The notes under the pieces were generated by a model, which made no database searches, was not told where the DNA came from, and saw nothing but the letters and a program-made list of their open reading frames with translations. The translations under genes and the position numbers were made by a program. Source: Staphylococcus warneri (GTDB lineage Bacteria; Bacillota; Bacilli; Staphylococcales; Staphylococcaceae). From it: a DNA stretch of 64,000 nt. This document shows, in pieces, positions 1 to 64,000 of this stretch. The stretch covers positions 1,612,001 to 1,676,000 of the forward strand of contig NZ_LR134269.1 in the NCBI RefSeq assembly GCF_900636385.1. The letters run 5' to 3'. The number at the start of each line of letters is the position of its first letter. Within the stretch, counting starts at the first letter, position 1.

Positions 1-573
1 TAGCGTTTCAAATTTCATTTTAATATCATCATTAATTTCATATGAATTGGATGTAGCCGGACCAATAACAACATTTAAATCCGTAACATCAAAATCAATA
101 TGTCGAACCATCTCTTTAACGATTTCTCCGTAAGTGCCCCGCCAACCAGCATGTGCAAGTCCAACATAATGATGTTTCTCACTATAGAAATAAACGGGTA
201 CACAATCTGCGTAACACATCGTTAATAATATATTGGGCTCATATGTATACAATCCATCTATACCATGTAAACCATTTGTAATAGCATCAATGTTTACACC
301 TTTATCATCTGATGTTATTTTAGCAACTTTATTCTCATGTGTTTGTATCGGAAAAACCCACTCACTTCGTGGGAAGCCTATCATATTAGCTAAAATGTTT
401 TGATGTTGTGTAATGTTGTCTTGTCGATCATCTACATATCTAGCCATATTAAATGCTTTTTCAGGATACATACTTAAGCCACCCTCACGTGTAGTAAAAC
501 CAAGGGTAGTATGTGTCATTTTATCGTCTTTATATGCTAAAAAATGATTTTGTTTTATAAATTTTTCAGTCAA
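1..573 (-). CDS. pgeF: Laccase-domain protein, YlmD/PgeF family (3' end missing)
   Basis: 191 codons are present; the reading frame runs off the left edge of the window. The motifs CYADCVP and HAGWRGT, together with HENKV, are the metal-binding signature of the DUF152/laccase-domain family, whose members act as peptidoglycan-editing or purine-nucleoside enzymes. A TTG at 571-573 is chosen as start because an AAGG ribosome site lies about 10 bases upstream and the protein then begins MTEKFIKQN. It sits downstream of ftsZ on the same strand, as in other staphylococci. Family assignment is firm; the precise substrate is not shown by sequence. Confidence 0.9.
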
Positions 574-759
574 CTATTTCACAACCTTAAGTATGAATTT
601 TCATTAATTTCGATTAAAGTGTCTAAATATGTTTTATAGAACTATTATATAGCATTCTTATTCGTATTTAAATTAAAACTATTATTTCTGTCCTTGAAAC
701 TAATTATTTTAAAATTATTCTTCAACGAGTTATTAAAAATCAAATTTTAAATAAATTAA

Positions 760-789
760 AAAGTCATCAGAAATATTTCTGATGACTTT
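760..789 (-). terminator. Terminator after ftsZ
   Basis: A near-perfect palindrome, AAGTCATCAG paired with CTGATGACTT around an AAATATTT centre, lies about 20 bases past the ftsZ stop and ends the division operon. The rest of 574-811 shows no gene. Confidence 0.75.
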
Positions 790-811
790 AAGTATAATGG
801 TTAAGATAAGA

Positions 812-1987
812 TTAACGTCTTGTTCTTCTAGAACGTCTTTCTTCTCTATTTCTGATGAAGCTTGGAATATCATCGTCTTTAGTCGTATGACTTCTTTCAG
901 TCACACTATCAGAAGATGAACTTGATGCAGAACTGCTGATTGATTCTTCTTTACCAACTGAAGAAGTCGATGAAGCGCTATTTACGCTTGAACCAAATCC
1001 AGTGCTAGAAGCTTTGCGACCTTGAGATGATGGTTTATCTTCAAATCCAGTAGCAATTACTGTTACTACAATTTCATCTTGTAATTCTGGATTGATTACT
1101 GTACCGAAGATCATATTTACATCTTCATCTGCAGCATCTTGAACGATATCCGCAGCTTCTTGTGCTTCGAATAATGAAAGTGATTCGCCACCAGTAATAT
1201 TCATAAGCACACCTTGAGCACCAACAATTGATGTTTCAAGTAATGGTGAAGAAATTGCTTTTTTAGCTGCTTCTACTGCTCTATTTTCTCCAGAAGAAAC
1301 ACCAATACCCATTAATGCTGAACCTTGGTTAGACATGATTGTCTTAACGTCAGCAAAGTCTAAGTTAACTTCTCCAGATACTGCGATTAAATCAGAGATA
1401 CCTTGTACACCTTGACGTAATACGTTGTCAGCTTCTTTGAATGCTTCCATCATAGGTGTTGATTTGTCTACGATATCTAATAAACGGTCGTTAGGAATAA
1501 CGATTAATGTATCTACAGCAGCTTTCATTGATTCAACGCCGGCAGCAGCTTGTGTTTGACGTTTACGTCCTTCGAAACCAAATGGACGAGTAACAACACC
1601 AACTGTTAACGCTCCCATTTCTTTAGCAATTTTAGCTACTACAGGAGCAGCACCAGTACCAGTACCGCCACCCATACCTGCAGTTACGAATACCATATCT
1701 GCACCTTGGATTGCATCTTCAATTTGTTCGCGTGATTCTTCAGCAGCTTTTTTACCGATTTCTGGGTTAGCACCAGCACCTAATCCACGAGTTAATTTTT
1801 CACCAATTTGGATTTTTGATTCGGCTTTAGATAAGTTTAAAGCTTGTCCATCCGTATTAATAGCGATAAATTCTACATTATTCATTCCGTGGTCAATCAT
1901 ACGGTTTACAGCGTTGTTACCGCCGCCACCTACACCGATGACTTTTAAAGTCGCTAAATGATTAAATCCTTGTTCAAATTCTAACAT
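812..1987 (-). CDS. ftsZ: Cell division GTPase FtsZ
   Basis: 391 residues, normal length for staphylococcal FtsZ. It polymerises with GTP into the cytokinetic Z ring. The tubulin signature GGGTGTG lies near residue 105 and the nucleotide-binding glycine loop [12 protein letters not shown] is at the N-terminus. A Ser-rich linker (about 320-370) leads to the conserved C-terminal peptide [11 protein letters not shown], which binds FtsA and other partners, followed by a basic Arg-rich tail. Start is ATG with an AGGAGG-type site. It is the distal gene of the operon, 32 bases after ftsA. Confidence 0.98.
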
Positions 1988-2019
1988 TTAAATTTCCTCC
2001 TAGTTTTAATGGCCAATAA

Positions 2020-3438
<1,419 letters not shown>

Positions 3439-3520
3439 TTACTATTAAAATACACTATGTTTAGTTTACAATACGTTGATAAGCTTGTGAACTATAAACA
3501 CATACTAATATCAAAATTTT

Positions 3521-4918
3521 TTAATTATTTTCTTTTGAATCTTTATTAATTTTATTTAACACACTCTGAAGTTCTTCTTTTGCATCCGTTTCTTTCTGTG
3601 ATGTTTGCGATACACTTTGTTCAGATTCTGATTGTGCACCTGTACTATTTTTATATGGAATGAACGATGCACCAACTGAAAGATCAATGTATCCATCGGT
3701 TTTCAAGTCACCAGAATCACTTCGAGATAATGATTCTGACATTTGAGGATAATACTTCATTTTGTCTGCAATCGTCGTAATGTCACCAATCACCTGGATG
3801 TTATCTTTTGTGAATATTTTAATTCTATTTTGTTTATTCTTATCTGGTGCATAACTTATTTCCGCAATTAAATTTCTAGCTTTAGGTGACATTTCAGATA
3901 ACGCTTGTATCATCTTTTCTTTTTTATCTTCTTTGAAACCATCGATAATAGGAACGTCATGTGCAATTTCGCCGTCATAATCTTTTAATTCTTTACCATC
4001 TTCTAACACAGGTACATAGTTGTCTTTTGATTTTTCCAAGCCAACGACCTGATATTCAGTTACTTTTACATCTAATGTATTAGGTATTACTTTTGTTATT
4101 TTAACATCTTTAATTAATTCTTTTTCCTTTAAACTGCTCTTTGCTTTACTTTTACTAAATGTATACATACGTGAACTTGGCTTAATATCTAATGCTTTAT
4201 TAATCTGACTTTTACTCACATTATGATTCCCTTCAATTTTCACGTTAGATATTTTACTTAATGGTGTAAACATATAAAGTAAAAATACTACGATTAGTAA
4301 AACCAATACTGTTATGACTGTGTATTGAATTCTCTTTTGTCGTTGTCGCCGTTGTGCTCTTTTTTCTTCTAATGTAGGTGAATTAAATTGTGTAACCTTA
4401 CTATCATAATCTTGTTGTTTATAACCAGATTCATCTTTCTTATCTGTTGACTTTGTCTTTCCTGTTAACTTTTGAAACCAATTCTCTTTAGATTTTTTAT
4501 TTCTATTTTTAGTAGTTTCATTTGCCTTATGTGATGTTTGGCCTAAATCATCCGACGTTTCATTCTTCTCTAAGTCACTTTCATTTTCATGATAATCATC
4601 TGAATATGAGTCCCAATCTTGAGAAGTTTGCATAGATTCTGAATACGTACGATTTTGGTCATCCGGTTCATTTTGACGAACCTGACTCTCCTCATCATCG
4701 TTAAAATCCATTATATGGTTGTCCCTATTAGTGTTCTCTTTGTCAAAGTGATCATGACTCGATGAAAATGATTGCTCATCGTCAACTTTATCTTTAAACT
4801 TCTTCCTTTTTCTTGTTCTAAAGTCGTTACTTCTACGGAACATACTTAAATCATCGTTTTGATTATCGTCATGATTCGTTTGCTTATTATGGTTATTTTT
4901 ATTTGTTTTACCGTCCAT
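3521..4918 (-). CDS. divIB: Cell division protein DivIB (FtsQ)
   Basis: 465 residues. A long, acidic, Asn/Asp-rich cytoplasmic region (about 1-195) precedes one transmembrane segment near residue 200 (VITVLVLLIVVFLLYMF). The extracellular POTRA domain follows, starting with VKIEGNHNVS, then the beta domain and a Ser/Gln-rich tail. It belongs to the DivIB-DivIC-FtsL complex that regulates septal wall synthesis. The cytoplasmic part is much less conserved than the rest, as expected. It lies between murD and ftsA, with about 100 bases before ftsA. Confidence 0.95.
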   Translation of the reverse strand: MDGKTNKNNHNKQTNHDDNQNDDLSMFRRSNDFRTRKRKKFKDKVDDEQSFSSSHDHFDKENTNRDNHIMDFNDDEESQVRQNEPDDQNRTYSESMQTSQDWDSYSDDYHENESDLEKNETSDDLGQTSHKANETTKNRNKKSKENWFQKLTGKTKSTDKKDESGYKQQDYDSKVTQFNSPTLEEKRAQRRQRQKRIQYTVITVLVLLIVVFLLYMFTPLSKISNVKIEGNHNVSKSQINKALDIKPSSRMYTFSKSKAKSSLKEKELIKDVKITKVIPNTLDVKVTEYQVVGLEKSKDNYVPVLEDGKELKDYDGEIAHDVPIIDGFKEDKKEKMIQALSEMSPKARNLIAEISYAPDKNKQNRIKIFTKDNIQVIGDITTIADKMKYYPQMSESLSRSDSGDLKTDGYIDLSVGASFIPYKNSTGAQSESEQSVSQTSQKETDAKEELQSVLNKINKDSKENN

Positions 4919-4934
4919 ATGATTTCACGCCCTT

Positions 4935-6284
4935 TTAGTATGATGGCAAGTGTGCACGGAAACTTTCTATGAATTTCTCACCACGTTCTTCGAATGTGTT
5001 GTATTGATCCCAACTTGCACATGCAGGAGATAATAATACAACATCGTTAGGTTCAATGACATCTTGAATTTTATCTACAGCATCTTGCACATCTGTAGCC
5101 TTAATGACATATTTACCTTGACTATTACCTAACTTGGCAAATTTTTCTTGTGTTTCACCAAATACGACCATCACTCTGACATTTTTCATATATGGTATTA
5201 ACTCATCAAATTCATTACCTCTGTCCAATCCGCCACACAACCAAATAATTGGTTGATTAAATGAATTAAGTGCGAATTGAGTAGCTAAGGTATTGGTAGC
5301 TTTAGAGTCATTGTAGTATTTATTTGTTCTATTAGTACCGATATATTGTAATCTATGTTCTATACCTGAGAATGTAGTTAAACTATCTGCAATCGCTTTG
5401 ATTGGTACGCCAGCAAGAATAGCTGCTAACACTGCAGCTAAAATATTTTCTAAATTGTGTTCCCCTGGTAAAACTAAATCTTCTACACTTATAATACGTA
5501 CGCCTTTATATTCTATGAATCCATCTTTAATATAAATGCCATCAACAACTTGTTGTGTTGAGAAATATAATGTTTTAGCTTTTAGATTTTCTGATTCGAT
5601 TAGATGTCGTTGATGATAATTACAAATTAAATAATCATCTTCAGTTTGATTTTTGTATATTTGTTTTTTAGCATTTTGATAATTTTCAAGAGATTCATGA
5701 TAATCTAGATGTGCTGAGTAAATGTTAGTGATAATCGCGATATGAGGTTTATATTGTTCTATACCGAGTAATTGGAATGAAGATAATTCAGTAATTAAAT
5801 ACTCTTTAGAACTTACTTCTTGTGCTACTTTCGAAGCGACATAACCAATATTCCCTGACAATCTACCTGTAAGTCTACTGTTTTTAAACATATCCCCTAT
5901 TAGTGAAGTTACAGTTGTTTTACCGTTTGTTCCTGTAACTGCAATAATCGGTGCTTCTGAAATAAGATAACTTAATTCTACTTCAGTTAATACTTTCAAA
6001 CCTCTTTTAACCGCTTCATCAATGATTGATACAGTATAAGGAATACCTGGGTTTTTAATAACAATTGGATCATTATCTAGTAATGAAGTAGGATGTGAAC
6101 CACTTACGACTTTTATACCCATCGCTTCAAGATCTTTAGCATGTGCATCTTGAGATAAGTCTTTACCATCATTAACTGTTACCTTCGCACCCAATTTACT
6201 CAATAATTTTGCTGCTTCGTAACCACTTTTTGCTAAGCCTACAACTAATACATCTTTATTTTCTAATCCTGTGTAATTTAGCAT
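4935..6284 (-). CDS. murD: UDP-N-acetylmuramoyl-L-alanine:D-glutamate ligase MurD
   Basis: 449 residues from the ATG at 6282-6284 ([11 protein letters not shown]), which matches the family length. The open frame extends nine codons further upstream, but GGAG lies nine bases before this ATG. It adds D-Glu to UDP-MurNAc-L-Ala in the cytoplasm. The Mur ligase P-loop [10 protein letters not shown] is near residue 115; HRLQ and NDSKATN belong to the central and C-terminal domains. The start lies one base after the mraY stop, so translation is probably coupled. Confidence 0.97.
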
Positions 6285-6285
6285 C

Positions 6286-7251
6286 TTAGTGCACTCCAAT
6301 CCATAAGCCAATTAGACCTGTAATTAAACCGACTGACCAAAATACAGTTACAACTTTCCATTCATTCCATCCACATAATTCGAAATGGTGATGAATAGGA
6401 CTCATTTTGAAAATACGTTTTTTAGTTAATTTATATGATGCAACTTGTAACATAACTGATAATGTTTCTACTACAAATACGAAACCAATAAATACAAGTG
6501 ATAATTCTTGATTTAACACGATTGAAATTGTAGCAAAAATACCACCAAGTGCTAAGCTACCAGTATCACCCATGAATACTTTAGCTGGATTTAAGTTATA
6601 TGGTAAAAATCCTAATAAAGCAAATACCATGATAATGCAGAAGATACCAATAGCAGGTGCATCTAATACAAAACTCATAATCGCGTACATCGCAAAGCCA
6701 ATAATTGATAGGCCTGTTGCTAAACCATCAAGTCCATCTGTTAAATTTACTGCGTTTGAAAATCCAACTTGCCAAAAGATGATAAAGATAACATAAGCAA
6801 ATGAAAGAGGAATACCAGCGTCAGTAAACGGAATATGTAATGTTGTTGAGAAGTTAACTAAGTTAAACACGTTACTTAATACAAAAAATATAACTGCAAT
6901 TAGAATTTGAGCTAGAAATTTCTGTTTACTTGTTAAACCTTGATTGTTCTTTTTAACTACAATAATGTAATCATCGATAAAACCAATCAAACCAAATCCA
7001 AGTGTCACAAATAATAATAAAATGATGGGATTTGAGTGATCCACAAAAATAATGGCAACTACTGAAGTAATAATAATACTAATTAAGAATGTTAAGCCAC
7101 CCATTGTCGGTGTGCCCGTTTTCTTCATATGGCTTTGTGGTCCTTCTTCACGAATGCTTTGTCCAAATTTCATTCTTTTTAATGTTGGAATAAGTATGGG
7201 TACAAGTACAAAAGTTATTAGAAGCGATAACATCGCATATACAAAAATCAT
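6286..7251 (-). CDS. mraY: Phospho-MurNAc-pentapeptide translocase MraY
   Basis: 321 residues with about ten hydrophobic segments. It transfers phospho-MurNAc-pentapeptide to undecaprenyl phosphate to make lipid I at the inner membrane face. Family motifs include GFIDDYIIV, the [12 protein letters not shown] loop, [12 protein letters not shown] and the histidine motif HHHFELCG near residue 290. It lies upstream of murD with a one-base gap and downstream of pbp1. Confidence 0.98.
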
Positions 7252-7383
7252 AATGATCTCCTTTTCTTTTATCCGTCAATTTACATACATCAATATATGT
7301 ATTTTTAATCTATAACCTTTAATATTTTATCAGTTTTGGTTCAATTTTTATATGTTAAATCACAACATATTAAGAAAGAGAGC

Positions 7384-7400
7384 GGGATAAATTTAATCCC
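7384..7400 (-). terminator. Weak hairpin between pbp1 and mraY
   Basis: GGGAT-AAATTTA-ATCCC forms a stem flanked by partly pairing AGAG/CTCT. Downstream on the minus strand there is only a mixed T/C tract. It may attenuate the operon rather than end it; the surrounding gap (7252-7435) shows no gene. Confidence 0.4.
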
Positions 7401-7435
7401 AATCTCTTCCTCTCATGTTTAATATCTATGTTGTC

Positions 7436-9676
7436 TTAATTAGAGCTTGAATCTTTCTTCTTAGATTTATCTTTCTTATCACTAGATTTTTCTAGTGTTT
7501 GTTTACTACTTTCATCTGTTGTACCGTCAGTCGACTCAGCTGAAAGTGTCACTTCAATGTTGTCCGATTTTTTAAGGTTTTGGCCTTGTGTTACTGATTG
7601 TTTTGAAACAAATCCGCTTCCAGTTGTTTTAACTTTGATGTTAGTTAACTCTTGGAATGCTAAAATATCTTCTTTAGTCCAACCTTTCATATCTGGCATA
7701 GTTAAATCTCCATCAGTTACTAACAATACTTTACTATTTGGTAATGCTTTAGTATCTGCGTCTACTGATTGTGATTTAACTTTTTTACCATTACCAATGA
7801 CAACTGGTTTAAGTGACTTAGCGTTAATACTATCTTTAGCTTTGTCAATCGATTGTCCTTCTACATTAGGTACTTTGCTAAAGTCATTTTTCGAAGCATT
7901 GTCTTTAGATTTACCAACGTTTAAATATTTCAGAGTGTTTTCCATTATTGGTTTAAAGGCTTTACTTACACCCATTTCATAAGCTTCCTGGTCATTTTTT
8001 TGTGCTAAGCTCATACCTGCATAAACAATAACCTTAGGATTTTTCTTAGGTGCATCACCGATAAAGCTTACAAAGTATGGATTTTCACCTTTAACATAAC
8101 CGCCGCCTTCTGAATCTGCTACTTGAGCTGTACCAGTTTTACCTTCGATATCATAACCATCTACACGATAGTTTTTAGCATGACTATCTTCACTATTAAC
8201 TACCTTATCTAATTCTGTTTCAACTTTGCTAGCAGTATCTTTAGTAATTGGCTTACCGGCATAAGATTTTTCACCTTTATAGAAGTTCTTTTTCGAAATA
8301 GGATTATCGATACTACTTACAAACCATGGTTTCAACATGTTTCCATTATTGAAAAATGCTGATTGCGCTTGAATCATTTGCACTGGTGTCACTGTCGTTG
8401 ATTGACCAAATGCAGATGTTTTTTGTTGTAATGCATTTTCCCAAGCAATGTGTCCGGTAGCTTCTCCATCAAACATACCATTAGTAGATTTACCGAATCC
8501 AAAACGTTCATACCAAGATTTCATTTTATCTGTACCCACTTCATCTTGTAGGTGCATCATTAATGTATTAGAAGAATATGTGAATCCTAGCGTTTCAGAA
8601 ATTTTACCCCAACCTGTTTTATTCCAGTCGGAGATACGTGATCCCATAATATCTCTATGTCCAGATTCATATTTTTCATTTGGTTTGAACTTACCTTCTT
8701 GGATTGCTGCCGCTAATCCGTATGATTTGAATGTCGAACCAGGTTCATATGTGTTTTGGTATAAGTCATTCGCCCATTTTTTACCAAAATCTTTACCAGT
8801 TTCTGGGTTGAATGTAGGTCTTTGACTAAATGCTAAAATTTCACCAGTTTTGGCATCCATAACAACCGCAAAGACATCTTTAGGATTGTAATGTTCTACC
8901 ATACCGTCTAACGCTTCTTCTACAAATACTTGAATATTTGAATCAATGGTTAAATGAACATCATCACCACGTTTAGGTTGTTTCTCAGATTTGGTATTCG
9001 GAGCAATGTATCCCCAAATATCATGAATGTATTTGAGTGATCCTTTAGTACCGTTTAAGTAACTATTGAATATTTTTTCAACACCCATAGCTCCATTTAA
9101 TTCTCCAGTGTCTGGGTTCTTTTGAGCCATACCTATTAAATGAGATGCAAAGTTACCATTAGGATAAAATCTTTCTGTCTCAGGATATAAGGTAATACCT
9201 GGTAAATTTTTCTTTTCTAATTTTTCTTTATCTTGATATGTTAAATTAGTACCTTTTTGCCCAAATTCAACTTGGAAGGCCTTTTTCTGATTTAATCTTT
9301 TTTCAATTTCATCTGGCTTCATATCAATAATTTTTGATAATTCTTTGGCTGTTTTCTTTTTATCTACAACATGTCGTGGTTTCTTACTGTTTTCACTTGC
9401 CTTTTTGTCGACAACTGCTACAACTTTATACCTCTCAACATCTTCGGCTAAGACTTTACCATTTCTATCATAGATTTTACCGCGTTCTGGTTGCTCTGAG
9501 TTATTTACTAAATACTTTTGGTTGGCTTTCATAATTAAATCTTGACCATTCGAGTGTCCAGTGATCATTATGTATGAAAACCTTAAAACCAATATAAAAA
9601 AGAGCAGTCCGAATAAACCAACTAGTAGGACTGCCCCTATTTTATTTTTTTTAATTTTAATTTTTCGTTTCGCCAT
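7436..9676 (-). CDS. pbp1: Penicillin-binding protein 1 (division transpeptidase)
   Basis: 746 residues. Class B PBP that crosslinks septal peptidoglycan. A basic N-terminus and one transmembrane helix (about 13-37) precede the dimerisation domain. The transpeptidase domain has the catalytic STFK near residue 314, YSSN and KTGTAQ motifs. Two C-terminal PASTA domains (from about 595 on) end in a Lys/Ser-rich tail, as in S. aureus PBP1. The start overlaps the ftsL end by 20 bases, suggesting coupled translation. Confidence 0.96.
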   Translation of the reverse strand: MAKRKIKIKKNKIGAVLLVGLFGLLFFILVLRFSYIMITGHSNGQDLIMKANQKYLVNNSEQPERGKIYDRNGKVLAEDVERYKVVAVVDKKASENSKKPRHVVDKKKTAKELSKIIDMKPDEIEKRLNQKKAFQVEFGQKGTNLTYQDKEKLEKKNLPGITLYPETERFYPNGNFASHLIGMAQKNPDTGELNGAMGVEKIFNSYLNGTKGSLKYIHDIWGYIAPNTKSEKQPKRGDDVHLTIDSNIQVFVEEALDGMVEHYNPKDVFAVVMDAKTGEILAFSQRPTFNPETGKDFGKKWANDLYQNTYEPGSTFKSYGLAAAIQEGKFKPNEKYESGHRDIMGSRISDWNKTGWGKISETLGFTYSSNTLMMHLQDEVGTDKMKSWYERFGFGKSTNGMFDGEATGHIAWENALQQKTSAFGQSTTVTPVQMIQAQSAFFNNGNMLKPWFVSSIDNPISKKNFYKGEKSYAGKPITKDTASKVETELDKVVNSEDSHAKNYRVDGYDIEGKTGTAQVADSEGGGYVKGENPYFVSFIGDAPKKNPKVIVYAGMSLAQKNDQEAYEMGVSKAFKPIMENTLKYLNVGKSKDNASKNDFSKVPNVEGQSIDKAKDSINAKSLKPVVIGNGKKVKSQSVDADTKALPNSKVLLVTDGDLTMPDMKGWTKEDILAFQELTNIKVKTTGSGFVSKQSVTQGQNLKKSDNIEVTLSAESTDGTTDESSKQTLEKSSDKKDKSKKKDSSSN

Positions 9677-10058
9677 TATTACGCACTACCTTTACATTAT
9701 CGTTCTCGAGGCTCATCCCTTGCTTCTTAGCCTTGTCGTAAATGCGTTCGTATGAAGAATTTTTCTTAATTTCAGATTTTAAGGCGCTGTTTTCGCTAGA
9801 TTGTTGTTCGATTTTATGATCTAAATCTGCAATTTTTCCTCGCGTATCATACGCATCCATTTTTAAAGATAGCATATAAATACTAATCATAGCAATAACA
9901 GAGACTAGTGTTATGTATAAAATCTTCTCAAATTTCGTAAGTTGAACGACAACTTTACGTTTAACGGTTTGCTTTTGTGGAGAGGTTTGCGGTTGTCTTT
10001 TTGGAACACTGGTTTGTGTTGCATTATCATATGGTTGATAAACTTTTTCTACAGCCAT
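9657..10058 (-). CDS. ftsL: Cell division protein FtsL
   Basis: 133 residues: a basic cytoplasmic N-terminus, one transmembrane segment near 48-66 (LYITLVSVIAMISIYML), then an extracellular coiled coil of heptads (about 70-115). This is the FtsL layout of the DivIB-DivIC-FtsL complex. Sequence is weakly conserved, so size, topology and position between rsmH and pbp1 carry the assignment. Confidence 0.92.
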   Translation of the reverse strand: MAVEKVYQPYDNATQTSVPKRQPQTSPQKQTVKRKVVVQLTKFEKILYITLVSVIAMISIYMLSLKMDAYDTRGKIADLDHKIEQQSSENSALKSEIKKNSSYERIYDKAKKQGMSLENDNVKVVRNNGETKN

Positions 10059-10071
10059 GTTGAATTACTCC

Positions 10072-11013
10072 TTATTTTAATATTTCTGCAATACGTAGTT
10101 TCGCACTTCGTGCTCGGTTATTGTCGTCTAAATCTTCATCTGTTGCTGTAATAGGTTTTCGATTAACGCGTTTTAATTTCGGAGTATATGCTTCTGGAAT
10201 CACTGGTAACCCTCTAGGCACATCAGGTCCTTTTTCATACTCTTGAAACATCTGCTTACACAATCTATCCTCTAATGAATGGAATGTAATCACAGATATG
10301 CGTCCGTTAACTTTCACTAATCCAATTGCTTGTTCAATTGAATCTTCAAATGCAGACAATTCGTCATTAACTGCAATTCGAATTGCTTGGAACACTCTTT
10401 TAGCAGGGTGCCCGCCTTTTCTTCGTGCTTTAGCAGGAATACCTTCTTTGATAACTTCTACTAATTCTAATGTTGTTTCTATAGGTTGCTTTTCTCTATT
10501 CGCTTCAATTCTTCTTGCGATTTGTTTAGAAAACTTTTCTTCACCATAACGGTAGAAAATTTTCACCAATGCTTCATATGGCCATTCATTTACCACTTCA
10601 TACGCGGACAATGATTGTGTCTGATCCATACGCATATCTAATTTCGCATCGTGATGATAACTAAAACCTCTTTCTGGTACATCTAATTGAGGGCTTGAAA
10701 CACCCAAGTCATAGTAAATACCATCAACTTTTTCAATGTTTAATTCATTTAATATTTGTGTTAATTCTCTAAAATTACTGTGTATAAAAGTGACTTTATG
10801 TAAGTGTTCTTTTAGAACATCTTTAGCATTTTCTATTGCGGTTAAATCTTGATCAATTGCAATAAGTCTACCTTCATCACTTAATTGATTTAGTAAATAT
10901 AGGGCATGTCCTGCTCCACCTAACGTACAGTCAACATACACACCATCTTCCTTTATATTTAGATAATCAATGGTTTCGTTTAACATTACGCTTATATGAT
11001 GAAACACTGTCAT
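10072..11013 (-). CDS. rsmH: 16S rRNA (cytosine1402-N4)-methyltransferase RsmH
   Basis: 313 residues, full length. SAM-dependent methylation of C1402 in 16S rRNA. The SAM-binding motif [10 protein letters not shown] is near residue 30, and the conserved [11 protein letters not shown] and [17 protein letters not shown] motifs follow. It lies nine bases after mraZ as the second gene of the division operon. Confidence 0.97.
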
Positions 11014-11022
11014 ACCTCCAAT

Positions 11023-11454
11023 TTAAAAATCAAAATCTATTAAATCTTCAGCAATATCTTCGAAACTATCTTCTGATTCTTCGTAGAAATCATTCCAAGT
11101 TTCTCTGTCCCAAATCTCTATACGATTTGAAACGCCTATTACTGTACATTCCTTATTTAAGTTGGCGTACTTCCTCAAATTCTGTGGAATATTAATACGC
11201 CCTTGTTTATCTAACTCTACTTCAACAGCACCAGAGAAGAACATACGCATAAATTTACGAGCGTCTTTTTTTGTCATAGGTAAGGTTTTCATCTTCTCTT
11301 CAATCTGTTGCCATTCTTCTAAAGTATAGCCGAATAAACATTTATCAAGGCCTCGGGTGATAATAAAACGTTCATTTAAGTCATAACGAAACTTGGACGG
11401 TATAATCATACGTCCTTTTGTATCTAATTGATGATCGTATTCTCCCATGAACAT
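11023..11454 (-). CDS. mraZ: Transcriptional regulator MraZ
   Basis: 143 residues with two SpoVT-AbrB-like halves, each holding the DxKGR-type core ([13 protein letters not shown] near residue 10 and [13 protein letters not shown] near 82). MraZ binds repeated boxes in front of its own operon. It is the first gene, preceded by an AAGGTGAGGTGAG ribosome site and three regularly spaced boxes at 11485-11508. Confidence 0.97.
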
Positions 11455-11484
11455 TTTTTCTCACCTCACCTTATCTATAATTTA

Positions 11485-11508
11485 CCACATCTCCCCACTA
11501 TCCTCCAC
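11485..11508 (-). promoter_or_regulatory. MraZ-type binding boxes of the division operon
   Basis: On the minus strand GTGG occurs three times at exactly 10-base intervals (11505-11508, 11495-11498, 11485-11488), each followed by purine-rich bases. This matches the known arrangement of MraZ boxes, G-rich TGGG-like units one helical turn apart, directly upstream of mraZ. Binding is inferred from spacing and position. Confidence 0.65.
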
Positions 11509-11554
11509 TAATTATGTAAAAATAGTTCAAAATATTTGATTTTATAAAAAAATA

Positions 11555-11581
11555 CCCGCCTTATCATTTAGATAAAGCGGG
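11555..11581 (-). terminator. Terminator after bshC
   Basis: CCCGCTTTATC and GATAAGGCGGG (minus-strand reading) pair over 10 of 11 positions around a five-base loop, followed by ATTTTTTTA. It lies 17 bases past the bshC stop. Confidence 0.85.
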
Positions 11582-11597
11582 CTTAATCCCTGTTATA

Positions 11598-13211
11598 TCA
11601 GTCTTTTATTATAATATGATCAAAAGTGTAAGAAAGTGGTGGATAGGTGGAGGGGTTGAACACATCTTTCCCAAAATCATTCATAATTTGAAGTGGATTC
11701 CATATTCTTTCTTGTAATCCTCCCATTGCATGGAGATGGTTGTTAATTTCTCTAAATTGTCTCATGCTAATATCATTCTCACGTTCAATATTTAATAGGT
11801 AACGTTTTTTCAAATAATCATATTGTCTTTGATGAATCTCATTATTTTTAGTTACTAAATTTTCATTATTCGCGTTCCCTTTCACTTCATTAAATAAGGA
11901 TTGATATAACTTTTCCTGTTGATGTTTCATCTGTTCTATTTCATTTAAGAAGTTCTCAGAGGCTTGCTCGCGTATAAATTTCTGTTTATCTTCTTCAATT
12001 CCATTTGCAATGACATGCTCCAATTGAAGATGATATTGATGCAATAGTTTCTGCGTTCGATGATATAAATACGTGATTCGTAGTCTAGGCAATACAATCG
12101 GCATCTCTATATTTAAGAGTTGGAATACATCATGTAGTTCTGCCCAATATTTAATTTCACTAGGGCCACCAATAAACGCCACTGTATTAAATAACCACTC
12201 TTCCATTATTGGTCGAGTAACTACATTATTTGAAAATCTTTCAGGCTCATGCTCTAAAATATCCAACAATTGTTGTTGATTATATGTTCGTGTCGACTTA
12301 CTTAACTGAAATACACCATCTTGATACGTTAATAATTGGCGCATACCATCTTCATGTAAAAACAAATGAACATTGGTATCGGTTTGTATCATTTGTGAAA
12401 AACCATTTTCTAAAGTTTGATGTTGATTATTTCTAAATGCATCATCAATGTCTTGATGTTTTAATATCATTTCTTTTAAAAGCGGTTTTTCTAATTGTCT
12501 TAATGCGTGATTTTGTGCATCAATGAATAGGACGCCATAATCCTTAAATATTTCATGTAATAGCACTTTAAACATATCTGTCCAATTAGAATATTTTTTA
12601 ATGATATTGATGCACATTTGATATATGTCTTTGCTATGTTCCGTTTCTCTTAACTGTCTAAAATAATCGTTTAATACTTCAATCATTTGCGATTGATCTG
12701 GATTAAAACGTGAAACATTACTTTCCGGTGGTGTCATTGTGTGGTATTTAATTTTATGCAATTGTGCTTCTTGTGAGTTAAATGCATAAGTGTGATTCAC
12801 TTCATCAAAATCATGATCTTCTCCTGCAATCCAGAAAACTGGCACTACCGTTTGTTGATATTCTTTCGTCAATTGTTGACTCAAAGTGATGAGTGAAAAT
12901 ATTTTATGGATTGTATATAAAGGCCCACCAAATAAACCAGCTTGTTGTCCCCCAATGACAACTTTAGCACCATTAGCTAATGATGTAATATGTGCTTCTT
13001 GTTGATCTGTCATTGTTAAATCTTTCATATAAGATTGAATCACTTTAGCAAGCTTCTTTTCTCTACCATTTGGAGATGCATTCATTTTTATTTTGTAACT
13101 CTCTTTTGACATCGCATCAAATTGGTAAAATTGCATGAGCTTATCATCACTATTTATTATTTTGGAAATAAACTGATCATCATTGTTTAATTTTACTATT
13201 TTACAGTCCAT
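11598..13211 (-). CDS. bshC: Bacillithiol synthase BshC (cysteine-adding enzyme)
   Basis: 537 residues, the usual length. It adds cysteine to GlcN-malate in the last step of bacillithiol synthesis. Recognisable are the N-terminal [20 protein letters not shown] motif, [15 protein letters not shown] and the C-terminal [10 protein letters not shown]. It has its own terminator downstream, and its upstream gap separates it from a divergent GNAT gene. Its position just before mraZ is typical of staphylococci. Confidence 0.96.
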
Positions 13212-13424
13212 TGTTTTTCTCCTTAAGTATCACTATTCCTAATATAGTATAAAGACTATACTCACTTCTGACAATTTTACGGCTTATAAAATGTTTGAAT
13301 AACTTAATTTTCATTAAATAGCAATGTATGATATTTAATATTTCATTTTTGGTATAAAGTATAAATCAATGAAAAGAACATATAGTTTAAGGTATAATAT
13401 AAGAAAGATATAAAGGGGGACAAG

Positions 13425-13868
13425 ATGATGAGTGACGTAAAAAGATTAGAAATTAACTACAAAACTGATGAGTTATTTGAAGACTTCAGAGAATTTGGTA
13501 ATAAAGATCTTTATATGGTTGAAGAATTTAATGGACAAATGATTGACGCAAGTTCTGACTCGCCATTTTATGGCATATTTGTTGGTGACAAATTAGCTGC
13601 ACGAATGGCTTTATTGAATAAAGGAGAAGTAGAAGAATCTTACTTCCCAGATTGTGATGATTATTTATTATTATGGAAATTAGAAGTATTAGAAAAATAT
13701 CAAAACAGAGGTTATTCTAAACAATTAATCGATTTTGCGAAATCATTTAATCTTCCTATTAAAGCCATTGCAAGAAATAACTCAAAATCATATTTTGAAA
13801 ATCAAGGCTTCACAGATGTTAATGCTAAGAATCCTGAAGGCCACGATGTTTTAATATGGCAACCATAA
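13425..13868 (+). CDS. GNAT-family N-acetyltransferase
   Basis: 147 residues. The GNAT acetyl-CoA loop appears as LEVLEKYQNRGYSKQLIDFAK (about 92-112), followed by the beta-strand and NSKSYFENQGF region. Substrate is not apparent. An AAGGGGG site precedes the tandem ATG start; a TATAAT (13393-13398) lies upstream with no clear -35. Divergent from bshC. A close staphylococcal homologue sits at the same chromosomal position, from memory. Confidence 0.88.
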   Translation: MMSDVKRLEINYKTDELFEDFREFGNKDLYMVEEFNGQMIDASSDSPFYGIFVGDKLAARMALLNKGEVEESYFPDCDDYLLLWKLEVLEKYQNRGYSKQLIDFAKSFNLPIKAIARNNSKSYFENQGFTDVNAKNPEGHDVLIWQP

Positions 13869-13905
13869 AGAAATAAATATACATTAGACTATTTATATTA
13901 AACTT

Positions 13906-13951
13906 AAGACACGAAGATGATTTTATATTGAATCAACTTCGTGTCTTTTTA
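13906..13951. terminator. Bidirectional terminator between GNAT and HAD genes
   Basis: AAGACACGAAG (13906-13916) and CTTCGTGTCTT (13937-13947) pair perfectly over 11 bases around a 20-base loop, followed by T-rich sequence on the plus strand. It lies between two convergent genes. Confidence 0.8.
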
Positions 13952-13982
13952 ATCAAACTTATTTCCAGCTATTTACTTATAT

Positions 13983-14669
13983 CTATTCAACAATATCAAT
14001 TAACTCTTTAAGTGATTTAATTTCATAATCAGGTTGAATCGATGTTTGATTTTCTTTACCTCTTAAGTTAAACCAACACGTTGCTATTTGTGCATTATAG
14101 CCACCTAAAATATCAGATGTTAATGAATCACCTACTATTATTGCGCTTTCTCTATGTTGTTCACCAATTTCTTTAAATATGTAATCAAAGAATTCTGGCA
14201 TTGGTTTTTGATAACCTGTTTGTTCTGAAATATATATACCATTTAATGTTTCGTTAAATGTTGTTTGGGCTATACGACGTTGTTGCGTTTCTGTCACACC
14301 ATTCGTTACGATGTATATATTATGATTTTTCCTTAAATCTTCTATCGTTTCTAAAGTATCATCAAAGAATTTTGGTGTTGCTTTAGCTAATTCATCTCTA
14401 AATATATGATCAGCAAGTTTACCGTTTACCTCTATTTGATAATCTTTAAAATAATTTACAAATCTTTGTGTTAATACTTCTTCTTTAGTTAACTTATTTT
14501 TTTGAAATGCCTCCCAGTGTGATTGGTTCACCTCTCTAAAATGATAAAAATCATCTTTTGTTGGATAGTGATTAAAATGTTTAGCCATATTGTAAAATGC
14601 TTTTTCTTCTGCATCATAAAAATCAACTATCGTATCGTCAAAGTCTAATAATATTGTTTGGTATGTCAT
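13983..14669 (-). CDS. HAD-superfamily phosphatase, YjjG-like
   Basis: 228 residues. HAD motif I LLDFDDTIVDF at the N-terminus, motif II VTNGVTETQ, the motif III lysine in the GYQKP segment and motif IV VGDSLTSDILGG. The length and GYQKP context match the YjjG noncanonical pyrimidine nucleotidase group. The exact substrate is inferred from family only. A GGGAG ribosome site precedes the ATG. Confidence 0.9.
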   Translation of the reverse strand: MTYQTILLDFDDTIVDFYDAEEKAFYNMAKHFNHYPTKDDFYHFREVNQSHWEAFQKNKLTKEEVLTQRFVNYFKDYQIEVNGKLADHIFRDELAKATPKFFDDTLETIEDLRKNHNIYIVTNGVTETQQRRIAQTTFNETLNGIYISEQTGYQKPMPEFFDYIFKEIGEQHRESAIIVGDSLTSDILGGYNAQIATCWFNLRGKENQTSIQPDYEIKSLKELIDIVE

Positions 14670-14745
14670 TGAAATCTCCCTTGTTCCATATATTCTCTAT
14701 TTACAATAACAAACTTTTCATAACATTGCTTATTAAACAAAAAAA

Positions 14746-14767
14746 GACCAGAGCGCTTGCCCTGGTC
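14746..14767 (-). terminator. Terminator of the PSM-beta operon
   Basis: GACCAG and CTGGTC pair around a loop that can extend the stem, followed on the minus strand by seven T residues. It lies just past the last PSM-beta stop. Confidence 0.85.
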
Positions 14768-14784
14768 AATGATAGTTAAATTAA

Positions 14785-14919
14785 TTAGAATCCGAATAAT
14801 TTACTTAATACACCTACACCGTTTTCTACGATGCTTACAATGCTTGTTCCTAATTTTGCGCCGTCATGTCCTTGTGCCGCTTGTACTGTGTTTGCGATTG
14901 CTTCTGCTAATTTTGTCAT
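14785..14919 (-). CDS. Beta-class phenol-soluble modulin, copy 5 in the operon
   Basis: 44 residues beginning [12 protein letters not shown] and ending VLSKLFGF, an amphipathic helix-forming peptide without signal sequence. PSM-betas are secreted by the Pmt ABC exporter and affect surfactant and biofilm behaviour. The region around residues 20-35 ([15 protein letters not shown]) is the PSM-beta core. It is preceded by a GGAGAT site. It resembles S. aureus PSM-beta2 from memory. Confidence 0.93.
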
Positions 14920-14971
14920 AATATATAATCTCCTTTATTGTTTATGATTTTTTTAGTTTTTTAGTTTTGAC

Positions 14972-15106
14972 TTAGAATCCGAATAATTTACCTAATACAC
15001 TTACACCGTTTTCTACGATGCTTACAATGCTTGTTCCTAATTTCGCGCCGTCATGTCCTTGTGCTGCTTTCACTGTGTTTGCGATTGCTTCTGCTAATTT
15101 TGTCAT
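14972..15106 (-). CDS. Beta-class phenol-soluble modulin, copy 4
   Basis: 44 residues, differing from copy 5 at three positions (Lys for Gln at 13, and Ser and Gly at 36 and 39). Its upstream bases, including the GGAGATTATATATT ribosome region, match those of the neighbouring copies, so the duplication unit includes the intergenic spacer. Confidence 0.93.
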
Positions 15107-15158
15107 AATATATAATCTCCTTTATTGTTTATGATTTTTTTAGTTTTTTAGTTTTGAC

Positions 15159-15293
15159 TTAGAATCCGAATAATTTACCTAATACACTTACACCGTTTTC
15201 TACGATGCTTACAATGCTTGTTCCTAATTTTGCACCGTCATGTCCTTGTGCTGCTTTCACTGTGTTTGCGATTGCTTCTGCTAATTTTGTCAT
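15159..15293 (-). CDS. Beta-class phenol-soluble modulin, copy 3
   Basis: 44 residues, identical in protein sequence to copy 4 and differing in a few synonymous bases. This marks a recent duplication (187-base period). Same ribosome site as copies 4 and 5. Confidence 0.93.
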
Positions 15294-15336
15294 AATATAT
15301 AATCTCCTTTATTGTTTATGATTTTTTAGTTTCGAC

Positions 15337-15471
15337 TTAGAATCCGAATAATTTACCTAATACACTTACACCGTTTTCTACGATGCTTACAATGCTTGTT
15401 CCTAATTTTGCGCCGTCATGTCCTTGTGCCGCTTGTACTGTGTTTGCGATTGCTTCTGCTAATTTTGTCAT
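15337..15471 (-). CDS. Beta-class phenol-soluble modulin, copy 2
   Basis: 44 residues, like copies 3 and 4 except Gln at residue 13, which it shares with copy 5. Its upstream spacer (GGGAGTTTTGAATT before ATG) differs from the other copies, and the period to copy 3 is 178 bases. Confidence 0.93.
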
Positions 15472-15506
15472 AATTCAAAACTCCCTTTATTTAGATATTT
15501 TTATAA

Positions 15507-15641
15507 TTAAAATCCGAATAGTTTACTTAACACACCTACACCGTTTTCTACAATGCCTACGATGCTTGTTCCTAATTTTGCGCCGTCGTTATTAACGCCA
15601 GCTTCAACAGTATCTTTAATTGCTTTGATTAAACCTTCCAC
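15507..15641 (-). CDS. Beta-class phenol-soluble modulin, copy 1 (beta1-like, GTG start)
   Basis: 44 residues beginning (GTG) VEGLIKAIKDTVEAG and sharing the [16 protein letters not shown] core. It is the most divergent copy and, from memory, resembles S. aureus PSM-beta1 (MEGLFNAIKDT) while the other four resemble beta2. No ATG is available in frame; GTG at 15639-15641 has an AAGGAG site at suitable spacing. It is the promoter-proximal gene. Confidence 0.88.
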   Translation of the reverse strand: MEGLIKAIKDTVEAGVNNDGAKLGTSIVGIVENGVGVLSKLFGF

Positions 15642-15860
15642 GATAAACACTCCTTAATATTTATTGTTCAAAAGTTACTTTCAAAAACTGTTGTCATTGA
15701 TATCGTGTTGTTTATCTATCGTTTTGTTATCTATACTATATAACTTGTACGCAATTATTTGGAGATTTGTTCTTAATTAGACAATTAGAACTCAAAACTG
15801 TAAAATCGCTTACAAAATTGAACAGTTAGGCACACTAAACTGAATTGCATTCAATTTAAT
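15642..15860 (-). promoter_or_regulatory. PSM-beta control region with candidate AgrA sites
   Basis: PSM-beta operons are activated directly by AgrA, which binds ACNGTTNNG-like repeats. Here an imperfect inverted pair, ACAGTTAGG...TAAACTG, lies at 15822-15842, and TACAGTTTTG lies at 15792-15801 on the minus strand. A -10-like TATAGA lies nearer the gene. The sites are candidates by resemblance only. Nothing gene-like is seen in the rest of 15642-15956. Confidence 0.4.
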
Positions 15861-15956
15861 AGTCCTTGTCCCTTTAACTTATTGATCATTAAGTTGATTT
15901 TATGTTTAATAACACTACTATAGTGAAAAATATAAACATTTTTTATAACATAGCTA

Positions 15957-15985
15957 TTGCTAATTACTGATTATTTAGCTATAAT
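15957..15985 (+). promoter_or_regulatory. Promoter of tRNA-Arg
   Basis: TTGCTA (15957-15962), a 17-base spacer and TATAAT (15980-15985) lie about 20 bases before the tRNA. Confidence 0.8.
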
Positions 15986-16004
15986 AATTCTTGTGTTAAA
16001 AAAT

Positions 16005-16078
16005 GTCCTGGTAGCTCAGCTGGATAGAGCAATGGCCTTCTAAGCCATCGGTCGGGGGTTCGAATCCCTCCCAGGACG
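16005..16078 (+). tRNA. tRNA-Arg (anticodon UCU)
   Basis: 74 nt cloverleaf: acceptor GTCCTGG/CCAGGAC, D arm GCTC/GAGC, anticodon arm ATGGC-CTTCTAA-GCCAT with TCT anticodon, T arm GGGGG-TTCGAAT-CCCTC, discriminator G, no encoded CCA. Its 3' end is the prophage insertion site; the gene stays intact because the phage supplies the same 3' bases. Confidence 0.97.
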
Positions 16079-16085
16079 CTAATAA
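16064..16085 (+). other. Prophage attachment site attL (22-bp core)
   Basis: The 22 bases from 16064 are identical to 60866-60887. The core covers the 3' side of the T stem, the acceptor strand and seven bases beyond the tRNA. Flanking bases differ immediately on both sides. Confidence 0.93.
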
Positions 16086-16112
16086 CCAAAAATTAAACAC
16101 TTTTTAAAATTA

Positions 16113-16136
16113 AGAATCCCATAACGACGGGGTTCT
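16113..16136 (+). terminator. Phage-borne terminator now serving tRNA-Arg
   Basis: AGAATCCC and GGGGTTCT form an eight-pair stem (one G-T) with an eight-base loop, then TTTTTATTTT. It lies inside the prophage, 35 bases after the tRNA, and replaces the native terminator, which was displaced to 60886-60917. Confidence 0.75.
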
Positions 16137-16175
16137 TTTTATTTTGTCTATTAATAACACACCATATAAAACCAA

Positions 16176-16212
16176 TTTTTAGGGACTTTTTAGGGACCCG
16201 AGTCCCTAAAAA
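16176..16212. repeat. Candidate integrase arm-binding repeats at attL
   Basis: TTTTTAGGGAC occurs twice in perfect tandem (16176-16186, 16187-16197) and once inverted (16202-16212). Similar TTTTTAGGGG and ATTAGGGAC motifs flank attR at 60805-60825. Repeats on both sides of the core are typical arm sites of tyrosine integrases. Confidence 0.55.
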
Positions 16213-16213
16213 A

Positions 16214-16237
16214 TCCGCGCTCAATAAAGAACGCGGA
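16214..16237 (-). terminator. Terminator at the left prophage end
   Basis: TCCGCG and CGCGGA pair around a 12-base loop, followed on the minus strand by six T. It is the last stop for minus-strand prophage transcription before the tRNA. Confidence 0.7.
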
Positions 16238-16318
16238 CAAAATATTAGAAAGATCTATTTTTGGAAGGTGGAACTAAATAGTTCCAATAATAATGCTAAC
16301 ATTTTTACGAATAAAAAA

Positions 16319-16338
16319 CCACGCTCTTATGAACGTGA
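16319..16338 (-). terminator. Terminator after the HTH gene operon
   Basis: A seven-pair stem (CACGTTC/GAGCGTG with one G-U in RNA), four-base loop and a run of six T on the minus strand, 50-70 bases past the stop at 16391. The remainder of 16079-16390 holds the attL arm sites and terminators and no gene. Confidence 0.7.
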
Positions 16339-16390
16339 CTAGTAGAATATAGTATCGATAAGACGTTATCGTAAGGTATATTATAACATA

Positions 16391-16813
16391 TTATAAGTTA
16401 TTTAACTCGTCTTTTACCTCTTGAATTGTGTAATCAAATTGTGTTGGTTCTTCGATTTCTTCGCCGTCGAAATGCAAATTTAAATCTTCATCTTTAATTA
16501 ATTCAAGAATGTAATCTTTTTTATCAAACCATTGTGGACTAATTTCATACAAGTAGAAACTTTCTCCTTCTTTTGTAATAATTTCTAAGGTCTTATCTTG
16601 TTTGTGCATATCTACTACATAAGTTAATTTATTCATTTCAATTCGATCCAATTCGTATTCATATAATTTTTCGGCTGTTTCAAGTGTAACTTTGCCGATT
16701 TCACGTTCACCATTTCTTAATCTGGATATTACAGAATTAGAAACACCCGTTTCTTTTGAAATCTCATATGATGTGATATTGCTATTCAATAGATCTCGAA
16801 TTTCTTTTCTCAT
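16391..16813 (-). CDS. HTH regulator, candidate antitoxin/autorepressor
   Basis: 140 residues. An N-terminal helix-turn-helix (SYEISKETGVSNSVISRLRNG, about 15-35) is followed by an acidic C-terminal half (about 65-140) without recognisable family. It is the second gene of a two-gene operon, overlapping the upstream gene by one base (ATGA type). The operon promoter carries two copies of the palindrome TTGCCANNTGGCAA, which is what an autoregulating HTH protein would bind. A toxin-antitoxin role is an inference from gene order, size and operator layout; an ordinary phage regulator is equally possible. Confidence 0.75.
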   Translation of the reverse strand: MRKEIRDLLNSNITSYEISKETGVSNSVISRLRNGEREIGKVTLETAEKLYEYELDRIEMNKLTYVVDMHKQDKTLEIITKEGESFYLYEISPQWFDKKDYILELIKDEDLNLHFDGEEIEEPTQFDYTIQEVKDELNNL

Positions 16814-17055
16814 TATTCGTTCTCCATTTCTTTAGTGTAATTGATAGCCCAAGAAACTGCAGGTAGGTTTCTACTTGAACCTACGAAAGAACCGCCTTTT
16901 TCATAAGTTTCAATCTCAATAGTATCTCCGTTATCTGCAGGGAACACATAGAAACTTTTATTTTCCGTCTCGAATTTAAACCAATCTTTTGTATCCATAA
17001 ACCATTTACTGCTTTCTTTAGCCCATTGTTTGAATTCAGAATATATATTTAACAT
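16813..17055 (-). CDS. Small protein of unknown function, partner of the HTH regulator
   Basis: 80 residues rich in Trp, Phe and Tyr (five Trp), mostly soluble, beginning MLNIYSEFKQWAKESSKW. No family recognised. A strong GAGGAGG site precedes the ATG, and it is the first gene after the operator-flanked promoter. In a toxin-antitoxin reading this would be the toxin, but nothing in its sequence proves that. It lies between the endolysin and attL, where staphylococcal prophages carry accessory genes. Confidence 0.7.
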   Translation of the reverse strand: MLNIYSEFKQWAKESSKWFMDTKDWFKFETENKSFYVFPADNGDTIEIETYEKGGSFVGSSRNLPAVSWAINYTKEMENE

Positions 17056-17088
17056 TTTATTTTTCCTCCTCGATTACTTTATATTTAT

Positions 17089-17139
17089 ATTATAATTGCC
17101 AACTGGCAATAAGTCAACAATTATTTTGCCATTTGGCAA
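17089..17139 (-). promoter_or_regulatory. Promoter with two palindromic operators
   Basis: Minus strand: TTGACT (17112-17117), 17-base spacer, TATAAT (17089-17094). Operator 1, TTGCCAGTTGGCAA (17096-17109), fills the spacer. Operator 2, TTGCCAAATGGCAA (17126-17139), lies upstream. Centres are 30 bases apart, about three helical turns, so two dimers could bind on one face. A protein on operator 1 would block RNA polymerase. Confidence 0.85.
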
Positions 17140-17162
17140 CATTTTTTAGGCATAAAAAATAA

Positions 17163-17184
17163 GGCAACCGTCGCAACAGTTACC
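17163..17184 (-). terminator. Terminator hairpin (array member 1)
   Basis: Nine-pair stem (two G-U in the minus-strand RNA) with four-base loop, then TTATTTTTT. It follows a short stretch with a TATAAT (17225-17230) and a GAGGAGTG site but no real reading frame. Confidence 0.7.
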
Positions 17185-17256
17185 TCAAGTACACTCCTCA
17201 AATATGTACCGCAATTTGTAGTTAATTATAACGCGTTTAGCAATTATATTAGAACT

Positions 17257-17350
17257 AAAAAAGGACGATCTTTAAGACCGCCCTACAAAAACTGATAATA
17301 ACGTATCAAGTTATACATTAATTGTCAGCAAACATACACATCTCTTTCTA
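17257..17350 (-). ncRNA. Candidate small RNA
   Basis: A promoter with TTGACT (17380-17385), 17-base spacer and TATTAT (17357-17362) is followed about 90 bases later by the terminator at 17263-17283. No reading frame longer than a few codons lies between. Size and layout fit a small regulatory RNA, but expression is not shown and the ends are estimates. Confidence 0.5.
17263..17283 (-). terminator. Terminator hairpin (array member 2)
   Basis: GGGCGGTC pairs with GATCGTCC (minus strand, with G-U pairs), five-base loop, then six T. Probable 3' end of the candidate small RNA at 17257-17350. Confidence 0.75.
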
Positions 17351-17392
17351 ACAATAATAATACACATTGTTTTATATAAAGTCAAATAAAAA

Positions 17393-17420
17393 AACCGTCC
17401 AGTGGCATGCATAGACGGTT
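17393..17420 (-). terminator. Terminator hairpin with conserved loop (array member 3)
   Basis: AACCGTC/GACGGTT, seven pairs, with a 14-base loop CAGTGGCATGCATA, followed on the minus strand by a run of seven T. The loop is nearly identical to that of the hairpin at 17497-17522 although the stems differ. Confidence 0.75.
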
Positions 17421-17496
17421 AGATGGATTTTTCAGTTTTTGAAATTTCTTTCGTTTCATAATTTTGATGCATGTTCTCATATTGTAACATAATAAT

Positions 17497-17522
17497 ACCA
17501 CCCAGTGACATGCATAGGTGGT
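17497..17522 (-). repeat. Hairpin with conserved 14-base loop
   Basis: ACCACC/GGTGGT stem around CAGTGACATGCATA. The loop differs from that at 17400-17413 by one base while the stem sequence is different but still paired, a sign of selection for the structure plus loop. No long T tract, so it need not be a terminator. Confidence 0.65.
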
Positions 17523-17605
17523 TATTAGGAACATAACAATTCATGAATTTAAAACAGCATTGATAATTTTATAGCATGTAATGTACATCATAACACAAAA
17601 AAACA

Positions 17606-17626
17606 GGGCAGTCACTAGGACTACCC
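17606..17626 (-). terminator. Terminator hairpin (array member 5)
   Basis: GGGTAGTC pairs with GACTGCCC (minus strand, one G-U) around a five-base loop, followed shortly by seven T. Confidence 0.75.
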
Positions 17627-17694
17627 CTTGCCAGTGTCTCCCAAGCGAAATCCAAAGGACTTGTTGGTACCCATTTACATTTTAACAAAAAAAT

Positions 17695-17717
17695 AGGACA
17701 GCCGAAAGGGCTGCCCT
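17695..17717. terminator. Terminator hairpin (array member 6, duplicated module)
   Basis: AGGGCAGCC pairs with GGCTGTCCT (minus strand, one G-U), five-base loop, T-rich on both sides. It is the downstream part of the left copy of a duplicated lysin-tail module. Confidence 0.8.
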
Positions 17718-17741
17718 AAAAAGAGAAAAAATATGAATATA

Positions 17742-17945
17742 AAATATCTTATAACTAAACTGGATTGAAATCCATAAATAGCATAACATATTATTTCCAC
17801 TTAACGAAACCACATTACTATTTTTTACACAAAAAAAGAGGTAGTCCCCACGACTACCTCTGAATAGAGAAAAAAGTAACTATCTAAAACATCTTATAAC
17901 TAAACTGGATTGAAATCCATGTATATAATGTAACATATTATTTCC
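17742..17945 (-). repeat. Tandem duplication of endolysin 3' end plus terminator
   Basis: The segment TCTTATAACTAAACTGGATT and the following bases occur at about 17747 and 17892, 145 bases apart. Similarity continues into the last codons of the endolysin: the left copy still reads Lys-Trp-Lys-stop. Downstream each copy carries TTTTTTCTCT and its own strong hairpin. The left copy is a decayed remnant. The region 17140-17937 contains no convincing protein gene. Confidence 0.7.
17837..17861. terminator. Terminator of the lysis operon (array member 7)
   Basis: AGAGGTAGTC/GACTACCTCT, ten perfect pairs with a five-base loop and seven T on the minus strand. It is the first terminator past the endolysin stop. 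Confidence 0.88.
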
Positions 17946-18405
17946 ACTTAATGGAACCCCAATACTTCTCTTTTTTAATTCTTTCTTGCTTATCCGTTAT
18001 CTTACATAATGCACAGTAGAAATAACCTGATGATGGATTAGTAGGATATTTGAATTTCGCCCACCAATAGCCATCTTTTTTAGTAATGCTGACAAAGTCT
18101 ACCCATTGATTTGATAATAACCAATCAGAACTTGGAACTACAGAACCTTTCAAGCTTGGACTACGTCTTACTTTGATTGTTGTATTAGTAGTAAATCTGC
18201 CTTTCCAATTCCATGTGATCTGCTTTTCTTTCTTTTTCTCTTTTGATTTCTTGAGTAATTTAGATTCTGCTTTCTTGTTACTAAATTTAGGACGTACAAA
18301 CCACATTTGTGTGTCGTATTCGTGTTTACGACGTGTGACCGTTTCCCAACCAGTTCCATTATTGATTGGTCCACTTGTCCAACCACCACCTAGCCAGTTT
18401 TGTTC
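17938..18405 (-). CDS. Endolysin, exon 2 (end of CHAP plus SH3b domain)
   Basis: 155 residues after splicing, beginning EQNWLGGGWTSGP, which completes the CHAP domain. A Lys-rich linker (KLLKKSKEKKKEK) and a bacterial SH3b cell-wall binding domain (KGRFTTNTTIKVRRSPSLKG to the end) follow. Read alone the frame starts only at MWFVRPKF (18306), but 33 in-frame codons upstream match the expected lysin sequence, up to the predicted 3' splice site after G at 18406. Joined to exon 1 it gives a 470-residue lysin in frame. Confidence 0.88.
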   Translation of the reverse strand, partial: EQNWLGGGWTSGPINNGTGWETVTRRKHEYDTQMWFVRPKFSNKKAESKLLKKSKEKKKEKQITWNWKGRFTTNTTIKVRRSPSLKGSVVPSSDWLLSNQWVDFVSITKKDGYWWAKFKYPTNPSSGYFYCALCKITDKQERIKKEKYWGSIKWK

Positions 18406-19349
18406 CTTATATTTTCTTGTTAAGTCGCTAATTTAACAACGTTCTCTTATGAACTGCTATATATTTCTATATAGAAAAGACTATATCATCAACCTAGCAG
18501 GTTGCCTCCCGTTTCCATACGCTTGAATGTACTCTACTCACTTCCACTAAAAAAACACTCGTATGAGTGTCTAGTGTGTTTTCGATAGTCGTTGCACGTT
18601 CTCATATCATTACCATATGAGCTTCGCTCATGATTGCCCTCGACTTTACGTTAGGGGTTCCCATGAATTAGAGAGGTTTGCTATGATAATTACTTATCAA
18701 AGGCTCCGTTTTAATTTTTGCAGTTCTCTGTATGCTTCTTGCGGGGTGTTAAAAGAATTTGTTCGATAATTCTTTTTATTATTTTGAAATCTACCATAAT
18801 ACTTATTATAATATCTTCTAACCCCTGGAAAACCAGTAGAATTTTTAAAACCATTTCTATTTAACATATTCTCTCTATGATTTACCCACCTACAATTTTC
18901 TGGTGAATAACCTTTAGAATTGTCGATTCTATCAAGTTCTAAACCTTCTTCAAAAGAATCTTCCATATCTTCAAGAAAGTTCTCAAAAGAATTTATCCAT
19001 CTCTCACATACATGGATACCTTTTCCTCCATAGTAATTATATCTTTGGTTTTTTGGGTTATGACATCTTTCAATCATTTTTTTGTACCTATGATACAATC
19101 TGTGATCTACTTGTTGGTGACCACATTTTCTTCTACCGTTATGATACCAACTATATAAATTTCCTACGTGTTTCTTTCCACATATGTGACAATAAAATAT
19201 TCCTTGTGGCTTTCCTTTAATAGGTTCAATTAAAGTATATACACCCTTTTTAACACCAATCATATTTCTAATCCCCATATCTAAACCCCCGTATAATTAA
19301 TTTACTTTAATTATACCAATATGGTCGAAGAACCGCAACTTTTTAATCA
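18406..19349 (-). other. Group I intron in the endolysin gene
   Basis: 944 bases. Exon 1 ends in U (codon CTT, 19350) and the intron ends in G (18406), the group I boundary rule. Joining gives DEITVL-EQNWLGGGW in frame. The catalytic core is visible downstream of the internal ORF: GGGCAATCATGAGCGAAG resembles the conserved P element, and CAACGACTAT and GATATAGTC can form P7. The retained intron introduces a TGA at once, so unspliced RNA gives a truncated lysin. Exact boundaries and subgroup (probably IA) are inferred. Confidence 0.87.
18697..19278 (-). CDS. Intron-encoded HNH homing endonuclease
   Basis: 193 residues. A CxxC zinc ribbon (CHICGKK, near residue 30, with CGH later), a central motif YYGGKGIHVCERW, the HNH-like core LELDRIDNSKGYSPENCRWV (about 110-130) and a C-terminal AP2-like DNA-binding segment (GFPGVRRYYNKYYGRF). 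This is the architecture of phage HNH endonucleases that cut intron-less alleles at the insertion site. It lies wholly inside the intron, 71 bases from its 5' end, leaving the 3' catalytic core intact. Confidence 0.92.
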   Translation of the reverse strand: MGIRNMIGVKKGVYTLIEPIKGKPQGIFYCHICGKKHVGNLYSWYHNGRRKCGHQQVDHRLYHRYKKMIERCHNPKNQRYNYYGGKGIHVCERWINSFENFLEDMEDSFEEGLELDRIDNSKGYSPENCRWVNHRENMLNRNGFKNSTGFPGVRRYYNKYYGRFQNNKKNYRTNSFNTPQEAYRELQKLKRSL

Positions 19350-20294
19350 AAGCACTGTAATCTCGTCGAGTGTAGCCTCAACGACCCAAGCTACATGACC
19401 CCAACCATCGCCCATTTGTTCTCCCCAAACGACTAAATCGCCTGGTTTAGCTAAAAAACTAGGTGTGTTTTTATATACTGTAGCCTCTTTTTTAAACTTA
19501 TCTTTATTATAAGCATTAAAAGGAATGTCTTTCGCTCCATTACCTTTAAGTCCATGATCAAATAATTTATCCCAACCTACATTTGCGTAATCGACACATT
19601 GAAAAGCTGCGTACAAGTCATAATCGTATTGCTTACCTTCTGTAGATTTTAACCATTTTACGAATTCATCACGTGTAAATGATGTCGAGCCTTTTTCTAC
19701 TTTCACTGGTGTAGCTTTAACTTTTACGTTTTGTTTGTAGTATTTAGCTACTAACTTATCAAGATTTGATGTATTTCTACCATATCCCGACGCCTCTAAT
19801 GCATTGCCTGGATCTTGTTTATCAGCTTGAATATCTTGATGTCCTGGCATTCTAGTTTTGTAATCAATATGCCAATACTCTGCAAGATATGCTAATACTC
19901 TAGCGCCGTTATCTAATGCTTTTCTACTACGTTCTCTATCACTGAAATAACATATTTCAACACCTATCGCTACATCGTTAGCGTCTTTGTTGTACCAAAT
20001 GTTATCTGTAGGCGCGTCATAAAGCACGTGCCAAGCTTTCTCTGTTGTTGGTATACAAATGATACATTCTTTATCGTCAACGAATATATGAGCGCTAGCT
20101 ACGTTATTCCAAGGTATATTATAAGTGTTTTCATAATAGGTCACATTCGATTGAGCAGTTGTATTAATATTACCAGTATCATGTGCAACGATGAATTGTG
20201 GTTTTCCACCATCCATTGTTTCGCCATATCGGCGCGTTCCTTTTGTTAGTAATTGATATCTTACTTTAACACCTTTCCAATTCTCTGTAGCCAT
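19350..20294 (-). CDS. Endolysin, exon 1 (amidase plus CHAP domains)
   Basis: 315 codons from the ATG at 20292-20294, which has a GGAGTG site. Residues about 30-190 form an Amidase_2 domain (zinc ligands in IVAHDTG and [15 protein letters not shown]). Residues about 210-315 form most of a CHAP peptidase, with Cys in [11 protein letters not shown] and His in [11 protein letters not shown]. The domain order amidase-CHAP-SH3b differs from the common CHAP-amidase-SH3b staphylococcal lysins. Without splicing it stops at TGA (19347-19349) lacking the wall-binding domain. It lies directly after the holin. Confidence 0.9.
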
Positions 20295-20305
20295 TGATAA
20301 CACTC

Positions 20306-20557
20306 CTATTTTAAATTATTTTCTTTTAAGTATTCTTCTTGCGCTTTTGAATGCGAGTGAATAATATATGTGTTTTTATAGACGCCATATATCGCAATTA
20401 CAAAAGGTACTATTGACGTAGCGAAGTTTTGCCATGCGTCTAATTTATCGGGCATTAAAAAAGGAACTTCGATTCCACTTGCTTTTAATGCAAGGTATAA
20501 AGCCCCTAACATACCACCAAATAAGCCAATATATTGTTTTAATTTATCTGAAGTCAT
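20306..20557 (-). CDS. Phage holin (phiLC3-like family)
   Basis: 83 residues from ATG 20555-20557, with AAAGGAG upstream; the frame extends further but without initiation signals. Two hydrophobic segments ([20 protein letters not shown] and [12 protein letters not shown]) and a charged C-terminus are typical of small class II holins. It forms the membrane lesion that releases the endolysin encoded 12 bases downstream. Confidence 0.9.
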
Positions 20558-20588
20558 TTGATTATCTCCTTTTGAGTAAAATAAAAAA

Positions 20589-20605
20589 CCAACCTTAAAG
20601 GTTAG
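20589..20605 (-). terminator. Terminator-like hairpin before the holin
   Basis: CTAACC-TTTAA-GGTTGG (minus strand) followed by TTTTTTATTTT overlaps the end of the upstream gene. It could set apart holin/lysin expression within the late transcript. Confidence 0.6.
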
Positions 20606-21146
20606 CTTTGTGAGTGTATTGTTTTTCTGGAATTGCATGTCCATTGTAAATGTAGCTTGCAATGAGTGAACCTGTATTATTGATTAACACATCAGTAACA
20701 GTTGAGTTATCAGTGATATTATTATGTTCTTTTAAAAGCATTGTCATTTCCGGGTCGTTAATGTGCATATTGATTTCTACATTAAATTGTTGTGGTAAAA
20801 CCACTTTTGTATCTTCCATTTCTTTAATAAAGTTGTTGAGTTTGAAATTTTTCTTGTTTGATAAATTATTAATATAATCCTTAAAGAAATATTCTAATGT
20901 ATCTTTGTCATAGTTTTTAACTGATTCACTATCGACAAATAAAGCTACATAAATTGGTTCGGGTACATTTTCATCATCTTCAGTTGTATATTTCAACAAC
21001 CAACATTCAAGTTGCCCTTTATGTGATAACCAATCATCACGCATAATTTCTACGACTTTCCCTGCGATTGGCTCTGTTTCAACTACTACCCAATTTTCTG
21101 TTTTCTCATCATAAAATTTTAAAACGCCATTTGTCATACCTTCCAT
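20595..21146 (-). CDS. Phage protein of unknown function, probable baseplate/tail accessory
   Basis: 183 residues, no family recognised. Mixed alpha/beta, acidic, starting MEGMTNGVLKFYDEKTENW. It overlaps the upstream BppU-like gene by one base, so it is probably coexpressed with it and may belong to the distal tail. A structural role is inferred only from its position between baseplate and lysis genes. Confidence 0.75.
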   Translation of the reverse strand: MEGMTNGVLKFYDEKTENWVVVETEPIAGKVVEIMRDDWLSHKGQLECWLLKYTTEDDENVPEPIYVALFVDSESVKNYDKDTLEYFFKDYINNLSNKKNFKLNNFIKEMEDTKVVLPQQFNVEINMHINDPEMTMLLKEHNNITDNSTVTDVLINNTGSLIASYIYNGHAIPEKQYTHKANL

Positions 21147-21643
21147 TATTTAGTCACTCCCGTATCTATCCAAATTTTATTTTTATCAGTAGGTGGTTGA
21201 TTGCCTATAACGAAATCAGAACCACTGTCTTGTTTAAACATGCCATTCTTAACTCCGTATTCTAAAATCTCGTCCCATAAGTTATGTGTTTCTACATTAA
21301 CTATCTGACGACCAATGACACTCTCAGTCACTTGTATTTTTGTTTTAGTATCAGACGGGAATACATAGCGATTATCGACCCATATTTCTAATGTATATGT
21401 GCCTGCAGGTATGATTTGATTAATCACTACATCGCACACATAAGCATTGTCTGATTGCTTAACTGTCGTATCGTAGATATATTTGACACCTGTCGAATCA
21501 GTTAAGTAAACTTTTGCAGGTTTATCGTTAAGCTTTAAATCATCATTGTTAGAATCAGTTAAGATGTATCTCATGTGTGATAGGTCACCTTGTTTAATAC
21601 GGTTACCATCATTTGAATCATTTAAATTTAATACATTTTCCAT
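21146..21643 (-). CDS. BppU-like baseplate upper protein
   Basis: 165 residues. The N-terminal part (about 15-105, ending in GTYTLEIWVDNRYVFPS) resembles the BppU N-terminal immunoglobulin-like domain of baseplate upper proteins. The C-terminus ends with GNQPPTDKNKIWIDTG, a motif common near receptor-binding or tail-fibre ends. It probably attaches the distal baseplate to Dit/tail tip. An AAGGAG site precedes the ATG. Confidence 0.75.
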   Translation of the reverse strand: MENVLNLNDSNDGNRIKQGDLSHMRYILTDSNNDDLKLNDKPAKVYLTDSTGVKYIYDTTVKQSDNAYVCDVVINQIIPAGTYTLEIWVDNRYVFPSDTKTKIQVTESVIGRQIVNVETHNLWDEILEYGVKNGMFKQDSGSDFVIGNQPPTDKNKIWIDTGVTK

Positions 21644-21667
21644 TACTTCAACTCCTTAAAAATAAAA

Positions 21668-21688
21668 AGCCGACGCATAGCGCCGACT
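21668..21688 (-). terminator. Terminator-like hairpin between late genes
   Basis: Nine-pair stem (AGTCGGCGC with GCGTCGGCT, G-U pairs) around TAT, followed on the minus strand by TTTTTATTTTT. It lies directly before the BppU-like gene. Confidence 0.65.
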
Positions 21689-22090
21689 TTACTTAAATAA
21701 TATAGGTGCTAGTCCAATTGCTGCAGATAATAAACCAAATATACCTGTTACAATTGCAGTAGCTATACCTACATTGAATGTTTGTTTTTTAGTTAATATT
21801 TGACTGAAACTTTTTATTTGTTCGTCGTGACCTTTAACTTCATACCTCAAGTCGTTAACTTCTGATACGAAATCTGTCATTTTATCACTAATCTTTTCTA
21901 AATGACTTTCTTGTTTCTTTTGTGATTCATAAGTTTGTTCTTGAATTACCGTTTGTTTATCCACTTTGTTATTCAAATTATTAATTGCCTCTGTGTGTTT
22001 TCTATCGTTCTCGTTGATTTTTTCATATATCTTACCTGTGTTACGCTCCCATTCATGTCGCAACACATATTTTTCATCGTTTTCGGACAA
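21689..22090 (-). CDS. Membrane-anchored coiled-coil phage protein (DUF2951-like)
   Basis: 133 residues: a long coiled-coil region (about 15-100) followed by one C-terminal transmembrane segment (VGIATAIVTGIFGLLSAAIGLAPIL). This layout resembles DUF2951/haemolysin XhlA-type proteins near phage lysis cassettes. Start is TTG (22088-22090) with GGAGTGAT nine bases upstream; it overlaps the preceding gene by 17 bases. A holin-accessory role is plausible but unproven. Confidence 0.75.
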   Translation of the reverse strand: MSENDEKYVLRHEWERNTGKIYEKINENDRKHTEAINNLNNKVDKQTVIQEQTYESQKKQESHLEKISDKMTDFVSEVNDLRYEVKGHDEQIKSFSQILTKKQTFNVGIATAIVTGIFGLLSAAIGLAPILFK

Positions 22091-22493
22091 TGCCTATCAC
22101 TCCAAGCACACAAATTATAAAATTTAGCACTGCAAGTGTGGAAAATTGCAATGGTGTAAGCCAATTAATAGCATGAAATATACTTGCCGATGTCATTAAG
22201 AAGTAGAACAAACCATTACCTGCACCGCCCAACATAATTAAATAATTAAAAGTATTATTCATTTCTCTTTTAGGTAAGAAAAAAGGAGCGATGATCAACA
22301 TTAAACTAAATACCATACCAAGAATTCCCCATACCCAAATAGGCATGATGTTATGAAGTGCTACATAGAACTGTGAATCGTCTAATATATCTTCTTGTTC
22401 TTTTGCCCAAAAGAAACCTCTTTCGAACATCAAAATTCCAATACCCATATACAGAATAACTTTATGGATGTAATCAAAGTAAGTTTTTTTCAT
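22074..22493 (-). CDS. Four-helix membrane protein of unknown function
   Basis: 139 residues with four hydrophobic segments (about 12-30, 50-72, 82-103, 112-135). No family recognised. It sits between tail-tip genes and the lysis module and overlaps the coiled-coil membrane gene, so it may serve lysis or membrane exclusion. GGAG lies upstream of the ATG. Confidence 0.75.
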   Translation of the reverse strand: MKKTYFDYIHKVILYMGIGILMFERGFFWAKEQEDILDDSQFYVALHNIMPIWVWGILGMVFSLMLIIAPFFLPKREMNNTFNYLIMLGGAGNGLFYFLMTSASIFHAINWLTPLQFSTLAVLNFIICVLGVIGIVRKR

Positions 22494-22503
22494 AAAGCCA
22501 CTC

Positions 22504-22794
22504 CTATTCCACTACATCTGTATCAGTATAAGTAACATCAACAACTTGCTTTGCTACTTTAACTACATATAATCTTGTAACGATACCAAACTCATAATTC
22601 ATCTTATTTAAATCACTCAATCTTGAAGCCAACTTCTGTGCTTTTGATAAGTCATCAATCTTATAAGCTTGTGATGAAATTGGCGTAGAAGAAAACTGCC
22701 CTCTATAGTCTAGATTTAAAACTGCTTCTTCTCCCTCAGGTGATACCTGTACCAAAATATAATTTTCTTTTCTATTTACTACTTCGTTTGCCAT
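22504..22794 (-). CDS. Small phage protein of unknown function
   Basis: 96 residues, soluble, ending VVDVTYTDTDVVE. No family recognised. AGGAGG precedes the ATG. Position after the tail-tip cluster suggests a tail or baseplate accessory. Confidence 0.7.
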   Translation of the reverse strand: MANEVVNRKENYILVQVSPEGEEAVLNLDYRGQFSSTPISSQAYKIDDLSKAQKLASRLSDLNKMNYEFGIVTRLYVVKVAKQVVDVTYTDTDVVE

Positions 22795-22826
22795 AATTAA
22801 TTCCTCCTAATTTTTTGTATAAAAAT

Positions 22827-22855
22827 AGTGCCAAAGATTACTCTTCTTCGGCACT
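22827..22855 (-). terminator. Terminator-like hairpin overlapping a small ORF end
   Basis: AGTGCC...GGCACT with an internal AAGA/TCTT pairing, then ATTTTTA on the minus strand, overlapping the stop of the 48-residue gene at 22838. Confidence 0.55.
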
Positions 22856-22984
22856 TTCTGAATTTTGTTCTTGTATGATTGCTTTTAACATTGCGTTTTC
22901 TTGCGTTAGTCTTGCCACTTCCTGTGTAAGGTAATTAATTGTTAATTGTGGATTAGCTTGTAATCCTTGATTATTATTTTCCAT
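22838..22984 (-). CDS. 48-residue coiled-coil phage protein
   Basis: Begins MENNNQGLQANPQLTINYLT and continues with a short heptad stretch (EVARLTQENAMLKAIIQEQ). It overlaps the end of the tail-tip gene by 11 bases, indicating translational coupling. Function unknown; similar short coiled-coil proteins follow tail-tip genes in other phages. Confidence 0.7.
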   Translation of the reverse strand: MENNNQGLQANPQLTINYLTQEVARLTQENAMLKAIIQEQNSESAEEE

Positions 22985-25900
22985 TGATTTGTTCCTCCAG
23001 TTTCTCAACTTTTTCATTTAATTGTTGTATTGCTCGTAAAGACCATGACAACATTTCGTTAGTGTTAACACCATCTTGCAGTATAAATTCGACTGGTGTT
23101 TCATAGTTATCACCAATCACAGGACCATGATGAATTACTTCTTTTTCATCATCTTTATACTTATAACTATAGAGTTTTAGTTCATTACTCAACACTGATA
23201 ATGCGTCATAATTCCATTCTTGTATTTCTTTTTTATACTTCTCACTTGAAGCTTTAATAAAGTCACTTGCTCTTACAGGTTTGTATCCAGTGTTTCCACC
23301 ATTCCAAAACAGATTATTCGTTACACGCAATTCATTTGATGACACCCCAATATAAAAGTCTTTACCATCCGTATCATTAAGTCTTATTGAATTAGATTGA
23401 ATATCTCTGCACTGTAAATCTTTATAATTAGGACTTCCGTTATTGTAGCCTTTGATATCAGTAATTCTTAGTTTATCTTTAACATTTGCATATAAGTTAT
23501 CGGCTTTAGATGTCCAATCTCCATATAATCGATTTGCATAGAAACTACCACTACCGATATCACCTTGATTATTTGTAGCATATACAATAGGCTCATAATC
23601 ACCATATGTTTCTGTTGGCATACCAGCTTTTCTAAATCTAATACCAGAACCTGCATTACCGTATCCAGGTATGTTTGTTTCGTTACTTATTTCTCCGAAT
23701 AGTAAAACACCGTCAGTAAATTGCGGGGTGTCGTTTTGTTTTATATAGAATGAAAATTCATTAGCTCCGACACGTCCACCTGTCCATGGTCTTAAATAAA
23801 TAGAACCTTCCCATGTTTCAATGTTTGTTGTAAAACGTGATCTAGTATAAATACGACTTTGTTCAGATTGTAAGAATACAACGCCGTAAGTTGAACTCAA
23901 TCTTACACCACGTGAACGGTCATTCATTAAATCATAATGAAATTCTAAAGCACCTGCTTGTTCGGAACCTAATCCACCACTCATCATTGTGGATAAACCT
24001 TTTTCCGTCATATACAGGTTATAGCCCGTATCTTCATTAGAACTCATAATATAACCGTTACGAATCCCAACGGTTGCATTTGGTGTATCCGTAACCCCCG
24101 ACCAAGTACGAGAGTATTTCCCACGTGATAAAACTTGATTATTTCTAATCGTTAATGAATTTGTACTGTCGCCACCAACAATACCTAACTTGTTTACATT
24201 GATATCTAAACCTTCATTAGATAAGTTTATTCGGTTAATAACTTCATCTTTACCCACTTTATTATTTAAATTTTGAGTGACCACGTTAAAATCTTTATTC
24301 ACTGTGATATCGACTTTATCGCCTTTCAACTTGATACCGTCACTACCAATATTCATTAATTGAATTGCGCCATTTTCGTCATATGTGAATGTCATACCTG
24401 TAGCCACATTGTTTGTGAAATCACTAATTGTTTTGCTTAACGTTTTCTTACTAGCATTAAATTCTTCTTTAGTCGCTCTTTGTTGAATATCTTGACCATT
24501 TTGTGTAATAGAGGTCGTCATGTTGGTTAGTTTTGTGTCGGTGTCTTTATCTGAAGCTTTCCAATCCGTATTTTTATTACCCTGAACGAGTTGAACTCCG
24601 GTAATAGCAACTTTAGAGTCTACTATGTTATTAGGTTTTAAAATATAGATGTTCATTGGCGATTCATAAGCAGTAAATACAAACTCGTATCTTTGCCATG
24701 TGTTATTGCCTTCAAAATTTTGATTAATCCATTTCGTTTTACCTGCTTGCAACCTGAATGTCGGTGCGCCATTTAAAATTTTAACCCAAGCACTCAATAC
24801 ATACTCTTTACCGATCTCAAGAGATAAGTTGTCTTGAGCTATCCCTTTTTCTTTTGAAGCGTCGTTACTTTCATACACTGCCACACTAGTAAAACCATTT
24901 GGCATATCTGTAAGAGTTGTATCATAAGAATTTGCGGGTGTAGTAGCTCCAACATTTCGCCAATATGTTAATCCCGCTAAAAAATCACTATTAGCAATTA
25001 AATTTCTTGTACCAATAGCCATATTCTTGTACTCACTCAAGCTCACTTTATCGCTAATTAAATTATTTAACTGTTTACGTTCACTATCTGCGCTATCTAA
25101 ACGTTCGACAATGCCGTTCTTATCAGTTTGATAATCCATACTCTTTACATAACTTTTTAATTGCTCGGCAGTATCTTCTCGTGAGGCTTGTATTGCCTTT
25201 TCAATCACATTCGGTGTGCCAACCATATTGTTATTACTATCAACAGTTAGACCAAACTTACTAGCTACCTTATTCAATGCGTCATTAAATTTCTCATCAG
25301 TGTATTGTGATTGAAGTAATTTCAAACGTTTATCTGCAGATATTTGAGCGTTACGCATAGCTTTATACAAGTTTTGTAACTTTTGTCGATAAGAACTAAA
25401 TTGACTTTGAATATCTATTAATGTACCTATAGTGGCAGTATCACTTGTGATAGAACCTAAATCACTATTGATTTTTTGATAGATACCATCAACATTATTT
25501 AATTCAGTTTGTAATTTTGTTTTTAAATCTGTATCAACGAGATATTCGTTATTTAATACCGCATAAGTTTCATCCATTAATTTGGCATGTTGGATTGATA
25601 GATTTTCAAAAGCATTTTTTATGCTATCGTATAGTGCTTTTTCCCTAGTTACACCACCAATTTTCTCAACATCATCTACAGTTTCATTTAACCATTCACC
25701 GTTCCAATATCGTCTTAATACTGCAACATTTGGATTGCTCGTATCGTACCAAAGCATATCGTTAACCGGATTTTCCGGTGGCGTATCTTGTTTAAATATC
25801 TTACGTTCAAAGTATTCTAATTGGCCTGCTACTGCATCTTTAACAATCGTATTAACATTACTCACATTATCATTCAATTTCTTACTTATATCGGCAAGTT

Positions 25901-26969
25901 TTTTATTGAATATATCTCTTAAGTTATTTTCTTCATATTCAACTACGTTGCCGAATTTATAGTTACTTTCATCAGTGAGTAAGTTGTAATCAACGCCGAT
26001 GACTTCTGCTTCTATATAAAGCGGTGGTCTGAAATCTCTATCTTTAATACGTACTGTGTCGTGGAGGGATACAACCATTTCTGGATAGTGTCTATGAATA
26101 TCTGTAGAAGTGATTTCATAACTGATTGCCGATTTATTACGCTTGTTAAGTTCAGTTTTAGCAAGCGTGGTTAAACGCTCATCAGTCATATTGCTATCGT
26201 CTGATTCTGGTTCATACACACTCAATAAGTAACGCCCAGGCAATCCAAACTGTGCCTGAGCGTCATCATCTGTAACTATTTTTTCTAATCGTTGTCCAGT
26301 GTCGTTTTCAGGACCAATCGCATATAATGCAGTCCGTACTTCTGACATATCAACGGTACGTGTCATTCCTGTTAAATCTTTACCTTTAGTGATTTCTTTA
26401 CCTTTAAATAGACTAACTGGTTTCTTTAATGTTACATATCTATGTTCTACTGTATGAGAACCAAGTTCTATATAGTATTCTGCCACCATACCGTATGTTG
26501 TGCATAACATGTTGATAACTTCATATGGTGTTGAATAAGATGTCCATGATGTTGTTCTCATACCACCATGTTCAGTGTCATCTGACATTTCCCAACCAGT
26601 ATTACGTAGCGTATCATTCAAGGCTTGAGACGTGCTATATGAACTATATTTCCCGGGTTTAATTGGACGTGATTTATCGATATCTTCTAAATATGAAGCA
26701 TTACTTTCTACATCAGTTGTACCATCAAAGTTATCTACCACATGAGAAATAATGAACTCACGATAAACACCATTATTATCTTGTGCAATAATACGATTAC
26801 GTTCACGCAAATGTTCAGCGCGATCATTTAACATTGTGAAATCGAATGTTTCTGATTTTTCTTCGGCGTTGGTACTCATCACTGCATTTAATAATGCGCC
26901 GTCATCACGACTAATATAATCAATAATTTTGTCATTAAAATCTAAAATATGAATGCCTGTATGTTTCAA
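22974..26969 (-). CDS. Tail-tip protein: prophage endopeptidase tail domain with C-terminal S74 chaperone
   Basis: 1331 residues. Residues about 1-380 match the Prophage_tail/Tal-type endopeptidase module (central tail tip). A coiled-coil region (about 360-660) is followed by a jelly-roll, carbohydrate-binding-like segment (starting GTRNLIANSDF, about 650-800) and a beta-rich shaft. From about 1235 the motif SSEKYKKEI and the end region GPVIGDNYETPVEF and LRAIQQLNEKVEKLEEQI mark a Peptidase_S74 intramolecular chaperone that trimerises and then cleaves itself off. Start is TTG with GGAGGTG. It probably contacts host wall polymers. Confidence 0.88.
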   Translation of the reverse strand: MKHTGIHILDFNDKIIDYISRDDGALLNAVMSTNAEEKSETFDFTMLNDRAEHLRERNRIIAQDNNGVYREFIISHVVDNFDGTTDVESNASYLEDIDKSRPIKPGKYSSYSTSQALNDTLRNTGWEMSDDTEHGGMRTTSWTSYSTPYEVINMLCTTYGMVAEYYIELGSHTVEHRYVTLKKPVSLFKGKEITKGKDLTGMTRTVDMSEVRTALYAIGPENDTGQRLEKIVTDDDAQAQFGLPGRYLLSVYEPESDDSNMTDERLTTLAKTELNKRNKSAISYEITSTDIHRHYPEMVVSLHDTVRIKDRDFRPPLYIEAEVIGVDYNLLTDESNYKFGNVVEYEENNLRDIFNKKLADISKKLNDNVSNVNTIVKDAVAGQLEYFERKIFKQDTPPENPVNDMLWYDTSNPNVAVLRRYWNGEWLNETVDDVEKIGGVTREKALYDSIKNAFENLSIQHAKLMDETYAVLNNEYLVDTDLKTKLQTELNNVDGIYQKINSDLGSITSDTATIGTLIDIQSQFSSYRQKLQNLYKAMRNAQISADKRLKLLQSQYTDEKFNDALNKVASKFGLTVDSNNNMVGTPNVIEKAIQASREDTAEQLKSYVKSMDYQTDKNGIVERLDSADSERKQLNNLISDKVSLSEYKNMAIGTRNLIANSDFLAGLTYWRNVGATTPANSYDTTLTDMPNGFTSVAVYESNDASKEKGIAQDNLSLEIGKEYVLSAWVKILNGAPTFRLQAGKTKWINQNFEGNNTWQRYEFVFTAYESPMNIYILKPNNIVDSKVAITGVQLVQGNKNTDWKASDKDTDTKLTNMTTSITQNGQDIQQRATKEEFNASKKTLSKTISDFTNNVATGMTFTYDENGAIQLMNIGSDGIKLKGDKVDITVNKDFNVVTQNLNNKVGKDEVINRINLSNEGLDINVNKLGIVGGDSTNSLTIRNNQVLSRGKYSRTWSGVTDTPNATVGIRNGYIMSSNEDTGYNLYMTEKGLSTMMSGGLGSEQAGALEFHYDLMNDRSRGVRLSSTYGVVFLQSEQSRIYTRSRFTTNIETWEGSIYLRPWTGGRVGANEFSFYIKQNDTPQFTDGVLLFGEISNETNIPGYGNAGSGIRFRKAGMPTETYGDYEPIVYATNNQGDIGSGSFYANRLYGDWTSKADNLYANVKDKLRITDIKGYNNGSPNYKDLQCRDIQSNSIRLNDTDGKDFYIGVSSNELRVTNNLFWNGGNTGYKPVRASDFIKASSEKYKKEIQEWNYDALSVLSNELKLYSYKYKDDEKEVIHHGPVIGDNYETPVEFILQDGVNTNEMLSWSLRAIQQLNEKVEKLEEQINGK

Positions 26970-26981
26970 TTCGTCACCTCC

Positions 26982-28472
26982 TTATAAATATCTATCTTGC
27001 CAATAAACGGTAGTATCAAAAGTCTTTTCTGGATAGATGATACATTCGTTATAACCGCTATTGATATTAAAGAAATCGCTACCAAACGTTTTTAAATCAA
27101 GTGACGGATCTTCATTAATCGTCACAGTTTTATCTTGTGTATTAATGTTAATCACATCACCTTTTTTGATTATCATGTCACGTGCTTTAGGTGGTTTAGG
27201 TAACTTCTCATGAGTATAACTACCTAAAACGTACGTAGGCATGTGATTATAACTACCATTCTTTGCAATATAAACACTTACTGCTGCGATAGGACGTTGA
27301 TAAAATTTACCACTATCTTCCCATTGTTTTTCGTTTACATCGACTGGAATCACACGTTTAGGATAATCGAGCTCTTTATACTTCCAAGTTTTGATTTTAA
27401 ATGTAGTACCTACACGTTCTAAACGCATATATAAAACAATATCTTCCCATTTATAAAACATAGGCAAATTTGTATATTCATATATTTTCTTTTGTTGACC
27501 TAACTGATCAAATAGTGTAATTACAATACTTCCAATTGCTTGGCTTGCTCTAGCATTTCTATAACCGATACTTGCAATTAGGCGATTGTCTGTATCATAT
27601 AAGTATTGAGCACAATGTGTAGAGCCTTTATTTTTTTGATTCACATGAATTTTACAAGTGGAAACAAAATCTTGTGCTGATTTACCAAAACTATGTTTAT
27701 ATTCTGCGCCATTCCAACCAGTTGTTGATGTGATGCTATCTTGTTTTAATTTAAATGCATCATTAGATGAACTCATTTCAAAACTACCACCATTGGTACC
27801 GCCTGTGTAATTATCATTGATAGTGCTTCCTGATTGTTTTCCCCAACCTGTAAAAGCACGCATTTCATTATTCCAAAGAATTGGAGTGTAATCTTCAACT
27901 GGTTTATCCAAGTCATCGTCGCCAATCATGAAGTAATCTTCATCGTTCTTAGTAATCATATAATAGCTTGCATTTTGTAATGCTGTTGCTTGAATAATTA
28001 CTGGACTATCTGCGGTTCCTGTACTAACTGCACTGACTTGGTCTGAAATGGCAGTGTTTTTGGTACCTTCAACAGCGTATTTGTAAGGGTCTGCTAAAAC
28101 AACGTTAACCTTGAATGACCAAAAACCAATACGGTCTTTGTCTAATTCGATGGGTCCTTCTATATATGCACTCCAATACCAATCTTGAGATGTGAACTGT
28201 AACTTAACTGGTTCATCATAATTGAAAAATCGTACGACTTCATTTAACACATCGTTTAACTTTTTCATACCGCCATGTGATAAATAATCGTTACGTATGA
28301 TAAGAGGTAATTCAAAACGATATTCTTTTAAATTTCTACTTTTTACAATGCTTCCTGGTCTCCCAGCTATTTCTTCACTTTCAATAGCAAAATTAAAAGA
28401 GGGTATTTCAAACCCTCTTTCAACAATCAACCATGGAAGTGTTTTATCATTTACTTTTATTGTATCAAGCAT
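26982..28472 (-). CDS. Distal tail protein Dit (siphovirus tail component)
   Basis: 496 residues. The N-terminal part (DTIKVNDKTLPWLIVERGFE, then IAGRPGSIVKSRNLKEYRFELPLIIR) is the Dit ring-forming domain. It is much longer than a classical 250-residue Dit; residues about 170-420 (CAQYLYD, WEDIVLYMRL) look like an inserted beta-sandwich carbohydrate-binding module, an evolved Dit. It follows the tape measure with a three-base gap. Confidence 0.88.
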   Translation of the reverse strand: MLDTIKVNDKTLPWLIVERGFEIPSFNFAIESEEIAGRPGSIVKSRNLKEYRFELPLIIRNDYLSHGGMKKLNDVLNEVVRFFNYDEPVKLQFTSQDWYWSAYIEGPIELDKDRIGFWSFKVNVVLADPYKYAVEGTKNTAISDQVSAVSTGTADSPVIIQATALQNASYYMITKNDEDYFMIGDDDLDKPVEDYTPILWNNEMRAFTGWGKQSGSTINDNYTGGTNGGSFEMSSSNDAFKLKQDSITSTTGWNGAEYKHSFGKSAQDFVSTCKIHVNQKNKGSTHCAQYLYDTDNRLIASIGYRNARASQAIGSIVITLFDQLGQQKKIYEYTNLPMFYKWEDIVLYMRLERVGTTFKIKTWKYKELDYPKRVIPVDVNEKQWEDSGKFYQRPIAAVSVYIAKNGSYNHMPTYVLGSYTHEKLPKPPKARDMIIKKGDVININTQDKTVTINEDPSLDLKTFGSDFFNINSGYNECIIYPEKTFDTTVYWQDRYL

Positions 28473-28475
28473 TAT

Positions 28476-31400
28476 CTAACCTCCCACTGGTTTAAAATTT
28501 GCTTTTCTTGATTTCTGTCTTTCGTATTTATCTATACCTTTAAAAATTTGTTGTTCGTTCGCAAACTGATCAATGACAGGTTCAAAATCTTTGTCTGCAA
28601 TGTCTTGATTGCTACGTGCAAGTTGCATCAATAGTGAAATCTGTTGTTGTTGTCCCTCAATCATTTTGAGTAATAATTCAGTATCGTTGTTATTAGTTGA
28701 TACATTCTTACTACTAAATGCACTTGGTCGTTTATTACCTTTTGATTTAGAACCTTGAATGTCTTTAGCAGCAAGTGCAAGTAATTTCATAGCGTCTGTG
28801 CGACGGTTTGGATCAGTTGGTATTACCCATTCAGGGTATCCACCTTCTGCGATGTTATACCAACCTGCATTTTTGATTAAGCCTCCTGTAGCGTAACCGT
28901 GACCATGACCGATAACTTGTAACATGCCTGATTTACCATATCGTTTTTTGGCATAATTGATTGCAGCCATAGCGTTATCTAAACCATTCATGATGTTACC
29001 ATGACCTGGCAATTTATTTGCTGCAAATGTTGTAGGTATAACTTGTAATAATCCTCTTGCAGCATTCGGACCACTATTAACGTCTTGAACTTGTTGTCTA
29101 GCTCCTGCATTACCACCAGACTCTGATTGAACTTGTCTAATCCAAGCATTAACATAATTGCTACTTGTCGGTAATCCATTAGCTCTTAAAGCTTTAATAA
29201 TTTCTGGGCGCCATTTACTTGCAGCGCGTGAGCCTCCTGATTTACCGCCGCCCATGTTTTTCTTGAGCCAAGTTACTGGATTTATCGGTTTACCATTTTT
29301 ATGCATTTCATAGTGTAAATGTGGTCCTGTAGAAGCGCCAGAGTTACCAGAAACACCTAAAACGTCACCTGGTTTAACACTTTCACCATTCTTTTTATAG
29401 CGTTTGCTTAAGTGACCGTAAAAAGCTTCTAAAGCTCCAGATTTTACAACTACATAATGACCAAATCCACCAGGCATTTCTTTGTTATAAGCTTTACCAC
29501 TTAAAGTAGACTGTATTTTTTCATAAATGTATGGTAAATCAATACCTGGATGTGGCCAACTAAACGCATAACCTGGAGGTGGACCATTAGGACTGTACGG
29601 GGTGGTAATGTTATTTAAATATTTAATATAACTTCCGTCACCTGAACCACCCGCGTCTTCTAACCAACCACCAATTAAGTCTTTAGCAGCTTTTTTCATC
29701 TTACCAAAGACGCCTTTCATCATATTGTACGGCAATTCTGCTGCTTTACTAATACCGAATGCATCTAGATTGACGCCAAACTTACTGAACACAATGTCAA
29801 GTAGTTTTCCAGGCTTCTCTATCCATTCCATAACATCCCCAACTGCTTTAGATACGGCTTTTCCTGCAGACTTAGCCCAACCTGCACCTGTTTCTACTGC
29901 ATTGGAAACACCTTTTTTAGTTGCACCCCAAGCATCGCTCAATTTATCTTTGGCTGTATGCGCAATATCATTATGCTTTTCAGGTTTCGCTTTTTTAGGC
30001 TTTTTACCGAACGATAAAGCATTTCCTAACATAGAACCAATACTAAATTTAGGTATTGTCCCATCATTGAATTGTGGACGATTCAACATTGCGTGAGTTT
30101 GAGCACCATTCAAGATACGCGTTCCTTTTTGTAACGGCATTGTTGTATCTTTAGCAGGAGTGATGAAAGGTTTACCTTTCGGTGGAATAACAGTTTCATG
30201 TCTAAATCCACCTGGACCATTACCTTTACCTTTATCTCCCACAGTGGCTAGTGTACTACGGTTCAACTTGCCATTTGTTACATAGTTTTGAGTATGAGTT
30301 GATTCAGTACCTGTAGACAATTTTATTTTAGGCAGTTTATCCATGCCTAATTTACCTGCTACCCAGTTAACACCACTGATTAATTTGTTTAATCCGCCTT
30401 TAACTCCACTGACCATACCACCGATATGACCTTTGATCCTACCAATCAATGTTTTTAATCCACTGGCCATATTTCTAAATGTATTTCTAACACTGCTCCA
30501 TAAACTTTTTGCAAGACCAGTAACAGAATTTTTTATACCTTTCCATTTAGAAATCGTATCACTTTTCACTCTACTAAATGTGCTACTTGTACCACTTTTT
30601 AATCTACTCCAAGTTCCTTTAACACCACTCCATAAACCTTTTGCGTGGCTTACTACAGAATTTTTGATATTTTTCCAAGTCTTAGTAAGCCAGCCACGTA
30701 GTTTACCAAAGATTGCTTTAGTGATATTCCATGTTGATGTAAAGTTGCGTTTAACTCCGTTATATAAACTTTTAGCAAAACTAATCACTTTGTTTTTAAT
30801 ATAACTCCATACTTTAACAGAGAAATTTTTAATATTATTAAATACACGTTTCACAAAGTTCCATGTACCTGTAAACGCACGTTTTACACCATTATAAAGG
30901 CCTTTAGCTAAAGCAATAACCTTATTCTTAATATAAGTCCATACTTTGACTGTAAAGTTTCGAATACCAGTAAATATCTTTTTAACTACACCTGATAAAC
31001 TTGTGAAAGCTCTTTTTACTCCTGCACCTAATGCTTTTGCTAATGCAACGACTTTATTCTTTATGTAATTCCACGCTGCTATAATCCAACTTCTTAAAGC
31101 GCCAATGATTTTACGAACGCCATTTGAAAGTGCTCGAATTGCTCCAATCACACTATTTTTTATAGCATTCCATACACGTATAGAGACGCTTTTAATGACA
31201 TTCCAAGCGCTTGTAACAAATGCCTTTAAACCGCCAATTATGGCTTTTGCTCCAGCAATGAAAGTACGAATGATAGCTAATACACTGTTCTTAATAGAGT
31301 TCCATATTGCTATTGAAACAATTTTAATTGCATTCCACACCGCAGTTATCACGGCTTTCCACATGGCAAAGGACGCTTTCATCATAGTGAACCAAACTCT

Positions 31401-34241
31401 AATAATCGCCATTACACCATTTTTTATGGCATTCCAAATAGCAATTGATACATATTTAATACCATTCCACACTGCAGTAATGACTGTCTTCCATATGCCG
31501 AAATAAATTTTAACGGCAGTAAGCCAACCTTGAATTATTAACATAACCGCAGTCTTGATACCAGTCCATGCGAGAATTGCGCCCATTTTAATGGCATTCC
31601 ATACTGCAGTGATAACTAGTTTTAATGATTGAATTGGATGTAGTACGGCCATTTTAATAGCATTCCATGCTAATGTGGCTGATGTTTTCATTAATCCCCA
31701 TATAATCATTGATGCCGTTTTAATTCCATTCCAAACACCGATGATGTAAGGTTTAAGGAATCCAAACACAGATATAGCAGTATTTTTTATGGCATTCCAA
31801 GCAGAGATAACGAAATTACGGAAAGTTTCATTATTTTTCCATAGATATATAATACCCGCGACTAAAGCGCTAATAGCAGTAATAACTATACCGACTGGAC
31901 CTGTCATAAACCTAATAGCTAGACCCAAACCTCGAGTAGTTAACGCTGCCATTTTTGTAGCAATAGAATATTTACCTGTCATTATGGTTGCTAATGAAGT
32001 GTTTCTAGCATTTAATATTTGTGCTAATGCAAGAGCTCGTGTAACACCTGTCCAAATAGCCATCGAAGTTTTCGTTACATTTACTATAGCATTATATGCA
32101 CCTGTTACCAACGAGGCGCCACCAACTACTGTTCTATATACTCCCCACATTGGTAGAATTGCAGCTAATGCACCACCGACGGCTGTTAAGACACCTGTCA
32201 TTAGTCCCATTGTATTGTTAGCCGTAGCACCTTTAGCGATAAACCCTGTCAATGCAGTAGTTATTCTTAACATTACTGCGCCAACTGGTGCCATACCTTT
32301 AATCAATCCTACAATAATAGATCCAATATTTTTAAGTAATTGCCAAACAACTGGACCATTCGACTCTAAGTATTTTAAGAAGTTTTTAAAACCTTCTGTG
32401 TTTTTTAAGTTCGCCGCCCAATCTTTAAATGATTGTGTCACACCTTGCATGCCTACTAGCACATTATGTGAATGACCACTAAAAGCACTAAATAAACTGA
32501 TAATACCACTAAACACATTACCAAAAATTTGACCAACAATTGGCAAGTTCGTTTTAGTGTATTGAATGAATTGAGCTATACCTTTATCTGTACTTGTGCT
32601 ATTTGCCCAAGCATTAAATTTATTAGCTAGACTTTCAATACCTTTACCTGTCCATGTAAATAATGGTCCAAACTGTGTAAACATGTGGGTGATCCCGTCT
32701 CCCACTTTCATTGCTGCATTTAATAAGTTTTGGAATATCGGCGGACCTATATTATTAATGAGTTTGAATGCATTGTTTGCATTATTAGATGAGTTAACCC
32801 AATCACGCATTCTAGCAGATGCTTGTGCTATTTGACTTGTCGTTTTTGAAATGAATGGTGTAAGTCTTGTTAACGCAATCTTAGCGATATTAATACCATT
32901 AGCCATAGTATTAAAGATATCTGCTTGATTAGCTTGCACTAAACCTTTCCATTGATTTTGCAATCTACTTAAGACTGATTGATAGTTTCTTACTTCTGCA
33001 GTTGCTCTCAATTCACCATCTTCAAGCATCTTCAACGCAGTTGTAGCTTGGCCACTAAATGCAGTTACTGCACCTAGTGCTACACCATAAGCACCACCAA
33101 GCCCAATAGCACCACCTGCAGCAGCAGTTGCAGCGCCACCAATACCAGACAACGCACTTACAGCACTTCCCGCTATTGGAATGATGGTACTAATATTTGA
33201 TATTAAACCACCAAAGCCAATACCATTCACAACATATCCAACGTTTCTAAAGCTATTACCTATCTTATTTATTTTAGCGTTGACTTCTTCCCAATGTTGA
33301 GCCATAGCTGTTAATGCAGGTCCCATGCCAAAGAACTTCGTTTGTTCTCTTTGGAATTCTTTCAGTTCAGATGTTGTTTCATCTATTCTATTTTGTAGAA
33401 CATTGTAAGCCATTGCTTGTTGATAAACTTCTTTTTCGGCTCTGTCTAATTTCGCAGGTAGTTGACCAACTTCACGATTTAAACTGGCGTAAGATTGTTC
33501 TGCTGCGTTCGCTTCTTTCTTAGCCGTATCCATTGCAGATTTTGCACTTGCCATCGCTTGTTGATTTGCTTTACTAAAATTTTGTAATTCATTCTTAGCG
33601 TTAGCCGTTGCTATTTTAGACTCATTTAAATCGCGTTTAGCACTATCTACAGATTTTGAAAGACTCGCATATTGCGTTTTAGCTTTAGTTAACTGATTAC
33701 CTAATGCCGTTAGCTCTTGTTTACTTGCTTTACCAGATTTACTTAATTCATTGAATTCAGATTGCAAACTATCGACAGAGCTTTTAGCATTCTTCATCTT
33801 AGCACTCAATGCTGTCACTGTATTCTGCATTTGTTTTTGTGTTTCTTGTGCAGATTTTACGTTCGCTTTATGCTCTTTCAACTCATTGTTCAACTTATCA
33901 TATGAATTAGCTAAAGTCTCATAACTTTTTTTAGCTTTTTGAGCGTTACGTGCCGATTCTTCAAGCTTATCTGACATGGTTTCTTGTGCACGTCTTAACT
34001 GATCTAACTTCTTCTGTGCTTGTTCACTCGCTCTACCTTGTTGAGTAAGTGTTTTGTTGAGACCTTCAATTTCAGTTTCGTATTTTTCTACTGATTTTTC
34101 GGCTTTATCGAAACTTGAAAGGTTCTTTTTCATTTCTGCATCAGTAGTTTGTAACTTACGCTTTAAATTTGCCATACCGCGATCAATATCTGATGTATCT
34201 AGGCCTAAATCAATCGTAAAACCTTTAATTTCATCTGCCAT
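28476..34241 (-). CDS. Tail tape measure protein with M23 and lytic transglycosylase domains
   Basis: 1921 residues. An N-terminal coiled coil (about 1-310), a Gly/Ala-rich hydrophobic region (about 335-400 and 680-790), then Trp-periodic repeats of 44 residues (about 900-1180). A peptidase M23 domain follows (about 1560-1645; [26 protein letters not shown]) and a lytic transglycosylase domain (about 1690-1765; [21 protein letters not shown]). It sets tail length and probably opens the wall during DNA entry. At about 1.5 angstrom per residue the tail would be near 0.29 micrometre. Confidence 0.95.
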
Positions 34242-34275
34242 TCAACTCACTCTCCTTTCTTTAGAAATAAAAAAA

Positions 34276-34335
34276 GAGAGCCTAGCTTGAAGCTCTAGGG
34301 TCTTTACCTGTTATAGCTCCAATTAGGCTCTCGTT
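34276..34335 (-). terminator. Terminator-like structure before the tape measure gene
   Basis: AGAGCCTA and TAGGCTCT enclose a loop that holds a second helix (CTAGAGCTTCAAGCTAG), followed on the minus strand by TTTTTTTATTT. It overlaps the 3' end of the frameshifted chaperone frame. Confidence 0.55.
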
Positions 34336-34835
34336 CTTACCAACTTTCTTCGTTTTAGATTTCTTCTTATTATTCATAATGCGAAGTAACTGATAAATAT
34401 CTGTGTTGTCAATCTCAGGCATTTTCCAACCATTTTCCATCAACTCTTTATAAAGCGTATCAAGATATTCTGATTGTTTTTCATAAGTGAAATCTTCGGG
34501 CTTTAAACGAGAGTCATCTATTTCATTGTCTTTCCCTCGTCACCTAAGATACCGCCTAATTGTTCCATTGCAACCGTGATAACTTCACGTGCATCAATCC
34601 CATCTTCAAACTCTTCTGCGGTGAATTGACCGTCATATAAGTCATTTGCAATAAAGCTATATAATTTGTCTAGTAAGTTATCGTCAAATTCGCCGCCATC
34701 TTGTTCTAATTTTTGGAATTCTTTACCTAAATTGAAACCTTTACGTGCAACACTACCTTTAATAAAAGCAGGTGCATGATATTTTTTTACTTCTCCATTT
34801 TCATCGTATAATTCAATAAATTTCTTAACTGCCAT
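34282..34835 (-). CDS. Tail assembly chaperone GT (product of -1 frameshift)
   Basis: Ribosomes that slip at GGGAAAG (34530-34536) leave the G frame five codons before its stop and continue in the -1 frame for 82 codons (DNEIDDSRLKPEDFTYEK to DPRASS), ending with TAG at 34282-34284. The T frame has no start of its own. The slippery heptamer is identical to the one in lambda G/GT. The fusion protein is expected to bind the tape measure encoded just downstream. Confidence 0.85.
34518..34835 (-). CDS. Tail assembly chaperone G
   Basis: 105 residues, acidic (AVKKFIELYDENGEVKKYH, then EQLGGILGDEGKTMK). Position between the major tail protein and the tape measure, plus the frameshift overlap, identifies it as the gpG-type chaperone. 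The sequence itself is poorly conserved across phages. Confidence 0.88.
   Translation of the reverse strand: MAVKKFIELYDENGEVKKYHAPAFIKGSVARKGFNLGKEFQKLEQDGGEFDDNLLDKLYSFIANDLYDGQFTAEEFEDGIDAREVITVAMEQLGGILGDEGKTMK
34530..34536 (-). promoter_or_regulatory. Programmed -1 frameshift site GGGAAAG
   Basis: In the zero frame the codons read GGA AAG, preceded by G, so the heptamer has the X XXY YYZ form. It lies seven codons upstream of the G stop, and the -1 frame stays open for 85 codons from it. Confidence 0.87.
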
Positions 34836-34906
34836 AATTTATATTCTCCTTTTCATCGGGTTTTCTGTTAGACCGAATAATTAGTTTTTATTTTTGTATA
34901 CAAAAA

Positions 34907-34926
34907 TAGACGACCGAAGTCGTCTA
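34907..34926 (-). terminator. Terminator after the major tail protein
   Basis: TAGACGAC-CGAA-GTCGTCTA, eight perfect pairs around a tetraloop, then TTTTTG on the minus strand, just past the stop at 34935. Probably partial, since the tail operon continues. Confidence 0.75.
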
Positions 34927-34934
34927 TAAATCAA

Positions 34935-35624
34935 TTATGCTGTTGGTTCAGTTGCTTCTGCATCTGTAGTAGGTTCACTTGCAGTACCATCAGAAGATGT
35001 TGATGTAGTTAAAGGTTCAGCTGTTGTTTGAACTGTATCAAACGTTTTACCGAAAATTGAATTGAAAATCGTGTCACGACCTTCAGTTTTACCTTGGTCA
35101 TCGTAAGCCATAACCACTGCTAACTCTTCATCGAATCCATCAACTTTACGTTCCATGAATTTACCTTCGATTTCATCTGAACCGAATTCAACACCATCTT
35201 CTTTAGTTTGTCCTTCTTTGTTTGGACGTGTGAATACACCTTTTGATAATCCAAACCACTCTTGAGAGCCATCTTCCATTGTACGTGGGATAGCTACGGC
35301 TGTATAAGTAATACCAGTTGATTTACCAAAGCCATAAACTGTTTTATTTGTTTCGTGTTCAATTAATCCTAATAAGTCTTTTTGAACATCAATTGGCAGT
35401 TTATGGAAAGTTAAAGATAATTGTGTTTCACCTGCTGATTTTGCAATCTCAGCAACCTTGTTAGAACCATAAGCTTTTTCTAATTCTTCACCAAATTCAA
35501 TAGAAAGCTCTTGAACATAATCAACTTCTTTAATACCTGATGTTTTAACTGTTCCATCACTTTCTTCTTGTAATACTGCATAGTACATTTTTCCTAAACC
35601 TGTAGCGGCATTATATCTACCCAT
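34935..35624 (-). CDS. Major tail tube protein
   Basis: 229 residues. Features of the phi13/phage major tail family: GLGKMYYAVL, FGEELEKAYGSNKVAEIAKSAG and ALVVMAYDD-like strands, with a Thr/Ser/Glu-rich C-terminal tail (from about 205). It forms the hexameric tail tube. An AGGAGG site precedes it; hairpins lie on both sides (35657-35683 and 34907-34926), as often seen for highly expressed tail genes. Confidence 0.92.
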   Translation of the reverse strand: MGRYNAATGLGKMYYAVLQEESDGTVKTSGIKEVDYVQELSIEFGEELEKAYGSNKVAEIAKSAGETQLSLTFHKLPIDVQKDLLGLIEHETNKTVYGFGKSTGITYTAVAIPRTMEDGSQEWFGLSKGVFTRPNKEGQTKEDGVEFGSDEIEGKFMERKVDGFDEELAVVMAYDDQGKTEGRDTIFNSIFGKTFDTVQTTAEPLTTSTSSDGTASEPTTDAEATEPTA

Positions 35625-35656
35625 TTAAATATCCTCCTTAAATTTTTGCATTAAAA

Positions 35657-35683
35657 TAGCCCTTCGTTTCTCACGAAAGGCTA
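35657..35683 (-). terminator. Terminator-like hairpin before the major tail gene
   Basis: TAGCCTTTCGT and ACGAAGGGCTA (minus strand) pair at 10 of 11 positions around a five-base loop, followed by TTTTAA. It precedes the major tail gene. Confidence 0.6.
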
Positions 35684-35688
35684 ATCAA

Positions 35689-36093
35689 TTAAATATTTTT
35701 ATCTATATGTCTTAAACCATCTATCGTATAAGGATTTCCACGGTAGCGTCGTGCATCCATATACAGTTTTAAATCTGTGTCATATTCATCAGTTCCATCC
35801 ACTTGTTTAAATCCTATTGACCATAAGGTTTGACGGATCTCTTCTTGTAGAAGTTTAACCACATCATAATTAGGACCACGAACATCAATTTGATATAGAT
35901 ATTCGGTTGTTAAATTAATATCACTTGCGTAGGTTTCAGGTTGTGGGGAGACAAGAGGGTCAATCAATATATAATGATTCGACCTATCTGCCGTCTCATC
36001 ATATGTGTAAGCTCGAATTCGACCTGTACAATGTTGAGCAATTGTTTCGTTGTTCAATAGATATTTTTTTAAAGTTTTCAACATATCAAACAT
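35689..36093 (-). CDS. Tail completion / head-tail joining protein (DUF3168-like)
   Basis: 134 residues (FDMLKTLKKYLLNNETIAQHC, RIRAYTYDETADRSNHYILID, YQIDVRGPNYDVV). This pattern is that of gp17-type tail terminator proteins. It follows the HK97 gp10-like gene without a gap. Confidence 0.83.
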   Translation of the reverse strand: MFDMLKTLKKYLLNNETIAQHCTGRIRAYTYDETADRSNHYILIDPLVSPQPETYASDINLTTEYLYQIDVRGPNYDVVKLLQEEIRQTLWSIGFKQVDGTDEYDTDLKLYMDARRYRGNPYTIDGLRHIDKNI

Positions 36094-36489
36094 TTACAAG
36101 TCTCCTTCCAATGATTGCTTTATAATTTCTCTGAATGGTCGTTCAGTCATAAACATTGTTCTAGCAATTGCACCTTTACCTCTTGGGTTTGGGTTTTTAA
36201 TTGTTCCCCATTCGTTTAAATGTATAATCGCATATCGATTCATTGAACCATGCCAGTGAACTTTAACCATTCTTGTTTTCCCGTGAACATAATAAGGGTC
36301 AGTAACTGAAACTTCATGAATACTTGCACCTGTATCACGGAACACTTCAAAATTCGCTTTCAACACACCTACAAAGTATTTAGAGCCTTTGTTCAATGCT
36401 TTATCTTGAGCTTTGAGCATTTGGGTTTCTCCGTACTTTTCGCCAATCTGCCTAAGCATTTGGTGAACACCTTTAACGTCTACGCTCAT
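36094..36489 (-). CDS. HK97 gp10-like tail component
   Basis: 131 residues, basic, with the gp10 pattern ALNKGSKYFVGVLKANFEVF and HLNEWGTIKNPNPRGKGAIART. Its role is in head-tail joining. It overlaps the upstream head-closure gene by four bases. Confidence 0.88.
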   Translation of the reverse strand: MSVDVKGVHQMLRQIGEKYGETQMLKAQDKALNKGSKYFVGVLKANFEVFRDTGASIHEVSVTDPYYVHGKTRMVKVHWHGSMNRYAIIHLNEWGTIKNPNPRGKGAIARTMFMTERPFREIIKQSLEGDL

Positions 36490-36839
36490 TCTGAAATCTT
36501 CCCAATAATCTTAATGTTCCTATGGTTATCTGTATCATCAAAGACTTGTTGAATATTGTATTTTTTATTCCTATATTGCGGTAGTTGAATTTCAAAATAC
36601 ATATCATCAGTAATTTCTATATTAATAGGGTGATACGTAACCATAGTTAAACTAGCTTGATTGTTCGTCATATCCAAATCTTTCTGTGATGGTTGATAAA
36701 CATTAGCAAAACACTTAAAAACGACCTCTTCCACAGTTTCACCAGGAAAAAAGTCGTCTGTCGGTGTTGCTTTATAAAATGCAACTGGCGTTCTCATGTC
36801 GCCACCAGTCACAAATTCATTACGTTGTAGTGCCATCAT
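36486..36839 (-). CDS. Head closure / head-tail adaptor protein
   Basis: 117 residues in the SPP1 gp16-like group (GDMRTPVAFYKATPTDDFFPGETVEEVVFKCFANVYQPSQKDL is the diagnostic region). It closes the portal-connector channel. It starts at a tandem ATG with GGAGGTG and overlaps the preceding connector gene by 20 bases. Confidence 0.85.
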   Translation of the reverse strand: MMALQRNEFVTGGDMRTPVAFYKATPTDDFFPGETVEEVVFKCFANVYQPSQKDLDMTNNQASLTMVTYHPINIEITDDMYFEIQLPQYRNKKYNIQQVFDDTDNHRNIKIIGKISE

Positions 36840-37107
36840 CTGACACCTCCATGTTCACGATTTGAAATTGAACAATACTAGATAAAAAATTATTATGGAA
36901 TTCCTCTAGTTTATCGTTGAATACATATCTTGTACGTTCATAAACTAATTCACGACCTAATGAGGATTGTTGCATATCGAAGTCCCCACATTTTGCTTTG
37001 ATATCTTCATAAGACATCCCTAAATCGTTTTTAATACGATCATCTTCGATATCATAAAAAATTCTATTACGATTTTTGAATTCTTCCACATGCGTATCAG
37101 TAATCAT
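36820..37107 (-). CDS. Head-tail connector protein (gp6-like)
   Basis: 95 residues, mostly helical (FYDIEDDRIKNDLGMSYEDIKAKCG, LVYERTRYVFNDKLEEF), as in phage gp6/gp15 head-tail connectors. It sits between the capsid gene and head closure genes. Confidence 0.83.
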   Translation of the reverse strand: MITDTHVEEFKNRNRIFYDIEDDRIKNDLGMSYEDIKAKCGDFDMQQSSLGRELVYERTRYVFNDKLEEFHNNFLSSIVQFQIVNMEVSDDGTTT

Positions 37108-37112
37108 TTAAA

Positions 37113-37283
37113 TCACTTCGATTCTCTAACTCGTTCTAAGAAAGGTCCTTTAAAACCATTTGCAGACAAAGTTTTTTCAACTTCATCTGCACGTTTCACT
37201 GTCATTTCTACCTTGTCTCCTGCTTTAAGAGACTTTTCTAATTGCTTATCGTTGTAGTTTTTTAACACTTTATAATTGGCCAT
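37113..37283 (-). CDS. 56-residue phage protein between capsid and connector
   Basis: Begins MANYKVLKNYNDKQLEKSLK, basic; ends GPFLERVRESK. It resembles short Rho-like/FI-type proteins that follow capsid genes (a Lys-Glu-rich fold, KAGDKVEMTVKRADEVE). Function unknown; position suggests head assembly. GGAGGTG precedes the ATG. Confidence 0.75.
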   Translation of the reverse strand: MANYKVLKNYNDKQLEKSLKAGDKVEMTVKRADEVEKTLSANGFKGPFLERVRESK

Positions 37284-37295
37284 TATATACACCTC

Positions 37296-38516
37296 CTATG
37301 CTGTCGGCTCAGTTGCTGCAGCGCCAGTTGATGTAGGCGCACCGAATGAACTGAAATCAACATCATATACGAATGAAGTTTTGTTATCATCCGGTTCAGC
37401 ATATAAGAACTGCTTTGCAGTATATAAGTCCATATCTTCTAATGCTAGTGTTTGGTCAAACTCACGTACGATGACTTCGCTACCTGCATAGAAGTTATAA
37501 CGTGTTTTATCGAATGCTACTGCTTTACCTTGAGGTACAAATTCAGACTGCTCGAACGTCACGTTAAATGGAACCGGACTTACAAATTGGCCATTGTGTA
37601 ATTGCATGAATGCAATACCAGTGTAGATATAGTCTGCAGGGTTTAACGCAATAACAACGTTATTTAATACGCTAGCACCTTTAGAACGTTTAACATTACC
37701 GTCTTTATCATAGTATTCTTTAATTGATAAGTTTTTGATAATGTTACCAATTTCTTTAATTGATGTTTCTGCATCAGCTAATGTTAATGTTCCTGCAGAA
37801 GTTTTTTCTGATACCGCACCGTTTGTACGATTAATTTCATTCATTAATCCTACTGGTTGGTTTTTAGCAGCACCTAAACCTTGAATAGCAGTTTTTTCAA
37901 TTGCTACTGCGAAAGCTTCTTTGATTTGTGCACGTACATAACGATCAACCCATTGCACACCTGCATCTTTTAAATCTTTTGGTACTACAACAAATGCAGT
38001 TGCTTTACCTAAAGTAACGTCTTGTTCAAAGAATGAAGCCTCTAATTGACCTTTAATTTCTGAGAACACTGGACCCCAAACAACTTGACCTTCTGGTACT
38101 GAACGAATCACACGTGCACGTAATCCAGTACGTTGAATTGTGATATGTTTCAATAATGGGTGTTCAGTTTCGATATCTTCAAAAATTCGGTCAATCACTG
38201 TTTCAGGTAATAATTCTCCATCTTTCCAGTTAGTATCAGTGTTTACATGGTCTTCTGAAACTAATGCGTTGTAGAATTTCTTTTCTTCGTTAGTTAAACG
38301 GTTAACATTACGCGCATTTAATACTGCGTTGTCACCTTGTTCTTGTTTCATGTCTTTACGAATAGCGTTTGCTAATTCTTCAGAATAAGCATTCATATAT
38401 TCTGTGTATTTTTCTTTCACTTCTTCATCAGAAGCTTTAGAACTCATATTCGAAAACTCTTTTAATAATTGTTGAGAGTTTTGAAACTCTTCTCGATTTT
38501 CTAAGTCAATTGCCAT
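37296..38516 (-). CDS. Major capsid protein, HK97 family
   Basis: 406 residues. A charged helical N-terminal delta region (about 1-110), probably a scaffold removed by the protease, precedes the HK97 fold (LPETVIDRIFEDIETEHPLLKHI, FSEIKGQLEASFFEQD, VNRTNGA-type loops). The C-terminus ends FGAPTSTGAAATEPTA. Lies directly after the prohead protease. Confidence 0.94.
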   Translation of the reverse strand: MAIDLENREEFQNSQQLLKEFSNMSSKASDEEVKEKYTEYMNAYSEELANAIRKDMKQEQGDNAVLNARNVNRLTNEEKKFYNALVSEDHVNTDTNWKDGELLPETVIDRIFEDIETEHPLLKHITIQRTGLRARVIRSVPEGQVVWGPVFSEIKGQLEASFFEQDVTLGKATAFVVVPKDLKDAGVQWVDRYVRAQIKEAFAVAIEKTAIQGLGAAKNQPVGLMNEINRTNGAVSEKTSAGTLTLADAETSIKEIGNIIKNLSIKEYYDKDGNVKRSKGASVLNNVVIALNPADYIYTGIAFMQLHNGQFVSPVPFNVTFEQSEFVPQGKAVAFDKTRYNFYAGSEVIVREFDQTLALEDMDLYTAKQFLYAEPDDNKTSFVYDVDFSSFGAPTSTGAAATEPTA

Positions 38517-38533
38517 AATTAAATTCTCCTTTA

Positions 38534-39310
38534 TTATTTAATATTCATATTGAATAAACGTGCAAAACTGTTTTCTGCAGGTTTACTTTCCGTTTGTTTT
38601 TCAGTTTCTTCCGAACCTTTGTTATTACCTTTTTTAACTTCTGCTAAAATTTCTTCAAGTTTATCCATTACATCTTCGACAGTAATTTCGCTTGATTCTT
38701 TTTGTTGTCCCGGTTGTTGTGGATCTTCGTTACGATATCTAGTCATGAATTTGTCACCTCCCAAGATTGTTGATGTGGTTGCAGCTGCAACTCTTGAATT
38801 TTCAGTAATATTGTCGATTAAACCTAGTTTTTTAGCCTCTTTAGCTGTTAGCCATGTTTCTTCATCCATATAATCTTGAAGAAGCGCATGGTCGATGTCA
38901 GGGTTCTTATCGACATAACTGTTAAACACAACACTGTTAATTCTTTCTAAATCTTCGGCTTGCTTTTTAAAACTTCTAGCATCACCTTCACCAATTGTCC
39001 AAGCATTATGTACCATTAACATGGCGTTACCCGGCATATTAATCGTGTCACCTGCCATTGCAATCACAGAGGCAATACTTGCAGCAAGTCCGTCAACATT
39101 GACAGTAATATGAGCATCAAAACGCCTTAACATGTTATAAATCGTTACACCACTGAAAACATCTCCACCGTTACTATTAATGTTTACAACGACTTCATCA
39201 ACATCACCCATTGCTTTTAATTGTTCTCTTACAGTCTGGGGGCTAATCGTCATGCCTTCGATTGTTTGACTGTCTATAAAGCCATAGATGTCAATTTCAT
39301 TATTCGCCAT
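38534..39310 (-). CDS. ClpP-like prohead protease
   Basis: 258 residues. ClpP/SppA-fold serine protease with the nucleophile in GLAASIASVIAMAG (Ser near 98) and the catalytic His in MLMVHNAWTIG; NINSNGGDVFSGV forms the oxyanion region. A Glu/Lys-rich C-terminal tail follows. It processes the capsid delta domain. It overlaps the portal gene by 11 bases. Confidence 0.94.
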   Translation of the reverse strand: MANNEIDIYGFIDSQTIEGMTISPQTVREQLKAMGDVDEVVVNINSNGGDVFSGVTIYNMLRRFDAHITVNVDGLAASIASVIAMAGDTINMPGNAMLMVHNAWTIGEGDARSFKKQAEDLERINSVVFNSYVDKNPDIDHALLQDYMDEETWLTAKEAKKLGLIDNITENSRVAAATTSTILGGDKFMTRYRNEDPQQPGQQKESSEITVEDVMDKLEEILAEVKKGNNKGSEETEKQTESKPAENSFARLFNMNIK

Positions 39311-40466
39311 TTATATCACCTCCTTCATTACCTGTAGTTTCCTCATCAACGGTTTGATAATTTTTAGTGATAATAAATTTCTGCATTTCTTCACTTCCGA
39401 TAGGTTCAAAGCCTGTAAGCACTCTAATTTCATCTCTATTGAAAGAACCACTTGCAATGAGTTTGTCTACTGCTTCACTCACTTCAAGTGGTCCTTTTTG
39501 ATCTATACTTATCGCTTTGATTCGTTTTCCTTCTTTATATCCACGCTCACTAAACAATTTAGCGTTCAATTCATCAGTAATTTTTTCAATAATAGGTTTA
39601 ATACAGAACTTCATATAGTTATCAGTCATAGCTTCTATGTCTGCCGTATCCCCATTAATCAATCCAACTGGAATTCCAAGGTTTCTAGCTACATAATTTA
39701 ATAACTGATTAGGTACTTTAGCCATATCATCAATTTGTGATGATGTTTTCGTACCATTACCGTTTGAATGTTCTTCATATTTATAACCTTTTTGAACTGG
39801 AACAATAGCTATGTCATTACTTTCAAAGGCTTTATATGCATTATTAATAAATCTCTGCATATCATCGTTACTTGCGTTGGTTAATGGTGTATTAGCCTCC
39901 ATACCTAAGGTAGCTCTTATCTGGTTGTTCATTAAATTAGACTTAATCATGCGACCAAAGATATCTCCATAATCATTAAACAAGCCATATAACATGTTTG
40001 TAATTGCTTCATTGTTGTATTCAAGGTATATCACTTCACTCATTCTAAATGAACGTTCAAACTCGAACTCTCCTACAATGATGTGGTCAAATATGTCGTC
40101 ATAGAGTGCGTATTCTTCTCTCACAAAATCATCTGCAATAACTAAATCCTTTGAATCAGTAACAACAATTAACACTTCATTATCATAAATCAACTTTCGT
40201 ATTACCTTTTGCCAAAATGTTGCAGCACTTTCATCGGTATTTGGCCTAACATTCAATTTATAGTGGGTTGTTGAAGATGTATCTTTACTTTCACTATCGA
40301 TAATTTCAAATTTAGTTTGACTAATTGTTCTAGCTATATGATTTATACACGTATCTAATGCCCACCTTTTTATGTAAGCTTTGTGAGAAGTTTCATGTAA
40401 CAATTCAAAGTCGTAACTAAACTCGATTGCTTCGTTTCTTCCCATAATTCTATCGAATATACTCAA
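39300..40466 (-). CDS. Phage portal protein
   Basis: 388 residues, HK97-type portal. Recognisable are WALDTCINHIARTISQTKFEI, NVRPNTDESAATFWQKVI and PNQLLNYVARNLGIPVGLING. Forms the dodecameric DNA channel; gene order terminase-portal-protease-capsid is canonical. Confidence 0.95.
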   Translation of the reverse strand: MSIFDRIMGRNEAIEFSYDFELLHETSHKAYIKRWALDTCINHIARTISQTKFEIIDSESKDTSSTTHYKLNVRPNTDESAATFWQKVIRKLIYDNEVLIVVTDSKDLVIADDFVREEYALYDDIFDHIIVGEFEFERSFRMSEVIYLEYNNEAITNMLYGLFNDYGDIFGRMIKSNLMNNQIRATLGMEANTPLTNASNDDMQRFINNAYKAFESNDIAIVPVQKGYKYEEHSNGNGTKTSSQIDDMAKVPNQLLNYVARNLGIPVGLINGDTADIEAMTDNYMKFCIKPIIEKITDELNAKLFSERGYKEGKRIKAISIDQKGPLEVSEAVDKLIASGSFNRDEIRVLTGFEPIGSEEMQKFIITKNYQTVDEETTGNEGGDINGE

Positions 40467-40477
40467 AATCTCACCTC

Positions 40478-42130
40478 CTAAAAGCTAATATCTGCCATAA
40501 TAAACGGTTGATCATACTCTAATATCTCATCTGCACGATAAAGCGCGTGTAACATGGCATGGAAACCATCAGTTTTACGTCTAACTTCATCTTTTTTGAT
40601 GTATTTCTTACTACCATCTGGCTGCATTTTGACTGCCACATTGTTGGTGAACCATCTCATCAATGGATTGTCCCCAAAGGTAATTTGTTTCTTAGCAAAC
40701 ATGGTGTCAATTCTAGGTGCAAGCAAACCATGTATAGCAGTTGGGTTCTTGATCACTTCTAATGGTATACCTGCCTCTTCAAATGGTCGTCTAACAATAT
40801 CGGTTCTGAAATTATCTGATATCACTTTAGTTAAATTGTATTTACTTTGTTGTTGCATAAACCAATTAACGATATATGAAATATCAATCACATCATCATC
40901 TACAATTGTTAACAAGCCATCATCTGCCCATTGTTCAATTGGAGGCTCTAAATGAGTGGTTTCTAAAAATTCACGTCTGATAAATGAATGTGTTAACCAA
41001 TAATACTCATCATTTTCTCTAAACAATAAGCCCACACTAGCAAAGTCTCTAACTAATGCATAGTCAAGACCTCCAATGCAGGCTTTATTTTCGAGATTAG
41101 GTAAAGGTTTATTCGTAGCTTTGATTTCTTCCCACGGCGCAACAACTTTTTCTTCATCAACTTCTGGTAAGTTCATTCGTTTTGTCATAAATTCCGGTTT
41201 GTTTGAACGATTGATGTGTAACACGTTATATTCTTCTTTAATTTTACGCTTTAAGTTTTTGGCATAACTGGTTAATGGCGGATGCAACATAGGATTAGCT
41301 TTCTCCCACATTGTTTCATCATCAACTTCTTTAGGGTCGTCGAGTTTACAATAAAACGGGAATATTCTATCTTCTGAATTATTACCTGCTAAGACTTCTA
41401 AGATCCTATCTTTCATACCATCCATAAAACCTTCACGGACAAAACCATCAGTTGAGATATAGAATGTTCTATCATGAGGTACTTTACCTAATCCACCACG
41501 CTTAACGTTAACCATATCAGCCGTTTCATATATAGCTATCTCATCAAAGATGACACAACCTTCACGTCCACCATCTTTAGTTTTCGTATTTGAAGTATTA
41601 TATTTGATTATCGATTGCGTAGACCTATTTTTAATTTCAGTTTTACTTACTTCATAAGGTGCTTTAGGTCTTTCTGCTACTTTATTTCGTTTATGTTCAA
41701 GCAAAGTATTATATATTTCATTAAATGATGTTTTCGCTTGGTCCTCACTGTTTGCAACAATTGAAATGTCATATTTCTTAATACCATGTATTGGTGTAGT
41801 GAAGAAATCACTAATTGCGCTTATGAAACCATTTTTACCTGCACCACGCCCCATGAATAAAGCAAATTCTGTGAAATATGGAGTATCTAACTCTTCATCC
41901 ATCAAGAACAAAAAAGCAATGATGAATTTCTGAAAGGGTTGTACTGGAAAGTACCATTTATCAATGAATCTGATACACTTATCTATCTTTTCATCATCAA
42001 AGTAGATATTATCTTTCACTAAAACATGATTTTCTAAATAGTTAATCAGATCAATACGTTCTTGATTTAAAATAATTTTACCGTCACGCCATTGTTGAAT
42101 GTATTCATCTACATATTTGTTACGAATCAT
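40478..42130 (-). CDS. terL: Terminase large subunit
   Basis: 550 residues. ATPase Walker A-type FMGRGAGKNGF near residue 90, Walker B CVIFDEIAIYE near 195, and a C-terminal nuclease with Asp in IGGLDYALVRDFA and KVISDNFRTD. It packages DNA into the prohead. Its start overlaps the small subunit by four bases. Confidence 0.96.
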   Translation of the reverse strand: MIRNKYVDEYIQQWRDGKIILNQERIDLINYLENHVLVKDNIYFDDEKIDKCIRFIDKWYFPVQPFQKFIIAFLFLMDEELDTPYFTEFALFMGRGAGKNGFISAISDFFTTPIHGIKKYDISIVANSEDQAKTSFNEIYNTLLEHKRNKVAERPKAPYEVSKTEIKNRSTQSIIKYNTSNTKTKDGGREGCVIFDEIAIYETADMVNVKRGGLGKVPHDRTFYISTDGFVREGFMDGMKDRILEVLAGNNSEDRIFPFYCKLDDPKEVDDETMWEKANPMLHPPLTSYAKNLKRKIKEEYNVLHINRSNKPEFMTKRMNLPEVDEEKVVAPWEEIKATNKPLPNLENKACIGGLDYALVRDFASVGLLFRENDEYYWLTHSFIRREFLETTHLEPPIEQWADDGLLTIVDDDVIDISYIVNWFMQQQSKYNLTKVISDNFRTDIVRRPFEEAGIPLEVIKNPTAIHGLLAPRIDTMFAKKQITFGDNPLMRWFTNNVAVKMQPDGSKKYIKKDEVRRKTDGFHAMLHALYRADEILEYDQPFIMADISF

Positions 42131-42492
42131 ACATAATCATCTACTGGTTCGTCGGTTTCAATCGGTTTGGCGTCTTTCGGTAATAAATCGGTTAATTGTT
42201 TCATCACACGTTGATAAGATTGGTCACGTGTATTGTACAAACGAGCAATTGGTCGTTCACGCTCATAGGCAGGTACATTTTGAGATTGTTGGAACATGTC
42301 GTATTCGCCATTCTCTTGAATATCTTCCCACATATAGTTCAACATCACTCGCATACGTGCTGCTTGAATGATAAGTCCTTGAACTACATTCTGTTTTTCT
42401 TGTGGGATATCTTTGAAGATGGCATGGAGCCTTTTTTCTTCTTTATCGACTAACTTTTCACGCTCTTTGCGTTGTTTTGCAGTTAATTGCAT
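42127..42492 (-). CDS. terS: Terminase small subunit
   Basis: 121 residues from the ATG at 42490-42492 (MQLTAKQRKER), eight bases after AAAGGAG; a GTG three codons upstream is less likely. Helical, acidic C-terminus. The diagnostic part is AIFKDIPQEKQNVVQGLIIQAARMRVML. It recognises the packaging site. Confidence 0.88.
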   Translation of the reverse strand: MQLTAKQRKEREKLVDKEEKRLHAIFKDIPQEKQNVVQGLIIQAARMRVMLNYMWEDIQENGEYDMFQQSQNVPAYERERPIARLYNTRDQSYQRVMKQLTDLLPKDAKPIETDEPVDDYV

Positions 42493-42501
42493 TGACTTCA
42501 C

Positions 42502-42633
42502 TCCTTTCTACTTTATTGGGCGGGGGTTAGGGTTACATATGAAATAATTATGAAAACTTGCGAAATCGAGCCCTCACGCCGTTCTCCCTATCGGGAAATA
42601 ATTGGGAAATGATTTTACCGGGGGCGTATGATT
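42502..42633. other. Candidate cos region
   Basis: The only non-coding stretch in the packaging module, with two G tracts (GGGCGGGGGTTAGGG at 42518-42532 and ACCGGGGGCG at 42617-42626) and a repeated GGGAAATAATTGGGAAATGA. HNH plus terminase modules usually belong to cos phages, whose cohesive ends lie here. Not proven. Confidence 0.4.
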
Positions 42634-42945
42634 TTACCAACGTTCATCTTTCCATTTAATTTCTTTTGGTTTGAATTGATTTCCACCATATTGAAACCTT
42701 TGATGTCTTTTATTATGACAAGCTTTACAGAGTACACGCAGATTATCAGGCTCTAATTTTAAATCTGGTCTATCCTGTAATTCTTCAATGTGGTCCACTT
42801 CTAAATTATCAGTCGTCACTTTACCTTCTTTACTGCACCATTCACATTCATAGTGAGCACGTTTCAACACTTGTTGTCTAACATCTTCCCAAGATTTACT
42901 ATTGTAGAATCGTTTACGTTCTTTGTATTCATTGTAATCTTCCAT
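42634..42945 (-). CDS. HNH endonuclease of the packaging module
   Basis: 103 residues. Two CxxC zinc pairs (CEWC, CKAC) flank the HNH core NLEVDHIEELQDRPDLKLEPDNLRVLC. HNH proteins next to the terminase are needed for cos cleavage in related phages. First gene of the late operon. Confidence 0.93.
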   Translation of the reverse strand: MEDYNEYKERKRFYNSKSWEDVRQQVLKRAHYECEWCSKEGKVTTDNLEVDHIEELQDRPDLKLEPDNLRVLCKACHNKRHQRFQYGGNQFKPKEIKWKDERW

Positions 42946-42972
42946 AGTTAAACCTCTTATATAACAAAGAAA

Positions 42973-42996
42973 GACACACCACTATGTGATGTGCCT
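42973..42996 (-). terminator. Leader hairpin of the late operon
   Basis: GGCACATCAC pairs with GTGGTGTGTC (ten pairs, with G-U) around a short loop, followed by TTTCTTTG. It lies between the late promoter and the HNH gene and may be an attenuator. Confidence 0.5.
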
Positions 42997-43020
42997 CATG
43001 TATTCGTATCGTATGCCTCT

Positions 43021-43089
43021 AGTATAATGTTATTGATATCACTAATGCACACATGGTTCGAATGGTTCGATGTGTTCGATTGGTTCGAT
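43021..43089 (-). promoter_or_regulatory. Late promoter with four 9-bp iterons
   Basis: TGGTTCGAA, TGGTTCGAT, GTGTTCGAT and TGGTTCGAT follow each other without gap (43054-43089), starting right at the stop of the late regulator gene. On the minus strand they lie just upstream of a weak -35 (TGCATT, 43044-43049) and a -10 TATACT (43021-43026) 17 bases apart. This is what an activator-dependent late promoter should look like. Confidence 0.7.
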
Positions 43090-43502
43090 TAATCATAGTG
43101 ACCTTGTTGTGCATCCATGTATACATTAACTATTTCATTCACACATCCATAGAATGTTGACTTACTCTTTATCTCCATGAGCTCCATGATAGTCTTGTGC
43201 TTGATGCCTATCTTAATTAATTGAAGTATGTGATAGTTCATCTCATTAGTTACATACTCCTCATACTTATCTATGAACTGTAGTTTATTAAGTAGCTTAA
43301 CATTACGTCGATACTCTCTATTCCTATCTAACACTTTAACTAATACTTTATCACCTGTTCCACCTTTAGCTTTAGGCATTACTGCTTCTATACCATATTG
43401 TGCAGTAGATGTACTGTCTGCATCATATACCTGTGCTTCAATAATATTACGCATCCACTTATAATTGTCTATCATGTTTCTTACTTCGTCACGTGTATAC
43501 AT
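43089..43502 (-). CDS. Phage late transcription regulator (RinA/ArpU-position protein)
   Basis: 137 residues. A sigma-70 region 4/HTH-like C-terminal half (YEEYVTNEMNYHILQLIKIG, TIMELMEIKSKSTFYGCVNEIV). It occupies the place of RinA/ArpU regulators between early genes and the terminase module, and is followed by the iteron array. Similar proteins in staphylococcal phages are annotated as transcriptional regulators. Direct sequence identity with RinA is not visible. Confidence 0.78.
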   Translation of the reverse strand: MYTRDEVRNMIDNYKWMRNIIEAQVYDADSTSTAQYGIEAVMPKAKGGTGDKVLVKVLDRNREYRRNVKLLNKLQFIDKYEEYVTNEMNYHILQLIKIGIKHKTIMELMEIKSKSTFYGCVNEIVNVYMDAQQGHYD

Positions 43503-43514
43503 CTACTACCTCCA

Positions 43515-43736
43515 TTACTTATTACAATTAGTCATATCTATATCATCGTTAACTAATTCCTTTACCGATATATTCAATCTCTTTGCAGTTAATAACGCTG
43601 TATTCACACTTGGGCACTTCCTACTATTCTCCATGTCTGACAAGTACGATTGGCTTATCCCCATTTTATCTCCCATCTCTTGTTGAGTAAGCTTCATTTT
43701 CTTTCTAATTCTTTTAAGGTTATCACCAAATGTCAT
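43515..43736 (-). CDS. XRE-family HTH regulator
   Basis: 73 residues from the ATG at 43734-43736, which has GGAGGT at good spacing. A complete XRE helix-turn-helix (LKRIRKKMKLTQQEMGDKMGISQSYLSDMENSRKCPS) fills most of it. It lies 12 bases before the late regulator and may tune the early-late switch; it is separate from the CI/Cro pair. Confidence 0.88.
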   Translation of the reverse strand: MTFGDNLKRIRKKMKLTQQEMGDKMGISQSYLSDMENSRKCPSVNTALLTAKRLNISVKELVNDDIDMTNCNK

Positions 43737-43749
43737 AAAACTACCTCCA

Positions 43750-43902
43750 CTACTTACGTTTCTCATCTATATATCTAACAATGTAATCGTTCATGTAAGC
43801 ATTAGCATAATTATATTCTTCTAATTCTTTCCGTTGTTCGTGTTGTACACCTAGAGAGATGAGACAAACAACACCTAATAGTATTGATATGATTATCCAC
43901 AT
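43750..43902 (-). CDS. 50-residue membrane protein (DUF1514-like)
   Basis: MWIIISILLGVVCLISLGV forms one N-terminal transmembrane segment; the rest is charged. Size, MWI start and location before the late regulator match DUF1514 proteins of staphylococcal phages, from memory. Start overlaps the upstream stop (TAATG). Confidence 0.75.
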   Translation of the reverse strand: MWIIISILLGVVCLISLGVQHEQRKELEEYNYANAYMNDYIVRYIDEKRK

Positions 43903-44069
43903 TAGTCAGATACCTCCGCGTTTAAATGGATATGATCATCTTGCGTAAAATCCTGTGGCGCTTCTATATCATCGTTAGATGTATATTTAATTAATAATTG
44001 TTCTGTCACGTACTTACCTAACTCATACATTGCTAGTGTGAATATTAGTTTTGAAATGTGTTTAATCAT
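43902..44069 (-). CDS. 55-residue phage protein of unknown function
   Basis: Starts MIKHISKLIFTLAMYELGKY (ATG 44067-44069 with GAGGAGG), one hydrophobic stretch, then an acidic tail. Translationally coupled to the next gene. No family recognised. Confidence 0.68.
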   Translation of the reverse strand: MIKHISKLIFTLAMYELGKYVTEQLLIKYTSNDDIEAPQDFTQDDHIHLNAEVSD

Positions 44070-44129
44070 TGTCTGCCTCCTCATTAAAAACATCTAATCT
44101 CGTTCTGCTAGTTACTAGTTTTAAATCCC

Positions 44130-44300
44130 TTAGTCCCGAATGAATTCTTCTCTACGTTTTTTGTCTTTAAATATCTTCATTGCCTCTTCCTTACTCTCTG
44201 CCTCAACCACTTTAAACGATTGATTTTCTCTCGCCTTAGTGACGTGATTGTGTTTGCGTCCTGTTGAATCTGTGAATGTGGTGATTAAATACTGTGTCAT
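44130..44300 (-). CDS. 56-residue phage protein (DUF1381-like)
   Basis: MTQYLITTFTDSTGRKHNHV followed by a charged region with KVVEAESKEEAMKIF. This resembles DUF1381 proteins found in the same place in S. aureus phages, from memory. GGAGTG precedes the ATG. Confidence 0.72.
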   Translation of the reverse strand: MTQYLITTFTDSTGRKHNHVTKARENQSFKVVEAESKEEAMKIFKDKKRREEFIRD

Positions 44301-44318
44301 TCCCCACTCACTCCTTAC

Positions 44319-44555
44319 CTATATAAATTTCACTATTATTTTAAATTTGTTAATTATCATTAAGAATAGCAATGCTATTAAAACTGCTAATATATCTTTC
44401 TCGACAGAAAATCCTACAAGCAATATTAAAATAATAAAAAGTCCGATTTTGTATACAGTAGCGTGTTCATCATTACCAAAAAGATACTTATCAACAAAGT
44501 AATCTAATGCGACTAACCCTATTCCGATTATCAGTAAAACAATTATGTCACTCAC
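44319..44555 (-). CDS. 78-residue membrane protein
   Basis: Three hydrophobic segments (IIVLLIIGIGLVALDYF, YKIGLFIILILLVGF, LAVLIALLFLMII). GTG start preceded by GGAGGTGCTGGGGAA. No family recognised; membrane location is the only clear property. Confidence 0.68.
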   Translation of the reverse strand: MSDIIVLLIIGIGLVALDYFVDKYLFGNDEHATVYKIGLFIILILLVGFSVEKDILAVLIALLFLMIINKFKIIVKFI

Positions 44556-44591
44556 TTCCCCAGCACCTCCCGAATTTTAGTCAGAATATCT

Positions 44592-44918
44592 TTATCCTTC
44601 GATGTCTTCTGATTTGATGAAGCTCCCGTCTTTTGACATAACTCCTGTTCTGTCTTTAATCTCTCCATAAGCTTGTTCTAAACACTCCTGTAACGTCATA
44701 TTATTTTGTTGGGCCAATATCACTAAAGTAACAACAACGTCTCCTATACCGTCTCTGAGAGCGTCTGTGTTGTCTCTGCATAGTGCAGCAGCAACCTCAC
44801 CCATCTCCTCGGAGCTTTTAGCGTATTGTGTAAAGCTATTGCCATTGTTTAGTCCTTTATCGATACTCCATTGTTCTACTGCATTTACTAATTGATCTAC
44901 TGTTAATTGATTAGTCAT
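44592..44918 (-). CDS. MazG-like nucleotide pyrophosphohydrolase
   Basis: 108 residues from ATG 44916-44918 (MTNQLTVDQLVNAVEQW), with GAGGAGG upstream. The all-alpha NTP-PPase signature EEMGEVAAALCRDN and later LRDGIGDVVVTL (ExxE and ExxD/GD metal ligands) is clear. It would hydrolyse (d)NTPs or ppGpp-like nucleotides during phage growth. Phage MazG homologues are common; the real substrate is not deducible. Confidence 0.87.
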   Translation of the reverse strand: MTNQLTVDQLVNAVEQWSIDKGLNNGNSFTQYAKSSEEMGEVAAALCRDNTDALRDGIGDVVVTLVILAQQNNMTLQECLEQAYGEIKDRTGVMSKDGSFIKSEDIEG

Positions 44919-45156
44919 TTTGTTCCTCCTCATCAATACCAGCCAATTCACACATAACACTCTCTACACTTCTATCTTTTAATTCTTCTGACACAAATAC
45001 TTTCATATCATGTAATTCTGTTTTTATTGTTTTTTCATCATTGTCATGGTCAATGTAGATTTCTAGAGCACCATCTTCTAAATTAAAAATAGCTTTATCT
45101 TCATCAACTCTGTAACCTTTTTCTTCTAACTTCTTTAATGATTCATAAATTTTCAT
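44911..45156 (-). CDS. 81-residue acidic phage protein
   Basis: MKIYESLKKLEEKGYRVDED and ends GIDEEEQND, strongly acidic. ATG at 45154-45156 overlaps the stop of the upstream (broken) frame. No family recognised. Overlaps the MazG-like gene by eight bases. Confidence 0.7.
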   Translation of the reverse strand: MKIYESLKKLEEKGYRVDEDKAIFNLEDGALEIYIDHDNDEKTIKTELHDMKVFVSEELKDRSVESVMCELAGIDEEEQND

Positions 45157-45415
45157 CACTCTTCACGCTCCAATTCTTCAATATAATTAAATATATTTTC
45201 ATAAACACCACTCAATAAACTATATCTAGGGTCTTGAGTCTCTTTATAAAGAACACTGTAACTATCTAGCTCTTCTTTTATGTTATTTTTACTTCATCAA
45301 ACGCATTCGCTTTCTTATACACACTATCCAACTCATTCAACAATTCCACCGTCTCATTGCCTGTGTACACTCTTGCACCAATAATCCCTTGTTCTATTTG
45401 TTCACGGTTAGTCAT
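45156..45415 (-). pseudogene. Phage gene interrupted by a one-base frameshift
   Basis: The frame starting at 45415 (MTNREQIEQGIIGARVYTGN) stops after 45 codons, just past an A5 run (T5 at 45286-45290 on the plus strand). Adding one A restores an 86-residue frame through EELDSYSVLYKETQDPRY to LEREE at 45156-45158, whose stop overlaps the next ATG. The combined length and preserved downstream coding strongly indicate a homopolymer deletion or a sequencing error. The middle shares the string KKANAFDE with the coiled-coil gene at 45780. Confidence 0.78.
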
Positions 45416-45416
45416 T

Positions 45417-45578
45417 TTATTCCTCCTCGATAAATTCAACTTGATATAATTCCACCTTTATTAATTTGTTATCGTATTCAATAACTGCCACCAGAGAGGG
45501 TTCGTCTTTCGATAATTGAAATACACCGTGAAATTGTTCTTTTGATATTTTATAGATTCTCTTAGTCTCAATCGTCAT
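45417..45578 (-). CDS. 53-residue phage protein
   Basis: MTIETKRIYKISKEQFHGVF, ending VELYQVEFIEEE. Its ATG overlaps the TGA of the upstream gene (ATGA), and its stop overlaps the next ribosome site (GAGGAGG), so it is coupled on both sides. No family recognised. Confidence 0.7.
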   Translation of the reverse strand: MTIETKRIYKISKEQFHGVFQLSKDEPSLVAVIEYDNKLIKVELYQVEFIEEE

Positions 45579-45790
45579 CACTCTTCACGCTCCAAATCAC
45601 TTAATAAATTTTGAAACTCATGCGTTCCGTCTAGTTGGTCCATGCGTTTAAGATGTTCTCCTAATTGAAATAATGAACTTTCATCTTCTTTACCATCAGC
45701 CATTTTTATCATATGGAGTATTACTGGATATTGAGAAAGCATTTCTTCTTTCAACTCTAGCCATGCACGTTTATAATCTTTATCTTTCAT
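45578..45790 (-). CDS. 70-residue phage protein
   Basis: MKDKDYKRAWLELKEEMLSQ, helical, acidic end SDLEREE. Its last bases, with the following ATG, form a 20-base string repeated at the end of the broken gene at 45154-45173. Overlaps the upstream coiled-coil gene by 11 bases. Confidence 0.7.
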   Translation of the reverse strand: MKDKDYKRAWLELKEEMLSQYPVILHMIKMADGKEDESSLFQLGEHLKRMDQLDGTHEFQNLLSDLEREE

Positions 45791-46271
45791 GGTTTACCTC
45801 CAATAATTTCATAAGTTCAAATAAATCATCATATCTTTTGTAGATAACCTCTTTTTGTTTGTCATTATCGCCAGGATACTCCACTATCTCTTTTGAGATA
45901 CTAGCTAAACCTTTTACTATCTCATCAAACGCATTCGCTTTCTTCTCTAACTCTGCGTTGTATTTTATTACGCTTGCATTGCTTTTAATTAACTCATCAC
46001 GCTCTTTAGATGTCTCATATAAATTCTTTTCTATTTCATAACTCAACTTAATTTCTTTATCTAATTTTTCTTCGAACTCTACATTACGCTCACGCAACTG
46101 AGCTATATCGTTAATGAGTTCGTCACGTTGTTGTTTGTATGAATCGCGTTCTTTTTCAATATCCCAGTACATTTGTAATACTACACTTGCAAATTTTCCG
46201 GGATTTTCTGTAAACTTTCTAATAATAACCTTTACATTTTTACCAAGTCGTTGAAATTCCTCTATTTTCAT
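45780..46271 (-). CDS. Coiled-coil phage protein
   Basis: 163 residues, with an almost continuous coiled coil (about 35-110, KERDSYKQQRDELINDIAQL onward). Resembles early DUF-type staphylococcal phage proteins; function unknown. GGAGGTTG precedes the ATG. Confidence 0.75.
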   Translation of the reverse strand: MKIEEFQRLGKNVKVIIRKFTENPGKFASVVLQMYWDIEKERDSYKQQRDELINDIAQLRERNVEFEEKLDKEIKLSYEIEKNLYETSKERDELIKSNASVIKYNAELEKKANAFDEIVKGLASISKEIVEYPGDNDKQKEVIYKRYDDLFELMKLLEVNHER

Positions 46272-46282
46272 TACTCAACCTC

Positions 46283-46528
46283 CTAAAATAATGTTAGTTG
46301 CTTATCTTCTTCTAAACTCAACTCGTATTGCTGAATGTAATTCATAAACTCTTGCTCACTGTTAAACGTCAACTTAATACCCGACCACTTCGTCTTGTGA
46401 TGACCGTGTAGGTAATACACACCATTTACAATATGCATGTGTGCTACTTTCACATCATCTTGGTACAAGTAACGCTTGGTACCGAAATACTGGTTAAGGA
46501 ATGCTTTTTTATTTTTCATTGCTTTCAT
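46283..46528 (-). CDS. 81-residue phage protein
   Basis: MKAMKNKKAFLNQYFGTKRY, with HMHIVNGVYYLHGHHKTKW in the middle. The start could instead be the ATG three codons later; neither has a strong ribosome site. Overlaps the nuclease gene by 20 bases. No family recognised. Confidence 0.68.
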   Translation of the reverse strand: MKAMKNKKAFLNQYFGTKRYLYQDDVKVAHMHIVNGVYYLHGHHKTKWSGIKLTFNSEQEFMNYIQQYELSLEEDKQLTLF

Positions 46529-46871
46529 TCCATTTCGAATTAGGTTTGATTAATTGGTTAATGTGCAGATCATCATTCAACGAACGTATCTCATTACCTG
46601 TATCATAAAAGACATTGGCTAAATATCTGCCGAAAGCGTCATCTTTATACGTCTGAACATATATCTTCTTATTCTCTACACATTGCTTAGTAAAGTTAGT
46701 AGCTTTACTATAATTTTCTTGTCCTCTCTCTGGCGTATCAACATTGAGTAACCTGACACGCCTTTTAGCAAAAGTTTCAAACCCTAAATCTAAATCTATA
46801 TCTATCGTGTCACCGTCAACAACATTGGTACATGTTGCTTTAAATGTGTATAGTTGGTTTTTGATATTCAT
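46509..46871 (-). CDS. Staphylococcal-nuclease-like protein (SNase fold), intracellular
   Basis: 120 residues from ATG 46869-46871, overlapping the upstream TGA. SNase signature: VVDGDTIDIDLDLGF (Ca-binding Asp pair), RRVRLLNVDTPERGQ (catalytic Arg and Glu) and DAFGRYLANVF with the second catalytic Arg. No signal peptide, so it acts in the cell. A role in host DNA turnover or phage DNA processing is inferred. Confidence 0.88.
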   Translation of the reverse strand: MNIKNQLYTFKATCTNVVDGDTIDIDLDLGFETFAKRRVRLLNVDTPERGQENYSKATNFTKQCVENKKIYVQTYKDDAFGRYLANVFYDTGNEIRSLNDDLHINQLIKPNSKWNESNEK

Positions 46872-47074
46872 CTCATACACTCCCTGTTACTGCGTTTATG
46901 TTCTTCTAATACTTTCATCACGACTTTATTGCAACCTACTTTAATCACAAAGCCCCGCACACCTTTTTCACGTAATTCTCGGTTAATCTGTGTAGGTGTC
47001 TTGCCTTTAGTGTTGTATTTGTAGCGTTGGTTGATTGTGTCGGATAGGTCGTATGTGCTAGTTGTCATTGTCAT
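46868..47074 (-). CDS. 68-residue phage protein
   Basis: MTMTTSTYDLSDTINQRYKY, basic, with KVGCNKVVMKVLEEHKRSN. ATG at 47072-47074 overlaps the upstream TGA. No family recognised. Confidence 0.7.
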   Translation of the reverse strand: MTMTTSTYDLSDTINQRYKYNTKGKTPTQINRELREKGVRGFVIKVGCNKVVMKVLEEHKRSNRECMR

Positions 47075-47256
47075 CACACCTTTACTATGTCGTATTTTTC
47101 ATCAATCACTACTAATTCACTACCTACTCGTACTTTTAGGTATGGTTTGCCTTTAAAGTTGTAATGGAGTTCTTCCACCACTGCAGGGAACGAGTTGGTC
47201 GCGTTTGGATATTTGAACCAAATATCATCGCCTGTATTTAATTCATGTAATTCCAT
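47074..47256 (-). CDS. 60-residue phage protein
   Basis: MELHELNTGDDIWFKYPNAT, predicted small beta barrel (GKPYLKVRVGSELVVIDEKY). No family recognised; coupled to the next gene by ATGA. Confidence 0.7.
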   Translation of the reverse strand: MELHELNTGDDIWFKYPNATNSFPAVVEELHYNFKGKPYLKVRVGSELVVIDEKYDIVKV

Positions 47257-47260
47257 TCGC

Positions 47261-47518
47261 TTATCCCCTTTGCACTCTACCGTATGAGTCGGTTTTAACT
47301 CTGGTAATTAGATTGTTTTTCTCTAAATTTCTGAAATAATTACTATCAACTCTGTTTTTCTCCAACATCTCTAATGATCGTTTAGCACGTGCTATTCTTT
47401 CTTCTCGACGCTTTCGTTTCAATTCTCTTTCATGTCTCATTTCTGCTTGTTGTAACTCATACAACTGTTTTGCACTTAAACCATCGCCTTTATTAAACTT
47501 CGGTATTTGTTCAATCAA
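47261..47518 (-). CDS. Basic helical phage protein
   Basis: 85 residues with a long Arg/Lys/Glu-rich helix (RHERELKRKRREERIARAKR). Overlaps the upstream gene by four bases. No family recognised; nucleic-acid binding is possible. Confidence 0.7.
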   Translation of the reverse strand: MIEQIPKFNKGDGLSAKQLYELQQAEMRHERELKRKRREERIARAKRSLEMLEKNRVDSNYFRNLEKNNLITRVKTDSYGRVQRG

Positions 47519-48054
47519 TTTGTTTTCTCCTTACCTTTTAAAATTTCTAACCCTTTATAACCGTGCTTGATTCTATATTTAACTGTTGCTAGAGATATAA
47601 AGCCTTTTTTTGCTATTTCTTCCATAGTCATTCTTCGACCATCAATGTCATATTTTTTTGCTATAGTTCTTTTTCCTTTTGGATATGTCAAAGCTTGTTC
47701 TAGTGTGTAGTTACCATTTCTTAAACGACTTACTAAACTATCTTTACTAACACCATTGTCCTCCGCTTTCTTTAAATCTTCATCGCTTATACGATAGGTT
47801 TTATCACCTGCTTTGATAATTCTGTAAAGTACGCCATCTTCAACTTCTGCTTTGGAATTTGTATACAATATTTTAGGTAACACTGCGTCTTTAACGCTCC
47901 ACCCTCTATATAGTCTCCTCTGAATGATTCTGTATGAAACTCCGTGTTTTTCTGCAATTTTTATATCTTCGTTAGGCACTTTGACTTTCTTTCCTTTAAC
48001 TTCGACCAATGCATATTCAACGCCATCTATTGTTTCTAATGTCCGTTTAACCAT
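47515..48054 (-). CDS. DNA-binding-like phage protein with three HTH-type repeats
   Basis: 179 residues made of three copies of one unit: AEKHGVSYRIIQRRLYRGWS (about 33-52), AEDNGVSKDSLVSRLRNGNY (about 97-116) and AKKGFISLATVKYRIKHGYK (about 148-167). Each is a helix-turn-helix followed by a Gly turn, of the type found in phage and homing-endonuclease accessory proteins. The first two are preceded by similar beta segments. Probably binds a repeated DNA site; target unknown. Confidence 0.8.
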   Translation of the reverse strand: MVKRTLETIDGVEYALVEVKGKKVKVPNEDIKIAEKHGVSYRIIQRRLYRGWSVKDAVLPKILYTNSKAEVEDGVLYRIIKAGDKTYRISDEDLKKAEDNGVSKDSLVSRLRNGNYTLEQALTYPKGKRTIAKKYDIDGRRMTMEEIAKKGFISLATVKYRIKHGYKGLEILKGKEKTN

Positions 48055-48231
48055 CTACTCCACCTCTGCATCATCTATTGTTATATCTAGTTCTAAAATA
48101 TCGTTTGGATACTCTCTTAACTCGTTAATTTTTTCTTGCAATCTATCTTCTAACGTTTCATGTTTGCCTACTGGTATGAACGTGTTTACATGTCCCGTGA
48201 TTTTAAAATTAATTCTTACTTGATGTTCCAT
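48055..48231 (-). CDS. 58-residue acidic phage protein
   Basis: MEHQVRINFKITGHVNTFIP with acidic end LELDITIDDAEVE. Fills the gap between the DUF1064 and HTH-repeat genes, with its stop adjacent to the next ATG. No family recognised. Confidence 0.7.
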   Translation of the reverse strand: MEHQVRINFKITGHVNTFIPVGKHETLEDRLQEKINELREYPNDILELDITIDDAEVE

Positions 48232-48235
48232 CTCA

Positions 48236-48640
48236 TCAACCTTTCTCTTTCTTGCGTTGACGTCTAACTTTCACTAATTCGTCGTATTCAATCCAATCAA
48301 GTCCAGTGTATTTGGGTGCTTTACATATCCATGTGAGTTTTACATCTCTGTATAGGTACCTGAACATCTTAGCTTTAAGTTTTGCCGTTTCAGTAGGTCT
48401 GCCTTTAACATCTATCACTTCGACCAACTCATCATTAAGATATAATGCAAAATCCGCAATATATTCTGCCTTACGTTGCTTACCAAACTTAGGTACAAGC
48501 TCGTATCTTGGTTGTATTTCGATACGATCATAGTTAACGCCATTCATCTTACTTTCTAAATGTTGGTAATATTCACACTCTACTTTGCTATCAAATACAT
48601 GTCCTTTGTACTCAATTTTCTTCGCATTGTATTTACTCAT
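48236..48640 (-). CDS. DUF1064-family nuclease-like protein
   Basis: 134 residues. VFDSKVECEYYQHL and YIADFALYLNDELVEVIDVKG carry the E-D-ExK pattern of PD-(D/E)XK nucleases; DUF1064 proteins are often annotated as Holliday-junction-resolvase-like. It lies in the recombination/replication block and may resolve replication intermediates. Confidence 0.83.
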   Translation of the reverse strand: MSKYNAKKIEYKGHVFDSKVECEYYQHLESKMNGVNYDRIEIQPRYELVPKFGKQRKAEYIADFALYLNDELVEVIDVKGRPTETAKLKAKMFRYLYRDVKLTWICKAPKYTGLDWIEYDELVKVRRQRKKEKG

Positions 48641-48649
48641 ATGCCACCT

Positions 48650-48877
48650 CTACAAATATTCGAATAGATTCGCTTGTAATCCTAGTTCTTGCTCATACAG
48701 AAGCCCATAAACGCCTTTAAAATGTTTTAGCTCACTATCTGTCATAATCTTCTTATCGTCGCTAAAATGGGCTCCTGTGAGCGAATAAACCTCATTCGTA
48801 TTATCTTCGTACTTGATGACTATAATATCTTCAGTGCCATCAGCTCTATATAGGTAATACCTTTCGATAATCCCCAT
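48650..48877 (-). CDS. 75-residue phage protein (DUF3269-like)
   Basis: Starts MGIIERYYLYRADGTEDIIV at ATG 48875-48877 behind GGAGGGAT; continues SLTGAHFSDDKKIMTDSELK. From memory this matches a conserved S. aureus phage family, probably DUF3269. Function unknown. Confidence 0.75.
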   Translation of the reverse strand: MGIIERYYLYRADGTEDIIVIKYEDNTNEVYSLTGAHFSDDKKIMTDSELKHFKGVYGLLYEQELGLQANLFEYL

Positions 48878-49076
48878 CTTTATCCCTCCATTTTGTTTCA
48901 TTCATGATTAACTCCTGGACTTCTTCATATTCGTCGAATGGCGATATTGTCTCGTTCTCTAATAAACGTTTAACTGCCCAACCTGACTCAATAAGTGTTC
49001 TAGCTATCAGCGGGTCGTCTTGATAATCTTCTCGATACATCACGCCTAGTAATTTTTGATATTCAACTACTTTCAT
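48846..49076 (-). CDS. 76-residue phage protein
   Basis: MKVVEYQKLLGVMYREDYQD, acidic and helical. Overlaps the helicase gene by four bases, so it is coupled to it. No family recognised. Confidence 0.7.
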   Translation of the reverse strand: MKVVEYQKLLGVMYREDYQDDPLIARTLIESGWAVKRLLENETISPFDEYEEVQELIMNETKWRDKDGDYRKVLPI

Positions 49077-50308
49077 GTGAAGAACCTCTGCGTTTTCTTG
49101 TAATATTCGAATTCAATAACACCTGTTTCACCGTCTTTGTTCTTTGCGATATTACATTCAACAATCGACTTACCAGAAGCATCAACATCATCACGGTTGT
49201 AGTAGTCATCTCGATATAACAACATTGCTAAACTTGCATCTGCCTCAATTCCACCTGCTTCTTTCATGTCGGATAGCATCGGACGTTTATCATTTCTTGA
49301 CTCAACACTACGACTTAACTGCGAAAGTAAGACGATAATTGCGCCTGTTTCGTTAGCGATAATCTTTAAGTCACGCGATATTTTTTCAATGCCGTTACGA
49401 CGATCCAACTTGCTATCCGTTTGCATAAGTTGTAAGTAGTCAATAAAGATAACTTGTTGAGCATCTTTATTTTTCATTGCTTGTTTTCGTACATCGTGTG
49501 TTGTGATATTGCTTTTGTCGTGTATATCTATATCGAGTTTGAGTATTTTATCTGCAGCAGTTGTTAAACGTGTTAATTCATCTGGTTCTAGGTCTTTAAT
49601 TTCTTTAATGCGAGTTAGTTCAATTCCAGTTTCTGCAGATAACATTCTTTTCAATACAGACACGCCAGTTGTCTCTAAACTGAAGAATGATGTTTTATAG
49701 CCTTGAGATGCGATATTAAGCATCATATTAAGCGCAAAACCTGTTTTACCTACTGATGGTCTCGCAGCAATTACAATCAACTGTGTAGGCTCTAAACCGC
49801 CTATTTTGTAATCCATCAATTTGTAGCCTGTATTAATTTGTTGTTTAGGTTCCTCGCTATACAATTCTTCGACAAAGTGGTCTACAATTTTCTTGGTCCC
49901 ACTTTCTTCATTTGCGCTAATTAAACTAACCTTTTGTAGTTTGTTAAGCATCTCATCAAAGTTGTGTATGCTTGGTTCAGAATTGAATTCTTGTAATACA
50001 TTCTGTGTTTGATCTATTTGGTATAGGTTAAGCAAATCTTGCTGATATCTTTCAAAAAAACCATAACCGATAAATTTTGAGTTGTATAAATTTGAAATAG
50101 TATCAATATCTAGGAACGCTTTATCTTTAGTGGTTTTTAAATATATTTCGTTATGGTCAACCTTACCTAATTCAAATACATACTCTATAAATGACTTCAT
50201 GCCATCGTGGGTGAACATTTCGGGTTTAACACGTAACTTTTCAATTAAGTCTGGTTTTTGAAGTAAGCTAGCAACAATGGTACTTTCAATCTCATGACGT
50301 TCATTCAT
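49073..50308 (-). CDS. DnaB-type replicative helicase
   Basis: 411 residues. N-terminal DnaB domain (HEIESTIVASLLQKPDLIEKL), RecA-like core with Walker A ARPSVGKTGFALNM near 185, Walker B QVIFIDYLQLM and LLSQLSRSVE. The phage replication fork helicase, loaded by the protein encoded just upstream (eight-base overlap). Confidence 0.95.
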   Translation of the reverse strand: MNERHEIESTIVASLLQKPDLIEKLRVKPEMFTHDGMKSFIEYVFELGKVDHNEIYLKTTKDKAFLDIDTISNLYNSKFIGYGFFERYQQDLLNLYQIDQTQNVLQEFNSEPSIHNFDEMLNKLQKVSLISANEESGTKKIVDHFVEELYSEEPKQQINTGYKLMDYKIGGLEPTQLIVIAARPSVGKTGFALNMMLNIASQGYKTSFFSLETTGVSVLKRMLSAETGIELTRIKEIKDLEPDELTRLTTAADKILKLDIDIHDKSNITTHDVRKQAMKNKDAQQVIFIDYLQLMQTDSKLDRRNGIEKISRDLKIIANETGAIIVLLSQLSRSVESRNDKRPMLSDMKEAGGIEADASLAMLLYRDDYYNRDDVDASGKSIVECNIAKNKDGETGVIEFEYYKKTQRFFT

Positions 50309-50660
50309 CGTTGTTCACCTCGAACTCACTTAATTTCTTTTTGAAGTCGTCTAATATCTGTTTTCTTTGTGCTACATATTCTGGATCATTCTTCATTCTC
50401 CATCTATGCTTTGCAGTCTTTTCATCTACTGGTTCTTCTTTGACGACCTTTACTTCCTTTCTCATAATGTTAGGTATGCTAGGTGGGTAAGGATTAGCGT
50501 CATTGATGTATTGCATCACTTGTTTTCTTGTAGGGTCGTAATCTCCGTTTTGACTCAAGATGTTAACCCACGTTTCTAATTTAGGTCTGTCAAAATCAAT
50601 GTTATATACATGCCTAATTGTTTTAATTATTTCTAGGGCTTGTTGTTTAGTCATAGGCAT
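50301..50660 (-). CDS. Helicase loader / inhibitor (G39P-like)
   Basis: 119 residues. The N-terminal ALEIIKTIRHVYNIDFDRPK and the central PYPPSIPNIMR are typical of phage replicative helicase loader/inhibitor proteins (Inhibitor_G39P type). It sits between initiator and helicase genes, as in SPP1-like replication modules. Confidence 0.87.
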   Translation of the reverse strand: MPMTKQQALEIIKTIRHVYNIDFDRPKLETWVNILSQNGDYDPTRKQVMQYINDANPYPPSIPNIMRKEVKVVKEEPVDEKTAKHRWRMKNDPEYVAQRKQILDDFKKKLSEFEVNNDE

Positions 50661-51466
50661 TAGCTTTCATCTCCTAGCTCTTTTTCCATTTGAGCAATCA
50701 CATCATCTGCTACAGACTTTTTATTTTTAGGTTTGATTTTATTTTCAGCATCTTCTCTAGTCTTAACGTTTTCTTTAGCCCAGTTGTTTAATACTTTGAT
50801 TAGGTAACCTGCATGACAACCTTTATCTTTTGTATAATCAGTAGCTACTTCAACAATTTCATATGCATGTTGCCCAATATCATCAATGGCATACCCTATC
50901 TGTTCCATCTGATGAGGAGTTAAGTTGTTATCAAGGTTATTCATGATGTAATTAATTGAATTTTTAAAAACGTCGTCACTTCTATCTTCTTTATTCTTTT
51001 TCTTATTCTTATATTCTTCTTCTAATTCTTCTTCTTCTTCTGTATCGTTACGTGACGTTACTGTAACGTTATTCTCTAGTTGTTTTTGTCTTTCTCTATA
51101 TCTTTGTTGTCGAAGTCGATTTTTTTCTCTATGCTTACTTTTACTATCTAAGCTTTGATGTTTCTTCCAGTTAGTTACTTTAAATACACCGTTAACTTCT
51201 TCAATCATGCCTAGTTTTTCAAATGTTTGTAGCGCTAATCTGATTGAGTTAAGCGGTCTGTTAAACTCATTAGCTAACATTTCTTCGTTATAAGGTAAGC
51301 TTTCAGACAACATGATGTAACCTTGTTCGTTGTACTTACCAGCTAATGTAAGCAACTTGACCCATAACGTAATGATCGTGTCTCTTTCTGGTAATGCTTC
51401 TATATACTTAATTTTGCTATCGTCGAACATTCCGACTTTTAATTTAATCCACGATACTTCTGCCAT
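50660..51466 (-). CDS. Phage replisome organizer with DnaD-like C-terminus
   Basis: 268 residues. Winged-helix N-terminus (VSWIKLKVGMFDDSKIKYIE, then NRPLNSIRLALQTFEKLGMI), a charged basic/acidic linker with a Glu run (about 138-148), and a DnaD-like C-terminal domain (LDNNLTPHQMEQIGYAIDDI, CHAGYLIKVLNNW). It would bind the phage origin, perhaps within its own gene, and recruit the loader and helicase. Confidence 0.9.
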   Translation of the reverse strand: MAEVSWIKLKVGMFDDSKIKYIEALPERDTIITLWVKLLTLAGKYNEQGYIMLSESLPYNEEMLANEFNRPLNSIRLALQTFEKLGMIEEVNGVFKVTNWKKHQSLDSKSKHREKNRLRQQRYRERQKQLENNVTVTSRNDTEEEEELEEEYKNKKKNKEDRSDDVFKNSINYIMNNLDNNLTPHQMEQIGYAIDDIGQHAYEIVEVATDYTKDKGCHAGYLIKVLNNWAKENVKTREDAENKIKPKNKKSVADDVIAQMEKELGDES

Positions 51467-52133
51467 TCGTTTCTCCTTTCAACATTCGGTTGAGCCGACT
51501 ATCAACATCCACCCAACTGTCATGTAATTTGTATTTCTCGTTGAAACTGTCCATGCCTATTTGATGCTGTTCTCTGTGGTGACTTGGGCATAGAGCTAAT
51601 ACTTGATTACCTATATGATTAATTTTGCGTCTGTTACGTCCTCGTCCTACCGCGTGATAATGTGCAAGTTCAGCCTTTGGCTTACCACATATTACGCAGT
51701 TACGGTTAACCGTTGACCAATACAAGAATGATTTATCTGATTTGAGTAAGTGGCTTGTTTTAAAAGCAAGCGGGATATCGTTGTGAAATATCCAATCAAG
51801 CGTGACTTCGATAATTTGGCTTGCTTGTGTACGTGTGCAGTCACTTAATGAAATGCGCTTGTCGTAGCCGTAGTAAGTTCGAACGTATTCGATGAACAAA
51901 TGTCTCATGTAGTCCATCGGCGAACCTGTATGAGCCTCTATGTCCTTTACAAGTGCAAATATCTTTCTGCGTTGCTTACTTGTTATTTTGAACGGGTCTA
52001 CGACTTGCACATCAACTTCTACTTCTAAACCATTGTCGAGTAGTAATGTTTCTTTGTTACCTAATTCAACACCAGAGATGACGACGGTTGTCGTGCCGTC
52101 ATCTTGAGTGATGTAATTCTTGATTTTTGCCAT
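51444..52133 (-). CDS. Putative HNH nuclease of the replication module
   Basis: 229 residues. The C-terminal half carries zinc Cys (CVICGKP) and an HNH-like site (HYHAVGRGRNRRKINHIGNQVLALCPSHHREQH). The N-terminal half resembles the NinB/YqaJ-neighbour proteins of staphylococcal phages. It overlaps the initiator gene by 23 bases. Confidence 0.87.
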   Translation of the reverse strand: MAKIKNYITQDDGTTTVVISGVELGNKETLLLDNGLEVEVDVQVVDPFKITSKQRRKIFALVKDIEAHTGSPMDYMRHLFIEYVRTYYGYDKRISLSDCTRTQASQIIEVTLDWIFHNDIPLAFKTSHLLKSDKSFLYWSTVNRNCVICGKPKAELAHYHAVGRGRNRRKINHIGNQVLALCPSHHREQHQIGMDSFNEKYKLHDSWVDVDSRLNRMLKGETNGRSIVD

Positions 52134-52144
52134 TTATATCAACC

Positions 52145-52567
52145 CTAAAATGGAAGGTCTGGAATATCATCTGCACCGTTGTCAAAAGGATTATTACCAC
52201 TTTGAGCTTGTTCGCTTTGTTGTTGTGATTGGTTGTTAGACTGATTACTCTTCGGTTCAAGGAATTGAACACTATCTGCTAATACTTCAGTTACATATAT
52301 ACGTTGGCCTTCTTTATTTTCGTAACTACGCGATTGTATACGACCATCAACACCAGCTAAATTACCTTTAGATAAGTAGTTATTTACTTTCTCTGCTTGT
52401 TGTCTAAATACAACTACATTAATAAAGTCTGCTTGTTGCTCACCGTTTTTATTTTTAAAGCTTCTATTTACTGCTAGTGTAAAAGTGGCAACACTCACAC
52501 CGTTTTGTGTTGTTCTGAATTCAGGATCTTTTGTTAACCGTCCTACTAATACGACTCTGTTTAGCAT
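52145..52567 (-). CDS. ssb: Single-stranded DNA-binding protein
   Basis: 140 residues. OB-fold from [16 protein letters not shown] to EPKSN (about 1-107), a Gln/Asn-rich linker, and the conserved acidic tip DDIPDLPF that recruits partner proteins. Phage version, coupled by one base to the Erf gene. Confidence 0.97.
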
Positions 52568-53199
52568 TAGTCATTACCTCCAGTTATTTTTTTTGCGTTG
52601 TTTTGTATTTTATTGATTATTTGTACTGCTTCATTTTCTGTTAGATCGTAGTTTTTAACTCCAAATCGTTGCTCAACAATGTTTTGTGGCGCTTCATTTT
52701 TAGTACCTTTAATTAAATTTGTGAAGTTGATAACTTCTTTTTTTAATGTGCCTATGGTTTGGCTACTCGCTTTTTGTGGCTGTGTTTGTTTTCTATTATT
52801 CTTGCCACTAGCCTCATTACCGTCATCATCTTGATCACTTGTAATTCCAAACACTGCACTTAATGAATAACGACGCATGTATGTTAATGCTGAACCTACA
52901 CCTTGCGCTGTATTCTTATCTGGTTTAGTTGTGGCGGGTGGAAATTCTATATATTCGCCACTTTCATGCAGTAACACCGTTGATATTCCAACCAAGCCGT
53001 TTTCTGTAGTGACTGGATATTGTGAGTATGTTAGTCCATGTTTTGGCGCTACATCATCGATTGCCTCAACTACATTCTCAAGTGGTACATATTTACTTTT
53101 AAAAAAAGGATTGTTGGCATCTTTCATTGGCTGTTTAACTTCTTTGTGAAAGTTGGCTAATGCTTTGTTAAGTTCGGTTATAGATTCAGATTTATTCAT
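52567..53199 (-). CDS. ERF-family single-strand annealing recombinase
   Basis: 210 residues from ATG 53197-53199 ([20 protein letters not shown]), with GAGGAGG upstream; the frame extends five codons further. ERF signature: [18 protein letters not shown] and [19 protein letters not shown]. It anneals single strands for phage recombination and pairs with the adjacent SSB. Confidence 0.93.
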
Positions 53200-53419
53200 A
53201 CTCGACCTCCTCATATTCAGTTGATTCTTTTACAGTTTTCTTGATTGCAGTGTGTTTTGTCATGTCAATCACTGCATTATCCATACCGTCAAAATCTTTA
53301 GCGTCTCGTCTGTTAGTTGAATATTTAATATCTGGAAAATTTTCGCTAGGTCGATTAGTGATATATATGTCATCATCAACATCTTTAAGTTTGATGAGAT
53401 AAGTCACTGTCTCTTTCAT
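53192..53419 (-). CDS. DUF2483-like phage protein
   Basis: 75 residues (MKETVTYLIKLKDVDDDIYI, KYSTNRRDAKDFDGMDNAVI, ending EYEEVEYE). From memory it matches DUF2483 of S. aureus phages at the same position. Function unknown. Confidence 0.8.
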   Translation of the reverse strand: MKETVTYLIKLKDVDDDIYITNRPSENFPDIKYSTNRRDAKDFDGMDNAVIDMTKHTAIKKTVKESTEYEEVEYE

Positions 53420-53639
53420 CTATCAAACACTCTCCTTTGATTACTTTTTTAGCTAGTTCAAAATTGGTTAGCATTTCACCTTCTGAATGAATGGTGTTAT
53501 CTATTTGAAGAACGCTCACACCGTTTGCATGGTAATGTGAGAACCAAATAACATCGTATTTATAGTCAACTTGAAAACGATTGTTTGGTATCAAATCCAT
53601 CAAATCATGTGCCATTCGTTTAAATTTATGTTGTTTCAT
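53385..53639 (-). CDS. 84-residue phage protein
   Basis: MKQHKFKRMAHDLMDLIPNN, with VIWFSHYHANGVSVLQIDN. No family recognised. GGAGG precedes the ATG; overlaps the next gene by 35 bases. Confidence 0.72.
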   Translation of the reverse strand: MKQHKFKRMAHDLMDLIPNNRFQVDYKYDVIWFSHYHANGVSVLQIDNTIHSEGEMLTNFELAKKVIKGECLIDERDSDLSHQT

Positions 53640-53710
53640 TTGTACCTCCGTGATATATTATGAGTAGTTGTATTTCGTGATTGGATGTTTTGACTGTCTG
53701 CTAATGGCCG

Positions 53711-53881
53711 TTAGCATTCAGTCTTTTTTATTTGAAAAAATTCATATTCGAAAAATACAAATGCTGCGATACTGATTAACATTGCGATACCTAATGCAGT
53801 TGTGAAGTAGATACCTGCAAATGTAAGTGCTAGTGATAGTACAATCCATGATAGTAATGCGATTAAAAATGATTTGTTCAT
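53711..53881 (-). CDS. 56-residue membrane protein
   Basis: From ATG 53879-53881 (MNKSFLIALLSWIVLSLALT), two transmembrane segments, then FFEYEFFQIKKTEC. AAAGGAG lies upstream. Membrane role unknown. The stop lies in a TGCTAA/TTAGCA hairpin. Confidence 0.7.
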   Translation of the reverse strand: MNKSFLIALLSWIVLSLALTFAGIYFTTALGIAMLISIAAFVFFEYEFFQIKKTEC

Positions 53882-53903
53882 TGGTGACGCTCCTTTTTTA
53901 GAT

Positions 53904-54149
53904 TCAATTAAATTCATATCTACAGAATGGACAAAAGTTTGCTGTTTTTAATGTGTGTCGATTACATTTTGGACATTGTTTTCCGATTCTTTCTGACAGT
54001 CCGAAATTCGTCACCGATACTTTTGGTTGACCTTCGCCATAACCTTTAGTGAATTTGTATTTGTTAATTGCTCCACCCTTAGCATTCCTAACTTCCTCAA
54101 CCAAAAGTGCAGTTAGGAGTGCTAATTTAATGAGTTGTAGTTTGCTCAT
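53904..54149 (-). CDS. Zinc-ribbon phage protein
   Basis: 81 residues. Hydrophobic N-terminal helix (LIKLALLTALLVEEV) and a C-terminal zinc ribbon CPKC...CPFC. Function unknown; similar to small early proteins of staphylococcal phages. Confidence 0.75.
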   Translation of the reverse strand: MSKLQLIKLALLTALLVEEVRNAKGGAINKYKFTKGYGEGQPKVSVTNFGLSERIGKQCPKCNRHTLKTANFCPFCRYEFN

Positions 54150-54151
54150 GT

Positions 54152-54469
54152 TTACCTCCCCTTTCCATGAATTTCTTCAAAATGTTCTTCGATGAACTTA
54201 TTCATCTTTCTTGCGTTGAATCTCCAACGATTTAAACTCTCATCTGGATAATGTGCGATACCTTGTTTTTTAAGTAATTTCTCAAATTTAGGATTGAATA
54301 ATAATCTATCTTTAATAGTGTCGTCAGATGACATTTTTAATTTGCGTTTCAATTCTTTTAAGTCCCAAACTGGATCTAGTGAGTAATTTATTAACTCATC
54401 GTATTCATCTTTAGCGACAAGTACGTGTGTGTCTGGTATTGGTACAGATACGGTTAAAGTTTGTGTCAT
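54152..54469 (-). CDS. DUF771-family phage protein
   Basis: 105 residues. LVAKDEYDELINYSLDPVWDLKELKRKLKMSSD and the HTH-like WRFNARKMNKFIEEHF are typical of DUF771 proteins, which resemble excisionase/HTH-17 domains. A role in excision or early regulation is possible. Confidence 0.82.
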   Translation of the reverse strand: MTQTLTVSVPIPDTHVLVAKDEYDELINYSLDPVWDLKELKRKLKMSSDDTIKDRLLFNPKFEKLLKKQGIAHYPDESLNRWRFNARKMNKFIEEHFEEIHGKGR

Positions 54470-54488
54470 CTTAAATACTCCTTTCGTG

Positions 54489-54520
54489 TATAATGTTGTT
54501 ATCCCTTTACGAAGGGAGGT
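54489..54520 (+). promoter_or_regulatory. Promoter and leader of plus-strand moron 1
   Basis: TATAAT (54489-54494) precedes a small CCCTT/AAGGG hairpin and a GGGAGGTG ribosome site in front of the zinc-ribbon gene. Divergent from the minus-strand DUF771 gene. Confidence 0.6.
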
Positions 54521-54527
54521 GTTGCCT

Positions 54528-54650
54528 ATGGCTAAGGATCATATGACCATCGAGACATCTTGTCCTAATTGTGGTAAACGCATGAAAATTACGACCAAGA
54601 AGAAACACAATAAATGTCCAAGATGTAAACTTGATTTTGTTAGAAAGTAG
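54528..54650 (+). CDS. 40-residue zinc-ribbon protein (plus-strand moron)
   Basis: MAKDHMTIETSCPNCGKRMK continuing with KCPRC: two CxxC pairs form a zinc ribbon followed by basic residues. ATG at 54528-54530 with GGGAGGTG seven bases upstream. It runs against the early operon and its end overlaps the end of the convergent gene by 11 bases. Confidence 0.8.
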   Translation: MAKDHMTIETSCPNCGKRMKITTKKKHNKCPRCKLDFVRK

Positions 54651-54873
54651 TCTCGAATGGTATACCTTCATCAATTAATTCATCAATCGTGTTTTTAGAT
54701 TTTTCTAATTCTCTAATAGCTTTGTTTATTTTTAATTTTTTAATTTCTAAATCTTTTCCGTTAATGTTTAATTGATGAATAAGTTTAGGTCTTTTTCTAT
54801 CAAGCACCTTTTTAGTAACTATTGCAGTAGTTGCTATTAAGAGTGCTTTTTTGATTAGATTTAAATATTTCAT
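54640..54873 (-). CDS. 77-residue phage protein with N-terminal membrane helix
   Basis: From ATG 54871-54873 (MKYLNLIKKALLIATTAIVT) behind AAAGGAG; a hydrophobic helix then a charged coiled-coil segment. Convergent overlap with the zinc-ribbon gene. No family recognised. Confidence 0.7.
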   Translation of the reverse strand: MKYLNLIKKALLIATTAIVTKKVLDRKRPKLIHQLNINGKDLEIKKLKINKAIRELEKSKNTIDELIDEGIPFETTF

Positions 54874-54933
54874 TCCATTCACTCCTTTAAATTGTTTGTT
54901 CGATTGTAGGTTAATATATAAATTTATCTTTCT

Positions 54934-54957
54934 GCTATACTCCTTATATGGAGGTGA
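54934..54957 (+). promoter_or_regulatory. Extended -10 promoter of plus-strand moron 2
   Basis: TGCTATACT (extended -10, with TATACT at 54936-54941) is followed at once by CCTTATATGGAGGTGATAT, so the ribosome site lies near the expected 5' end of the RNA. The same module occurs at 56282-56305. Confidence 0.65.
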
Positions 54958-54963
54958 TATTGA

Positions 54964-55254
54964 ATGAAGAAAGTTTATACATTAGAATTTTTAGATGGTT
55001 CTACTATTGATATTTTTGATGAGACTGTAATTTCTGGTGTCGTTAATTGCGATGATGAAAAAACATTTTATTCTAAAGTGGTTTACGAAGATAATTGGAA
55101 TGGTGATCATAACTCTCCTAAATCACTTAGCACGTATCATGTTCATGTTGGTATAATGGGTTTTTATACTTCTGTCGATATGTTTTTCATCCAAGATGAT
55201 AGATACGACGATAAAGCGTTTATGACCTCATCAATCAAATCAATACAATTCTAA
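54964..55254 (+). CDS. 96-residue protein of unknown function (plus-strand moron)
   Basis: MKKVYTLEFLDGSTIDIFDE; beta-rich, acidic, ends SSIKSIQF. No family recognised. Ribosome site GGAGGTGAT precedes the ATG. Oriented against the surrounding early operon with its own promoter, as expected for a lysogenically expressed moron. Confidence 0.78.
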   Translation: MKKVYTLEFLDGSTIDIFDETVISGVVNCDDEKTFYSKVVYEDNWNGDHNSPKSLSTYHVHVGIMGFYTSVDMFFIQDDRYDDKAFMTSSIKSIQF

Positions 55255-55264
55255 TTTTTATGCG

Positions 55265-55492
55265 TCACTTTTTAATTAAAGTGGCGTTTATTTTTTCTTC
55301 TAAATCTAATAACGCTTGGTCATATATAGTTGCTAAATGTTGAGTCTTGAAATGTGATTTCGCTAAAATTTTTAGTTCATTTAAATTTTCTTTAGCGTCT
55401 CCGTATGTTTGGCTTTCTGAAACAACTCGCTCTAAAACCTCCTGTGATAATTTATTAACTTTTAATAAATGGTGTTTTACTATTTCGTCCAA
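55265..55492 (-). CDS. 75-residue phage protein
   Basis: TTG start with AAAGGAGGTGAG; MDEIVKHHLLKVNKLSQEVL, helical. No family recognised. Lies between the antirepressor and the convergent moron. Confidence 0.7.
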   Translation of the reverse strand: MDEIVKHHLLKVNKLSQEVLERVVSESQTYGDAKENLNELKILAKSHFKTQHLATIYDQALLDLEEKINATLIKK

Positions 55493-55506
55493 TTAACTCA
55501 CCTCCT

Positions 55507-56262
55507 TTAAGTTGTTTGTTCGATTGTGGGTAGGATGTCGTTATCTTTAAGTAATTCATAGATGAAAAGACGTCCTTTTTGTGTCCACTTGGTATTCATT
55601 CTTACTGATGTACTCCCATCTTTATGCTCAATTTCTGTAGTTGATGAATGTGTATAACCTTTGTCTTGAATATTTGAGTAAAGTAACCATTGTCCTGATT
55701 GTTTGTATTGAACTTTTAAATCATGAAGTAGTTTGTTTAATGCTTGAGCTGACATACCGTAATCTTTTGCAATTTGGCCGACAGTGACCAAACTTTTATT
55801 ATTCAAGATAGTATCTAAATAAGATGCTTTAGGTTCATATTCGGCTATTTTCTGTTTGTTCATGTTATTTTCCAGTTCTAACTTCTCTTTTTCTTCTACT
55901 GTTTGAAGTAATTGTGTTAAAGCTTCTTTATATGTTCCAGGTAATCTGCTTTGAATCGCGTTCTCCATCTCGTTGAATTTGTTGATGTACGCCATTTTGA
56001 ATTCGTTATGACCTTGAATGTTGAACATGTATAGAGTGAAACCGTCTTTGGTTAGTAAGTATTCTTTTCTACTTTCTCCTTTAGAATCTTTATATTCGCT
56101 TGGAATGATTAACGAGCTCACATTTGAGCCGGTTAAAATTTTCTCTAATCCTCTGAGTACATTTTTGTGAGTTCTATTTAACTCATTCGCTACTACTCGA
56201 CTAGAAACAACTGCTCCTAATTCTGTATTGTTTTCAATTTGAATTTCTTGTAATGCTTGCAT
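55507..56262 (-). CDS. Phage antirepressor (Rha N-terminus, KilAC C-terminus)
   Basis: 251 residues. The N-terminal half is Rha-like (SSRVVANELNRTHKNVLRGLEKI, KDGFTLYMFNIQG), and the C-terminal half is a KilAC/ANT domain (YLDTILNNKSLVTVGQIAKDYGMSAQALNKLLHDL). Such proteins interfere with the CI repressor or switch regulation. It lies just past Cro in the early operon. Confidence 0.92.
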   Translation of the reverse strand: MQALQEIQIENNTELGAVVSSRVVANELNRTHKNVLRGLEKILTGSNVSSLIIPSEYKDSKGESRKEYLLTKDGFTLYMFNIQGHNEFKMAYINKFNEMENAIQSRLPGTYKEALTQLLQTVEEKEKLELENNMNKQKIAEYEPKASYLDTILNNKSLVTVGQIAKDYGMSAQALNKLLHDLKVQYKQSGQWLLYSNIQDKGYTHSSTTEIEHKDGSTSVRMNTKWTQKGRLFIYELLKDNDILPTIEQTT

Positions 56263-56281
56263 AACTTGTATGCTCCTTTCT

Positions 56282-56305
56282 GCTATACTCCTTTTAAGGA
56301 GGTGA
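56282..56305 (+). promoter_or_regulatory. Extended -10 promoter of plus-strand moron 3
   Basis: TGC-TATACT (56284-56289), then CCTTTTAAGGAGGTGATA. CTCCTT and AAGGAG form an inverted repeat that includes the Shine-Dalgarno sequence. Nearly identical to the module at 54934-54957. Confidence 0.65.
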
Positions 56306-56309
56306 TAAT

Positions 56310-56687
56310 ATGGAATTAAAATATGAACTTATACGACAAGTTCTATTAGTTGTTGAAAGTAAGAAAGACTTAAGAAATTTCTTAGACCATGAAGATATAT
56401 ATGTTGATATAGATTCAAATAAATATTCTAAAGATGATGTTGCATACACACTGTTAAAGTCTAGAGATGCTGGTTTAATCGATGCTGAACCTATAAAAGG
56501 CTCTGAACTTTCTAGTTTTATGATTGGTCATCTTACATTCACCGGTCACGAATTTTTAAATAGTGTTGCTGATGAAAATGTATGGAAAGAAACAAAATCA
56601 AAAGCTTCTAAATTAAAAACCGTTACTCTACCTGTATTGCAACAATTAGCGGTATCAGTAATGAACAAACAATTAGGTTTAAGCTAA
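56310..56687 (+). CDS. DUF2513-family protein (plus-strand moron)
   Basis: 125 residues, MELKYELIRQVLLVVESKKD, with the DUF2513 winged-helix pattern ending in SFMIGHLTFTGHEFLNSVADENVW and a helical tail LPVLQQLAVSVMNKQLGL. DUF2513 proteins occur in many prophages; function unknown. Own promoter, against the early operon, and convergent with the small gene at 56685 (three-base overlap). Confidence 0.85.
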   Translation: MELKYELIRQVLLVVESKKDLRNFLDHEDIYVDIDSNKYSKDDVAYTLLKSRDAGLIDAEPIKGSELSSFMIGHLTFTGHEFLNSVADENVWKETKSKASKLKTVTLPVLQQLAVSVMNKQLGLS

Positions 56688-56855
56688 TTTGAATTCTTTT
56701 CCTTGAATCAGTGCATAAAGGTTGTTTCTTGTTTTTGGGAATTTTGCGTATAACGATTCATAACTATCAATTAAACAATTTGATTCAAATATAGGTCGTC
56801 TATTATTTTCTTCGTCATAGTAGTAATAGATGACTTTTTTATTTTGTTCATGCAT
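56685..56855 (-). CDS. 56-residue phage protein
   Basis: MHEQNKKVIYYYYDEENNRR, ending YALIQGKNSN. ATG 56853-56855 with AAAGGAGG. It follows the Cro-like gene in the early operon. No family recognised. Confidence 0.72.
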
Positions 56856-56868
56856 TTGTTTTCCTCCT

Positions 56869-57129
56869 TTAAGTTGTTTGATGTTCTTTTTCTTCGACTA
56901 AAACGTATTTAAAATACGATTCGTCTTTTAAAAAAATAATCTCATCGATTGAGACTTCTAAAGTGTTAGCGATTTTAAACGCATCTTTAGGTTTAATCAT
57001 TTCTGGATTGTTTTCCCAAAAATTATATGTTGATGGCGAAATACCTAATTTACTAGCGAAAGATGATTGAGTATAACCTTTTCTTTTGCGCCATTCATCT
57101 AATTTTAGGTTCTGTTTGATGTGATTCAT
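56869..57129 (-). CDS. Cro-like XRE regulator
   Basis: 86 residues with an N-terminal XRE domain (RKRKGYTQSSFASKLGISPSTYNFWENNPEM) and a short C-terminal tail. It diverges from the CI gene across a shared operator region and heads the early operon, so it should repress cI and open the lytic pathway. Confidence 0.9.
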   Translation of the reverse strand: MNHIKQNLKLDEWRKRKGYTQSSFASKLGISPSTYNFWENNPEMIKPKDAFKIANTLEVSIDEIIFLKDESYFKYVLVEEKEHQTT

Positions 57130-57159
57130 TTTTTGACCTCCTCGTTAAGCTCTGATTAG

Positions 57160-57279
57160 ATTATATCGAATTATAAATACGATTTCAAGTGTTTTTCGTA
57201 ATTATTTTTTTGAAATTAGTAATTTTATTTTTGTAAATCGTATTTTAAGTGTTGCAATTACGATTTTTCATAGTATAAT
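57160..57279. promoter_or_regulatory. CI/Cro switch region: divergent promoters and operators
   Basis: Leftward promoter: TTGAAA (57183-57188), 17 bases, TATAAT (57160-57165). Rightward promoter: TTGCAA (57252-57257), 16 bases, TATAAT (57274-57279). ATTACGA-like motifs recur as AATACGATTTCAAGTG (57176), TTTTCGTAATTAT (57193), AAATCGTATTTTAAGTG (57235) and CAATTACGATTTTTC (57255), overlapping both promoters. Confidence 0.75.
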
Positions 57280-57320
57280 AAAAAGTGTCAAAAACATCAT
57301 ATATAAGGAAGGTAATTAAA

Positions 57321-57959
57321 ATGGCTTTCAAAAATTCCATCAAAGAGATTAGATTAGATAATAGACTATCGAAAGTTGAAATGGCTAAAAAATTAGATGT
57401 TTCCGAAGGCACAATAAGAATGTGGGAAAACGGTAAGAATGAACCTAGAATGGGAATGATTGAAAAAATATCTAGCTTATTCCATGTTTCAAAAGGATAT
57501 CTTTTAGGGGAAGTAGAAGAATCAACACTACCAGATTTTGACGGCGAAGTTGATATTCCTTATTATGGCAAAGTTTCTGCAGGTAATTTTGAAGAAATGA
57601 CAATTGACAATGAATCAGTCAAAGCACCAAATTTTGCATTCAATGGTCGTAAACCTAGCGAATGTATTGCTTTGCAAGTAAATGGAGATAGCATGAACAA
57701 AATTTTGGCTAATGGATCATACATAATCGTACATGATTATAGGAAGAATCAAGACTATAAGTTAAATAGTAATGATATTCTAGTTCTTCGTTTAGGTGGC
57801 GAATACACGGTAAAACGTGTTAGACGTACTGAAACAAAGTTACATTTAGACCCAGTAAGTTATTCTGATGAGTTCAAAACGAATTCTTATGATTTAGATT
57901 CTATAGATGAAATTGAAGTAATTGGAAAAGTTATTTATAACTACCAAATTTTTGATTAA
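57321..57959 (+). CDS. CI-like repressor with S24 self-cleavage domain
   Basis: 212 residues from ATG 57321 (AAGGAAGG upstream; the open frame reaches further back without signals). N-terminal XRE domain (LDNRLSKVEMAKKLDVSEGTIRMWENG), linker, then a LexA/S24 peptidase: cleavage site near Ala-Gly in KVSAGNF (about 85), Ser in VNGDSMNKI (about 123), Lys in YTVKRVRR (about 164). It maintains lysogeny and is expected to be inactivated by RecA. Confidence 0.94.
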   Translation: MAFKNSIKEIRLDNRLSKVEMAKKLDVSEGTIRMWENGKNEPRMGMIEKISSLFHVSKGYLLGEVEESTLPDFDGEVDIPYYGKVSAGNFEEMTIDNESVKAPNFAFNGRKPSECIALQVNGDSMNKILANGSYIIVHDYRKNQDYKLNSNDILVLRLGGEYTVKRVRRTETKLHLDPVSYSDEFKTNSYDLDSIDEIEVIGKVIYNYQIFD

Positions 57960-58010
57960 TAAGCGACCTAGTGACGCTTTAATATAAAAATATATAAAGG
58001 GGCAACAAAA

Positions 58011-58607
58011 ATGAAATTTAAAATATTAGGAACTGCATTACTATCTGCAACATTATTATTAACTGCATGTGGTCAAAATGATGACAACACAAAGAAAAAT
58101 GATAACAAAAAATCAGAAAGTAAATCTGATAAGAAGTCTAATGATCCAAAGAAGAATAAAGATAAAAAATCAGAGGAAAATAAAGAGAAAGATAACAACA
58201 AAGAAAAAGACCAATCAAGTGAAGATAATCAACAAAATGAACAGTCTAATGCTCAAAATAATTCTCAGAACAATTCAAATCAGAATAACCAACAAGCTCA
58301 ACAGTCTCAACAACAACCTGCTCAAAACCAACAAGCAAATGCACAACAAAACAGTGGTGATCTAAATCAAGAACAGATGGAAGCTAATGCCAAAGTTGCT
58401 AAACAAAACGGTTATACTGGTGAAGCTAATGGAGATATGGGTGGTGTCCCAACTTCTAATGAATCGTTAAGTGAACGAGAGATTCAAAATGAAATTAATC
58501 AAAAAGCAAATACTGAAGAAGGTGCAGAAGTGATAAGAAGGTTAGGACAACAAGGAATTAAAGTCGAAGATCCTTCTAAAGCTCAAAGTTACGAAGTTAA
58601 TGAATAA
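58011..58607 (+). CDS. Phage-encoded lipoprotein, Gln/Asn-rich
   Basis: 198 residues. Lipoprotein signal peptide with lipobox LLTACG (Cys at 20). A long low-complexity Lys/Asp/Asn then Gln/Asn-rich region (about 25-120) precedes a compact C-terminal part (MEANAKVAKQNGYTGEANGD to YEVNE). It lies next to cI on the lysogeny strand. Surface lipoproteins at this place in Gram-positive prophages often block superinfection; here that is an inference. Confidence 0.88.
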   Translation: MKFKILGTALLSATLLLTACGQNDDNTKKNDNKKSESKSDKKSNDPKKNKDKKSEENKEKDNNKEKDQSSEDNQQNEQSNAQNNSQNNSNQNNQQAQQSQQQPAQNQQANAQQNSGDLNQEQMEANAKVAKQNGYTGEANGDMGGVPTSNESLSEREIQNEINQKANTEEGAEVIRRLGQQGIKVEDPSKAQSYEVNE

Positions 58608-58679
58608 TAATTTTAGTTTCTTTTGTATTATTAACCGTCTTACTGACACTTTAATATAAATTTATAAAGGAGAAATATA

Positions 58680-58844
58680 ATGAAAATAATTAATTACCAA
58701 GTTAAACTGAGGAAAATTTATTATACCGTGAGAACTAACAGAGGTAATGTTTTTAGGAAGTCACGTCCTAAAAAGGAAAGTATTATAAAAACACGCAGAA
58801 AATTACAAAAATACGCCAGAGAAATTGATGAAAAAAGACAGTAA
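58680..58844 (+). CDS. 54-residue basic protein
   Basis: MKIINYQVKLRKIYYTVRTN, then strongly basic (FRKSRPKKE, TRRKLQKYAREI). ATG 58680 behind AAAGGAG. Its leader repeats bases of the lipoprotein leader (CTTTAATATAAA...TATAAAGG). No family recognised; net charge suggests nucleic-acid binding. Confidence 0.72.
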   Translation: MKIINYQVKLRKIYYTVRTNRGNVFRKSRPKKESIIKTRRKLQKYAREIDEKRQ

Positions 58845-58861
58845 GTCCAAAGGAGTCGTAG

Positions 58862-59053
58862 ATGATGACATTCGTTATTGAATGCCTATTAATTTTACTA
58901 ATTGTAAATATTATTTTGTTAATCATCAATATTTATAAACTTATAAAAGCGAACGAACAAATTTACAAAAGAGCTTATACCATGTGGACGGTATTAACCA
59001 TAGTTTTTATCTCTATTATCGTGATAATACTATATAATTTTATTTTTTTATAA
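58862..59053 (+). CDS. 63-residue membrane protein
   Basis: Two transmembrane segments (IECLLILLIVNIILLIINIY and VLTIVFISIIVIILYNFIF). AAAGGAG lies six bases before the first of two ATGs. Part of the lysogeny cassette; function unknown. Confidence 0.75.
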   Translation: MMTFVIECLLILLIVNIILLIINIYKLIKANEQIYKRAYTMWTVLTIVFISIIVIILYNFIFL

Positions 59054-59123
59054 TTATATAATTCGCATTTAGTTACTGCATATGGTCAAGATGAAATAAA
59101 CTTAATCTAAGGGGATGAATACA

Positions 59124-59291
59124 TTGATCTATGTGATTATCGGTTTATTTTTAATTAGTATTTTTTTATTTATTTTCAGTTTCTTTTTATCACAAACTGA
59201 AGGGATAACTTATAAACACACATGTAGAACAATTTCATTGGCTTTTTTAGCTGTAAGTATAATCTCATTTCTAGGATATCTAATTTTATGA
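59124..59291 (+). CDS. 55-residue membrane protein
   Basis: TTG start (59124-59126) nine bases after AAGGGG; an ATG three codons earlier would be too close to that site. MIYVIIGLFLISIFLFIFSF and a second hydrophobic segment near the end. Too short for routine calling; location in the lysogeny cassette supports it. Confidence 0.65.
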   Translation: MIYVIIGLFLISIFLFIFSFFLSQTEGITYKHTCRTISLAFLAVSIISFLGYLIL

Positions 59292-59307
59292 TATGGTGGT
59301 GTTTATT

Positions 59308-59433
59308 GTGAAATTTAAATTTATTATAGCAGTTATTATGATGGCAACTTTATCATTATCTGCTTGCGACCGTCATGCAGACAATGTACTTAAAGATAAT
59401 AATAAAATAGAGGATAAAACAACTAAACACTAA
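59308..59433 (+). CDS. 41-residue lipoprotein
   Basis: GTG start; MKFKFIIAVIMMATLSLSAC with lipobox LSAC (Cys 20), then only 21 charged residues. A minimal lipoprotein, possibly a pheromone-like or exclusion peptide. The GGTGGTG upstream is a moderate ribosome site. Confidence 0.7.
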   Translation: MKFKFIIAVIMMATLSLSACDRHADNVLKDNNKIEDKTTKH

Positions 59434-59476
59434 TCCTTAAATCTTATTTTGATTGCTAGAAAGGACTTTTAAAATA

Positions 59477-59671
59477 TTGTTTTATTTTCTTTTCGGCATT
59501 ATTTTCATAATTACCATCACTTTCCTACATTCACTTTATGTAATTGTGAAAATTCAAGAAAAGAAGTTAACTATTAAAATTATATTAATCTATATAATTT
59601 TATATTTTATTATTTTAATAGTTTTGGTAACAATTCTAATAAATATAATGCAAATAAATGAATTTAGTTGA
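59477..59671 (+). CDS. 64-residue membrane protein
   Basis: TTG start at 59477 with AAAGGA upstream (alternative TTG at 59453). Two long transmembrane segments (FLFGIIFIITITFLHSLYVI and IILIYIILYFIILIVLVTIL). Last gene of the cassette; function unknown. Confidence 0.65.
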   Translation: MFYFLFGIIFIITITFLHSLYVIVKIQEKKLTIKIILIYIILYFIILIVLVTILINIMQINEFS

Positions 59672-59686
59672 TTCTAACTCTCTATT

Positions 59687-59745
59687 AAAAAGAGTACATT
59701 TTAACATACTCTTTTTTTATATTTTTAGGGTAGTCCGCCTACCCT
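59687..59745 (+). terminator. Double terminator between lysogeny cassette and integrase
   Basis: First hairpin AAAAAGAGTA/TACTCTTTTT (59687-59716); second AGGGTAG-TCCGC-CTACCCT (59727-59745) followed by TTATTATTTTTT. They isolate the integrase from lysogenic readthrough. Confidence 0.8.
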
Positions 59746-59778
59746 TATTATTTTTTACCTTTTTTGAGGAGGGATAAC

Positions 59779-60804
59779 ATGCAAACACGATGTTATGACG
59801 GTAAAAAATGGCAATACGAATTTAAGTATGAAGGCAAACGGTATAGACAAAAAGGTTTTCGAACAAAAAGAGAAGCTAATTCTGCTGGATTAGATAAGTT
59901 AAATGAGTTAAAGCAAGGCATTGATTATGAACCTAATTTAACCCTGTATGACTATTTTAAAACGTGGTGTGAAACGTTTAAGAAATCGACTGTAACACCC
60001 AAAACATATAAATCTTACGCTGCTGCTATAGAACATATCAATAACCACCCTATTGGCAAGAAAAAGCTGAAAGATTTATCCAGGTATCACTATCAAGATT
60101 TTATTAATGAATTTTCAAAAAATCATTCTAAGGAGTCTATAAGAAAATTAAATGGCTATATAAGAACATCATTAGACGATGCAGTATACGAAGGGCTTAT
60201 TGCAAAGAACCCTACCTTTAAGGTTAATTATAGGGCTAATAACCCTAATAAAAGTGAAGATAGTAAGTATATCAATCTAAAAGATTATGAAGTGTTAAAA
60301 CAGCATTTGATGACTAAAGACAACGCATCATCACTCGTACTATTCGTCATGATTTGTACTGGTTGTCGTATAAGTGGCGCGTTAAATCTAAAGCGTGAAT
60401 ATATCAATCAAATTAAAAGCGAAATATATATTGATGAACATAAAACTGATTCATCTCCACGTTATGTGTCTATTAGTCAAAAGGATATGAATTATATCAT
60501 TAAATCTATTGATCAATTACCTAGAACAATTGACGGTACTATCTTTGGTGAACTAACAAACAATGCAGTTAACAAACGTTTAAAAAAATATTGTAACAAT
60601 CTAGGTATCAAAGAAATCACTTCACATGCTTTACGTCATACTCACTGTTCATATTTACTAGCCAAAGGCATTTCTATATATTACATTTCGAAAAGACTAG
60701 GACACAAAAATATATCAGTTACTACTGAATTTTATTCACATTTACTTGAAGAAACATACAAAGAAGAAGATGCAAAAGCAACACAAATAATAAGTGCAAT
60801 GTGA
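59779..60804 (+). CDS. int: Tyrosine site-specific integrase
   Basis: 341 residues from ATG 59779-59781 behind GAGGAGGGATAAC. Arm-binding N-terminus (KWQYEFKYEGKRYRQKGFRTKREA), SAM-like core-binding domain (about 60-150), catalytic domain with Arg in CTGCRISGAL (about 198), HxxR in SHALRHTHC (about 282), His in RLGHKNIS and the nucleophile Tyr in TEFYSHLLEE (about 317). It recombines the tRNA-Arg site; the gene ends 61 bases before attR. Confidence 0.97.
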   Translation: MQTRCYDGKKWQYEFKYEGKRYRQKGFRTKREANSAGLDKLNELKQGIDYEPNLTLYDYFKTWCETFKKSTVTPKTYKSYAAAIEHINNHPIGKKKLKDLSRYHYQDFINEFSKNHSKESIRKLNGYIRTSLDDAVYEGLIAKNPTFKVNYRANNPNKSEDSKYINLKDYEVLKQHLMTKDNASSLVLFVMICTGCRISGALNLKREYINQIKSEIYIDEHKTDSSPRYVSISQKDMNYIIKSIDQLPRTIDGTIFGELTNNAVNKRLKKYCNNLGIKEITSHALRHTHCSYLLAKGISIYYISKRLGHKNISVTTEFYSHLLEETYKEEDAKATQIISAM

Positions 60805-60842
60805 TTTTTAGGGGCCCATTAGGGACCCGAAAGCCCATGAAA

Positions 60843-60853
60843 CCCGTCGTTAT
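60843..60853 (-). repeat. Inverted arm-site motif at attR
   Basis: CCCGTCGTTAT here is the exact reverse complement of 16121-16131 near attL, so in the phage circle the two copies face each other across the core. Confidence 0.5.
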
Positions 60854-60865
60854 AATGTTTATAGT

Positions 60866-60887
60866 ATCCCTCCCAGGACGCTAATAA
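60866..60887 (+). other. Prophage attachment site attR (22-bp core)
   Basis: Identical to 16064-16085. It carries the original 3' end of tRNA-Arg, now separated from the gene body by the prophage. Confidence 0.93.
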
Positions 60888-60917
60888 GAGTTGTAATCTA
60901 CTGAGATTACAACTCTT
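60886..60917. terminator. Original tRNA-Arg terminator, now orphaned
   Basis: AAGAGTTGTAATCT-ACTG-AGATTACAACTCTT, 14 perfect pairs, then TTTT. It directly follows attR and would have ended the tRNA transcript before integration. Confidence 0.85.
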
Positions 60918-60938
60918 TTTTATTACATTTTTATATGC

Positions 60939-60988
60939 AAACTAGAAAACAGTTAGGCAATATTGAATGCCTAACTGTTTTCTAGTTT
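60939..60988. repeat. Perfect 21-bp inverted repeat at the yfcE stop
   Basis: Arms 60939-60959 and 60968-60988 are exact reverse complements around an eight-base loop. The right arm includes the last codons and stop of the downstream-reading phosphoesterase gene. It could end transcripts from both sides, although no long T tract follows on the minus strand. Confidence 0.8.
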
Positions 60989-61489
60989 GAATTCGATTGT
61001 ATCTATCGCTTTATTTTCACGATTTCTAAAATTCAAAGTACATTGTAATGTCGTATCATCAATGATAAGTTCTGCATAAGTTTCTTCAACAGTACTTCTT
61101 GATTGTGAAATACTGCCTGGGTTAATCACGTGCACGTTGGCAAGATTTTCATATTTAGCAACATGTGTATGTCCGTAAAATGCTAATTGCGCACCAATAG
61201 TCTTAGCTTTTTCAGCCAATTTCATTCTTGTCTGATTGACCTGATACAAATGTCCATGTGTATAAAATGCACGAACATCATGATGTGTAATAGATTGCTC
61301 CTCTGGAAATTCTGGATAAAAATCACAATTTCCTTTAACTCGATGATATAAGCTCAATTCTGTGTCATCATATTGAAATTCAGAATCTCCAAGATGAAGG
61401 AATACATCTGCGTCTTGATGTTGATCATACACTTGGTACAGAATACCTGTTTCATTATGATTATCACTAACTATAATCCATTTACTCAT
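60971..61489 (-). CDS. Metallophosphoesterase, YfcE/YsnB family
   Basis: 172 residues. Calcineurin-like motifs VSDNHNE, HLGDSEFQ, GNCDF, THGHLYQV and YGHTHVAKYE provide the two-metal site. Cleaves phosphodiesters; natural substrate unknown. It overlaps rdgB by eight bases, as in other staphylococci. Its stop lies within a long inverted repeat. Confidence 0.92.
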   Translation of the reverse strand: MSKWIIVSDNHNETGILYQVYDQHQDADVFLHLGDSEFQYDDTELSLYHRVKGNCDFYPEFPEEQSITHHDVRAFYTHGHLYQVNQTRMKLAEKAKTIGAQLAFYGHTHVAKYENLANVHVINPGSISQSRSTVEETYAELIIDDTTLQCTLNFRNRENKAIDTIEFKLENS

Positions 61490-62069
61490 TTTTCTCCCCC
61501 GCTAAAAATTGTTGTAATTGTTCTATAGCATGACCTCGATGGCTAATTTTAGCCTTTTCGGCATCTGACAATTGTGCCATTGTTTTATTTAAAGAAGGTA
61601 CATAGAAAATCGGATCATAACCAAATCCATGATCCCCGATTGGTTCTGTTGTTATTTCGCCTTTTACTGTCCCTTTAAATTGGGTCGTCTCACCATTTGG
61701 TGCACTCATACTAATCACACATACAAATTGTGCGTTTCTATCAGAAATATTTTCCATATTTTTCAATAATTTATTAATATTGTCTTGGTCATTTTTATCT
61801 AATCCTGCATATCTTGCAGAATAGACACCTGGTTCACCATTTAATGCTTGGACTTCTAAACCACTATCATCAGCAATGACTTGTTTATTTAAAGCTTTAG
61901 CTGCTGCAACAGATTTTAATTTAGCATTTTCTTCAAAAGTTGTTCCTGTCTCTTCTACATCAAAATCTTTAATTAATTCACTAATACCTATGACATTATG
62001 GTTAGGAAATATAGCTTTAAAATCATTAATCTTACCTTTATTATTAGATGCTATTACGATATCTTCCAT
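61482..62069 (-). CDS. rdgB: XTP/dITP diphosphatase (RdgB/HAM1)
   Basis: 195 residues from ATG 62067-62069 (MEDIVIASNNKGKINDF) with GGAGGAAT upstream; five upstream codons in frame are not needed. Removes deaminated purine nucleotides from the pool. Motifs FEENAKLK, ADDSGLEV, GVYSARYAG and GFGYDPIFYVP are typical. Operon with murI and yfcE. Confidence 0.95.
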   Translation of the reverse strand: MEDIVIASNNKGKINDFKAIFPNHNVIGISELIKDFDVEETGTTFEENAKLKSVAAAKALNKQVIADDSGLEVQALNGEPGVYSARYAGLDKNDQDNINKLLKNMENISDRNAQFVCVISMSAPNGETTQFKGTVKGEITTEPIGDHGFGYDPIFYVPSLNKTMAQLSDAEKAKISHRGHAIEQLQQFLAGEKNE

Positions 62070-62084
62070 TAATAATTCCTCCAT

Positions 62085-62882
62085 TTAACCTACTGAAATA
62101 CGTTCCACTTTAGTATCCATACCTAGCCACTCTTTAATAATATTTTCAATATGCATTGTATCTCCAGTTGCAAAGAAACGATGTGGCGGATGTTGTGTAT
62201 AACTAGCATGTTCATTACTAAATGTTAATAAAGCACTGACTTCTCTTGCTGTTTCCAATCCCGAAGAAATAACTGTCTTTTTACCACCAAAATAATCATT
62301 AATAGGTTTGTATAATAATGGATAATGTGTACATCCTAATATAACTGTATCTGCTTCGCTATTACGCCATTGTTTTAAGGTTTGATGTATCACAATACTG
62401 GTAATTGTCGGATCATTATATCTCATTTGTTCAACTAAAGGTACAAACCCAGGACAAGCAATACCATATACTTCTACATTAGGATTAATACGTTTAATAT
62501 GTTTTCTATAAGCTTCTGATTTTATCGTTCCTTCTGTTCCTAAAATTAAAACATTTTGATTCTTAGTCGTCATTATAGCCGTACGAGCACCAGGTTCAAT
62601 GACACCGATTACTGGGATTGGTAATATTTTTTGTAAATGTTCTAATGCTACCGCTGTAGCTGTATTACAAGCTATCACAAGCATTTTAATATCGAATTCT
62701 ACAAGTTTCTGTGCTATTTCAGTTGTGAACTGTTTAACCTCTTCACCTGATCTAGGCCCATATGGACATCTTCCAATATCACCTAAATAATAAATGGTTT
62801 CATTAGGAAGTTGTCTCATAATCTCCTTAGCTACTGTTAAACCACCCACACCTGAATCTATTACTCCAATTGGTCTATTCAT
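62085..62882 (-). CDS. murI: Glutamate racemase
   Basis: 265 residues. Supplies D-Glu for MurD. N-terminal [17 protein letters not shown], catalytic Cys in [11 protein letters not shown] (about 72) and in [10 protein letters not shown] (about 184). First gene of the murI-rdgB-yfcE operon. Confidence 0.97.
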
Positions 62883-62994
62883 TGTCTTACATCCTTATTT
62901 AATAGTTAACTTTTATTTTATCATAAGCATACTCAAGTGTTGATTAATTCGAACAAAATCACTAATGATGTTTTCATCTAGCAACACATAAAAA

Positions 62995-63022
62995 AGGGGC
63001 ACCCCCTAAAAGGGGTACCCCT
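62995..63022 (-). terminator. Terminator after sdhB
   Basis: AGGGGTACCCC pairs over 11 positions (one G-U) with GGGGGTGCCCCT around a short loop, followed by six T on the minus strand. Confidence 0.88.
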
Positions 63023-63034
63023 ATAAATTCTATA

Positions 63035-63871
63035 TTAGTCAACTTTGTGGTCAGAACCAAAGAATGATTTAAACATATGGAATGATGTTTCTCTGTTCAT
63101 TGCTGCAATTGATGTAGTCAATGGAATACCTTTTGGACAAGCATTCACACAGTTTTGTGAATTACCACATTGTTGTAATCCACCTGCACCCATTAAAGCA
63201 TCTAGGCGTTCATCTTTAGTCATAGCACCAGTTGGATGTAAGTCGAATAAACGTACTTGTGAAATAGCTTGCGCACCAACGAAATCATTTTTTTGAGTTA
63301 CGTTAGGACAAACTTCTAGACAAACACCACAAGTCATACATTTAGATAATTCGTATGCTGTTTGACGTTTTTTCTCAGGCATACGAGGACCTGGACCTAA
63401 ATCATACGTACCATCGATTGGAATCCAAGCTTTCATACGTTTCAAGTTGTCGAACATTCTTGAACGATCAACTTGTAAGTCACGAATGACTGGGAATGTA
63501 CTCATTGGTTCTAAACGTATTGGTTGTTCTAATTGATCAACGATAGCAGAACAAGATTGTCTTGCACGACCGTTAATTACCATCGAACAAGCACCACATA
63601 CTTCTTCTAAACAGTTCATATCCCATGTTACAGGTGTAGTTTTTTCACCTTTAATGTTAACTGGGTTACGTCTAATTTCCATTAAACAAGCAATGACATT
63701 TAAATTTTCTTTGTAAGGAATTTCAAATGTTTCTTCATATGGTTTTGATTCACTATTATCTTGACGTTTAATAATCAATTTAACTGTTTTTTGTTTAGGT
63801 TGATTATTTTGATCTTGTGCTGGTTGATTACCTTGAGTTTCTGGAGTGTCTTTTACTGATTGTTCAGCCAT
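63035..63871 (-). CDS. sdhB: Succinate dehydrogenase iron-sulfur subunit
   Basis: 278 residues. Carries three Fe-S clusters: 2Fe-2S ligands in MNCLEEVCGACSMVINGRARQSC, then CMTCGVCLEVCP and CGNSQNCVNACPKGIP. Transfers electrons from SdhA to menaquinone. A Gln-rich N-terminal extension (about 1-28) precedes the ferredoxin fold. AAAGGAGG precedes the ATG, which overlaps the sdhA stop. Confidence 0.97.
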   Translation of the reverse strand: MAEQSVKDTPETQGNQPAQDQNNQPKQKTVKLIIKRQDNSESKPYEETFEIPYKENLNVIACLMEIRRNPVNIKGEKTTPVTWDMNCLEEVCGACSMVINGRARQSCSAIVDQLEQPIRLEPMSTFPVIRDLQVDRSRMFDNLKRMKAWIPIDGTYDLGPGPRMPEKKRQTAYELSKCMTCGVCLEVCPNVTQKNDFVGAQAISQVRLFDLHPTGAMTKDERLDALMGAGGLQQCGNSQNCVNACPKGIPLTTSIAAMNRETSFHMFKSFFGSDHKVD

Positions 63872-64000
63872 TATTTTTTACCTCCTTTAGACTTACTAGT
63901 GTAATCACGTTTACGCGGTGGAATTAAGCTAATATCAACTGGTTCATAAGTGAATTTTGGTGCTTCAGTTCTACCTTGGTAGTGAGCCATAGTTGTTTTT
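63871..64000 (-). CDS. sdhA: Succinate dehydrogenase flavoprotein subunit, C-terminal end only
   Basis: The last 42 or so codons (MAHYQGRTEAPKFTYEPVDI to SKSKGGKK) run off the right edge. The sequence matches the C-terminus of staphylococcal SdhA from memory, and the position before sdhB agrees. TAATG overlap with sdhB shows coupling. Confidence 0.93.
   Translation of the reverse strand, partial: KTTMAHYQGRTEAPKFTYEPVDISLIPPRKRDYTSKSKGGKK

Follow-up and report, generated by a model that had tools for sequence, protein, structure and literature searches.

Introns in phage lysin genes are well known, and Foley reportedly described one of group I in 2000, in lysins of Streptococcus thermophilus phages. 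The S. thermophilus phage TP-EW carries a lysin intron with a homing endonuclease ORF, as does the locus analysed here in a different host genus, and many sequence differences are reported near the TP-EW insertion site (PMC3952083). Among staphylococcal phages, the LysK intron is a well-described case (PMC5618024, PMC7698491), and Oliveira et al. 2019, who name IME1367_01 among the phages compared, report an endolysin group I intron in 20 of 205 (PMC6507118). For fRuSau02, LC-MS/MS peptides are reported from both halves of the lysin, and the authors call the case for a single chain not conclusive (PMC5618024). The lysK/I-KsaI intron of Kayvirus (phage K) resembles ours in placing an HNH endonuclease gene within a lysin but, on our reading of the frames, is inserted in the amidase part, after AWHTG. 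Identity of the present intron with that of lysK was considered and rejected: the site is another, the HNH protein gave no significant match (best tblastn E 3.1), and core similarity was confined to 57 bases at 82%. A search with the Rfam group I intron model, RF00028, of a 12 kb piece of phage K that includes most of lysK reported nothing at E <= 0.001.

Two further phages stand nearer to our locus. IME1367_01 (KY653124) possesses the same gene and intron, at 98.6% identity over 2357 bases and 99.9% within the intron, in a record whose annotation shows just two amidase fragments and a hypothetical protein; a literature search in which most candidates were judged by title found no paper titled on this phage. 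The endolysin of Silviavirus CF5 (PP034390) shares with our locus the CHAP codon boundary VL^EQNW, the guide GAGC and a homologous intron, whose endonuclease is 55.6% identical over 93%, but the lysin is a different one, a second intron lies in its amidase part, and no T-run hairpin is found at the matching place. That second intron (L012 3719-3998) is also of group I and lies close to where the lysK intron of phage K is inserted.

The window, by which we mean the whole 64,000-nucleotide stretch of Staphylococcus warneri DNA that was analysed, contains the 22-base attP-R of IME1367_01 twice (16064-16085 and 60866-60887, minus strand), and a prophage is thus taken to span about 16.06-60.89 kb. 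The first copy overlaps the 3' end of a tRNA gene (16005-16078), and the phages closest to the prophage come from S. warneri. Judged from sequence, a mobile group I intron with an HNH-family gene very probably interrupts the endolysin gene of this prophage, splices out of its transcript and homes into empty lysins. It is a well-supported instance of a type of mobile element that was known before. The gene and its insert are arranged as follows.

19350-20294, minus strand: lysin exon 1, with Amidase_2 at residues 29-164 (Pfam PF01510, E 1.7e-19) and most of CHAP at residues 225-309 (PF05257, E 5.6e-9)
18406-19349, minus strand: group I intron of 944 nt, with G18406 as its last base (omega G); matched by RF00028, exactly absent from phage G30, with 99.9% identical copies in IME1367_01 and IMG/VR contig L018
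17938-18405, minus strand: lysin exon 2, with the end of CHAP (EQNW...), SH3b_P2 (Pfam PF25606, E 9.5e-45) and the stop codon; uninterrupted in G30 and IMG/VR relatives

Exon 1 matches PHROG endolysins, and its frame closes immediately on entering the insert, whose first in-frame codon is TGA (19349-19347). Exon 2 begins EQNWLGGGW, 33 codons ahead of the ATG (18306) of the visible SH3b ORF; the EQN of this EQNW we take to hold the catalytic Glu and Asn of CHAP. The transcript would fold, be cut after U19350 and after G18406, and have its exons joined, yielding a 470-residue lysin of the order Amidase_2-CHAP-SH3b. The first-pass annotation, made from the sequence alone, had proposed just such an interrupted endolysin, and its boundaries prove right to the base by protein frame, by alignment to phage vB_G30_01 and by P1 pairing. 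Its placing of the exon 1 stop inside CHAP, and of 33 in-frame codons that continue the domain, is confirmed by the reading frames, while the 470 residues it predicted on joining U19350 to G18405 are also the length of the natural vB_G30_01 lysin. Its account of the unspliced product as an enzyme without the wall-binding domain is correct for SH3b and otherwise incomplete, as the EQNW end of CHAP would be lost too and Amidase_2 kept whole. A lysin annotated as two broken pieces is in that case probably one working gene, appearing in two pieces because the intron interrupts it.

Comparison with uninterrupted lysins, which the first-pass annotation had also suggested, locates the empty site. S. 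warneri phage vB_G30_01 (G30; PP213047) has a lysin of 1413 nt and 470 aa that aligns with exon 1 (945 nt, 23 mismatches) and exon 2 (468 nt, 16 mismatches), and no base is gained or lost at U19350/G18405; the site is empty at the exact junction. Eleven IMG/VR loci were found with exon 1, ten uninterrupted and one with the intron. With exon 2, 199 loci were found, and the CHAP frame is open across the junction in 79 of the 80 examined, the 80th being the intron copy. The two collections overlap: 11 of the 80 exon-2 loci (L115-L125) are the same contigs as the exon-1 loci, and the occupied contig appears as both L018 and L099.

These counts bear on an idea from the first-pass annotation, that splicing sets the timing or dosage of lysis, unspliced RNA giving a 315-residue amidase with an incomplete CHAP and spliced RNA the full enzyme. 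A frame that ends as soon as the intron is entered, with Amidase_2 complete in exon 1, would suit such a switch, and a switch role has been proposed for phage introns in other genes (PMC11878797). According to a review, many group I introns have an in-frame stop after the upstream exon, seen as perhaps assisting RNA folding (PMC3984707). We consider control of lysis quite improbable, however, since lysis does not need an intron that 79 of 80 examined relatives do without, and since a scattered, apparently recent spread fits a selfish element.

The distribution of the intron bears on its proposed mobility. Apart from the window it was found in IME1367_01 (L002) and in one IMG/VR contig (L018/L099), and the three occupied loci differ pairwise at 1, 1 and 0 of 944 intron bases versus 31, 34 and 37 of 1413 exon bases (Fisher p 1.8e-6, 5.6e-7 and 5.5e-9); near-identical introns thus reside in more diverged lysins. 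Of 1413 exon positions, six (-15, -13, -10, -8, -7 and -4) show fixed differences between the three occupied lysins and ten empty ones (G30, L098 and L100-L107; L108, more diverged and with gaps, was excluded), a clustering with p 3.5e-12 if sites are taken as independent. Position -4 is A in 10 of 10 empty and G in 3 of 3 occupied lysins, and this G pairs with the C of the guide.

19353-19364, minus strand: exon 1 tract from -15 to -4 holding the six fixed differences from empty lysins, likely a coconversion footprint (occupied/empty comparison)

Coconversion during homing, in which repair would copy the intron and some flanking exon into cut lysin genes, is the simplest reading of this pattern, and selection for P1 pairing could add to the flank differences. 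An exact-pattern scan of viral contigs for a donor of the tract found none, its two matches being the known copy and an unrelated gene, and the nearest virus record gave only a weak intron match of 40.5 bits, under the cut-off of 50. With occupied and empty sites, a sharp footprint and a covarying P1, the locus is a clean natural system in which to test intron homing among temperate phages of staphylococci.

Elements of the predicted ribozyme, and a terminator-like hairpin, were located within the intron and at its upstream border.

18457-18723, minus strand: ribozyme core, spanned by RF00028 over its whole length
18586-18590, minus strand: 5' strand of P7, GACTA (RF00028 match and sequence)
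18479-18483, minus strand: 3' strand of P7, TAGTC (RF00028 match and sequence)
19350-19353, minus strand: 5' strand of P1, GCUU, formed by the last four bases of exon 1, in which U19350 faces G (P1 pairing table)
18703-18706, minus strand: internal guide sequence GAGC, within the last endonuclease codons AAA CGG AGC CTT, K-R-S-L (sequence and pairing at 15 loci)
18553-18572, minus strand: terminator-like hairpin and T run, between the 5' strand of P7 and the 3' strand of P3 (terminator/hairpin scan)

A covariance search of the whole window, likewise anticipated in the earlier reading, returned RF00028 at 18723-18457 on the minus strand, covering model positions 1-253 of 253, catalytic core P3-P8 included, at 97.9 bits (E 4.4e-24; cut-off 50 bits). 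The boundary bases and P7 strands recognized beforehand in the 944-base insert are accounted for by U19350, G18406 and GACTA/TAGTC.

With the guide taken from the homologous position directly ahead of the core, exon bases -1 to -4 are paired at 60 of 60 positions across 15 loci, compared with 21-36 of 60 when the register is slid by 1-3 bases, and the pairing extends over four exon/guide sequence types (GCUU/GAGC, GUCU/GGAC, GCGU/GCGC and CCGU/GCGG). A U.G pair occupies the splice site in 15 of 15 loci, the splice sites of 11 having been set partly by pairing. For four loci (the window, IME1367_01, L018 and CF5) the 5' splice site was first set by protein frame; in L019 and L197-L206 (11 of the 15) frame and pairing were used jointly, which makes the P1 test partly circular for those. 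The rows are also not independent, for the window, L002 and L018 represent one intron, L201-L203 and L206 are close to one another, and so are L197 and L198. Read with these limits, P1 covariation supports a predicted 5' splice site at U19350. In the window, P1 is limited to four base pairs with the exon (-1 to -4), and at -5 U and C are mismatched. When the region near the core was scanned blindly for the longest pairing, the chosen register came first in L019 only, other registers beating it in the window (runs of 7 versus 6) and in CF5 (8 versus 5), where the winners either lack U.G at the splice site or are located elsewhere. Inspection of P10 (exon 2 with the guide) by eye disclosed no convincing pairing.

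A rival reading is a decayed, non-splicing insert, which would leave the lysin effectively broken and the prophage either unable to lyse its host or dependent on the exon 1 amidase, which lacks the wall-binding part. Decay would accord with the division of the gene into two pieces in the IME1367_01 annotation, and splicing is itself predicted from sequence. Against it stand the full-length RF00028 match, a P1 that is both paired and covarying, three almost identical intron copies in diverged lysins, and the nearly all silent divergence of exon 2 from G30 (dN 0.003, dS 0.19), though much of this divergence is possibly older than the intron. We hold decay to be highly improbable and favour an intron that splices.

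The guide falls within the last codons of the endonuclease, K-x-(S/D/R)-L, in the window, CF5 (L012), L019 and L197-L206, so that one stretch would serve both as code and as guide, and the next-to-last residue (S, D or R) varies together with the exon sequence paired. Some intron ORFs are reported in a review to reach into the core (PMC3984707). A narrow literature search for guide, P1 loop and homing endonuclease in a group I intron found no paper combining them, which is weak evidence of absence. Of 14 related introns whose core is visible, 13 (all but CF5) have a T run of at least five bases beside a hairpin. A promoter scan gave no excess over shuffles (12 found versus a mean of 13.2).

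The remainder of the intron is largely occupied by the endonuclease gene.

18697-19278, minus strand: HNH-family endonuclease gene (193 aa), lying after the 5' splice site and running with its final codons into the start of the core match (phrog_374, E 5.7e-54)
19286-19290, minus strand: GGGGG, 7 bases ahead of the endonuclease ATG, a possible ribosome-binding site (sequence)

Assignment to the HNH class rests on PHROGs (best E 5.7e-54). Pfam returned no family, HNH or AP2, even at E <= 10, and of the HNH/AP2 label originally given only the HNH half is retained. Homologues number 2295 proteins at E <= 1e-3, and among the 120 listed, 6 have a precomputed Pfam AP2 (PF00847) assignment. P0001-P0029 were inspected for their ends and 15 of these aligned; across 18 aligned endonucleases the residues C30, C33, W44, G48, C52, H59, D116, R117, N120, Y124, N128, C129 and W131 are invariant. 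By the NG86 method, dN 0.35 and dS 1.44 were obtained versus CF5, and dN 0.38 and dS 1.90 versus L019; the resulting dN/dS of about 0.25 and 0.20 therefore indicates purifying selection, though dS is saturated. A search of solved structures yielded no credible relative (best E 0.54, an isopentenyltransferase), and a scan of a genome collection added 7 distant relatives, which were left out of the comparisons.

The HNH-family protein would be expected to nick or cleave lysin genes that lack the intron, acting where CHAP encodes (E/D)QNW. It might alternatively owe its retention to damage done to the lysins of co-infecting phages without the intron, a form of interference competition reported for an intron HNH enzyme of phage PhiPA3 (PMC11620839). 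Empty target lysins are indeed common among the relatives examined, but interference needs co-infection by a near relative, which prophage immunity would presumably limit, and this explanation seems rather doubtful to us. Homing remains our preferred account.

Homologous introns in other hydrolases extend the comparison; from two IMG/VR sets of 80 loci each, L018-L019 and L197-L206 were the relatives studied. In L019 the interrupted gene is another lysin, split within the L codon that precedes DQNW, and RF00028 scores 89.2 bits there. L197-L206 carry related introns with endonucleases 49-56% identical to that of the window, and RF00028 is correctly placed in nine of the ten, L199 ending ahead of the core; in those nine, exon 2 starts at DQNW. 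Relatives of the L200 exon in phage records (25 listed of 404) comprise 8 named tail associated cell-wall hydrolase, 4 named cell wall hydrolase and 13 called amidase, lysin or other names or left unnamed. At IMG/VR loci with this exon (80 examined of 320), DQNW is uninterrupted in 78, and the two with the intron are the contigs of L200 and L204.

Taken together, these observations could be drawn into one broader scheme, which we offer tentatively and think unlikely to hold in full: the lineage would invade (E/D)QNW codons of CHAP in endolysins and tail-associated hydrolases, its guide would lie inside its own endonuclease codons with the next-to-last residue (S, D or R) tracking the exon, and a terminator-like hairpin in the ribozyme could set termination against transcription of exon 2.

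Several minor observations were made along the way. Near 2421-2440 in L197, L198, L199, L200 and L204, unspliced read-through would give VECNW and then a stop within a few codons, mimicking the VDQNW of uninterrupted relatives; this is absent in L201-L203, L205, L206 and the window, and could reflect selection or shared descent. The record OR842880, named Xanthomonas phage SU1, is 93.7% identical to 8% of the searched prophage stretch and has a 99% match to the L200 hydrolase piece, and given this similarity to staphylococcal phage sequences its name or host may be wrong. Finally, two stretches at and after the end of the lysin (17680-17819 and 17823-17966) each match the other's counterpart in IME1367_01 (L002) at 79%, which suggests a local duplication.
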